Virus record (IMG/VR): IMGVR_UViG_3300031730_000018
Coordinates: 1-32,288 of that record
Length of the DNA: 32,288 nt
Source: a virus
Direction: 5' to 3' (one strand)
Part shown: positions 1-32,288 of the stretch, in pieces
Numbering within the stretch: position 1 is the stretch's first letter
Layout: every line of letters begins with the position of its first letter
Notes under the pieces: generated by a model
The model's input: only the letters and a program-made list of their open reading frames with translations
Database searches by the model: none
Told to the model about the DNA's origin: nothing
Program-made: the position numbers and the translations under genes

Positions 1-96
1 CCGGTGCAGCGGTACGCCTTTCACGGCGAGTGGAACTACATCGTCCATCCCGGACCCATCCCAGAAACTTTGCGAAACCAGACAATCAGCCTGTAA
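1..96 (+). CDS. C-terminal end of a probable transposase (5' truncated by window)
   Basis: An open frame runs from base 1 and stops at TAA (94-96), giving 31 residues. It contains FHGEWNY, a segment I associate with the C-terminal tail of DDE transposases of the ISAzo13/IS630 type. Only the tail is visible, so the family is inferred from a short motif and is uncertain. It would place an insertion sequence just left of the window, in chromosomal DNA outside the prophage. Alternatively it is the tail of an unrelated protein. Confidence 0.4.
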   Translation, partial: PVQRYAFHGEWNYIVHPGPIPETLRNQTISL

Positions 97-104
97 CCGA
101 CCAC

Positions 105-218
105 CTAATTCATCGTCGAGCCCTTAGTGAGTTCCTCGCGGGCCGGGTCGCACGGCCATTCCTGGCCGCAGGCTTCACAGTCCCATTGCGGCCGCTTCGG
201 GCGATGCACCTGCGTCAT
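105..218 (-). CDS. Small Cys-rich protein (CxxC-x4-CxxxR)
   Basis: This 37-residue product starts at the ATG at 218-216. It has the pattern WDCEACGQEWPCDPAREEL, which recurs in short actinomycete proteins next to XRE regulators. Three cysteines are arranged C-x2-C-x5-C, which suggests metal binding, but the function is unknown. The ATG overlaps the TGA of the upstream reading frame (TGATG), a translational-coupling arrangement that supports the short start over a 83-codon extension. It lies downstream of, and in the same direction as, the XRE regulator at 495-1703, so the three could share a transcript. Confidence 0.5.
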   Translation of the reverse strand: MTQVHRPKRPQWDCEACGQEWPCDPAREELTKGSTMN

Positions 219-411
219 CACCAGCGACCGCCATTCGCCCGGTACGCCTGGCCGGGGGTGAGATCCCCGGCGCGGCCAACCTGCGGCCACACCGCCGTGG
301 GTCCGATCCAGGCAGACACGCTGACCGGAGGCTCCGACCGCGAGCGGGCCGCCCACAGCCGCAGCTACAGCGGGCTCGGCGGAACAGTCTCCACGGTCGC
401 TTTTGGTGCAC
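218..411 (-). pseudogene. Small Micromonospora-type protein with an internal frame break
   Basis: The N-terminal part reads in one frame from the ATG at 411 (RPWRLFRRARCSCGCGRP, basic and Cys-rich). The recognisable C-terminal part (GPTAVWP, then LTPGQAYRANGGRW) lies in the frame that ends at the TGA at 220-218. I know the ending LTPxQAYRANGGRW from small Micromonospora proteins encoded beside XRE regulators, so the two pieces probably form one gene. They are joined only if one base is missing, somewhere around 310-370. Either the gene is mutated or the assembly lost a base in a GC-rich stretch. Function is unknown. Confidence 0.4.
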
Positions 412-494
412 GATGACCCCCAGTCGCCGGTTCGACGGGGGTGACGCTAGGTCCAGTTCAGCGGACGACGATTACCGCCGGTAATCCATCGTGA

Positions 495-1703
495 TCAGGC
501 GACTCCAACGCGTGAGGCAAGGTCCCGAAGGTGCGCGCCGCCAGCATCCGCCCGCGCCCGCCGGAGCATCGCCCCAACCGTCTCCCGGACGACCGGCGAG
601 AGCCGGACCCGCTGCGGCGCTACCCGCTCCGCATTGACGAACTGGGCCAGCGCCTCGCCGTCCGCGCGGCGGGTCGCGGCGAGCGCGGAGCCGTACTTGA
701 TGTGGAACTGCGTACGGCGGGAGGTCGAAAGGATGCGCTGCGTATCGATGGCGCGGGCCATCTCAACAGCCTTGCCCGCCTCGCCACCCTCGAAGGCAAT
801 CGAGGCGCGCCACTGAGCCACGTTCGTCGGCCCAAAATTCATCTGCCCGAAGCCGCCGTCAGTCGGGTCCGCGCCGAGTGAATCGGCAGCGTCCTGCGCC
901 TCGGCGAGCCGGTCGCCCGCCGCCTCCTCGCGGCCGGAAACCGTCTCCGCCCACGCAGTAGTGAGCTGGAGCATCCCGTATGCCTGCCGGACGGCTGGAT
1001 TGGACAGGTGCGGCTGGAGTCGATCGGCGGTGGCCTCTGCGAGTTGCTGACCCACCGCCCGGCTCTCCGCTGGGAGCATGTGGAGCCGGGTGTACTCCGC
1101 GAGTCCAATCCACTCCCGCTCTCCCAGCGCTGAAGCGGCGAGGTGAGAACGCTCCGATGCAGACAGCGAGAGGTCGACGAACCCCAGGTACTTCAACACG
1201 AACGCTGCGTTGTGAGCAGTGAGCGTGAGCAACCGCAGCGCCTCGCTCCGGTCGGCTGCCTGCGGGTCGTGCGCCGCCGCACCAAGGTTCCGTAGCAACG
1301 GCGCAATCAGCGGGGCTGCGGACGAGTAGTCGCAGGTATGGCGGCAGTGCTGAAGCTGCTTGACGTCTGCGCGGAGCTGGTCGAGCGGGGCAGCCGAACG
1401 CGACGGGAGATCCAGGTACGCGAGCCCGATCAACGCTGCACGGATCTGGGGAATGGAGGCGAGCGCGCGGGCGTGCGGCGCGTCGGCAGGCGCGTACGGC
1501 TGGCCGGTGAGGTCAGCGGCTGAGACTTGGAGCGCGTCAGCGAGCCGGATCAGCGTGGAGCGCTTGTCGATCTCCTTGAAGCCGGACTCGATCTGGGAGA
1601 CGTAGCCCTGCGTCATTCCGGCCAACTCAGCGAGGGCCTTCTGGCTCAGGCCACGCTTGAGCCGCCAGTACCGGACGCGAGCACCCGCGAAGTCCTCCGC
1701 CAT
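495..1703 (-). CDS. XRE-family transcriptional regulator, host chromosomal
   Basis: A 402-residue protein. Residues about 8-65 form a classic Cro/CI helix-turn-helix, including LSQKALAELAGMTQGYVSQIE. The rest is helical and alanine-rich, resembling the TPR-like sensor half of Streptomyces/Micromonospora regulators of this length. It probably binds DNA as a dimer and controls neighbouring genes; the ligand is unknown. The start at ATG 1703 has a strong ribosome site (GAGGAGG) a few bases upstream. A small inverted repeat AGGT-ATAG-ACCT sits just before that and could be its own operator. The gene lies outside the prophage boundary at 1864, so it is not the phage repressor. Confidence 0.88.
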   Translation of the reverse strand: MAEDFAGARVRYWRLKRGLSQKALAELAGMTQGYVSQIESGFKEIDKRSTLIRLADALQVSAADLTGQPYAPADAPHARALASIPQIRAALIGLAYLDLPSRSAAPLDQLRADVKQLQHCRHTCDYSSAAPLIAPLLRNLGAAAHDPQAADRSEALRLLTLTAHNAAFVLKYLGFVDLSLSASERSHLAASALGEREWIGLAEYTRLHMLPAESRAVGQQLAEATADRLQPHLSNPAVRQAYGMLQLTTAWAETVSGREEAAGDRLAEAQDAADSLGADPTDGGFGQMNFGPTNVAQWRASIAFEGGEAGKAVEMARAIDTQRILSTSRRTQFHIKYGSALAATRRADGEALAQFVNAERVAPQRVRLSPVVRETVGAMLRRARADAGGAHLRDLASRVGVA

Positions 1704-1863
1704 GACACCTCCTCAAGGTCTATACCTCGACGGTACGACAATGAGGGCGTATCGCCTACGCTCCGCGCGACCGCTCAGGACCGCTCCGGACGACACGAAC
1801 GGACTCGAAACGGGTCCGTCGTCGGATCGCATTGTGGTCGATCAAGGCGTTGCCCTGGTGAAG

Positions 1864-1908
1864 TGGTGCCCCCGGCAGGAATCGAACCTGCGACACACGG
1901 TTTAGGAA
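1864..1908 (-). other. attL core: 3' half of tRNA-Arg(CCT)
   Basis: Read on the minus strand, this is the 3' half of a tRNA. It has an anticodon loop TTCCTAA (anticodon CCT), the 3' anticodon strand ACCGT, a T-arm GCAGG/TTCGATT/CCTGC, the acceptor strand CGGGGGC, discriminator A and CCA. The matching acceptor strand GCCCCCG and the 5' anticodon strand ACGGT are absent upstream, so the gene is not complete here. A tyrosine integrase starts about 125 bp away on the side where the 5' half is missing. This fits phage integration into the tRNA 3' end, with the intact tRNA regenerated at the other junction. The isotype comes from counting loop positions and is fairly secure. Confidence 0.85.
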
Positions 1909-1959
1909 TTCTTTCGGAATGTTTTGACGACCTGTATCTATCCCGATTTCGCATGGTTC

Positions 1960-2001
1960 CGATGTAGCAAACCGCACGCTCGGTAACGCAAACGCACGTT
2001 A
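1960..2001. promoter_or_regulatory. int upstream region: operator-like 11-mer and inverted repeat
   Basis: Between the att core and int (1909-2033) the DNA is less GC-rich than its surroundings. CGATGTAGCAA at 1960-1970 is the exact reverse complement of TTGCTACATCG at 4505-4515 in the repressor/excisionase control region. A TAACG-8 bp-CGTTA inverted repeat lies at 1984-2001. These are plausible binding sites for the repressor, the excisionase or the integrase arm domain. No function has been shown; the assignment rests on sequence match and position. Confidence 0.5.
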
Positions 2002-2015
2002 AATCGCGCCGATCC

Positions 2016-2031
2016 TGTCCCCATGGGGACA
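2016..2031. promoter_or_regulatory. 16-bp perfect palindrome over the int ribosome-site position
   Basis: TGTCCCCATGGGGACA is a perfect palindrome that ends two bases before the int start codon at 2034. The only Shine-Dalgarno-like stretch for int (GGGGA, 2025-2029) lies in its right arm. It could be a protein operator. As RNA it has no spare loop bases, so a hairpin would be strained but could still mask the ribosome site. Confidence 0.5.
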
Positions 2032-2033
2032 CT

Positions 2034-3554
2034 ATGGTGACAGGCGTGGCCAGCATCGAAGAACGCCCGAGTGGACCGCGCGTCGTGTGGCGCCTCAACC
2101 GCCCAGGCGACCCGCTACACGGAAAGAAGCAGCACCTCGAATGCGACAACGACACCGTCGATGACGCTCTGAGCATCGTGGAAGGTCACCGCAGCCGGCT
2201 GACTCGCGACGAGGCAGAGGTACTGCTCCTGGGGCCTACCGCCATCGAGGAGCCACCCACGGCGCTGACCTTCCGCGAGTGGTGCGAGATATGGCTGAAG
2301 AGCAAGACGCGAATCTCTCCCCGCACCCGGCGCGACTACATGGGCCTGCTCGAAAACCGCATCCTGCCCGCTATCGGCGACACCCCCATTGACCAAATTC
2401 CGGCATCGGATATCGGCAAGTTCGTCAACAGCATGCGCGGGGAAGGCCTGTCCAACCGCACCATCACCCGGCACTACTCGGTGATCTTCCAGGCATTCGC
2501 GTCGGCGGTGAAGAACAAGAAGCTCGAAGAGAACCCGTGCGACGGCACCGACTTCGTACGGGACCAGGTCGCCGACGACGACCAAGGCGACGAGGACCAC
2601 GTCTACCTCACCCCCACCGAGTACCAGATCCTCTACCGCGCCGTCGCCCCCTCGTACCGAGACTTCGTCGAGGCCCTGGCAGGATCGGCCGGCCGGTTTG
2701 GAGAGGTCACCGCGCTCCAGCCACGGGACCGAATTGCGCCCACCCGCCGCGACCCTGCGCCAAGACTCCACATCCGCAGGGCCTGGAAGCAGGCCGAGGA
2801 CGGCTCGTACTACCTCGGTACGACCAAAGGCCGCGGGAAGCGCAAGAATATGATCGACGACGCGCTCGACCAGCTCCTGCTCCGATGCAGCAAAGGCAAG
2901 GACGCAGACGCGCTGATCTTCACCGCACCCAAGGGCGGCCGGATCAACCACCACAACTTCTACAACCGGGTTTGGCAGCCTGCCGTGATCAAGGCGATGC
3001 GCTGCGCTACCCATCCACCAGCATCCGAAGCCCTGCCGCTTGCCGAGCCTTCGGGCACCTGCGGAGACCATGGCGGCCTCAGCCGCGTCACAGGCCAACC
3101 CTGCCAACGCCGACACCTCGCGCCCGGCCTGAACCGGTGCGTGTGGCACGCCGGGCCCCCGCCGGATGCTGTGTCCTCTTGTGACTGCCCTGATGTGCTG
3201 CACCGCCGGCCAACGCCGCACGACCTTCGGCACACGTGCGCCGCCTGGATGCTGGAGGATCCGAACGTCGCGCCGCTGTACGTGTCGCGTTACCTGGGCC
3301 ACGCCAGCATGGAGGTCACGGACAAGGTCTACGCCGGCCTCATGCCGTCCGGCGAAGGCGCTGCAGTGAAGGCGATCGCAACAGCGCGTGGGCGCGGTCG
3401 CGCTCAATGTCTCCCGGTCATCAAGGTCAAGAAGGTACGGAAGGTCAGGGCGGGCCGGTCGATGGTCAGCCCCGCCAAGGGAACTTCGCACGATGCTGCG
3501 AGGCGGCGCGCTCGTCACCGACGACTGCAACGGGAGCCGGCCGTTGCTCGTTGA
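2034..3554 (+). CDS. int: Phage tyrosine integrase with Cys/His-rich insertion
   Basis: A 506-residue tyrosine recombinase that would integrate and excise the prophage at tRNA-Arg. An N-terminal arm-binding region is followed by a SAM-like core-binding domain (about 78-165) and a catalytic domain. The visible catalytic set is R221 (GRFGE), K265 (TTKGRGK), H396-x2-R399 (PHDLRHT), H423 (YLGHAS) and Y433. About 60 residues rich in Cys and His (324-385; C343, C357, H361, C369, H372, C383, C385) lie between the K265 strand region and the HxxR box. This is longer than in most integrases and resembles a zinc-binding module. The basic C-terminal tail (after about 450) overlaps the convergent membrane gene by 89 bp. 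The start is at an ATG with a weak ribosome site inside a palindrome; a GTG 12 bases on is an alternative. Confidence 0.95.
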   Translation: MVTGVASIEERPSGPRVVWRLNRPGDPLHGKKQHLECDNDTVDDALSIVEGHRSRLTRDEAEVLLLGPTAIEEPPTALTFREWCEIWLKSKTRISPRTRRDYMGLLENRILPAIGDTPIDQIPASDIGKFVNSMRGEGLSNRTITRHYSVIFQAFASAVKNKKLEENPCDGTDFVRDQVADDDQGDEDHVYLTPTEYQILYRAVAPSYRDFVEALAGSAGRFGEVTALQPRDRIAPTRRDPAPRLHIRRAWKQAEDGSYYLGTTKGRGKRKNMIDDALDQLLLRCSKGKDADALIFTAPKGGRINHHNFYNRVWQPAVIKAMRCATHPPASEALPLAEPSGTCGDHGGLSRVTGQPCQRRHLAPGLNRCVWHAGPPPDAVSSCDCPDVLHRRPTPHDLRHTCAAWMLEDPNVAPLYVSRYLGHASMEVTDKVYAGLMPSGEGAAVKAIATARGRGRAQCLPVIKVKKVRKVRAGRSMVSPAKGTSHDAARRRARHRRLQREPAVAR

Positions 3555-3864
3555 CGGTCCAGGCGCCAGCTGGGGGCCGCAGCACGCGCGCCAAGTCGGT
3601 CCCCGGCTGGTTGGCACGCTGTGCTGCCGCCATCTGCTGAATAGCCAACTGGAACCCGTGCATGAACGCCTCGCGTACTGGCGCTATGGCGACCAGGCAC
3701 AGGTACGTCACCGAGGCGACGACGGTCAGTGTGCCGGCCACGCAGAGGCAGTAGGCGAATAGGAACGAGCCGATGTGGACCCCGGCCTGCGAGACGATCA
3801 GCAGCGCCGTGGTCACGGTCCAGCTGGCGCCGGCGAGCCAGCAGAGCACTTTGAAGCTCGGCAA
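3466..3864 (-). CDS. Two-helix membrane protein, probable lysogeny gene
   Basis: A 132-residue protein with two hydrophobic segments (about residues 6-24 and 31-58) and a hydrophilic Pro/Arg-rich C-terminus. It starts at TTG 3864, preceded by GGGGAGG at six bases spacing, which decides the start. It follows the repressor on the same strand with a gap of about 110 bp, so it is likely expressed in the lysogen. That would suit superinfection exclusion or another lysogenic-conversion role, which is inference from position only. The 3' end overlaps int convergently. Two tandem copies of GTTGATCCCCC (3878-3899) sit in its upstream region. No family is recognised. Confidence 0.7.
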   Translation of the reverse strand: MPSFKVLCWLAGASWTVTTALLIVSQAGVHIGSFLFAYCLCVAGTLTVVASVTYLCLVAIAPVREAFMHGFQLAIQQMAAAQRANQPGTDLARVLRPPAGAWTVNEQRPAPVAVVGDERAASQHRAKFPWRG

Positions 3865-3973
3865 GATGAACCTCCCCGTTGATCCCCCGTTGATCCCCCG
3901 CCGTATCGACGTGGGGTACTCAACGTAGAAGGATCACGCCTGATGATCAAGGGCGCACAGGGAGTGATCTTTA

Positions 3974-4378
3974 CTATTCCGAGCCGGTTGCAGCAGCCTG
4001 CGACCCCGGGCCCGTCTGCCCGTTAGCTTCCTCAAACATGTCCACCAAGGACAGCAGCATCTGGCGCTGCCGTTCGGTGTAGACCGGCGAGGCCTGAATC
4101 GCGGCCCGCACGTCAATCTCACCCTGGCCATTTCCTGGCGCCGGTGGCCGTAGCCCGGCGAGCACCTCAGCGTGGACCTGGTCGATGTGCAACACGCGAG
4201 CTAGCGCATGGACAGTCTTCTGTTCCGGCGGCTGCTTCCCGGACTTAAGTCTGTCGATGGTTCCCCGAGAGACGCCCGAGAGTTCTGCCAGCTCAACCTT
4301 ATTGAGCTTCATATCCAGACGTCTGCGCTCGACCTCAAGCCAAAGCGCATACGCGGCGCCGCGCTCCGGAGTTCCCAT
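3974..4378 (-). CDS. CI-like XRE phage repressor
   Basis: A 134-residue protein with an HTH at about residues 19-70, including LNKVELAELSGVSRGTIDRLK. The C-terminal half is helical and probably dimerises. It faces a divergent excisionase-like gene across an operator-rich region, the layout of an actinophage immunity switch, so it is the best candidate for the prophage repressor. I chose ATG 4378 rather than the longer frame beginning at 4492. The shorter start begins just at the domain, and the longer frame would run through the operators. No ribosome site precedes 4378, but TACAAC lies seven bases upstream, as expected for a leaderless transcript. There is no peptidase domain, so induction probably does not use RecA-driven self-cleavage. 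Confidence 0.88.
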   Translation of the reverse strand: MGTPERGAAYALWLEVERRRLDMKLNKVELAELSGVSRGTIDRLKSGKQPPEQKTVHALARVLHIDQVHAEVLAGLRPPAPGNGQGEIDVRAAIQASPVYTERQRQMLLSLVDMFEEANGQTGPGSQAAATGSE

Positions 4379-4545
4379 GTAGCAGGTTGTAGCACGATGT
4401 TCAGCCTTGACGACAGTCGCGTCCAGGATGCTGGCACATCGTGCTACATGATGTGCCACGATGTCGCGTGTTGCACCGTCATGTTTCGTCATGTAGCGTC
4501 AACCTTGCTACATCGCAGGACATCGCGTTACATCGAGAGGCTCCC
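4379..4545. promoter_or_regulatory. Genetic-switch control region with repeated operators
   Basis: This divergent intergenic region holds many copies of a TGCTACATCG-like element in both orientations. TGTAGCACGATGT (4388-4400) is repeated as its exact reverse complement at 4436-4448. GCACATC/GATGTGC (4434-4440 and 4450-4456) flank a 9-bp spacer. CGTCATGT occurs at 4477 and 4487, and ACATCGC at 4510 and 4520. A rightward promoter fits TTGCAC (4471-4476), 17 bp, TAGCGT (4494-4499). A leftward leaderless -10, TACAAC, overlaps the first operator. The repressor at 3974-4378 is the likely ligand, shutting off the rightward operon and controlling itself. Confidence 0.75.
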
Positions 4546-5001
4546 TTGTTTTCCACTGACCGCATGACGATCGCCGCCGTCGCCGAGCACCTCGGCGTTT
4601 CGCGATGGACGGTCTCCCGCCTGATCGATGCAGGCGAGATCAAGTCGGCACCTGGCCGTGGCGGGTTCCGCATCCCTACCGCCGACTACGCCGCATGGGT
4701 CAACCGCCAGACGGTGTCCCCCGAGCAGAAGGACGGAGACATGCCCGTCACTGAGTTGCCCACGATGTTCGCCTTCGAGGACGTCGCGGAGAAGTACCGG
4801 CTGTCGCTGCGGAGCCTCAAAGAGGCCGCCCGGGCGCGGAAGTTCGCACACACCCGGATCGGCACGCAGCGCTACTTCACCGACGCGCAGCTGCAGGCAT
4901 TCCTCGCGGCCAGGTCGGTCGAGTCCACACAGGACGCGTCTCGCGACGGCATGCGTGACCGCCGCGCACGCCGCACTCAGCGCCGCACCGCAGCCGCCTG
5001 A
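4546..5001 (+). CDS. Excisionase-like protein with two MerR/HTH_17 domains
   Basis: A 151-residue basic protein with two helix-turn-helix domains of the excisionase type. The first (about 7-52) includes IAAVAEHLGVSRWTVSRLI. The second (about 69-115) includes FEDVAEKYRLSLRSLKEA and ends in an RYFTDAQLQAFL wing/helix. The C-terminal tail is Arg-rich. It is the first rightward gene after the switch, where actinophages often encode Xis or a Cro-like control protein. It could therefore direct excision with int, repress the switch, or both. The TTG at 4546 is chosen because GAGAGG (4535-4540) lies five bases upstream; the in-frame ATG at 4564 has no ribosome site. Tandem excisionase domains in one chain are less usual than single ones. 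Confidence 0.8.
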   Translation: MFSTDRMTIAAVAEHLGVSRWTVSRLIDAGEIKSAPGRGGFRIPTADYAAWVNRQTVSPEQKDGDMPVTELPTMFAFEDVAEKYRLSLRSLKEAARARKFAHTRIGTQRYFTDAQLQAFLAARSVESTQDASRDGMRDRRARRTQRRTAAA

Positions 5002-5076
5002 CCACCCCGAGAAAAAGACCAGCGGCCCCGTCATCGCTCGCCAGCGCCGGGACCGCCAGACGAAAGGAACCTACCA

Positions 5077-5460
5077 GTGACCCAGTACCAAACGAAGCCG
5101 GTCGACCTGGTCGACAGCTTGCGGCAGGTCGCTGACCTGCTCGCCACGATGACCGACGTCGAGCTGCCCCAGTTCTTCGTCGACCTCGGCTTCACCGTGA
5201 GCAGCCACAAGATGGACAGCCCGGAGCAGGAGGACGAGCGCGTCGCCGCCGTCTGCACCTTGATGGCCGTCCTCACGCCCGGTTTGCAGGCCGCCTTCTG
5301 GCCCGGATCGAGCGCCTTCGGTACCCCGATGGGCGACCCGATGATCGGCGGTCTCAACGTCAGCGTGCACACCCACCTGAACAGCGCCAAGGAGCGCCAG
5401 CTGCGCGAAGAGAACGCCCGGCTCCGCGAGCAGCTCGACAAGGTCGGCGGCAAGGCATGA
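5077..5460 (+). CDS. Early phage protein with C-terminal coiled coil
   Basis: A 127-residue acidic protein of unknown function starting at GTG 5077 after AAAGGA. The last 30 residues (about 96-124; AKERQLREENARLREQL) are a charged heptad coiled coil, suggesting self-association. No catalytic motif is visible. It begins the tightly packed early operon, and its TGA overlaps the ATG of the next gene (ATGA). Confidence 0.75.
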   Translation: MTQYQTKPVDLVDSLRQVADLLATMTDVELPQFFVDLGFTVSSHKMDSPEQEDERVAAVCTLMAVLTPGLQAAFWPGSSAFGTPMGDPMIGGLNVSVHTHLNSAKERQLREENARLREQLDKVGGKA

Positions 5461-5765
5461 CCGTCTTCAACCCGGCGTGCGTCGCGTTCGTCGCCATCTC
5501 GCTGAACGGCCTGTTCCTGGCCCTGGCCGTGGTCTACCGGCGGCAGCTCCGGCAGGCGCTCCGCCGCGTTGAGCGGCTCCGCGCCGAGCTGAACGCCTCC
5601 CACGCCTGGAATGGCGAGCTGCGAGCCGCGAAGAGCGCCGTGGACCAGCTGGTCAGCAGCGACCCCATGCACCTCGCCGCCCAGCTGCCGCAGCGCGACG
5701 ACCCGCTGGAGCAGATGTTCCGGGCCCCCGCCATCGTCCCGGACCACGAGCGGGGCCAGCGATGA
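5457..5765 (+). CDS. Single-pass membrane protein, early operon
   Basis: A 102-residue protein with one hydrophobic helix near the N-terminus (about 6-27; VAFVAISLNGLFLALAVVY). A basic, then heptad-like cytoplasmic segment follows (RRQLRQALRRVERLRAEL, about 28-45). Positive charges after the helix suggest N-out/C-in topology. It is coupled by ATGA overlaps to both neighbours. Small membrane proteins are common in actinophage early operons but no function is established for this one. Confidence 0.7.
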   Translation: MTVFNPACVAFVAISLNGLFLALAVVYRRQLRQALRRVERLRAELNASHAWNGELRAAKSAVDQLVSSDPMHLAAQLPQRDDPLEQMFRAPAIVPDHERGQR

Positions 5766-6007
5766 CCGTCGAAATCCCGGTCAAGGCCTGCTGCGGCGCC
5801 CCCGCCGGTGACCACTGCGGTTGCCTCAGCCCAGCGGCCTCCGCGGCCGAGATGGCTCAGGCGCTCCGCGAGCGTGTCCCGATCGTCATGCACACCGGGC
5901 CGGCGGCCCGGTCCGCCATGGCCAAGACCGACGCGAGCCACCCGCTGCTGATTGCCATGCGCGCCGCTGCCAGCAGCCGATTCGACGCCAAGGGGCAGCC
6001 CCGGTGA
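5762..6007 (+). CDS. Small Cys-rich early protein
   Basis: An 81-residue protein with an N-terminal CC-x6-C-x-C cluster (KACCGAPAGDHCGCL, about 8-22) that may bind zinc, followed by an alanine-rich helical region. It has a short ATGA overlap with the gene before it, and its TGA overlaps the GTG of the gene after. Function is unknown. Confidence 0.65.
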   Translation: MTVEIPVKACCGAPAGDHCGCLSPAASAAEMAQALRERVPIVMHTGPAARSAMAKTDASHPLLIAMRAAASSRFDAKGQPR

Positions 6008-6219
6008 ACCCGTACCTCGCCGTCGGAATCGGCCTGCTCTTCCTCGGCTGCCTCCTGCTGGTTGCGGCCGGCCCGCGGATCCGACTCGGCCGCAGCCGCC
6101 AGCCACGCCCTGCCGGCCGTCACCACGAGAACACCGTCGAGATCGTGCCGCCGGACTACCGGCCGCCGACCGGCCAGCAACGCGTCACCGACGACACCGA
6201 GCGAATCGAGTGGAACTGA
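6004..6219 (+). CDS. Small single-pass membrane protein
   Basis: A 71-residue product starting at GTG 6004, which overlaps the preceding TGA. One N-terminal transmembrane helix (about 4-23; LAVGIGLLFLGCLLLVAAG) is followed by a basic stretch and a hydrophilic tail. The frame is open further upstream, but the GTGA junction matches the rest of the operon and a longer start would overlap the previous gene heavily. The stop shares a base with the ERF start (TGATG). Function is unknown. Confidence 0.65.
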   Translation: MNPYLAVGIGLLFLGCLLLVAAGPRIRLGRSRQPRPAGRHHENTVEIVPPDYRPPTGQQRVTDDTERIEWN

Positions 6220-7121
6220 TGACCGCCCAGAAGACCGCGACCACGACGCTCGCCGAGGCGCTCGCCGCCGTCCAAGCTGACCTGCCTGAGGTGCGCAAGG
6301 CCGAAACCGCGAAGGTCCCCACCAAGACCGGCGGCTCCTACTCCTACACATACGCCGACCTGGCCGCCATCACTCGGGTCATCCTGCCCCGCCTTGGGCA
6401 GGTGGGTCTGTCCTGGACCACCAAGCCCACGATCGTCGGTGACCGGTTCGTCCTCGTGTACAAGCTGCTGCACTCCAGCGGCGAGTTCGAGGAGGGCGCG
6501 TACCCGCTGCCCGACCGCGGCAGCCCTCAAGAGATCGGCTCGGCCATCACCTACGCCCGCCGGTACGCCCTCTGCTCTGTGACCGGCGTGGCGCCCGACG
6601 ACGATGACGACGCTGCCGAGGCAACGGCCGGGCACCGCCGCAACCAGGAGATGGCCTCCCGGCCTCGCGACGACGCATGGGAGTCGGCGCGCCCCGCCAG
6701 GACGGCCAACCTGGCTGTCGTGAGCGCCTTGGCCACCGAGCTGGCCGCGCAGGTCCGCACGTCCGCCACGAAGGACGACCTGACTGCCGCCTGGCGAGCG
6801 CTCGCCGCGGCGAAAGCCTCCGGCCAGATCAGCGCTGACGAGGCCGATCAAATCGCAAAGGTGTGGAACACCCGCAAGGCCGAGGTCCTGCCTGCCGAGG
6901 CGAAGACCCCGGCGAACGATCCGGCCCGACGCCGCATGTACGACCTGCTCACCAAGGCCGAGCTGGCCAAGGACCGCGACGCGAAGCTGGCCTACGTCAG
7001 CGATGTCGTCGGCCGGGAAGTCGGCTCCACCAACGACCTGACCGACGACGAGGTCCGCGCAGTGTGCGAGCGGCTTGAGTCGTACGTCCGGCAGCTGGAG
7101 CCCGCGGGAGCCCCGGCATGA
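6219..7121 (+). CDS. ERF-family single-strand DNA annealing protein
   Basis: A 300-residue protein whose first about 150 residues match the ERF recombinase superfamily. They show the LAxVQADLPEVRK entry helix, YSYTYADLAAITRVILPRL and the IGSAITYARRYAL helix before an acidic DDDDDAAE stretch. ERF proteins coat single-stranded DNA and anneal complementary strands in phage replication and recombination. The C-terminal half (about 160-300) is helical and variable, as usual. ATG 6219 overlaps the previous stop. Its partner is probably the helicase directly downstream, which starts within this stop codon. Confidence 0.92.
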   Translation: MTAQKTATTTLAEALAAVQADLPEVRKAETAKVPTKTGGSYSYTYADLAAITRVILPRLGQVGLSWTTKPTIVGDRFVLVYKLLHSSGEFEEGAYPLPDRGSPQEIGSAITYARRYALCSVTGVAPDDDDDAAEATAGHRRNQEMASRPRDDAWESARPARTANLAVVSALATELAAQVRTSATKDDLTAAWRALAAAKASGQISADEADQIAKVWNTRKAEVLPAEAKTPANDPARRRMYDLLTKAELAKDRDAKLAYVSDVVGREVGSTNDLTDDEVRAVCERLESYVRQLEPAGAPA

Positions 7122-8836
7122 GCCACAAGCCCACCGACGAGCAGCAGCTGGTCATCAACGCCTTCACCTCGGCCGCCCGCCCGACCCTCGTGGTCCAGGC
7201 CGGCGCCGGGTGCGGCAAGTCCTCCACCCTGAAGATGGCCGCCCAAGCCCAGCCCGGCCGCCGCGGCCTGTACGTCGCATACAACCGAGCCCTGGCGCAG
7301 GAGGCGAAGCGCGACTTCCCCGCCAGCGTCGACTGCCGCACCGCGCACAGCCTGGCCTTCGGGCCGGTCGGCAGCCAGTACAAGGCCCGCCTCGACGGAC
7401 CCCGAGTGCCGGCCAAACAGGCCGCCGAGATCCTCGGCTTCAACAGCCCTGTCCAGATCGCCGACGAGCTGGCCCCGCTCGCCCCGGCGAAGCTGGCCCG
7501 GCTCGTCCTCGAAGGAGTCGGCCGCTTCATGAACTCGGCCGACCTGGAGCCGGCCTCGCACCACTTCGCCCCGGTCGACGGGTACAGCTGGACCGACAAC
7601 CGCGAGCTGGCCCGATACCTGGCGCCGTACGCCCAGAAGGCCTGGGACGACCTGCAGGGCCGAACCGGCCGGCTGAAGTTCACCCACGACGTCTACCTGA
7701 AGCTCTACCAGCTGTCCCGGCCTCGGATCCCGGTCGACTTCGTGCTCCTCGATGAGGCCCAGGACCTGTCGCCCGTCATGGCCAGCCTGTTCCACATCCA
7801 GACCCACGCCCAGCGGATCATGGTCGGAGACTCCGCGCAGGCCATCTACGGCTTCCGCGGCGCGATCGACGCCATGGCGAAGTTCCAGGCCGACCAGCGG
7901 CTCACGCTGTCGCAGTCGTTCCGGTTCGGCCCGGCCATCGCCGCCGAGGCCAACAAGTGGCTCGACCTGCTGGACGCCCCACTGCGGCTGCGTGGCTTCG
8001 ACCAGCTGCGCTCCATGGTCTTCCCGGAGCCGGAGCCGGACGCGATCCTGTGCCGGTCCAACGCCGGCGCGATCTCGCAGATCCTCCACGCCACCACGGC
8101 GGGCCGGAAGGCCGCGCTGGTCGGCGGCGGAGACGAGATCCGCCGGCTGGCCGAGGCCGCCCAGGAGCTGATGGACGGCAGCGGCACCTCCCACCCGGAG
8201 CTGGTCGCGTTCCGCACCTGGGACCAGGTCCGCGAACACGCCACCCAGGACGACGCCTCGGGCAACCTCAAGACCCTGGTCAAGCTGATCGACGACAACG
8301 GCCCCGACACGATCGTCAAGGTTGTGGCGGCCCTGGTCGACGAGAGCCGCGCAGACGTCGTGATCTCGACGGCGCACAAGGCGAAGGGCCGCGAATGGGA
8401 TGCGGTCCGGATCGCCAGTGACTTCCGTGAGCCCCGGGTCGACCCGGCCACCGGGCACGCCCGGCTGGTCGACGACGAGCTGATGCTGGCCTACGTCGCG
8501 GTCACCCGGGCCCGCACCGTCCTGGACCGGGGCAGCCTGCACTGGGTCGACGACTACGTCCAGGGCCCGGCGGCCGAGCCGCAGCCGGAGTCCTGGATTG
8601 CCCGGATCGTACGCGAGCACCCGGAAGCGGTCCTGCCCGATGGTCCGGATGCGTTCGGGCTTCAGGAGCAGCTGACCGTGTCGCTGAGCCGGCCGCCAGC
8701 GCCCGCCCATCGCTGTGCCTGTGACCACGTCGAGCGGGTCCACCGGCCGAACGGCAACAGCCAGCGGACGAAGTGCTCGGCGTCCGGCTGCAGCTGCGTG
8801 GCGTTCCAAGCCGCGGCCGCCATGGCGGCGGCGTGA
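7118..8836 (+). CDS. UvrD/Rep-like superfamily 1 DNA helicase
   Basis: A 572-residue SF1A helicase. Motif I is GAGCGKSS (about 29-36), motif II is LLDEAQDLSP (210-219) and motif III is VGDSAQAIYGFRGA (236-249). Motif V is STAHKAKGREWD and motif VI is AYVAVTRAR. It would unwind DNA 3' to 5' using ATP during phage replication or recombination. It is somewhat shorter than full UvrD (about 700) and lacks obvious 1B/2B insertions. The last about 45 residues carry a CACDH...C-x5-C-x-C cluster that may be a zinc-binding tail. Coupling to the ERF gene suggests a shared recombination/replication module. Confidence 0.92.
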   Translation: MSHKPTDEQQLVINAFTSAARPTLVVQAGAGCGKSSTLKMAAQAQPGRRGLYVAYNRALAQEAKRDFPASVDCRTAHSLAFGPVGSQYKARLDGPRVPAKQAAEILGFNSPVQIADELAPLAPAKLARLVLEGVGRFMNSADLEPASHHFAPVDGYSWTDNRELARYLAPYAQKAWDDLQGRTGRLKFTHDVYLKLYQLSRPRIPVDFVLLDEAQDLSPVMASLFHIQTHAQRIMVGDSAQAIYGFRGAIDAMAKFQADQRLTLSQSFRFGPAIAAEANKWLDLLDAPLRLRGFDQLRSMVFPEPEPDAILCRSNAGAISQILHATTAGRKAALVGGGDEIRRLAEAAQELMDGSGTSHPELVAFRTWDQVREHATQDDASGNLKTLVKLIDDNGPDTIVKVVAALVDESRADVVISTAHKAKGREWDAVRIASDFREPRVDPATGHARLVDDELMLAYVAVTRARTVLDRGSLHWVDDYVQGPAAEPQPESWIARIVREHPEAVLPDGPDAFGLQEQLTVSLSRPPAPAHRCACDHVERVHRPNGNSQRTKCSASGCSCVAFQAAAAMAAA

Positions 8837-9060
8837 ACGTGACTCGCCTGGGGGCCAGCCACGCGCTGGCCCCCGGGCCTCACGGCCGGCCCGGCCCGCA
8901 CCGGTTCAGCAACAACGTGGATGCCCCCGGCACGTGCGTGATCTGTCGCCTGATCAAAGCCAACAGCAGGCACGACGAGGAGCGGATCGTCGCGGCCGAG
9001 GCCGCCGTTGGCGAGGCGCACGCCGAGGAGCGGCGCCGCCTCGGCGAGCGAGAGGACTGA
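8833..9060 (+). CDS. Small CxxC protein
   Basis: A 75-residue protein starting at GTG 8833 inside the helicase stop (GTGA). The middle contains CVICRLIKANSRH, a CxxC plus His arrangement that could bind a metal. The C-terminus is a charged helix (AEERRRLGERED). I know similar CxxC proteins from Micromonospora/Streptomyces prophage early operons but no function for them. Confidence 0.65.
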   Translation: MNVTRLGASHALAPGPHGRPGPHRFSNNVDAPGTCVICRLIKANSRHDEERIVAAEAAVGEAHAEERRRLGERED

Positions 9061-9062
9061 CC

Positions 9063-9473
9063 GTGGACCTCATCGACGACGACCAGGCCGAGCGGCTCTC
9101 CAGGGTCGCGGCCCAGCTGGTCGCCCGCGTACGGGCCGAGGACCCGACAGCGAACGGCCGCTGGCTCGCCGCCGAGCTCACCGATCACGCGGACTGGTTC
9201 CGGCTGGCTTTCGTGCTGGCCGCGGCCGTACCCGCTGACCGGACCTGGCGCGAACTCACGGCGTGGACGGTGGCGCCGCTGGGCCCGCCGGCTCCGTTGC
9301 CGGTGCCCGTGCCGCCGTGTGGCTATCGCGGCCGCAGCGACGCCGGCGCCCGCGACCACCGGCTCCGCGGCGAGCCGATCTGCGCGTTCTGCGGCGAGGC
9401 CGAGCGGGCCTACAACCGGGCGCGGAAAGCCACGTACCGGACCAGGAAGCGGCAGAACAGGACCGCTGCGTGA
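9063..9473 (+). CDS. Hypothetical protein with a C-terminal CG...RxxGEPxCxxC module
   Basis: A 136-residue protein starting at GTG 9063, two bases after the previous stop. The first half is helical. Residues about 90-115 carry CGYRGRSDAGARDHRLRG followed by EPICAFC. This resembles the CGT...YxRHxRxGEPxCxxCxxA motif common in actinophage proteins, probably a small zinc site. The C-terminal tail is strongly basic (RKATYRTRKRQNR), which suggests nucleic-acid binding. Function is unknown. Confidence 0.7.
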   Translation: MDLIDDDQAERLSRVAAQLVARVRAEDPTANGRWLAAELTDHADWFRLAFVLAAAVPADRTWRELTAWTVAPLGPPAPLPVPVPPCGYRGRSDAGARDHRLRGEPICAFCGEAERAYNRARKATYRTRKRQNRTAA

Positions 9474-9549
9474 CCTGCTGGCCGGCTCTGACTTCCCCCG
9501 GGGCCGGCCAGTTCCCACCGACCCGCCACAGCAGATCAGGAGACATCGG

Positions 9550-10431
9550 GTGAGCTACCAGGCCGTGCAATGGGCCCTCGATGAGGCGCCCATGCTGCGG
9601 ATGCCCACATCGGGGAAGCCGGACACCACCGCTCGCGGCGTCCTCGTCGCCCGCGCCGAGCGCGCCGACGAACACGGCCGTGACTCCCACGCCGCCGTCG
9701 AGGACATCATCTGGCGCACTGGGTACGACGAGCGCACCATCCAGCGCGCTGAGGACCGCCTGGAGGCCGCGCGGCTCATCGTCCGCGACGGCGTCACCCG
9801 GTTCGGGACCATCCGCTGGAACCTCGACCTGACCCAGCGCCGCGACCCTGCCGAGCGGGACGAAATCGAGGCCGCGATCGTCCGCCGCAAGGCTGACAAC
9901 GCGACCCGGGAACGCACCCGCCGCAGCCGCCAGCGCAAGGAGCGTGCCGACTCTGCGTCCACACGTGGGGACGCAGAAAACACACGTGGGGATTCTCCGT
10001 CCACACGTGCCGACTCTGGCTCCACACGTGTGGACGCAGCGCCCCCCGAACCACCCAGGAACCGTCCGGGAACCTCCCGGGGAACCACCCAGGAACCTCC
10101 CTCTGGGGGCGCGCCGCCCCCAGACCCCCGGCGGCCCCCGTCGCCTTCGGCTCCGGGGAACGAACAGGCCAAGTCACTGTCCGAACCACTCACCCCAGCC
10201 CAAGACCAAGAGAGCGACCCACTACCGCACGCGCACGCGAGCGACACAGCCCCGCCGCTGCGCCTGGTCGCCGCCAACGACCAGCCGGCCACCGACGGCC
10301 CACCACGCGGCATCTTCCCCATCCCGGTCCCGGGCCCCCGGCTCAGCCGAGCCGAGGAAGCCATCGCCGCCGCCACCGCCCGCCGTGAGGCCGCCCGCCG
10401 CGCCCACCAGGCCGACAGGACCACCGGATGA
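9550..10431 (+). CDS. Replication-initiator-like HTH protein
   Basis: A 293-residue protein. Residues 1-95 have the winged-HTH pattern of phage replication initiators (TARGVLVARAERADEHG, then the helices VEDIIWRTGYDERTIQRAEDRL). The rest is low-complexity, Arg/Pro-rich and probably unstructured. It starts at GTG 9550, preceded by AGGAG. By analogy with lambda O and DnaD-like proteins it may recognise the phage origin and recruit replication proteins; this is inference. The gene contains two phased DNA repeat arrays (9949-10040 and 10048-10097), as expected if the origin lies inside it. The helicase and ERF genes are upstream neighbours. Confidence 0.75.
   Translation: MSYQAVQWALDEAPMLRMPTSGKPDTTARGVLVARAERADEHGRDSHAAVEDIIWRTGYDERTIQRAEDRLEAARLIVRDGVTRFGTIRWNLDLTQRRDPAERDEIEAAIVRRKADNATRERTRRSRQRKERADSASTRGDAENTRGDSPSTRADSGSTRVDAAPPEPPRNRPGTSRGTTQEPPSGGAPPPDPRRPPSPSAPGNEQAKSLSEPLTPAQDQESDPLPHAHASDTAPPLRLVAANDQPATDGPPRGIFPIPVPGPRLSRAEEAIAAATARREAARRAHQADRTTG
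9949..10040. repeat. Four 21-bp-spaced CACACGTG iterons
   Basis: CACACGTG occurs at 9960-9967, 9981-9988, 10002-10009 and 10023-10030, exactly 21 bp apart each time. Around the octamer the copies share a GA(C/T)TCT-x2-G(T/C)TC left flank in three of the four. In protein they read as a 7-residue STR repeat. The 21-bp step is two helical turns, so all four sites face the same side of the DNA, as replication iterons do. Confidence 0.7.
10048..10097. repeat. Five helically phased GAACC repeats
   Basis: GAACC begins at 10048, 10059, 10070, 10082 and 10093, with steps of 11, 11, 12 and 11 bp, about one helical turn each. GAACCACCCAGGAACC is present twice (10048-10063 and 10082-10097). It lies directly after the CACACGTG array in the same gene. 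It could be a second protein-binding array or simply codon repetition for a Pro/Arg-rich tail. Confidence 0.55.
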
Positions 10432-10703
10432 CCAGCCCCGGAACCGTCTACCTCCTCCACTTCGACCGCCCGTACAAGCACGCCCGCCACTACCTCGGCT
10501 GGGCCAGCCACCTCGACGCCCGCCTCGACCACCACGCCAACGGCACCGGCGCTCGCCTCACCGCAGTCGTCCGCGATGCCGGAATCAGCTGGACCGTCGC
10601 CCGGACCTGGACCGGCAGCCGCACCCGCGAACGCCAGATCAAGCGCCAAGGCGGCCTATCCCGCAGCTGCCCGATGTGCGGCGTGAAGCCGAGGACGACA
10701 TGA
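10428..10703 (+). CDS. GIY-YIG-like nuclease domain protein
   Basis: A 91-residue protein almost entirely composed of a GIY-YIG-type domain. It has VYLLHF for the GIY strand, HYLGWA for the YIG strand, LDARLDHH in the following helix, and ARTWTGSRTRERQIK with the expected catalytic-region Arg and basic residues. The end has CPMC, a probable metal pair. It is a common actinomycete family of unknown substrate and might cut DNA during phage replication or host takeover. Its ATG overlaps the previous stop (ATGA), as does the next start with its own stop. Confidence 0.82.
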   Translation: MTSPGTVYLLHFDRPYKHARHYLGWASHLDARLDHHANGTGARLTAVVRDAGISWTVARTWTGSRTRERQIKRQGGLSRSCPMCGVKPRTT

Positions 10704-10897
10704 CCGTCCACCTCACCGCCGGCGAGAAGCGCGCCCGATCCTCCGCCGCCGCTGCCGTCGCCCGCGCCCAGGCCCACACCCGCCCACCTGCCGCCCAGGA
10801 CGACGACACCACCCTCGGTGCGCTCTACCCCTACGTCACCCACGCCCGCGCCGCACAGATCCGCAGAGAGATCCAGGAGACCCGCCATGACCGATGA
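10700..10897 (+). CDS. Small helical early protein
   Basis: A 65-residue product from ATG 10700, which overlaps the stop of the GIY-YIG gene. It has an alanine-rich basic N-terminal half and a C-terminal helix (ARAAQIRREIQETRHDR). No motif or family is recognised. The same frame is open for about 750 bp upstream, but that part is the mirror of coding in another frame. Confidence 0.6.
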   Translation: MTVHLTAGEKRARSSAAAAVARAQAHTRPPAAQDDDTTLGALYPYVTHARAAQIRREIQETRHDR

Positions 10898-11912
10898 GGA
10901 TCCGAGCAACCAGGCAGCCAACATCGAGCAGGACGCCCGCGCCCTGCTCGACCGCGCCCGCGCCACCATCAGCGAACTCCGCGCCGACCTCGACCACGTA
11001 CAGGCGGACTCCGACCGTGACCTCCGCAACGCCCGACGGGCCTGGACCGAACGGGACCGCGCCGAAGCCCGAGCCGGCGCCTACCGCCTCGCCCACGACC
11101 ACCTAGCCGCCGTCACCCGCCAGCTGATCGACTCCGTCACAGTGCACGCCTACGGCCTCGACCAGGCCAACGCCGAACGCCTGCTGCCGGCTCTCGACAT
11201 CGTCCGCGACGCGCTCTCCCGCGACCTGGACAGCTACCTGGTCGACCCCGACGACATCACCCCAGACACCCGAATCGACCTCACGGACGCGGGCCACGCC
11301 GTAACCACCCAGGAGCGACTCTTCGACGGCATCCCCGAGCAGCTGCAGGACCTCACCACGAAGTGGACCCCACCCAGCCGTCCGGATTGGTGGACCCCCG
11401 ACCACGAGGCCGCAGCCCTAGCTGGCATCGCCGACCGCGTCGCCTCGGTTCCTCACGTCGCGCGCGAGGTGCCCCCGGCGTCCAGGGCGTGGACGCCGTT
11501 GCCGGAGAACTGGGGCCCGTATGAGACCGTGCTGCAGACGCGGTTGGAGCCGATGCCGTTGGCGGTCGGCGAACTCCACGACGCCGGCCTTGTGCGGTCC
11601 GGCGATCCGGAGCGGGTCGTGCGGAACATGGTGCTGACGCATCTGGTGGCCGCGGCCGAGGAGGCGCAGGTCGAGCTGGGCGCATACGACCGCCGGATCC
11701 TCGGGTGGCTGGCGCGCGGCGAGGAGTCCACCGCGCAGGTCGTGATTGGACTCGTTCGCCGCGCGTTTGAGGCCGGTCGGAGCGCCCAGCATTGCTACGA
11801 CACGCTTCGCAGTCAGGCCACTATGGAGCGTGACGATAACATAAGGGTCATTATGGTGTCATCCCAAAAGGGGCGTTTCGGGCAGCCAGATCTTCCCGGC
11901 GGCGACCGGTGA
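10887..11912 (+). CDS. Hypothetical early protein with coiled-coil N-terminus
   Basis: A 341-residue protein from ATG 10887, overlapping the previous gene by 11 bp. Residues about 12-75 are a long charged coiled coil (LLDRARATISELRADLDHV, then RARRAW-like heptads). The middle and C-terminal parts are helical with no catalytic motif I can name. Its last about 30 codons use rare ATA, TCA and CAA codons in a locally AT-rich stretch (about 11825-11880), unlike the rest. Function is unknown. Confidence 0.7.
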   Translation: MTDEDPSNQAANIEQDARALLDRARATISELRADLDHVQADSDRDLRNARRAWTERDRAEARAGAYRLAHDHLAAVTRQLIDSVTVHAYGLDQANAERLLPALDIVRDALSRDLDSYLVDPDDITPDTRIDLTDAGHAVTTQERLFDGIPEQLQDLTTKWTPPSRPDWWTPDHEAAALAGIADRVASVPHVAREVPPASRAWTPLPENWGPYETVLQTRLEPMPLAVGELHDAGLVRSGDPERVVRNMVLTHLVAAAEEAQVELGAYDRRILGWLARGEESTAQVVIGLVRRAFEAGRSAQHCYDTLRSQATMERDDNIRVIMVSSQKGRFGQPDLPGGDR

Positions 11913-12298
11913 CGCACGAGGCCACCGACTGGGTGTACGACGTCGTTCTCCCCCAGCGCTACCTAGAGTCCGCTGGCGCCATCATGTGGACCGGCGCCCG
12001 CGAGAACCGCCGCGACGAGGGACACGGCGTCGCATTCCTTCGTCTGTGCGCCTGCCAATACGGGCCATGCGGGCGTTGCGGCGACGGGCGACCCGACCGG
12101 TGCGCGCACCGCGAGTGGACGCCGCCGTTCATGCCTGCCACCTACCTGCAGGATCGGCGCGGTATGGCGATCGCCGCGGTGTGGCGATCCGGGAAGGCGT
12201 GCGCCTGGCTGTGCCCGACCGTCCGCCTCGGCCAGCTGCCGCTGTTCGACCTCGCCCCAGGCCTCCGCGACCCGTCCAAGAATCGAGGCCAACCCTGA
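11909..12298 (+). CDS. DUF6248-like Cys-rich protein
   Basis: A 129-residue protein starting at GTG 11909, inside the preceding stop. The central Cys-rich run CACQYGPCGRCGDGRPDRC, then TYLQDRRG and VWRSGKACAWLCP, matches the plan of the actinomycete DUF6248 family (CACQxG, DRC, RxC-W-C-P). The cysteines probably coordinate zinc. Despite the family's database label linking it to natural products, no activity is known. Its place here suggests it travels with phages. Confidence 0.7.
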   Translation: MTHEATDWVYDVVLPQRYLESAGAIMWTGARENRRDEGHGVAFLRLCACQYGPCGRCGDGRPDRCAHREWTPPFMPATYLQDRRGMAIAAVWRSGKACAWLCPTVRLGQLPLFDLAPGLRDPSKNRGQP

Positions 12299-12945
12299 TG
12301 CACCCCAGCCACCTGCACGCCCTGGCCGCGCTCGCCTCCCTCGATGTCGCTCTCGTGCTGCTGCGCAACGCCCAGATCGCCGAAGCCAGCGAAACCGCGG
12401 CATCCGGCGACTTCGGCACCCTGCAAGCCTGGCGGCCCGGTACCGGCATCCGCGTCGCACGCGAGCACGGCGACGTCCTCCTCGACGCCGTCATCCGCCA
12501 CGTCTCCGCCCTAGTCGGCCCGTACGCCGAACGGGGCCAGCGCACCGACGACACGATTCGCTGGCTGACCGCCGCCGCCCTCGGCGACGCGCACCGCCAC
12601 GACCAAGACCCGCTCGACCAGCTGCGCGAGCACCTGCCGGCCATGACGCCCAGCACTGCGGCGAGTCTGGCTCGCTGGGTCGACGAGCAGGACCAGGCCG
12701 TCCGTCGGCTCCTCGGCGAGCCCGACGACCATCAGCTATGGCCGGGCGTCGCCTGCCCTAGCTGTGACACTGCCGGCGCACTCGCGCTGCGGATGTCCGG
12801 GCCGGCGGAGGACCGGGTCGTGGTGTGCACGGTGGTGCGCTGCCTCTGCACCGGCGAGGGCTGCGGCTGCAGGATGCCGGTCAAGGCCTCGGGTTGGCGG
12901 CACATCTGGACGCTCACCGCGATCCGGGCGACGCTCGATTCATGA
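12298..12945 (+). CDS. Hypothetical protein with C-terminal zinc ribbon
   Basis: A 215-residue protein from ATG 12298 (TGATG junction). The first about 150 residues are helical, with a conserved-looking WLTAAALGDAHRHDQDPLD segment. The C-terminus has CPSC (about 158-161) and C-x-C-x4-C-x-C (near 187-195), a likely zinc ribbon. I recognise the layout from Micromonospora and Streptomyces prophage proteins but know no function. It is translationally coupled to the small HTH gene downstream. Confidence 0.7.
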   Translation: MHPSHLHALAALASLDVALVLLRNAQIAEASETAASGDFGTLQAWRPGTGIRVAREHGDVLLDAVIRHVSALVGPYAERGQRTDDTIRWLTAAALGDAHRHDQDPLDQLREHLPAMTPSTAASLARWVDEQDQAVRRLLGEPDDHQLWPGVACPSCDTAGALALRMSGPAEDRVVVCTVVRCLCTGEGCGCRMPVKASGWRHIWTLTAIRATLDS

Positions 12946-13172
12946 TCAACCTTGACGGCGTGCGATGGGGAACCGCTGCCGAGATCGCCGAGCAACTCGG
13001 CCACGGCGCCAACCCGACCGCGGTGCGGTCGTGGGCGGCGCGAGACGGCCTGTCTTCCGTGCGCATCAGGGATGCTGCGGGGCGCCCTCAGGTGCTGTAT
13101 CCGCTGCCTGAGGCGGCGCGGATCGACGCGGCAAAGCGATACAGCAAGCGCGGGCGGCGCCGAACCGGTTAG
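12942..13172 (+). CDS. Small MerR-like HTH protein, end of early operon
   Basis: A 76-residue protein with a short helix-turn-helix (TAAEIAEQLGHGANPTAVRSW) followed by a wing-like RIRDAAGRPQVLYPL strand pair and a basic tail. It resembles the specificity domains of small actinophage DNA-binding proteins. It may regulate the next transcription unit, whose AT-rich promoter candidate starts 50 bp downstream, but this is inference. Its ATG overlaps the previous stop. Confidence 0.72.
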   Translation: MINLDGVRWGTAAEIAEQLGHGANPTAVRSWAARDGLSSVRIRDAAGRPQVLYPLPEAARIDAAKRYSKRGRRRTG

Positions 13173-13222
13173 CCCTCACCCGTAACCGATAAATAATCAA
13201 CACGGTGTAGGGGACTTTCTTT

Positions 13223-13251
13223 TTGTACGGGTTAACATGGAGGGGTATGAC
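13223..13251 (+). promoter_or_regulatory. Promoter candidate in an AT-rich island
   Basis: TTGTAC (13223-13228), 17 bp and TATGAC (13246-13251) lie in an unusually AT-rich stretch (about 13180-13240) directly after the early operon. Transcription would start near 13258 and meet the hairpin at 13300-13343 with no credible reading frame between them. It may drive a short RNA or the accessory genes beyond. Confidence 0.4.
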
Positions 13252-13299
13252 ACGCCCCGCGCCGCCCACTTCTCCAGGCGAACGGCGCGGAGCGCTGGT

Positions 13300-13343
13300 G
13301 ACGGCCTTGTGTGTCCAGCTATGCCTGGCTACACAGGGCCGTC
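13300..13343. terminator. Long stem-loop, probable terminator after the early operon
   Basis: GACGGCCTTGTGTGTCCAGC pairs with the downstream arm at 13323-13343 (ending ACACAGGGCCGTC) around a 4-base loop. The stem is about 18-20 bp with a few mismatches. There is no T tract, which actinomycete terminators often lack. It could stop rightward early transcripts and leftward transcripts of the small gene that ends inside it. Confidence 0.6.
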
Positions 13344-13448
13344 CCCGTGGATGATCCAGATCAGCAGAGCCAGCGCCAACAACAGCGCCACGATCTCGTC
13401 GACCGTCAATCGACCCGGTCGGCGCTTTCGCTTCCCTTGCTTACCCAC
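13329..13448 (-). CDS. 39-residue membrane protein
   Basis: A very short product: a basic N-terminus (GKQGKRKRRPGR) followed by TVDEIVALLLALALLIWIIHG, one transmembrane helix ending near the C-terminus. Start GTG 13448 is chosen because GGGGAGG lies eight bases upstream; longer in-frame starts (up to ATG 13523) have no such site. Small proteins of this build are frequent in actinophage genomes. It is opposite to its neighbours and has its own promoter candidate (13539-13566), as morons do. Function is unknown. Confidence 0.5.
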   Translation of the reverse strand: MGKQGKRKRRPGRLTVDEIVALLLALALLIWIIHGDGPV

Positions 13449-13538
13449 GACCTCCACCTCCCCCCTCAGGGCCGGATTTGCCATCGGCGACCCCGAGGGG
13501 AAGGCCGCCGTGCGCCGGCCCATAGAAGGGCAACAAAC

Positions 13539-13566
13539 ACTTTAGCGGTCGGTAGTCACGCGTCAA
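13539..13566 (-). promoter_or_regulatory. Leftward promoter candidate for the 39-aa gene
   Basis: On the minus strand TTGACG (13566-13561), 16 bp and TAAAGT (13544-13539) make a good vegetative promoter. TTGACGCG recurs 17 bp further upstream (from 13583), so the pair may also be an operator repeat. Confidence 0.5.
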
Positions 13567-13669
13567 CACACTGGGCGCGTCAAACCGGGCGTTGCCTGGC
13601 CCGGCGGCACATATCGAGCGGACCTGCGATCAGCCGTCAGCGTGACCTGTCGGGCAGCCGAGGGCTACT

Positions 13670-14689
13670 GTGGCGGATCCGCTCTACTCAATAGGTGATA
13701 CGCGCGTGATCAAGTTCCTCGGTCGGCTGGCGAGACATCCTGCGGTGGGGGTCCCGCTGGCCATGTTGGCGGCGGCTGGCCTACTAGTCCTGCTGCTTGG
13801 GCCGGTTTCCTGGTGGGCCACGCCAGCCAAGCACCTGCAGGGCAAAGACAAGGCCGATGTCCGTAACGCCACACGGCAGATCGTTCTCGCCGCTGTAGGC
13901 GGCATGGTCCTTCTCACCGGTGCCGCGTTCACCGCACGAACCTTCTTCTTGACGCGTCGTGGACAGTTCACCGACCGCTACACAAAGGCAATCGGCCAGA
14001 TCGCGTCGGACAAACTCACCGAACGCCTCGGCGGCATCTACGCACTCGAACACCTGATGATCGAGTCCGAACGCGACCACAACACTGTAGTAGAGGTTCT
14101 CGCGGCGTTTATTCGCGAGAACGCCGAGTCAAACTCGGTCCACGGCGGGCCACCGACTCCTTCGACAGACATCCAGGCCGCTTTGACAGTGCTGGGTCGA
14201 CGCCCGGATCGTCCTGAGGCGAACTACCTAGACCTGCGCAACGCTGACCTCCGCGGCGCAAACCTGCAGGACGCCAGACTTGAAGGGGCAATCCTCAGAA
14301 GGGCCCAACTTCAGGATGCTGACATGACACTCGCCAGGTTGCAACATTCTGATATGAGACACGCTCAGCTACAGAAAGCCCGAATGGGGTACGCGGTGCT
14401 GCGGCGTGCGGATTTGACGCACGCCAACCTGGACGGTGCAATCCTGAGCAATACCTGGCTCCAAGGCACAAACTTGAACGAGACAAATGGGCTAGTGCTC
14501 GCTCAGCTGTCACAGTCATCAATCGACACACATACATATCTAGACCCGAGGCTTCTAGCGAAGCTGCGCGATGAGATATCCAGCGTTCACGACCTGGACG
14601 GCGTGGACCGCGTGCTCCTACGCAAAATCCGTGGGACACCACTGGATCGCCGTGATGAAGGGCCGCCGGAGTCAAGCTTGACTCCGTGA
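13670..14689 (+). CDS. Membrane-anchored pentapeptide-repeat protein 1
   Basis: A 339-residue protein with two transmembrane helices (about 26-48 and 70-93). Next comes a conserved juxtamembrane module (TDRYTKAIGQIASDKLTERLGGIYALEHLM and on to IQAALTVLGRRP, about 100-185). Nine or so pentapeptide repeats of the A(D/N)LxxA type (about 190-265) follow. The repeats fold as a right-handed square helix that mimics DNA in some families or binds partners. The anchor-plus-module form is widespread in actinomycetes with no settled role. GTG 13670 follows GAGGG. It sits between early and late regions with a paralogue next to it, as cargo genes do. Its repeats are more degenerate than those of the second copy. 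Confidence 0.85.
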   Translation: MADPLYSIGDTRVIKFLGRLARHPAVGVPLAMLAAAGLLVLLLGPVSWWATPAKHLQGKDKADVRNATRQIVLAAVGGMVLLTGAAFTARTFFLTRRGQFTDRYTKAIGQIASDKLTERLGGIYALEHLMIESERDHNTVVEVLAAFIRENAESNSVHGGPPTPSTDIQAALTVLGRRPDRPEANYLDLRNADLRGANLQDARLEGAILRRAQLQDADMTLARLQHSDMRHAQLQKARMGYAVLRRADLTHANLDGAILSNTWLQGTNLNETNGLVLAQLSQSSIDTHTYLDPRLLAKLRDEISSVHDLDGVDRVLLRKIRGTPLDRRDEGPPESSLTP

Positions 14690-14742
14690 CGATCTTTGTT
14701 CACGCTCGGTCCTGCCAGATTCTGCCCGCAGCCTGGTTGAGC
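14688..14742. repeat. 55-bp repeat, copy 1 (after pentapeptide gene 1)
   Basis: This segment, beginning GACGATCTTTGTTCAC and ending GGTTGAGC, matches 15844-15898 at 49 of 55 positions by eye. It overlaps the stop region of the first pentapeptide gene. The terminator hairpin that follows the second copy is degenerate here. The 14743-14855 gap after it shows no gene. Confidence 0.75.
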
Positions 14743-14855
14743 CTCACCGCTCCCGAACTGGTCCCCGTCTCGACGCTCGCCCGCACGGAGCCAGCGCTAC
14801 CCGACATCGGGACCGGGGCCTTGGTCTGGGTTGCGGCAGTCGTGTCCAATGAGCC

Positions 14856-15809
14856 ATGTCGAGTATCCGGAATCGCTACCGGGCCGCCCGTGCCGCATGG
14901 ACCACCGCCGGACACCCGCCAGCTCGGCCCCGGCCCGCAAGATCAGACTCCCGTGGCAGCCGGCGGCTACGCCCTCGCGCGAAGGCATCGGCTCCCGACC
15001 GGTGGCAGCGCGGCACCGCCATCGGCGGTTTTGTCTCGGTGCTGCTCGTCGCGGTCGGGCTGGTCCTGACGAACGACTTCAACCGGGACCAGTACCGCCT
15101 TCAGCAGGACAGCAATGAGGAGCAGCAGGAACTCACGCTGAACGGGCAGCGGGCCGACCGGTTCGTCAAGGCAATCGACCAGCTCGGCCAGGAAGGCAAC
15201 GACAAGCTGGGCATCCGGCTCGGCGGCATCTACGCCCTGGAAACGCTCATGCGCGATTCCAACAGCGATGAGAACACTATCATCGAGGTGTTGTGCGCGT
15301 TCATACGCACCCACGCAATCGATCCGGATATCCCCTTCACCCGCAAGGCGGTTCCCGTATCCCCGCTTGATGTCCGCGCCGCCCTGACTGTCCTCGGCCG
15401 TCGGCGCGAACCAGACCATCACACACGACTCGACCTCAGCAACACCCTGCTCGGTCTCGACCGTATAGACCTAAAAGGCGCGAATCTGCACGACGCGCAA
15501 CTGGTCGACGCAGACCTTCGCGGTGCCACGCTGGTCAACGCGGACCTGAGCGACACCACCCTGTCCAGCGCGGACCTGCGCGGCGCGGACCTGACCGACG
15601 CGGACCTGACCAACGCAGTACTTTTCCAAGCGGACCTGCGCGGCGCGCAACTGACCGGCGCGCACTTGAACGGCGCGAATCTGACCAGCGCGTACCTGCA
15701 TGATGCAGACCTGAGGTGTACAACGATGGATCGCTTAACGAAGTTGCCACTAGGGGTAGCGCGCTCAGACCCAGAGACCCTTAAAAGCCCGGAGTGCCAG
15801 CAGCCGTAG
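14856..15809 (+). CDS. Membrane-anchored pentapeptide-repeat protein 2
   Basis: A 317-residue paralogue of the gene before it. A basic N-terminus and one transmembrane helix (about 54-72) lead into the same juxtamembrane module (ADRFVKAIDQLG, LGIRLGGIYALETLM, VRAALTVLGRRR). Some 13 regular pentapeptide repeats follow (about 193-290; for example ADLRGADLTDADLTNA). It has one helix where the neighbour has two. ATG 14856 has a weak ribosome site, so the start is less sure. It is followed by a strong terminator. A duplicated origin for the two genes is supported by their shared 3' flank. Likely a lysogenic-conversion gene; the function is unknown. Confidence 0.85.
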   Translation: MSSIRNRYRAARAAWTTAGHPPARPRPARSDSRGSRRLRPRAKASAPDRWQRGTAIGGFVSVLLVAVGLVLTNDFNRDQYRLQQDSNEEQQELTLNGQRADRFVKAIDQLGQEGNDKLGIRLGGIYALETLMRDSNSDENTIIEVLCAFIRTHAIDPDIPFTRKAVPVSPLDVRAALTVLGRRREPDHHTRLDLSNTLLGLDRIDLKGANLHDAQLVDADLRGATLVNADLSDTTLSSADLRGADLTDADLTNAVLFQADLRGAQLTGAHLNGANLTSAYLHDADLRCTTMDRLTKLPLGVARSDPETLKSPECQQP

Positions 15810-15843
15810 GAGGCTAGGCGGCCAGACGGCAACTTGACGCCGA

Positions 15844-15898
15844 GACGATCATTGTTCACACTCGGTCGTGGCAGATTCTGCCCACAGCCCGGTTGAGC
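15844..15898. repeat. 55-bp repeat, copy 2 (after pentapeptide gene 2)
   Basis: Matches 14688-14742 at 49 of 55 positions. The last bases form the left arm of the terminator at 15885-15915. The copies are in the same orientation, 1156 bp apart, one gene unit. Confidence 0.75.
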
Positions 15899-15915
15899 GG
15901 TTCGCTCCCGGGCTG
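15885..15915 (+). terminator. Strong hairpin terminator after pentapeptide gene 2
   Basis: CAGCCCGG pairs with CCGGGCTG, and inside it GAGCG pairs with CGCTC around a 3-base loop, with two bulged T. There is no T tract. It stands 76 bp after the stop codon of the second pentapeptide gene. Confidence 0.7.
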
Positions 15916-16038
15916 TCGCCGTCTCCGGGGGGAAGTCGGAGCGCGGGAAGCTGATCCGGGCGGGCTACAGTCGCAGGACCGTGGCCTACCCGGATCGGGC
16001 ATGGAGAGGGCGAGAGAGCGCTCTCACAGCTGGGCCAA

Positions 16039-16061
16039 CACCGGGCCCTCGCGGGCCGGTG
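16039..16061 (-). terminator. Hairpin after the 85-aa minus-strand gene
   Basis: CACCGG-G-CCC pairs with GGGCCGGTG around TCGC, nine pairs with one bulged base, directly after the stop codon at 16063-16065. A 12-bp palindrome GAGAGCGCTCTC lies further on at 16014-16025. Confidence 0.55.
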
Positions 16062-16062
16062 G

Positions 16063-16320
16063 TCAGCTCCAGCGGATCAGGTGCCGGGCTTCCCCGCCGA
16101 TAACCGGGGCCAGGTCCTCGTCCTCGGGTGTGACCCGGTGCCTGAAGGCCGCAGGCTCGGCCCGGAAGTCGTCCTCCTCGATCAGCTCGGCGATGGCCTC
16201 TGCCAGCTCTTCCTTGGTGAGGCTGGCCGGCTGGGCGATCTCGCTGATCGGCACCCACTGGCCGAACCGGCCGTTGTACGCCTCGACGATCTCGGTGATG
16301 ACTGCTCCTGTGCTGCGCAT
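16063..16320 (-). CDS. Small acidic protein, divergent from HTH gene
   Basis: An 85-residue protein from ATG 16320, with GGGAGG six bases upstream; a longer frame to 16431 lacks this and runs through the operators. It reads as a small winged-helix-like or helical fold (ITEIVEAYNGRFGQWVPISE, then KEELAEAIAELIEEDDFRAEP) with a clearly acidic middle. The pattern hints at a degenerate DNA-binding wing, but I do not recognise the family. It faces the 81-aa HTH gene across an operator array, so the two probably form one regulatory circuit. Confidence 0.65.
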   Translation of the reverse strand: MRSTGAVITEIVEAYNGRFGQWVPISEIAQPASLTKEELAEAIAELIEEDDFRAEPAAFRHRVTPEDEDLAPVIGGEARHLIRWS

Positions 16321-16334
16321 CTCTGGCCTCCCTT

Positions 16335-16453
16335 GCTTGTTCCCTGCTGATGGAACAAGCATATGCCTAACGTAAGGCCTAACGCAAGGCCCAACGTCGG
16401 GCAATGTTCCCGGGCCGCACGCCTTGCGCATGGCCTCACGTTAGGCCTAGACT
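16335..16453. promoter_or_regulatory. Divergent promoters under a 12-bp-spaced operator array
   Basis: Five 14-bp near-palindromes, GCCT-AACG-type, start at 16365, 16377, 16389, 16421 and 16433, spaced 12 bp within clusters of three and two. A perfect inverted repeat GCTTGTTCC/GGAACAAGC with 8-bp loop lies at 16335-16360. A rightward promoter fits TTGCGC (16424-16429), 18 bp, TAGACT (16448-16453), seven bases before the ATG at 16460, so that mRNA is probably leaderless. A leftward one fits TTGCGT (16387-16382), 18 bp, TATGCT (16363-16358). Both -35 boxes lie inside array units. Confidence 0.75.
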
Positions 16454-16459
16454 GAGTGC

Positions 16460-16705
16460 ATGAGCGCACACGACACCAGCAAGCTGCAGGACCTCGGCCG
16501 CCGCCGCCAGCGCCTGGAGGCGCAGCTCTCCGAGGTCGACGCAGCCCTGGACGCAGAGATCGCCGCAGCCGCAGCCGCCAACGTCCCCCAGGTCGACATC
16601 ATCAGCTGGACCGGCCTGTCCAGGGAGAGCGTGCGCCGCAAGAGCATGGACGAAGCCGGCCGCGCAGCACTGCGCGAGGCACGAAAGGCCAAGAAGGTTT
16701 CTTAA
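16460..16705 (+). CDS. Small coiled-coil/HTH regulator
   Basis: An 81-residue protein. The first about 40 residues form a coiled coil (LQDLGRRRQRLEAQLSEV). The second half has an HTH-like stretch (VPQVDIISWTGLSRESVRRKS) and a basic tail. This is the plan of small actinomycete DNA-binding proteins that dimerise through an N-terminal helix. It is likely the ligand of the adjacent operator array and autoregulates; that is inference. There is no ribosome site, but a -10 box seven bases upstream implies a leaderless transcript. It sits just before the terminase genes, so late-gene control is possible. Confidence 0.7.
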   Translation: MSAHDTSKLQDLGRRRQRLEAQLSEVDAALDAEIAAAAAANVPQVDIISWTGLSRESVRRKSMDEAGRAALREARKAKKVS

Positions 16706-16779
16706 CTAAACCGGGTCGCAAGGCGGCGCCGGCAGCGGGACCGGCAAGGCCGGCGCGCGCGAGCAGCCGGCGGTGACAG

Positions 16780-17295
16780 ATGGCAGGAGGACACGCACCC
16801 GTCACCGACGAAGACCGCCGCCGCGTCGCCGAGCTCCACGCCCAGGGCCTCAGTCGCAACGCCATCGCCACCCAGCTCGGCCGCTCCGGCCGCACGATCT
16901 CGCGGATCTGCGCCGAGCACCAGCCACCGCTGACGTTCGAGCGCACCCGTACCGCGGCCGCCACCGCCGCGAAAAAGGCGGACGGTGCCGCGCGCCGCGC
17001 CGCGCTCCAGCTGGACGCGCTGGAGAACGCCGGCCGGCTGATGGGTCAGATGTTCGCCCCCAGCGTCGTCTACAACTTCGGTGGCAAGGAGAACGACTAC
17101 AACGAGCGCTCGGTGGATGAGCCGCCGTTCCGCGACAAGCGGGACATCGCTACCGCGATCAAGGCCCTGGCCGACACCGCGCTGAAGCTGGCCGAGTACG
17201 ACAAGGCGACCGGGCACGAGGACGAGAAGGGCATGCTGGGCGCCCTGTTCGACCAGCTCCGCGAGGCCCGTGACGGCCGCAAGGACGGCACGTGA
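16780..17295 (+). CDS. terS: Terminase small subunit
   Basis: A 171-residue protein with an N-terminal homeodomain-like HTH (about 8-46; VAELHAQGLSRNAIATQLGRSGRTISRI) and a helical C-terminal part for oligomerisation. Small terminases bind the phage packaging site and hand the DNA to the motor. The next gene begins within its stop codon and is the large terminase, which supports the call. The downstream order portal, MuF, scaffold and capsid is the usual late cassette. Confidence 0.85.
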   Translation: MAGGHAPVTDEDRRRVAELHAQGLSRNAIATQLGRSGRTISRICAEHQPPLTFERTRTAAATAAKKADGAARRAALQLDALENAGRLMGQMFAPSVVYNFGGKENDYNERSVDEPPFRDKRDIATAIKALADTALKLAEYDKATGHEDEKGMLGALFDQLREARDGRKDGT

Positions 17296-18559
17296 GCGGC
17301 CTCAGGGGCCTGGCGATGTCCGAGAAGCAGATCGACTTCGCGCTCGACTCCGACGCGTTCGTCAACCTCGCCGAGGGCGCCGTCCGGTCGGGCAAGACGA
17401 TCTCTGGCCTGCTCCGGTACGCCCAGTACATTGCCAACGAGGCACCGAAGAGCGGCGATCTGGTCGTGTGCGCGAAGACGTACGACACCGCGGTCCGGAA
17501 CATCTTCACCCGCTCCGGGACGCCGCGGTGTTCGGGCCGCTGGCCAAGGCAACCTCGTACACACGTGGCGCGCCGACAGCGATGATCCTCGGCCAGCAGG
17601 TCGACGTGATCACGTTCAACGACGAGCGCGCCGAGGGCCGCCTGCGCGGCATGACCTCGCGGGGCGCGTACGTGGACGAGTGGTCGCTGATGCCGCGCAC
17701 GTTCCACGAGCAGCTCCTCGGCCGGCACTCGGTGGACGGCAGCCAGATCTTCGGGAACACCAACCCGGACAACCCCCGGCACTGGCTCAAGACCGAGGGC
17801 ATCGACCAGGCCCAGCCCGGCGGCCGGCTGGCCGGCGACTGGAAGGTCTGGCACTTCGGCCTGGACGACAACCCCGGCCTGTCCGAGCGGGTCAAGGAGC
17901 GCTACCGCCGCCAGTACACCGGCCTCTATTACCGGCGGAACATCCTCGGCGAGTGGTGCGTGGCCGAGGGCACCGTGTACGAGTCGTGGGACCCGGCCCG
18001 GCACGTGGTCAAGACCCTGCCCGGCATCGTCCGCTGGGTCTCCCTCGGCGTGGATTACGGCACGACCAACCCGTTCGCTGGCCTGCTGCTGGGTGTCGGT
18101 GTCGACGGCCGGATGTACCTGGCGCGCGAGTGGCGCTGGGACAGCAAGAAGCAGCAGCGGTCGCTGACCGACGCCGCGTACTCGGCCCGGCTGAGGGCCT
18201 GGCTCGACCAGCTGGGCGTCCGCCCGGACTGGGTCTGCGTCGACCCCAGCGCGGCCAGCTTCACCACGCAGCTGTTCCAGGACGGGCTGATCCCCACCCC
18301 GGCCGACAACAGCGTCCTGGACGGCATCCGGCTCGTGGCGTCGCTGCTCGCCGAGGGCCTGCTGTACGTGCACGAGTCCTGCGCCGGCTGGATCGAGGAG
18401 ATCCCCGGCTACGTCTGGGACGAGAAAGCCGCCTTGCTCGGAGAGGACAAGCCCGTCAAGGTCGGCGACCACAGCCTGGACGCCGGCCGGTACGCGATCA
18501 AAACCCCCGAGATGCTGTGGCGGCCACTCGTACGTGGCGCCTTGGACCTGGCAGCTTGA
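17292..18559 (+). pseudogene. terL: Terminase large subunit with one frameshift
   Basis: The packaging ATPase/nuclease, about 422 residues if restored. The first part reads from GTG 17292 with Walker A GAVRSGKT. The rest reads in the -1 frame: FGPLAKATSYTRGAP, Walker B AYVDEWSLMP, then nuclease-domain LGVDYGTTNPF, CVDPSAAS and HSLDAGRYA. The frames must join near 17511, where TTCACCCG is followed by CTCCGGGAC; one base seems lost there. The N-frame alone stops at 17585 after nonsense sequence. No -1 slippery heptamer is present. Either the prophage cannot package DNA or the assembly has a one-base error. Its stop abuts the stop of the reverse-strand gene that follows. Confidence 0.88.
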
Positions 18560-19138
18560 CTACGCCTTGGTGTCCGAGATCCGAGACGGTTGTTCGCCTA
18601 GGCCTGGTCGCACCTTCCACCGGATGCCGTACACGTCGGTGAAGCAAACCCTGACCTCGAAGAGATCTGGCAGCTCTAGCTGCGATGCATGTTCGGGCCA
18701 CGGTATTGCGACCAGGGGGAATTTCCAGTCGAGTGTCCTCACAGAGTTGGCTTCTATCACTGGCACCGGATCTGGACCGCCGTTGTAGCTGACAAGCTCA
18801 TGGCCGGTATCGCGATGCTTCATCACGGCGACGATGTGGGTGATCGGGTACTGCCCATAATTTCCCATAGTGACCTTGTAGAAGTTGATCTGTTGGTCAC
18901 GGAAGCCGCCACACTCGGCGCTGTGTAGGACCACCGTGCGTGCCTGAAGATCCTGTGTCTTCCGCTCAGCGTCATCGACGCGCGTGACGTCTTGGCGTCT
19001 CCGGTCGGACTCACGCCTCAGCGCGACGAGAGCGTAGGCCAGGGTGCCGGCCGTACCCAGGCCTCCGACCCAAGTGCCCCACGCCTCGACCCAGTCGGCT
19101 TCAAGCGCCAGCCCTGCGATATGCCACGTCGATGCCAT
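18560..19138 (-). CDS. Membrane moron between terminase and portal
   Basis: A 192-residue protein on the opposite strand to all late genes. One transmembrane helix (about 20-40; VGGLGTAGTLAYALVAL) is followed by a basic coiled-coil stretch (RRESDRRRQD) and then a beta-rich soluble domain. This N-terminal layout is frequent in actinomycete proteins of unknown function. Its start ATG 19138 lacks a ribosome site, but TAACCT eight bases upstream could be a leaderless -10. Lower GC than its neighbours and the reversed position suggest an acquired gene expressed in the lysogen. The longer frame to 19567 is a shadow of the 19184 gene. Confidence 0.72.
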   Translation of the reverse strand: MASTWHIAGLALEADWVEAWGTWVGGLGTAGTLAYALVALRRESDRRRQDVTRVDDAERKTQDLQARTVVLHSAECGGFRDQQINFYKVTMGNYGQYPITHIVAVMKHRDTGHELVSYNGGPDPVPVIEANSVRTLDWKFPLVAIPWPEHASQLELPDLFEVRVCFTDVYGIRWKVRPGLGEQPSRISDTKA

Positions 19139-19183
19139 CCCATCCGAGGTTAGGCGCAGCCGACCATTGCAGGAGGACGAACC

Positions 19184-19471
19184 GTGCGCCCAACCCAGAT
19201 TCCTGACGCCGAGCTGTGGCCCGGAGCCGTCCGCGTCGTTCTCGGCGCACCCGGTGGTGATCTCACCGGCGACGGCAGCAGCGTCGACCAGGCCTCCGCC
19301 GTCGAGATCCTCGTCGACCGCGGCCAGGACACCGGCGCCCCGCGTTGCTGCGTTCGGTTCGAGCTGGAGCCCGGCGACCTGGAGAAGCTCACCGCTGGCG
19401 GCAACGTGTGGCTCAGCGTGTACGGCCCGCTGCCGGTGTTCTGCATGGACGTCAAGGCGCCCGGCGAGTAA
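19184..19471 (+). CDS. Small late-region hypothetical protein
   Basis: A 95-residue protein from GTG 19184, with AGGAGG nine bases upstream. It is beta-rich (AVRVVLGAP, CVRFELEPGDLEKLTAGGNVWLSVYG). I have seen proteins of this kind beside terminase and portal in actinomycete phages, with no known function. It is followed by a run of hairpins (19512-19577) before the portal gene. Confidence 0.72.
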   Translation: MRPTQIPDAELWPGAVRVVLGAPGGDLTGDGSSVDQASAVEILVDRGQDTGAPRCCVRFELEPGDLEKLTAGGNVWLSVYGPLPVFCMDVKAPGE

Positions 19472-19511
19472 TCCCGCAGCGTCCGGCGCGGTCCGAGGCG
19501 GGCAAAAGAAA

Positions 19512-19577
19512 ACCCGGCTCCGCGAGGGAAACCGGGTGGTGTATCCACCCAGTCTAGCAGGCCGCATACGCCCTGCT
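19512..19577 (+). promoter_or_regulatory. Structured leader with mutually exclusive hairpins before portal
   Basis: ACCCGG (19512-19517) pairs with CCGGGT (19532-19537). GGGTGG (19534-19539) pairs with CCACCC (19545-19550). The two stems share GGGT, so they cannot form together. AGCAGG (19556-19561) pairs with CCTGCT (19572-19577). The region could be a terminator, an attenuator or a processing site that sets portal expression. Confidence 0.5.
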
Positions 19578-19610
19578 CACAGTCCGTTCCGTTGACCCGA
19601 AGGAGGCCTG

Positions 19611-21221
19611 GTGCCGATCCCCACCGACGGCGCCTGGCCGCCCCCGGCCCTCGCCCCCGCCTACCAGTCGTACCGCGATTGGGACGCCTGGTACGACGGC
19701 TCACCGGCCAAGCTCCGCAAGGTCTACTCCAACCGCGACGCCGCCGGCCGCAGTCTGCCGCCGTCGCAGCGGACCCGCTCCGGGCAGTACGCAGGCGGCC
19801 TGTGGGGCACTGTCTCCCGCTGGCTGTGGGGCGCGCCGCCCACCGCCGGCGCCCGGGACGGCCGGCTGCACGTGCCGCTGCCGTCCGACCTGGCCGCGAC
19901 CAGCGCGAACCTGCTGTTCTCCGAGCCTCCGAAGCTCACCCACGAGGACAAGGCCGTGATGAAGCGGCTTGAGCAGCTGGTCGAGAACGGCGTGGCCAAG
20001 ATGCTGCTCCACGCCGCTGAGGCCAACTCGGCGCTTGGCGACGTCTACCTGCGGCCCGTCATCGACGAGGACATCTACACCGACCGGGCCTTCCTGAGCG
20101 CCGTGCACGCCGACGGTGCGATCCCCACCATCCGGTGGGGGAAGCTGATCGAGGTCACGTTCTGGTCGACGCTGCTGGTCGACGGCGACGTCCACGTCCG
20201 GCTGCTTGAGCACCACGACGTGGTCAAGGGTGTCGGCCGGATCCAGTACGCAGTGCACGAGGGCACCTCCCGCGCCCTCGGCCGGGCGGTGCCGCTCAGC
20301 GACTACGCCGCGGCGGCGCACCTCGCCGACCTGATCGACGAGGAAGGCGCCCAGGCGACCGGCCTGGACCGCCTCGACGTCGTCCGGATCCCGAACGCCG
20401 GCCCTCAGCGGCAATGGCGCACCGAGGCCTCGCTGAAGTACCTCGGTCGGTCCGACTTCGACGGCAACGAGCAGCAGTTCGACGCCCTGGACGACGTGTG
20501 GACTGGCTGGATGCGGGACATCCGCCTAGCCCGGTCCCGGATCATCGTGCCGGACTACATGCTCCAGTCCCACGGCCCCGGGCAGGGTGCCAGCTTTGAC
20601 GCGGACCGTGAGGTGTTTGTCGGGATCAATGCCGCCCCGAACCCGACCGGTAACGGTGTCGGTATCACCGCGCAGCAGTTCGAGATCCGCTGGCAGGAGC
20701 ACAAGAGCACTGCGGACGCGATCGTGGAGACCGCGCTCCGGCACGCCGGCCTGTCCGCGCAGACGCTGGGCAATGAGGGCGACGTCGCGATCACCGCAAC
20801 CGAGGTCCAGGCCCGCGAGCGGCAGAGCTTTACCACCCGCGGCAACCGGATCCAGGGCGCCTGGAAGCCCGGCCTGGTCGACGCCATCGAGCTACTCCTC
20901 GCGGTCGAGCGGGCCCAGCTCGGCGGTGACCGGCCGGAGCCGGTGAAGATCAACGTGGAGTTCGGTGACAGCGTCTCTGAAGCGCCGGAGACCACCGCCC
21001 GGACGCTGCAGCTCCTGCACGCCGCTGAGGCTGTCTCCACCGATACCAAGGTTCGGATGGTTCACCCCGACTGGGACGACATCCAGGTCAAGGAGGAGGT
21101 CGCCCGGATCAAGGCCGACCTCAGCAGCGGCGCGACTGCCGATCCGGCGATCACGCTCGGCGGCCTGGCCGGCAACAACCCACCGCCCGCCGATGACTCG
21201 CCGGGAGACTCGGAGGAGTAG
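19611..21221 (+). CDS. Phage portal protein
   Basis: A 536-residue protein at the portal position directly after the terminase region. It has the SPP1/HK97-type plan: N-terminal wing and clip region, a long central alpha/beta body, and the stem/crown helices near GNRIQGAWKPGLVDAIELLL (about 405-430). It forms the dodecameric channel at the capsid vertex for DNA entry and tail docking. GTG 19611 is preceded by AAGGAGG. The C-terminus is a Pro/Asp-rich tail. The MuF-like gene follows three bases after the stop. Confidence 0.9.
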   Translation: MPIPTDGAWPPPALAPAYQSYRDWDAWYDGSPAKLRKVYSNRDAAGRSLPPSQRTRSGQYAGGLWGTVSRWLWGAPPTAGARDGRLHVPLPSDLAATSANLLFSEPPKLTHEDKAVMKRLEQLVENGVAKMLLHAAEANSALGDVYLRPVIDEDIYTDRAFLSAVHADGAIPTIRWGKLIEVTFWSTLLVDGDVHVRLLEHHDVVKGVGRIQYAVHEGTSRALGRAVPLSDYAAAAHLADLIDEEGAQATGLDRLDVVRIPNAGPQRQWRTEASLKYLGRSDFDGNEQQFDALDDVWTGWMRDIRLARSRIIVPDYMLQSHGPGQGASFDADREVFVGINAAPNPTGNGVGITAQQFEIRWQEHKSTADAIVETALRHAGLSAQTLGNEGDVAITATEVQARERQSFTTRGNRIQGAWKPGLVDAIELLLAVERAQLGGDRPEPVKINVEFGDSVSEAPETTARTLQLLHAAEAVSTDTKVRMVHPDWDDIQVKEEVARIKADLSSGATADPAITLGGLAGNNPPPADDSPGDSEE

Positions 21222-21224
21222 CCG

Positions 21225-23282
21225 ATGCCGGTCACCTCCGACCAGATCGCCGAGATCAGCCGCGCCACCGTCGACCTGTACCGGGCCGCCGAGGGCGCGA
21301 TCCTGCGCGAGGTGACACGCCGGCTCAACGACGGCATGGACGCCCCGGATTGGGCTGTCACTCGCCTCGGTGCGGTGTCGACGCTGCGCCGCACCGTCGA
21401 GAGCGTCCTGCAGCTGGTCCTGGCTAAGGCCGCTGAGGGGATCCGGGCTGCCCTGGCCCGCGCATACCGCGGGGGTCAGGCCGAAGCGACCGCCGGCGTA
21501 CCCGCCCGACTTCTGCCCCGGGACTCCGACGCCGTACGCGCCGCAGGGATCATCGCCGAGCAGATCCCCAGGGCCGGCGTGATCGAGAACCTCGCCGTCG
21601 CCCTGGTCCAAGACGTCGGCGCGCGACACTCCAACGTCGTCCGGCACGTCACCGACGTCTACCGGCAGGTCATCGCCGAGGCCACCGCCGTGTCGGTAGC
21701 CGGCGGGATGACGCGGCGGCAGGCCGCGCAGCACGCGTATCAGAAGCTGGTCGATCAGGGCGTCACGAGCTTCACCGACATCCGGGGGCGCCGGTGGCGG
21801 CTTTCCAGCTACGTCGAGATGGGCGTGCGGACCGTCACCCAGCGCGCCGCCGTCCAGGGTCAGGTGGACCGTCAGACCCGGCTCGGTCTGCCGTTCGTGA
21901 TCGTCTCCAACGAGGTCCAGGAGTGCTTCCTGTGCCGGCCGTACGAAGGCCGGGTCCTGCGCATCGACCCGGACGGCCGGGCCGGCCTCGTGGCGGTCCC
22001 GCACGCTGCCACCGGCGAGCAAGTAGTGGTGAGCGTCCTGACCACCCTGGACGATGCACGGGCCCGAGGCTTCCAGCACCCGAACTGCCGCCATAGCGTC
22101 CGGGCCTTCCTGCCCGGAGTGACGAAGCTGCCGCCGCAGCCGACCGCCGACAAGCTGGGCGACGAGGCCCGGCAACGCCAGCGAGCGATCGAGCGGACCA
22201 TTCGCCGGTACAAGGAGCGCGAGCTCGGCGCGCTGACCCCGGAGGGGAAGGCCGCGGCGCGGGGCAAGGTGCGGTTGTGGCAGGCCCAGATGCGCGACCA
22301 CCTGGCCGCGCACCCGGCGCTCAAGCGGCTGCCGTACCGGGAGCAGATCGGCGCCGGAAACATCCCGCCGGGTGGCCGCACCACGCCAGCACCTGCTGCT
22401 GCACCGCCCCCGCCCCCGCCCCCGCCGACGCCCGACCCGGCTCCGCCGCCGGCAAACGCTCCGCCGCTGCCTCAGCGGCGGCGCGCCACACCGCCCCCGG
22501 CACCAGTCACCGACCTGCCTGGCCTTCTCGGCCTCGACCTCGGCTCCGCCGCCAACCGCGACGCCGCCACGAACGCCTTCAGCCAGGTGATCGGCGGCGA
22601 CTACGCCGGGATGACCGTCAAGGTCGAAGGCGCCGAGGCATACAACTACTTCGGCCACAACGGCGACGTCAAGGGCATCGTCGTCAACGGCAAGATCTAC
22701 CCCGGCGGTGACCCGCACGCGGACGCTGTCGGGGCGGTCACGCGGGGCTTCTACCGCGACCAGGCCGGCGACCTGGTGGCCGTGCACGCGTACCTGGCGC
22801 TCCGACCTCAGGCCCGCGGCAAGGGTTTCGCCACCGCATTCAACGGCCACCTGGAAATCTGGTATCGGCAGCAGGGCATCGTCCGTATCGAGGTCCACGC
22901 GAACATCGATGTTGGCGGGTACACCTGGGCCACCCAGGGCTACACCTGGGCCGACCAGGAGTCCGCCATTGGTGTCCTGGAACGGCTCCGGAAGATGCGC
23001 CGGGTGTTCGCCGAGCTGGCCGATGACACCCGGCAGGCAGCCGCAGGGGTTGCCGATCAGGGCAAAGCGCAGCTGGCCCTCGACCAGGCGGACGCGCTGG
23101 ACGCCCAATGCGCGCTCGCGGACGCTATCTTGGATAGGGCCGACCAGCACGCGTTCGGTTCCGATCGGTATCCCAGCGCGTACGAGATCAGCCAGCTCGG
23201 TCGTGGCCTCGCCGGCGCCGGGAGCTGGATCGGTAAGGCGGCGATGCTCGGCTCGGACTGGCAGGGGGTGAAGTGGCTGTGA
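21225..23282 (+). CDS. MuF-like minor head protein fused to a GNAT-like domain
   Basis: A 685-residue protein. Residues 1-about 300 match the phage minor capsid/MuF type (VEMGVRTVTQRAAVQGQVDR, C234-x2-C237, then FQHPNCRH at 283-290), which joins portal and scaffold and enters the head. A poly-Pro linker (about 385-428) leads to a C-terminal domain (about 435-685). Its core (505-580) has LALRPQARGKGFATAFNGH and IDVGGYTWATQGY, resembling the acetyl-CoA loop and last strands of a GNAT fold that I recognise from actinomycete polymorphic-toxin-like proteins. MuF proteins can carry effector domains that are packaged and delivered. Acetylation activity is inference; the GNAT match is from short motifs. 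Confidence 0.85.
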   Translation: MPVTSDQIAEISRATVDLYRAAEGAILREVTRRLNDGMDAPDWAVTRLGAVSTLRRTVESVLQLVLAKAAEGIRAALARAYRGGQAEATAGVPARLLPRDSDAVRAAGIIAEQIPRAGVIENLAVALVQDVGARHSNVVRHVTDVYRQVIAEATAVSVAGGMTRRQAAQHAYQKLVDQGVTSFTDIRGRRWRLSSYVEMGVRTVTQRAAVQGQVDRQTRLGLPFVIVSNEVQECFLCRPYEGRVLRIDPDGRAGLVAVPHAATGEQVVVSVLTTLDDARARGFQHPNCRHSVRAFLPGVTKLPPQPTADKLGDEARQRQRAIERTIRRYKERELGALTPEGKAAARGKVRLWQAQMRDHLAAHPALKRLPYREQIGAGNIPPGGRTTPAPAAAPPPPPPPPTPDPAPPPANAPPLPQRRRATPPPAPVTDLPGLLGLDLGSAANRDAATNAFSQVIGGDYAGMTVKVEGAEAYNYFGHNGDVKGIVVNGKIYPGGDPHADAVGAVTRGFYRDQAGDLVAVHAYLALRPQARGKGFATAFNGHLEIWYRQQGIVRIEVHANIDVGGYTWATQGYTWADQESAIGVLERLRKMRRVFAELADDTRQAAAGVADQGKAQLALDQADALDAQCALADAILDRADQHAFGSDRYPSAYEISQLGRGLAGAGSWIGKAAMLGSDWQGVKWL

Positions 23283-23551
23283 CCGGCCCTATCCCTGGCA
23301 TGCCACGTCCGCGGTCGATGCCGATCCGCCCGTCAGAGGACCAGGTACGCCGGCAGAACGAGCTGGCGGCCTGGTACGCCGAGTGGACGGCGAAGTGGGC
23401 CGACCGGGCCGATTTCCACCCGGATGAACACCCCAAGCCGGGTAGCGATTACAACCTGCACCACGTTCTCCTAGACGCCCCGCAGGAAGCGCGCGACGAG
23501 TTCTACCACCGCGCCGACGAGATTATGGGCATCGACACCGGCCGCCCGTAG
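23279..23551 (+). CDS. Small protein coupled to the MuF-GNAT gene
   Basis: A 90-residue protein beginning in the MuF stop codon (GTG 23279, GTGA). A GTG at 23273 is an alternative, and a GGGGG ribosome site serves either. It is Trp/His/Asp-rich (AAWYAEWTAKWADRADFHPDEHPKP, and LHHVLLDAPQEARDEFYHRADEIM). No family is certain. Its coupling to a gene with a putative effector domain makes it a candidate immunity or control partner, but it may be only a head accessory protein. It is followed by a strong terminator. Confidence 0.68.
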   Translation: MTGPIPGMPRPRSMPIRPSEDQVRRQNELAAWYAEWTAKWADRADFHPDEHPKPGSDYNLHHVLLDAPQEARDEFYHRADEIMGIDTGRP

Positions 23552-23576
23552 CGGCGGCAGCCTGACGTTCCATCCT

Positions 23577-23610
23577 GCACCCCACGTCCATCCGGACCGT
23601 GGGGTGCTTT
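23577..23610 (+). terminator. Rho-independent terminator between MuF cassette and scaffold
   Basis: GCACCCCACG pairs perfectly with CGTGGGGTGC, with GTCC/GGAC nested inside and TTT after the stem. It rules out the GTG at 23599 as the start of the scaffold gene. Confidence 0.8.
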
Positions 23611-23685
23611 CGCTGCCCGGCAAGGCCCGGCAGCGCACTCTCCCGTCCACGGCCAAGGGCCGTACGACACCCTCTGGAGTCCACA

Positions 23686-24390
23686 TTGCACCGCATCGCT
23701 CGACGTACCGCGCTCTGCCCGCTCTCCGGCATCCGAACCGCCCGCGTACCCCGTGGCGGATGGCACCGCGAAGACCCAAGCACCGGCGGGGACGGCGGCG
23801 CACCCGGGCACAACAACGGCGGAAGCGACGGCACCGGCAAGGCCGACGACGACGCCACCGACAAGGGCCCGAAGATCGACGGCGATTTTGACGCCGAACG
23901 GGCCAGGAACTCGATCGCCGCCGCCCGCGCGGCCGAGAGCAAGGCGAAGGCGGAGAAGAAGGCCTCCGACGAGCGCGTTGCCGCGATCCTCAAGGCCGCC
24001 GGACTCACCCCGGACGGCAAGACTGACCCCGCCGAGCAGCTCAAGGCAGCTGCCGCCGAGCGGGACACGGCCACCGCCAGGGCCCGCGAAACCGCGATCG
24101 AGCTGGCCGTCTACAAGACCGCCGGCAAGGCCGGCGGCGACCCGGACGCCCTGCTCGACAGCCGCGACTTCCACAAGGCCGTCGCTGGCCTGGACCCCGA
24201 CGCCGCCGACTTCGGCGACAAGGTCACCGCCGCGATCAAGACCGCGGTCAAGACCAACACGAAGCTCTCCGCCACCCCGGCCGGCCAAGGGCCCGGCAAG
24301 CAGGGCGCGGACCACTCCGGCAGCGGCGGCGGCCAGAACAGCAAGCCGAAAACACTCGCAGAAGCCATCTCCGCCAAGCTCGGCGGCTAA
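23686..24390 (+). CDS. Capsid scaffold protein
   Basis: A 234-residue protein directly before the major capsid gene, with the composition expected of a scaffold. The N-terminus is Gly/Asp-rich (GGDGGAPGHNNGGSDG). A long Ala/Glu/Lys coiled coil follows (about 65-130). Then comes a helical end with a Gly/Ser/Gln-rich linker (GQGPGKQGADHSGSGGG) and a short C-terminal helix that could bind capsid. Scaffolds guide head assembly and then leave. Start TTG 23686 is chosen for GGAG six bases upstream; the longer frame from 23599 starts inside the terminator. Confidence 0.82.
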   Translation: MHRIARRTALCPLSGIRTARVPRGGWHREDPSTGGDGGAPGHNNGGSDGTGKADDDATDKGPKIDGDFDAERARNSIAAARAAESKAKAEKKASDERVAAILKAAGLTPDGKTDPAEQLKAAAAERDTATARARETAIELAVYKTAGKAGGDPDALLDSRDFHKAVAGLDPDAADFGDKVTAAIKTAVKTNTKLSATPAGQGPGKQGADHSGSGGGQNSKPKTLAEAISAKLGG

Positions 24391-24408
24391 CCACCGAAGA
24401 GGCACACC

Positions 24409-25416
24409 ATGCCCGTCTCCCTCGCCCAGGCGAAGCTCAACGCCACCGACGACATCGACGTCCAGGTCATCGACGAGTTCCAGAAGAGTTCGTTCCTGCT
24501 GGACAAGCTGACCTTCGACGACGTGGTCAACGGCGCCGGAGGCGGCGCCACGCTGACCTACGGCTACACCCGGCTGACGTCGCAGCCGACCGCCGGCTTC
24601 CGCGCGATCAACGCCGAGTACGCGCCCTCCGAGGTCACCAAGGTTCGCGCCACCGTGGACCTCAAGCCGCTCGGTGGCTCGTTCCAGATCGACCGCGTCC
24701 TCAACAAGATCGCCGCGGGCGCCGAGACGGCGCTGCAGATGTCCCAGAAAATCAAGGCGAGCAATGCCTTCTTCGCGGACCAAGTCATCAACGGCGACTC
24801 CGCGGTGGACGTGAACGGCTTCGACGGCCTGTCGAAGATCCTCACCGGGACCACCACCGAGTACCTGCCGCTGAACAACGGTGTGGCTACCGGGTACATC
24901 GACCTCACGGCGGTCAACAGCAAGGCAACCGCCCTCGCGGTGATGGCCCACATCGACGCCTGGCTGGGCCTGCTCGACGGCACCCCTGACGCGATCATGG
25001 GCAACAAGAAGACCCTCTCGCTGTTCAAGATGGTCGCGGCGTGGGCCGACATGATCGACAAGACGACCGACTCGTTCGGCCGTCCAGTCCTGGCCTACAA
25101 CGGCATTGAGCTGCGCGACCTGGGCGCCAAGGCGGGCTCGAACACCGACGTCGTCTCCCTGGTGACCCGCGACCCGGACGGCGCGGGCGGCGGCGGCAAC
25201 GTCACCAGCCTCGGCGACCTGTTCGCGGCTCGTTTCGGCCTGGACGGCTTCCACGGCGTCAGCATGGCCGGCAGCCCGCTGGTCCAGACGTGGCTGCCGG
25301 ACTTCGAGCGCGCCGGTGCGGTCAAGACCGGCGAGGTCGAGCTGGGCCCGGTCGCCCCGGTCCTCAAGGCCAGCCGCGCGGCGGGGGTCCTGCGGAACCT
25401 GAAGAGCGCCGCCTGA
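24409..25416 (+). CDS. Major capsid protein, HK97-like
   Basis: A 335-residue protein with features of an actinophage HK97-fold capsid. There is an N-terminal helical segment, then the beta-rich ATLTYGYTRL and FRAINAEYAP strands, the GSFQIDRVLN P-domain turn and long helices around MSQKIKASNAFFADQVI. It has DLGAKAGSNTDVV late and ends VLKASRAAGVLRNL. It forms the icosahedral shell. Its position after the scaffold and before the connectors fits. ATG 24409 is preceded by GAAGAGG. It shares a base with the next start (TGATG). Confidence 0.9.
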   Translation: MPVSLAQAKLNATDDIDVQVIDEFQKSSFLLDKLTFDDVVNGAGGGATLTYGYTRLTSQPTAGFRAINAEYAPSEVTKVRATVDLKPLGGSFQIDRVLNKIAAGAETALQMSQKIKASNAFFADQVINGDSAVDVNGFDGLSKILTGTTTEYLPLNNGVATGYIDLTAVNSKATALAVMAHIDAWLGLLDGTPDAIMGNKKTLSLFKMVAAWADMIDKTTDSFGRPVLAYNGIELRDLGAKAGSNTDVVSLVTRDPDGAGGGGNVTSLGDLFAARFGLDGFHGVSMAGSPLVQTWLPDFERAGAVKTGEVELGPVAPVLKASRAAGVLRNLKSAA

Positions 25417-26039
25417 TGGCCGTCATCAAGGCGCCCAACGCGGTGTACAACGGCCAGATCGGCGACGTCGTCTTCAAGGACGGCGTCGCCGAGACCGACA
25501 ACCACGCGGTCATCACCTACTGCCGCGGCGCCGGCTACGAAGTGGACGGCAAAGTCGACAACCCGGCCGCCCGTCCCAAGCCGGTCGTCGACAGCAGCCT
25601 CACCAGGCAGCAGCTCGGCGCCCGACTGCGGGACGCCGCGGTGGATCCGCAGCCGGTGGACTTCCTGCCACCGATCAACGCCGGCCAGGCCGACCCCCAC
25701 GGCCACCAGGTCGTGGCACCGGGCCTGCACGCGGTTCCCCCGGGTCCGATCGTTCCTGGCCTGGTCTCTGGCGTTCCCCAGGTGCAGCAGGGCCTGGAGA
25801 CCAGCGCAGCCCAGCGCGTCCTCGTCGACCAGGAGCCGGTGCCCGACGTGACCGCCGACCTGGCCGAGGCCACCACGGCCGGCGGCTCGGACGCTCCAGC
25901 GCCGCCGGCCGGGAACGCGTCGCACGAGGCATGGGCCGAGTGGGTCATCGCCACCCGTCCGGAGCTGAACGCCGAGCAGGTACGCGGGATGAAGCGGGAC
26001 GAGCTGCGAGAGCAGTACGGACCCAGGGAAGAGGGGTAG
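25416..26039 (+). CDS. Head accessory protein with repeat module and C-terminal helix pair
   Basis: A 207-residue protein. The first about 45 residues (VYNGQIGDVVFKDGVAETD, then TYCRGAGYEV) match the whole of the small gene that follows. The middle is Pro/Gly/Gln-rich and disordered. The end (about 168-205; WAEWVIATRPELNAEQ, then GMKRDELREQYG) resembles a HeH/SAP-like helix pair. Placement after the capsid gene suggests a decoration, fiber or neck role; this is inference. Confidence 0.7.
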   Translation: MAVIKAPNAVYNGQIGDVVFKDGVAETDNHAVITYCRGAGYEVDGKVDNPAARPKPVVDSSLTRQQLGARLRDAAVDPQPVDFLPPINAGQADPHGHQVVAPGLHAVPPGPIVPGLVSGVPQVQQGLETSAAQRVLVDQEPVPDVTADLAEATTAGGSDAPAPPAGNASHEAWAEWVIATRPELNAEQVRGMKRDELREQYGPREEG

Positions 26040-26041
26040 AA

Positions 26042-26242
26042 GTGGCCACGATCCGATGCCCGGATCCGCACTATCAGGGCACCGTCAGCGGCCTGACCTT
26101 CCGCGACGGCCTGGCCGTCACCGAAGACCCCAGCGCGATCGCGTTCTGCCGTGCCGCCGGCTACGACGTCACCGAGGCCACCACCGTGCCCGAGGCCAGC
26201 CGCGCCGAGGTGCGGTCGGCGGCGCGGCTGCCCAAGCCCTAG
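26042..26242 (+). CDS. Short paralogue of the preceding protein
   Basis: A 66-residue protein beginning at GTG 26042, three bases after the previous stop. It shares the HYQGTVSGLTFRDGLAVTED ... AFCRAAGYDV pattern with the N-terminus of the gene before it, which gives Y-x-G-x3-G/D-x2-F-x-DG-x-A and an FCRAAGY end. It lacks the long tail. A tandem duplication or two versions of a small capsid-surface module are possible. Confidence 0.7.
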   Translation: MATIRCPDPHYQGTVSGLTFRDGLAVTEDPSAIAFCRAAGYDVTEATTVPEASRAEVRSAARLPKP

Positions 26243-26248
26243 CGAGCC

Positions 26249-26277
26249 GCCCACCCTGGCCATCGGCCGGGGTGGGC
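26249..26277 (+). terminator. Hairpin between head accessory and connector genes
   Basis: GCCCACCC pairs with GGGTGGGC, with GGCC/GGCC nested inside. There is no T tract. It sits in the gap before the connector gene and may lower downstream expression. Confidence 0.55.
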
Positions 26278-26296
26278 ACCGTCCCCGGAGGCCCTC

Positions 26297-26668
26297 GTGT
26301 CCTACGCGACACCCGCCGACCTGGTCGGCATCGTGGAGCCGGTGCCGGCACACGCCGAGTTGCTCCTCGCGCGCGCGTCCCGCGACGTCGACCGGGCGCT
26401 GCTCGCCGCCGAATACGACCCGACCGACCCGACGGTGGTCGCCGCCCTGAAGGAGGCCACCGTCGAGCAGGTGGCCGGCACCCTTGCCAGCGGCGACAAG
26501 ACCGGCTTGGGCGTCGTCACCACGGACACGGGATTCACCCTCGGCAAGCTCTCCGTGCAGAAGCCTGCCGCCGCGGCGGTCGCCCCTCGTACTGGTGCGC
26601 TCGTCGACCAGGCCTACGCCGTGCTGCAGGCGGCCGGCCTCACCGGCCACGCCCCGTGGACCTGCTGA
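26297..26668 (+). CDS. Head-tail connector (adaptor-like) protein
   Basis: A 123-residue protein at GTG 26297 after GGAGG. Two N-terminal helices (ATPADLVGIV, AELLLARASRDVDRALLAAEY) begin a mostly helical protein, like the adaptor proteins (HK97 gp6 type) that bind the portal's underside. The position after the capsid genes fits. The Thr/Gly-rich middle (TTDTGFTLGKLSV) may be the loop inserted into the portal. Moderately secure. Confidence 0.75.
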   Translation: MSYATPADLVGIVEPVPAHAELLLARASRDVDRALLAAEYDPTDPTVVAALKEATVEQVAGTLASGDKTGLGVVTTDTGFTLGKLSVQKPAAAAVAPRTGALVDQAYAVLQAAGLTGHAPWTC

Positions 26669-26669
26669 C

Positions 26670-27014
26670 ATGGACTGGGCAGAGTTCATCGCCGCCTGCA
26701 TCCCCGCACCCCGAACGATCACCGTCGAGGCGTACCGGGGATCCGGCGGATTCGGCGACGTCTACGCCCCAGCCGCCCAGGTCACGCCGTGCGTGGTCGA
26801 GGACACCAACCGGACGGTGACCGTGCAGACCGGTGACGCCGAGGGCCAAGAACGGCTGTCGTCGACCACCGTCTACGCCCCGCCGAACGCAGTGATCCCG
26901 GCCGGTTCCCGGGTGACGCTGCCGACCGGGCGGACCGCCCACGTACTGGCCGTGTCCTACCTGGACGCGCACGGCCACCCGCTGCCCGAGCACTGGGAAC
27001 TCAGCCTCGAATAG
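26670..27014 (+). CDS. Head closure or stopper protein
   Basis: A 114-residue beta-rich protein from ATG 26670, one base after the previous stop. It has VEAYRGSGGFGDVYAPAAQV, VEDTNRTVTVQTGD and STTVYAPPNAVIPAGSRVTLPTGRTAHV, which matches the beta-barrel stopper/head-closure proteins that follow the adaptor. It would seal the portal after packaging. The longer upstream frame overlaps the preceding gene and is discarded. Confidence 0.75.
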   Translation: MDWAEFIAACIPAPRTITVEAYRGSGGFGDVYAPAAQVTPCVVEDTNRTVTVQTGDAEGQERLSSTTVYAPPNAVIPAGSRVTLPTGRTAHVLAVSYLDAHGHPLPEHWELSLE

Positions 27015-27022
27015 GAGCCGGC

Positions 27023-27361
27023 GTGGAGCTCGAATGGAACGACGAAGCGGTCAAGGCAGCGCTGTCCGGCGCTGCGTTCGAGGGTCTGGAACTGGCTGCC
27101 GAGCACCTGCTCCAGGTGTCCTCCGAGCTGGCGCCGCATGAGGAAGGCGACCTGGAGCGCTCTGGCGAGGTGTCCAAGGACGAGTCGCTGGAGACGGTCG
27201 TCGTCTCTTACGACCGACCGTACGCCGTGCGCCAGCACGAAGAGTTGACCTGGCGCCACGACGAGGGAAAACAGGCCAAGTACCTCGAAGATCCCATGAC
27301 CGATGAGGCCGACACGATGCTGGCGCTGATCGCCGGCCCGCCCCGGGATCTGCTGCGGTGA
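27023..27361 (+). CDS. Minor capsid/tail completion protein
   Basis: A 112-residue protein from GTG 27023. The pattern (FEGLELAAEHLLQVSSELAPHEEGDLERSG, VSYDRPYAVRQHEE, YLEDPM) matches the HK97 gp10-like/minor-capsid family of neck proteins, in which this residue set is typical. It probably lies at the head-tail joint. Its stop overlaps the next start (GTGA). Confidence 0.8.
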   Translation: MELEWNDEAVKAALSGAAFEGLELAAEHLLQVSSELAPHEEGDLERSGEVSKDESLETVVVSYDRPYAVRQHEELTWRHDEGKQAKYLEDPMTDEADTMLALIAGPPRDLLR

Positions 27362-27798
27362 GCGGCTGGACCAGCGACCTGCTCGTGGGCCTGGCCGTCG
27401 AGCTGGCGTCCGCAGGTATCGGCGTGTGGCGACCAGACGGGCCTTACACCGCTGGCGAGACCGCGATTGTCATCCGGGCCATCCCCGCGGACCCTGACCG
27501 GCTCATCACTCTGTCGCCGTACCGGGTCGGCGACGACTACCCCGGCGGTCAAGACTTCGTCCAGGCCGTACAGATCCGGCTCCGCGGCACCACGGACCCG
27601 CGCAGCTGCGACGACCTCGGCGACGCCGTTTTCGAGCTGCTGGACAGCCGCGAGCACTGGACGTGCGGCGGCATCCCCGTCGTGTACTCGCAGCGCCGTT
27701 CCGACACCTCCCTCGGCCAGGACGGCAACCGCCGCTGGGAGGCCTCGCACAACTACGCCCTGCACGTCATGCGCCCCACGGCGCACCGCACCGTCTAA
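27358..27798 (+). CDS. Tail terminator protein
   Basis: A 146-residue protein from GTG 27358. Features of the tail-terminator/minor-capsid family include an N-terminal helix, the strand VQIRLRGTTDPRSCDDLGDAVFELLDSR and VYSQRRSDTSLGQDGNRRWEAS near the end. It would cap the tail tube next to the head. It stands directly before the major tail gene, the usual order. Confidence 0.82.
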   Translation: MSGWTSDLLVGLAVELASAGIGVWRPDGPYTAGETAIVIRAIPADPDRLITLSPYRVGDDYPGGQDFVQAVQIRLRGTTDPRSCDDLGDAVFELLDSREHWTCGGIPVVYSQRRSDTSLGQDGNRRWEASHNYALHVMRPTAHRTV

Positions 27799-27816
27799 CC
27801 GCCTTGGAGGCAACCC

Positions 27817-28554
27817 ATGACGCAGCCCACCCAAGAGGTGACCGGCCTCGCCCGCCGGTTCGCCGTCGACATCGACATGGCCGCCCCGGCCGCGGCCGTC
27901 TGGTCGGCCCTGCCCGGGATCGAAGATCTGAAGACGATCTGGGATCAGCGCCGCGAGGGCGACGAGTCGTACGACGACAACGGCGGCGCGCGGGAGACCG
28001 TGACCGGGTCCAGCTGGAAGCTGGAGCTGAAGATCATCCACCGCGCCGGCCTGGACGGCGTGACCTTCAATCCGGTGCAGGAGTACCTGCGCGGCAAGGC
28101 CCAGGCCGAGGACACGCTGAGCGGCGAGATCCACGTTCGCTGGTACGACCGGTCCGGGGTCGGCGAGGCCTGGGACGGTCGTGCCCTGGTCACATGGGTG
28201 CCGGATGGCGGCAACGGCGGCGCCCGCGACACGGTTGCCGTGGTCATCTCCGGGCAGGGCAAGCGGATCCCGATCACGAATCCGAACAGCATCCCGCTGC
28301 CCGTCGTGTCGAGGTTGGTCCCGACCGGCGGCGGTGTCGCCGGTGGGAACATCGTCACGATCGTGGGCCGCAAGTTCACCGGTGTCACCGGTGTCAGCTT
28401 TGGCGGCACCGCGGCCACTCAGGTCACGCTGCAGTCGGACAGCCAGATCGCATGTCTCGCGCCAGCCAAGGCCGCGGGCACGTACGACGTCATCGTGACC
28501 ACCGGGGCCGGCGCCAGCGCGAACACCGCCACCGACAACTACACCTACGCGTAG
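27817..28554 (+). CDS. Major tail protein with IPT/TIG domain
   Basis: A 245-residue tube protein. Residues 1-about 155 carry the tube fold, with a run such as WKLELKIIHRAGLDGVTFNP. Residues about 165-245 form an Ig-like IPT/TIG domain (VPTGGGVAGGNIVTIVGRKF, SFGGTAATQVTLQSDSQIAC, TYDVIVTTGAG). Ig-like domains on tail tubes are displayed on the outside and may help weak binding to cell-surface sugars. ATG 27817 follows TTGGAGG. The chaperone gene starts three bases after the stop. Confidence 0.9.
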   Translation: MTQPTQEVTGLARRFAVDIDMAAPAAAVWSALPGIEDLKTIWDQRREGDESYDDNGGARETVTGSSWKLELKIIHRAGLDGVTFNPVQEYLRGKAQAEDTLSGEIHVRWYDRSGVGEAWDGRALVTWVPDGGNGGARDTVAVVISGQGKRIPITNPNSIPLPVVSRLVPTGGGVAGGNIVTIVGRKFTGVTGVSFGGTAATQVTLQSDSQIACLAPAKAAGTYDVIVTTGAGASANTATDNYTYA

Positions 28555-28557
28555 CCC

Positions 28558-29112
28558 ATGGCCACCTTCGGTGATCTTGACGCGTACTACGACCCTGGGC
28601 TCACTCTGACGGTCCGCGGCCGCGAGTACACACTGCCGCTTCCGTCGGCCGAGCTGGGTCTGTGGGCTCGGCGCATCGCCCAGTCCGCAGGCGAAGTCTC
28701 CAGCGCCAGCGACGAGCAGGAGCTGACCGAGGCCACCGAGAAGGCAGCTTCCCGGATCGCGGCCCTGCCGGTGCTGCCTGGCGACATCACCTTCGAGGAG
28801 CGCATCCTCGGCTCCGCGTATCACGAGCTGGTCAAAGACAAGGTCCCTGATCCGTACGTGCAGTTCTGCGCGCAGACCGGCTACGTGTGGATCATCGGCG
28901 GCGAGGAAGCTGCCCAGCGGTATTGGGAGGCCGGTGGCCGCCCGGAAGCGAGGGGCCCGAGCAATCGGGCCTCCCGCCGGGCAGCAGCCCGGAAGACAAG
29001 TACGGCCGCGGCGAACGCGACCCCGTCACCGGCCTCTACGCCTGGTATGAGTTCCCACCCGAGGTCAAGGCGGAACGGTCGGGGCGGTCGCGCACGTGGG
29101 GCGACCTCCTGA
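28558..29112 (+). CDS. Tail assembly chaperone (gpG-like)
   Basis: A 184-residue unshifted product from ATG 28558. Residues 1-about 130 are the conserved helical gpG-like part (LPLPSAELGLWARRIAQSAG, ITFEERILGSAYHELVKDKVPDPYVQF). The rest is an Arg/Ser/Pro-rich tail made by reading past the slip site. It acts with the shifted product to coat the tape measure during tail assembly. It immediately precedes the tape measure gene. The overlap with the second frame (28887-29282) is a frameshift product. Confidence 0.85.
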   Translation: MATFGDLDAYYDPGLTLTVRGREYTLPLPSAELGLWARRIAQSAGEVSSASDEQELTEATEKAASRIAALPVLPGDITFEERILGSAYHELVKDKVPDPYVQFCAQTGYVWIIGGEEAAQRYWEAGGRPEARGPSNRASRRAAARKTSTAAANATPSPASTPGMSSHPRSRRNGRGGRARGATS

Positions 29113-29282
29113 AGCACTGGTCGCTGATCGAGGCCGACCTGCACGAGCGGTATGGCATCGACGTCGAGGACCGCGCCCTGATGCAGGACCGGTCGTGGCG
29201 GTGGCTGCAGGTGCGGATCCTCGGCCTGCTCACGGCCAAGTCCCGCCTGCACCGTGCCCTCAACCCTGACCAGGCCCAATAG
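28558..29282 (+). CDS. Tail assembly chaperone, -1 frameshift product (gpGT-like)
   Basis: A -1 shift at 28953-28959 would join the first 134 residues of the chaperone to a T-domain of 107 residues (YGRGERDPVTGLYAWYEFPP, WGDLLKHWSLIEADLHERYGI). The total is about 241 residues. The second frame has no ribosome site or start codon of its own. Siphoviruses make GT this way at a fixed low ratio. The T-domain binds the tail-tube subunit while the G-domain binds the tape measure. Confidence 0.8.
28953..28959 (+). promoter_or_regulatory. Slippery heptamer for -1 frameshifting
   Basis: GGGCCCG in the zero frame reads G-GGC-CCG, the X-XXY-YYZ form. After slipping, the next codons are GAG CAA TCG, which lead directly into the T-domain frame. 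It is the only such heptamer I see before the second frame becomes meaningful. Confidence 0.7.
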
Positions 29283-29291
29283 GAGGGCACG

Positions 29292-31754
29292 GTGGCGCTC
29301 AAACTCGGCGAACTGACCGCCGTCCTGAAGACGGACAACAAGCCGCTCGACCGGGGCCTGGCCGAGGGCAAGGCCTCCGCCAGACGGGCCGGCCGGGAGA
29401 TGGAACTCGATGCCGAACGGTCCGGCAAGGGCATCGGCGCCGCGCTCGGCCGCGGCGGCCGGATCGGTGGCGACACCTTCGTCCGGGACGCGTCCGGCCG
29501 ACTGAGGGATTCGCGCGGCAAGTTCGTCTCCGCTGGCGATGCTGTCGGTAGGGCCGCGTCGACCGCGGTCGGCGGCGGCCTTGCCGCAGCGCGTGACGCT
29601 GTGCGCGACTTCGGGTCAAACGTCGTCACCGTCGCCTCCAACGTCTGGGCCTTCATCCCTGCCTTGGTCGGGATCGGCACCGCCGCCGTCTTCGCGGCAC
29701 CGATGGTGGGCATCCTCGGCGGCATCCTGGGGAGCCTGCCCGCCATCATGGCCGGCGTCATCGGCCTTGCTGGCGTGCTGGGCCTGGGATTCATGGGCGT
29801 GGCCGACGCCTTCCGGCAAACTGCCGGCGGGAGCGCAGGCGGCGCAGTCGTGGACCGGGCCTGGCAGATCGCCCAGGCCGAACGCCGTGTACGGGACGCC
29901 AACGAGGAGGTGACCGCTTCCCAGGAGAACCTGACGCGGTCCCGCAAGCGGGCTGCGGAGGCGACCGCTGACCTGGCCGAGGCCGAGGAACGCGCCCGGG
30001 AGAACTTGCAGGACCTGAACCGGGAGCTGGCCGGGGCGAAGCTGGACCAGGAGTCCGCGGCCCTGGCGGTCAAGGAGGCCGAGGCCGAACTGGCCGACGT
30101 CCGCAAGCGCTCCAACGACCCGCTGGAGATCGAGCGGGCCGAGCTGGCGCTCCGCGAGGCCGAGCAGGCCGTCAAGGACAACGCTGACCGGGTTGAGGAT
30201 CTCGGCAAGGAGCACGAAGACGCGTCCAAGAAGGGGATCAAGGGCAGCGACGAAGTCAAGGCCGCCGAGGAGCGGCAACAGGAAGCCATCGACGCCGTCA
30301 ACGAAGCCCTCAAGCGGCAGCGGGCCGCAGTCGAGGGCGTCACGGACGCTCAGCACGCGCTCAAGGAAGCGCAGAAGCCGCCACCCGGCGGCGGTGGCGG
30401 TGCAGGCGGCGAGATTACGAAACTGGCGCCGTCCGCCGCGGCCGCGGTGGCCGCGATCAAGTCGCTGAAGCCGGCCTTCGAGTCGTTACGCCTGGACGTT
30501 CAGCAGCGGCTGTTCGCCGGCGTGGGCGGTGAGATCAAGTCGCTGGCCTCGGCGTGGGTGCCGACCCTGCACACCCGGCTCGGTGGTCTGGCCACCACGA
30601 TCAACGGGCTCTTCAAGAACGCCTCGGCCACGGCCAAGGACCCGGACTTCGTCCGCCGGATCTCCTCGGGTATGGCCTCGGTCGACCGGCTGATCAAGCG
30701 GGTCGGCACGTCGATCACTGGCCCGTTCTTGGACGCGTGGGCGCGGCTGTCCGAGCGCGCCGGCCCGTTTATCGATTCCCTGGGCGAGGGCATCGGCGGT
30801 CTAATCGACAAGTTCGCGGCCTGGATCACAACTGCCGACGACTCCGGCCAGCTGGAGACATTCTTCGAAAAGGCAGCCGCCTTCCTGGATCAGGTGTCTT
30901 CGATCGGCGGGGACGTCGGATCGATCATCGGCTCGATCATGTCGGCGATTTTCGGCAGCGCCGACCAGAACGACCCGCTTGCAGGCTTCGCGGACACGAT
31001 CGCGAAGGTCGCCGCCTGGTTCAAGGACCCGGAGAACGCGGCCAAGGTGCAGGAGTTCTTCGCCGACCTGATCGACTACGGCGGCCAGACTACGGACTTC
31101 ATCCAGAGCCTGGAGCCGCTGGTCGGCCCAGTCTTCGCGGCGATCGGTGTCGTGGTCGGGTCCTCGACGATGGCGATCGGAATGCTGACGGCCGCGGTCG
31201 GCGGGGTAGCGACGGCAATCAAGTGGATCGGCAAGAATGCGCCGAAGTGGTGGGGTGCCGTTTCTGCGGCTTTCACGACGGCCAAGAACTGGGTCGTCGA
31301 TAAGGCGAATGCGCTGATCGGCTGGTTCGGTGAAATGCCCGGAAAACTGCGCAGGAAAGCCCGTGGTTTGTTCGATGGGATCAAGGACGCTTTCAAAGGC
31401 GCTGTGAACTGGATCGTCGGAAAGTGGAACGACCTGAGCTTCGGTATTCCTGGCGGCAGCTTCCTGGGCGTGTCCTGGTCCGGAATGACCCTCGGCACCC
31501 CGGACATCCCGTACCTGGCGCAGGGCGGCATCGTGCCGGCCACACCGGGCGGCCGGCTGGTGGGGGTCGGCGAGGGCGGCGAGGCCGAGGCGGTCATGCC
31601 GCTGTCGAAGCTGGCTGGCCTGCTCGGCAGTCAGCGCAGCGTCCTCGAACTGCGCTCGTCTGGGTCTCGCTTGGATGACCTGCTGATCGAGATCCTCCGC
31701 ATCGCGATCCAAGGACGCGGCGGCAACGTGCAGTTGGTCCTCGGAAAGGGCTGA
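29292..31754 (+). CDS. Tape measure protein
   Basis: An 820-residue protein, the longest in the window, from GTG 29292 after AGGAGG. The N-terminus is hydrophilic. A Gly/Ala hydrophobic region (about 112-175; LVGIGTAAVFAAP, LGGILGSLPAIMAGVIGLAGVLGLGFMG) is followed by a long coiled coil (about 190-360). A glycine-rich hinge and a second hydrophobic region (about 610-650) precede an end with VPATPGGRLVGVGEGGEAE. Length sets tail length; the hydrophobic segments can insert in the host membrane. It follows the chaperones and precedes the distal tail gene, as expected. Confidence 0.93.
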   Translation: MALKLGELTAVLKTDNKPLDRGLAEGKASARRAGREMELDAERSGKGIGAALGRGGRIGGDTFVRDASGRLRDSRGKFVSAGDAVGRAASTAVGGGLAAARDAVRDFGSNVVTVASNVWAFIPALVGIGTAAVFAAPMVGILGGILGSLPAIMAGVIGLAGVLGLGFMGVADAFRQTAGGSAGGAVVDRAWQIAQAERRVRDANEEVTASQENLTRSRKRAAEATADLAEAEERARENLQDLNRELAGAKLDQESAALAVKEAEAELADVRKRSNDPLEIERAELALREAEQAVKDNADRVEDLGKEHEDASKKGIKGSDEVKAAEERQQEAIDAVNEALKRQRAAVEGVTDAQHALKEAQKPPPGGGGGAGGEITKLAPSAAAAVAAIKSLKPAFESLRLDVQQRLFAGVGGEIKSLASAWVPTLHTRLGGLATTINGLFKNASATAKDPDFVRRISSGMASVDRLIKRVGTSITGPFLDAWARLSERAGPFIDSLGEGIGGLIDKFAAWITTADDSGQLETFFEKAAAFLDQVSSIGGDVGSIIGSIMSAIFGSADQNDPLAGFADTIAKVAAWFKDPENAAKVQEFFADLIDYGGQTTDFIQSLEPLVGPVFAAIGVVVGSSTMAIGMLTAAVGGVATAIKWIGKNAPKWWGAVSAAFTTAKNWVVDKANALIGWFGEMPGKLRRKARGLFDGIKDAFKGAVNWIVGKWNDLSFGIPGGSFLGVSWSGMTLGTPDIPYLAQGGIVPATPGGRLVGVGEGGEAEAVMPLSKLAGLLGSQRSVLELRSSGSRLDDLLIEILRIAIQGRGGNVQLVLGKG

Positions 31755-31755
31755 G

Positions 31756-32288
31756 ATGGCAGATCTCACCGCACAGGCGCTCATCGCGGGGGTCTGGACG
31801 CCGGTTCCGATCCTGACCCGGGACGGGGCGACGATCACCCGGCTAGCGCAGAACCAGGCGAGCCGGGTCGACGCGGGGTCTTGCCGGCTTAGCCTCCGCA
31901 ACCGCGACGGCGCAATCCGTGGCCAGTTCGTCTCCCGGAATCCGCGGTCGCCGTACTACGGACAGCTGGGTAAGAACACGCCGCTGCGGGCGCTGGTGCC
32001 GGACGTTAAGCACCTGTACGTGCCCGGCGCAGGTGCCGGGGCGGTTACGCCCGATCATGCGTCGCTGGATATCACCGGCGATCTGGACCTGCGGGCCGAC
32101 ATCCAGCCCGAGGTGTGGGACACCACCAACGGTCTGGGCATCGCCGATAAGTACTCGGGCGCGGGCAACCAGCGCTCCTGGGCGTGGTTTCTGAACTATG
32201 AGCGGCGCCCAGGGATCCGGTGGTCACCGGACGGCACTTTCGCGTCCTCGGTGACGGTCCTCTGCACCGTGCCGGCACCGGTAGCCGG
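31756..32288 (+). CDS. Distal/minor tail protein, N-terminal part (cut by window end)
   Basis: An open frame runs from ATG 31756 to the window end (177 residues). It begins MADLTAQALIAGVWTPV. A DVNxxD-like RDGAIRGQFVSRNPRSP and PYYGQLGKNTPLRA segment is like the distal tail or baseplate hub proteins that follow the tape measure. A beta-sandwich region follows (HASLDITGDLDLRADIQPEV, about 115-135; ADKYSG), resembling a LamG-like carbohydrate-binding domain. The rest is outside the window. Confidence 0.75.
   Translation, partial: MADLTAQALIAGVWTPVPILTRDGATITRLAQNQASRVDAGSCRLSLRNRDGAIRGQFVSRNPRSPYYGQLGKNTPLRALVPDVKHLYVPGAGAGAVTPDHASLDITGDLDLRADIQPEVWDTTNGLGIADKYSGAGNQRSWAWFLNYERRPGIRWSPDGTFASSVTVLCTVPAPVA

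Follow-up and report, generated by a model that had tools for sequence, protein, structure and literature searches.

The initiator gene and its repeats

The window, the whole stretch of DNA analysed here, is an IMG/VR virus record of 32,288 nt that carries the gene set of a temperate phage: repressor, integrase, ERF recombinase, helicase, initiator, terminase, portal, major head, major tail and tape measure. The ERF recombinase and helicase genes lie directly upstream of the initiator gene and provide a replication-module context. A profile search matched the plus-strand ORF at 9550-10431 to PHROG_1032, 'replication initiation protein', and the match was significant (E 3.6e-8), which placed the protein in this family. 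The match to HTH_36 was weak and fell below the cut-off, and the O-like PHROGs 391 and 678 also matched weakly (E about 0.08). No gene for a lambda-P-like loader or DnaB was identified adjoining the initiator gene. A small ORF at 10428-10703, with a weak GIY-YIG match (E 0.024), overlaps the initiator stop and occupies the place that the helicase-loader gene P has in lambda.

The initiator was modelled with AlphaFold2 on a nine-sequence alignment. The pLDDT was about 93 over the winged HTH (wHTH) domain and under 50 over most of the linker, and a Foldseek search of the model against the PDB returned mostly wHTH regulators, with no match at E below 0.001. The repeat arrays lie in the DNA that encodes the linker, and the residues encoded by the arrays and the hairpin fall mostly within this predicted disordered part. 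The features of the locus are as follows, with the strand given where one is assigned.

9550-10431, plus strand: replication initiator gene, GTG start, 293 aa (PHROG_1032 match; AlphaFold2 model)
Initiator residues: winged HTH, about 1-95; long basic helix, 100-137; disordered linker, 140-260; then a C-terminal helix (AlphaFold2)
9958-9971: iteron 1, TCCACACGTGGGGA (exact octamer positions)
9979-9992: iteron 2, AACACACGTGGGGA (exact octamer positions)
10000-10013: iteron 3, TCCACACGTGCCGA (exact octamer positions)
10021-10034: iteron 4, TCCACACGTGTGGA, a perfect palindrome (exact octamer positions)
10048-10097, plus strand: GAACC array, five copies (spacing, synonymous recoding, recurrence in O-like initiator genes)
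10102-10124: hairpin 1, TCTGGGGGCG-CGC-CGCCCCCAGA (conserved 3' of different iteron sets; the loop-closing pair covaries)
10136-10158: possible hairpin 2, CCCCG..CGGGG, weak (sequence varies between relatives; predicted in many)
10145-10205: candidate unwinding region (local A+T peak and high synonymous conservation; putative function)

The octamer CACACGTG occurs on the plus strand at 9960, 9981, 10002 and 10023, in steps of exactly 21 bp. The window holds seven matches to it against 1.6 expected, and five of the seven lie in the array, including a reverse-strand copy in iteron 4. The copies are embedded in the 14-mers of iterons 1 to 4, in which 6, 4, 5 and 7 of the 7 pairs, respectively, are palindromic. 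GAACC follows at 10048, 10059, 10070, 10082 and 10093, in steps of 11, 11, 12 and 11 bp, and GAACC-N6-GAACC was found three times in the window against 0.06 expected. Both arrays lie inside the initiator ORF, with the iterons about 400 bp into the gene, and the 3'-ward order is iterons, GAACC array and hairpin. An earlier note on this DNA had described the four octamers at 21 bp, the five GAACC copies with these spacings and their location within an initiator-like gene, and all three were borne out by the positions and the PHROG_1032 match.

Palindrome exchange and a shared hairpin

We compared the locus with orthologues from Micromonospora andamanensis (L004), an IMG/VR contig (L003) and genomes of the same family (L009-L011, and the more distant L012); a phage contig (L023) encodes the same initiator protein as L011. 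TCCACACGTGTGGA-type iterons are present in the window and in L004, and TCCGTACGTACGGA-type iterons in L003, L009, L010 and L011, with 21-bp spacing in both classes. As the change is symmetric about the ACGT centre, the palindrome is preserved in the swap, and the peptide over the iterons changes from STRxD to SVRTD. According to the earlier note, an origin would be contradicted by relatives in which the STR peptide is kept and the octamer altered through synonymous codons; the opposite was seen, since the palindrome was swapped whole and the peptide changed too. The wHTH domains of the two classes are 72-82% identical and are separated by six residues (H42F, S46T, R79P, V82T, F85W and I88P), four of which are at positions 79-88, in or beside the wing.

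We also observed further copies of the initiator, beside an intact one, in the same Micromonosporaceae genome as L009 (L019-L022). One extra copy has frame-breaking stops, yet its iterons and most of the downstream array are kept. Two initiator remnants without the wHTH part (L013 and L057) retain two iterons, the GAACC array and the hairpin.

Hairpin 1, which follows the GAACC array directly on its 3' side, has the general form CTGGGGGC-R-CGC-Y-GCCCCCAG. An IMG/VR scan with GGGGGCRCGCYGCCCCC returned 53 stretches, and the hairpin stood behind palindromic arrays at 16 loci in addition to L003, the L011/L023 phage among them, most of these arrays being of other sequence. The iteron classes ahead of it include GGTGAGCGC, GTGACGTCAC, GTAACGCC, TCCGTTAC, GTCCGGGAC, CCGTCAGAC and GTGACGCC, and the initiators upstream of the common hairpin have diverged or unrelated N-terminal domains. 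As the iterons and the wHTH domain vary between relatives while the downstream DNA is kept, the putative origin is modular. Together with the palindrome swap, the common hairpin suggests natural exchange of the initiator-specificity module against a shared downstream part. About ten palindromic iteron sequences precede the same hairpin (L060, L061, L066, L043, L042, L024, L027, L037, L039, L045, L065, L070, L073 and L014), and these sets form a natural collection of initiator/iteron specificity pairs.

The R-Y pair of the hairpin was complementary in 17 of 17 origin matches and mismatched in 20 of the 36 others (Fisher p = 4e-5); the G5C/GC5 part of the stem, which the search pattern had prescribed, is uninformative. 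In the origin matches this loop-closing pair alternates between A-T and G-C with no mismatch, pair counting agrees, and the pair is kept through two amino-acid changes, since the encoded alternatives are T-L and A-P. With a covariance model, strong matches were confined almost entirely to the initiator loci of the host family; across 396 genomes of the phylum they were rare outside these loci, and in one further genome (L077) the hairpin lies beside other repeats. Named phages gave no near-match to the hairpin block, and plasmids two weak, chance-like ones. Rfam returned nothing above the gathering thresholds in the window, and the sub-threshold matches in relatives (miRNA, sRNA and others, two of them on the L003 palindrome array) were taken as chance. 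We also considered the hairpin as a companion of all GAACC sites, which was unsupported (35 initiator-embedded versus 68 other sites, p = 0.10); what we propose for the hairpin is therefore confined to the actinophages.

The prediction of a second hairpin is plausible but weak, with z below -2 in 4 of 24 sequences only and the window itself not favoured over shuffles. The A+T content of 10145-10205 is 38-40% in the window and up to 47% in relatives, versus a gene average of 27-30%. This modest peak sits 40-100 bp past the hairpin start, and no strong A+T-rich unwinding element was found at the putative origin.

Hairpin 1 might instead act in the mRNA, as a terminator, antiterminator or stability element that merely neighbours an origin. 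Put-type antiterminators consist of two successive hairpins, which the present pair resembles, and a strong stem with a covarying pair would suit such a role. However, there is no T-run, the window has no Rfam match above the gathering score, and hairpin 1 follows iteron-like arrays in the origin matches, where the covariation fits single-stranded DNA and RNA equally well. We regard an mRNA role as unlikely.

Selection on the arrays and the origin reading

The palindromes could also be operators that the initiator uses to repress its own operon or to control copy number, with the true origin elsewhere. Rep proteins commonly autoregulate, and iterons often double as control sites. The palindromes of the window, however, lie about 400 bp inside the gene and not at a promoter, and in relatives the conserved GAACC array, the hairpin and the A+T peak come next, so that we consider operators alone to be quite improbable. 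Host DnaA boxes are a still poorer account of the iterons. TCCACA, the core of the high-G+C DnaA box, is contained in the window iterons, but it is absent from the TCCGTACGTACGGA orthologues and from most other iteron classes, and the window sites are palindromic and 21-bp phased whereas DnaA boxes are asymmetric; this identity is very improbable.

The same peptide segment was recoded synonymously 20,000 times with the window's own codon usage. None of the 20,000 recodings reached the observed count of four octamers, and none reached the four phased GAACC steps. The octamer needs the codons ACA (4.8% of Thr) and CGT (6.9% of Arg), which are both rare and are used in four of four copies. As the 11-bp step of GAACC runs through all three reading frames, no peptide repeat accounts for it. 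The earlier note had proposed a comparison of codon and DNA conservation in relatives, and among the orthologues synonymous conservation indeed peaked over the arrays: synonymous codon identity was mostly 0.85-0.95 over about 10006-10230, where amino-acid identity was just 0.45-0.83, and mostly 0.6-0.85 over the remaining initiator gene. We read this synonymous-site peak with low amino-acid identity as the signature of an overlapping DNA element and, judging from the sequence, both arrays as selected at the level of DNA and not of peptide. It is hardly credible that the repeats only reflect a linker peptide of low complexity, rich in proline (STRxD heptads and EPP motifs), and have no DNA role: each 21-bp unit does encode a heptad in frame, and the linker is predicted to be disordered, but this account agrees neither with the rare codons and the recodings, nor with GAACC spanning three frames, nor with palindromes exchanged symmetrically while the peptide changes, nor with synonymous conservation that is highest at the arrays.

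The region is thus very probably the iteron origin from which a temperate actinophage replicates, lying within the stretch of the phage's initiator gene that encodes the linker. A phage of a soil actinomycete appears to keep the DNA of its replication switch inside the gene for the protein that throws the switch. The earlier note had called the site a good candidate phage origin, a reading supported by the whole-palindrome replacement at 21 bp, the peptide change and the synonymous-conservation peak. The arrays, their selection as DNA, the palindrome swap between orthologues, the order of iterons, GAACC array and hairpin, and the recurrence of GAACC are all seen in the sequence; we infer binding, duplex opening, helicase loading and a replication start, the first two from the example of lambda (PMC7466680). 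The wHTH domain would bind the four 21-bp-spaced palindromes as dimers, two turns apart on one helix face, and these dimers would form an O-some-like nucleoprotein complex. The complex would then act on the adjacent GAACC array, phased at one helical turn, which would be a second recognition module for a conserved partner: a helicase-loading factor or a further surface of the initiator itself. The duplex would open at or just past the hairpin, in the relatively A+T-rich 10145-10205, and the helicase would be loaded at the opened stretch.

GAACC arrays in other phages and comparison with known origins

IMG/VR was scanned for GAACC-N6-GAACC-N6-GAACC (11 bp) and, as a control, for the GAACC-N7 form (12 bp), which gave at least 112 and at least 118 distinct sites, respectively. 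Among the matches listed, an 8-mer was present at least four times within 150 bp upstream at 41 of the 11-bp sites versus 12 of the 12-bp sites, and the site-spanning ORF matched phrog_270, a replication-initiation PHROG, in 43 of 71 versus 9 of 62 cases. Sites inside an O-like initiator numbered 41 of 112 versus 8 of 118 among the matches listed, by a family HMM that was seeded partly with GAACC matches; the PHROG tests are independent of this HMM. All 41 listed initiator-embedded 11-bp sites lie on the coding strand, none being antisense, and 37 of the 41 have iterons within 150 bp upstream. The consensus over 123 units was GAACC[G/A]T[C/A]ANN, and units of high-G+C actinophages tend to GAACC..CC.

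Among named phages, the O-like initiators of TurkishDelight (Streptomyces) and DatBoi (Gordonia), both distant homologues, and of Abidatro, MD8, CUB19 and PHB09 resemble the window in that an AACC array at 10-12 bp follows iterons within the gene, but they differ in iteron sequence and have no match to the hairpin block. At least two phased AACC units 3' of in-gene repeats were found in phages of Stenotrophomonas, Pseudomonas, Bordetella, Vibrio, Aggregatibacter, Arthrobacter, Streptomyces and Gordonia, with just two units in the Vibrio, Aggregatibacter and (at exact spacing) Bordetella phages. The array was absent from the initiators checked in three mycobacteriophages (two of one cluster), Klebsiella and Escherichia (LLS) phages, one Acinetobacter phage and one cyanophage, and from lambda O; it is therefore common but not universal. 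The window belongs to a grouping that we propose here, GAACC-array phage origins, whose members have, on the coding strand of an initiator gene, GAACC repeats at 11 (10-12) bp that directly follow iterons on their 3' side.

The earlier note had taken the two arrays together as the origin. The origin reading stood, and the roles of the arrays were refined: the palindromes are probably initiator-specific iterons that vary between relatives, and GAACC a second module, conserved among phages whose iterons are unrelated. Tentatively, and with slightly less than even confidence, we propose that GAACC repeats at 11 bp form a module of tailed-phage origins that has not been described before, conserved in sequence and independent of the variable iterons. 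A conserved factor (an initiator surface, a helicase loader or a host protein) would read this module and so set where the strands open or the helicase is loaded, both in actinobacterial and in proteobacterial phages. Such a conserved element raises the question of which protein reads the GAACC array. The basic helix after the wHTH domain was considered and not adopted as this reader, because it is not visibly shared by initiators of the proteobacterial type.

In lambda, the origin lies mid-gene in O and has four direct, imperfect inverted-repeat iterons about 20 bp apart (PMC7466680; lambda O gene), and the initiator is dimeric in lambda and Stx phages (PMC7466680). In the window, too, the coding region of the cognate initiator contains the iterons, and these are four direct, helically phased inverted repeats at 21 bp with 4-7 of 7 pairs, as in the relatives. 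In contrast to oriλ, they adjoin a GAACC array of about 70% G+C and a hairpin instead of a classical A+T-rich tract, the array is not shared by lambda O, no P-type loader was recognised adjoining the initiator, and its match to O-like PHROGs 391 and 678 is weak. In position, iteron form and spacing the putative origin of the window is functionally like oriλ; because it adjoins no A+T-rich tract and its O-like match has an E of about 0.08, it is not filed as a member of the oriλ family.

In extrachromosomal mycobacteriophage prophages, a RepA-type HTH initiator is necessary and sufficient for replication, and the origin is presumed to lie within or next to repA, with no repeats reported in the regions those authors examined (PMC7157519). 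The window is similar in its HTH initiator and in the probable place of the origin but differs in its repeats, and the three mycobacteriophage initiators checked here, from other phages, are those without GAACC. Intragenic iteron origins are already known, while the GAACC module and the covarying hairpin are new as far as the open-access literature searched shows; no paper there names either, which is weak evidence. Most tailed-phage origins, and actinophage origins in particular, are unmapped, and the combination described here, an HTH initiator gene that contains iterons with an 11-bp GAACC array behind them, may serve as a sequence rule able to predict such origins.

Two further observations were made in the window. 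Strand asymmetry is strong around the initiator gene: the GC skew of the window is strongest over 9501-11500 (about -0.19 to -0.27), where the AT skew is about +0.3. The neighbouring ORFs at 13670-14689 and 14856-15809 both match PHROGs 7713, 923, 31265, 15350 and 12514, of unknown function, and are tandem paralogues.

Follow-up and report, generated by a model that had tools for sequence, protein, structure and literature searches.

The window analysed here, that is, the whole 32,288-base IMG/VR record, represents a prophage of soil actinobacteria. Its terminase region matches Streptomyces phages such as Eastland and SV1 at ~66-68%, and relatives of its small terminase gene (terS) are carried by prophages of Actinoplanes, Micromonospora and Salinispora. 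Immediately before the terminase genes lie two small divergent genes separated by an array of palindromes (Table 1). One encodes an acidic protein (P0001; pI 4.5, charge -9), modelled by AF2 as a winged helix (pLDDT 89); the other encodes a basic protein (P0002; pI 9.8), modelled as a long helix (residues 7-39) followed by a helix-turn-helix (HTH; 44-62) at pLDDT 88. The translations agree with the sizes given for both genes in an earlier, sequence-only reading of this DNA. The HTH gene and terS are co-directional and 74 bp apart.

Table 1 Features of the divergent gene pair and its surroundings in the window
Feature	Position	Strand	Basis
Repressor-like gene	495-1703		phrog_5823
Integrase	2034-3554		
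Hairpin just past the acidic gene, terminator-like without T tract	16032-16064	-	folding z -2.8
Acidic gene of 85 aa (P0001); winged helix predicted, cargo role presumed	16063-16320	-	translation, AF2, 60% homologue L003
Perfect inverted repeat (9-bp arms, 8-bp loop) over -10 and start of P_acid	16335-16360	.	
Predicted acidic-gene promoter (P_acid), TTGCGT-N18-TATGCT; palindromes over -35 and spacer	16358-16387	-	23/30 matches
Putative operator cluster A: three overlapping 14-bp near-palindromes, 12-bp steps	16365-16402	.	
Putative operator cluster B: two overlapping 14-bp near-palindromes, 12-bp step	16421-16446	.	
Predicted HTH-gene promoter, TTGCGC-N18-TAGACT; leaderless start at 16460	16424-16453	+	read from sequence
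81-aa coiled-coil and HTH gene (P0002), presumed autorepressor	16460-16705	+	translation, AF2, 57% homologue L044/L045
Small terminase subunit-like HTH gene (terS), adjoining the cassette but outside it	16780-17295	+	phrog_5536, 5.6e-60
Large terminase subunit, outside the cassette	17270-18559	+	terminase families

Palindromes and promoters between the two genes

The near-palindromes of cluster A occupy 16365-16378, 16377-16390 and 16389-16402, and those of cluster B 16421-16434 and 16433-16446; in this order they differ from GCCTNACGTNAGGC at 0, 1, 2, 3 and 0 positions, and nowhere else in the window is GCCTNACGTNAGGC matched with fewer than 2 mismatches. The five near-palindromes in two 12-bp-spaced clusters reported by the sequence-only reading were thus recovered at their positions, and the array exceeds chance in simulations: one three-step array is present in the window, against 0 in 100 order-3 Markov windows of the same composition, in which doublets averaged 0.45. 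The 12-bp self-match upstream of the P0002 gene is 13/14, a level reached by 0.26% of background 150-bp windows. Among 2.9 million IMG/VR viral contigs, the array consensus GCCYAACGTTRGGCCYAACG has one exact match, in a prophage of Actinoplanes italicus. The looser pattern TRGGCCYARCGNNRGGCCYA matches in 5 of 300 Micromonosporaceae genomes; among these, double sites that overlap are confined to the same Actinoplanes italicus locus (L044).

The predicted promoter 30-mer of the acidic gene (TTGCGTTAGGCCTTACGTTAGGCATATGCT, read from 16387 to 16358) and that of the HTH gene (TTGCGCATGGCCTCACGTTAGGCCTAGACT, 16424-16453) agree at 23/30 positions against a background maximum of 18, and each predicted promoter is nearly an inverted copy of the other. 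A consensus promoter scan returned none at 9/12, and the boxes over the array are weak ones below the threshold of that scan. Six nucleotides separate the -10 box from the ATG of the HTH gene, the mRNA of which looks leaderless. As had been claimed, the palindromes overlie the -35 boxes of divergent promoters, although the promoters themselves are predictions. The 9-bp perfect inverted repeat described earlier (GCTTGTTCC-N8-GGAACAAGC, arms 16335-16343 and 16352-16360) is likewise present but is not rare, with 14 comparable repeats in the window against about 4 expected. It was dropped as a signal by itself, being not significant, and is retained as a possible second operator; it was not seen in L044.

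A second cassette and the family of the putative regulator

The closest homologue of P0002 (57% identical) is encoded in the Actinoplanes italicus genome (G006) at L044, where its gene diverges from that of a 92-aa P0001-related protein. P0001 and the 92-aa protein are only 28% identical (E 4e-4), so the kinship of the acidic proteins in the two paired loci is judged partly from their position; a P0001 homologue from phage L003 matches the 92-aa protein at E 3e-7 in a small database. In L044 the intergenic sequence TTAGGCCTAGCGTTGGGCCCAACGTTGGGCCTAA has an array built in the same way, and another cluster lies at the HTH promoter. The predicted L044 promoter equivalent to P_acid reads TAGCGT-N18-TAAGCT and agrees with P_acid at 23/30 (background maximum 18). 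A strong hairpin (z -8) ends the L044 HTH gene.

This locus lies inside the IMG/VR-called prophage IMGVR_UViG_2728369518_000002, the terS of which (L009/L034) is related to that of the window (62%). There, the cassette lies about 24 kb from terS and is flanked by a phrog_5823 repressor gene and an endolysin gene. The complete pair with its array was found at only these two loci, and none of the related terS loci or prophages examined has the pair before terS. Because a related prophage has this layout at another position, we regard the pair as an acquired cargo unit and not as a timer of late genes; the best reading of the sequences is that the two-gene unit moves as a cassette. This upholds one of two earlier suggestions, that of an acquired two-gene regulatory system: the pair, array and promoter layout recur elsewhere, and prophages with related terS genes lack the pair.

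No match to P0002 was found by tblastn against phages, plasmids or viral_contigs, and relatives other than L003 were reached only by profile searches of whole genomes. The profile of P0002 relatives matches 45 of 300 Micromonosporaceae genomes at E <= 1e-6 and, across the class, 5 of 394 genomes at E <= 1e-5. In the upstream regions of nine core-clade HTH genes, the leading repeat offset is 12 bp (summed z 8.4), followed by 24 bp (3.8). With the window omitted and a real genomic background, no offset other than 12 bp is enriched (z 3.9; the maximum over offsets has resampled levels of 3.0 at 95% and 4.2 at 99.9%). The offset is clear in about half of the core-clade loci, weak in L060, L061 and L087, and not clearly present in L062 and L064; distant HTH members (the ext set) have no single preferred repeat offset. 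Array sequences vary by locus (CCTAGTACTAGGCCTAGTGCAAGGCCTAG in L059, GCCTAGCGCTAGGCCTAGTGG in L061, GCTTTGCATAGTGCTTTGCATG in L063), as do the adjoining genes, which, as read from their sequences, are mostly unrelated partners. The operator design therefore appears to accompany the regulator and not the neighbouring gene, and because regulator and array design appear to travel together we assign the array to P0002.

Two variants within the family were also observed. The HTH relatives in L063 and L087 have an altered recognition helix (SRVTVAK) and TGTAAAG/TTTGCAT arrays in place of GGCC arrays, a paired change that is a possible handle on operator specificity. In L047 (1495-2082), a P0002-like HTH is fused to a longer protein, a GCCTAGCGCTAGGC palindrome lies at the promoter, and the next gene reads as a nucleotidyltransferase.

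The acidic protein and a host two-gene operon

The P0001 model matches Zalpha, MarR, IscR and many other winged helices at Z about 7; the winged helix is a common fold, and these matches say nothing on function. Searches by tblastn against phages, plasmids and genome_contigs returned no match to P0001. Calmodulin matches of its profile (E about 1e-4) were rejected, as the model is a winged helix in which no EF-hand loop is seen, and SIMPL, Rio2_N and similar Pfam matches fell below cut-off and were likewise rejected.

Phage L003 carries a homologue 60% identical to P0001, whose gene stands by itself ahead of a terminase gene; it has a terminator of its own and no HTH gene beside it. P0001 also shares 40% identity over 62 aa with the C-terminal domain of L039. 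In chromosomes, the P0001 domain lies C-terminally in proteins of about 200-260 aa; it is present in 183 of 300 Micromonosporaceae genomes. The next same-strand gene after the domain-bearing protein encodes an AAA/HerA-type ATPase in 35/35 loci, these being the best-scoring ones, with some places counted twice; its profile matches are PADLOC mad8 (5e-19) and Pfam DUF87 and AAA_22. The resulting two-gene operon of winged-helix protein and ATPase, PADLOC mad8-like, was seen at L039-L043, L111 and L112-L141. In L142-L144, the domain occurs at other places, within short proteins and after an MGGRGS-type start; the L142 and L144 proteins are 60-64% identical to the host ATPase-linked domain.

These relationships allow P0001 to be read as a phage-borne copy of one domain of a widespread host system, released in a burst at infection under the HTH autorepressor and acting as a decoy or modulator. 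The host winged-helix and HerA-type ATPase system would then possibly be a defence system, and the domain would have been captured independently by several mobile elements (P0001, L003, L044 and the L142-L144 fusions). We consider such a role for P0001 improbable.

Two shorter motifs near the acidic genes were noted. A perfect palindrome, GAGAGCGCTCTC, lies at 16014-16025 in the window and at 1130-1141 in L003; its standing as a palindrome specific to acidic genes is weakened by its presence in three unrelated loci (L069, L080 and L090). A CACACTCGTTAGGT-like motif occurs in L003 at 1160-1183 and 2943-2970 in opposite orientations, once upstream of the acidic gene and once upstream of the gene that follows the terminase.

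A proposed model for the cassette and its alternatives

We propose that the pair is probably an acquired accessory cassette of the moron type, with an autorepressor HTH protein and an acidic cargo. Dimerisation, DNA binding, repression, timing and a cargo role are what we infer for the cassette proteins. In this scheme, P0002 most likely dimerises via its 33-residue N-terminal helix, and its dimers would bind the overlapping palindromes with neighbours 12 bp apart. At each of the divergent predicted promoters the array spans the -35 box and the spacer, so that bound P0002 would silence its own gene and the acidic one at once. Early in infection, until repressor has accumulated, a burst of expression from both genes would be expected, and in the lysogen both would be kept at a low level, with the acidic protein, a predicted winged helix, as the cargo.

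Several other arrangements were weighed. A bistable switch resembling cI/Cro, with P0002 on the 12-bp array, P0001 on the 9-bp inverted repeat over its own promoter and each shutting off the other, would accommodate the DNA-binding folds predicted for both proteins, the 26-bp dyad over -10/+1 of the acidic gene and the two operator clusters, one at each promoter. We nevertheless consider it unlikely, given that the inverted repeat is absent in L044, that a charge of -9 is unusual in a DNA binder and that partners are unrelated at most HTH-clade loci. A toxin-antitoxin or addiction pair, in which one protein is toxic, the other neutralises it and the array mediates conditional autoregulation, would suit a small two-gene unit with autoregulatory-looking operators, and could draw on the fused HTH relative in L047 and its nucleotidyltransferase-like neighbour. 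Yet the genes are divergent without co-transcription, neither P0001 nor P0002 has a toxin or antitoxin family match in profile scans or fold-match lists, although such an absence is no proof, and the L003 acidic gene stands with its own terminator and no HTH gene; we judge this arrangement very unlikely. Even less credence is given to P0002 as an activator or dual regulator at one promoter, with only one promoter repressed: the clusters are of unequal length, and upstream clusters can serve activation, but the palindromes are placed alike at both predicted promoters, over -35 and in the spacer, where a bound protein should exclude polymerase.

The sequence-only reading had also suggested a late-gene timer, in which the HTH protein governs the downstream terminase operon, and the short distance and shared direction of the HTH gene and terS fit that idea. 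The second cassette, however, is distant from terS and adjoins repressor and endolysin genes, the pair is missing from related terS loci, and there is no visible late-gene target, as the array motif was found nowhere else in the window with fewer than 2 mismatches; we hold the timer to be the least probable of the arrangements weighed here. P0002 does not look like the immunity repressor of the phage either, since it is not of the repressor family (phrog_5823) and its operators are not common to the repressor region. The array motif is absent from 495-1703, in agreement with the earlier view, drawn from sequence as ours is, that the pair is independent of the immunity switch.

The cassette has parallels in described systems. 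In acr-aca modules, inverted repeats lie in the core promoter, with proposed autorepression by a small HTH protein (PMC9410906). Similarly, the cassette joins a small accessory gene to a small HTH gene on a mobile element, with palindromes inside the predicted core promoter of the accessory gene. It differs in that its genes are divergent and not in one operon, its operators form an overlapping 12-bp array where acr-aca modules have one or two repeats, and its cargo is not a known anti-CRISPR. No Aca match to P0002 was found in PDB (E up to 1), Pfam, NCBIfam or PADLOC, all of them general libraries, and no Aca family was among the fold matches, although such an absence is no proof. By analogy, the cassette would work like an acr-aca module, but it is not classed as one because the one-operon feature is lacking and an anti-defence function of its cargo would be hypothetical. 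The claim that no example had been described holds for the family, of which no description was found in the literature searched, but not for the logic, which is known from acr-aca modules and from KorA.

KorA, the IncP plasmid repressor, is likewise a small HTH protein of a mobile element that represses as a homodimer and has a short palindrome as operator; the consensus of that operator spans 12 bp and KorA dimerises through a C-terminal domain (PMC4889941), whereas P0002 would dimerise by its N-terminal helix and its operators overlap in a row. KorA is among the weak fold matches of P0002 (Z 3.7-3.9). P0002 was not listed against the KorA/TrfB profile (PF16509), and the clade member L046 scored 15.3 bits, below the curated cut-off of 26.7. 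TrpR, the dimers of which can bind side by side on operator DNA according to the title of PDB 1trr, is a weak fold match (Z about 5), too weak for kinship, and the cassette has no ligand or aromatic amino-acid link. The Micromonosporaceae winged-helix/HerA operon is the counterpart of the acidic gene; P0001 is homologous to the C-terminal domain of its winged-helix protein but consists of this domain only, with neither the N-terminal domain nor the ATPase gene.

Our analysis has three implications: (i) It defines a family of very small putative autorepressors in actinobacterial mobile elements that are associated with overlapping palindromes at a fixed 12-bp step. (ii) Since operator design appears to travel with the regulator, the array could serve as a probe for accessory genes in phages and integrative elements, much as anti-CRISPRs were discovered by way of Aca genes. 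(iii) It connects the presumed cargo protein of a phage with one domain from a winged-helix/HerA-ATPase host operon that is common in Micromonosporaceae.

Two further repeat-rich regions were observed in the window. Just before the cassette, the region 13670-15898 holds pentapeptide-repeat genes at 13670-14689 and 14856-15809 in tandem. A direct repeat of 82 nt (82% identical) overlaps the end of the former (14661-14742) and recurs directly behind the latter (15817-15898), so that the region is an apparent tandem duplication. At 9943-10046, direct and inverted repeats cluster around CGTCCACACGTG/CACGTGTGGACG, possibly marking another operator or a replication site.
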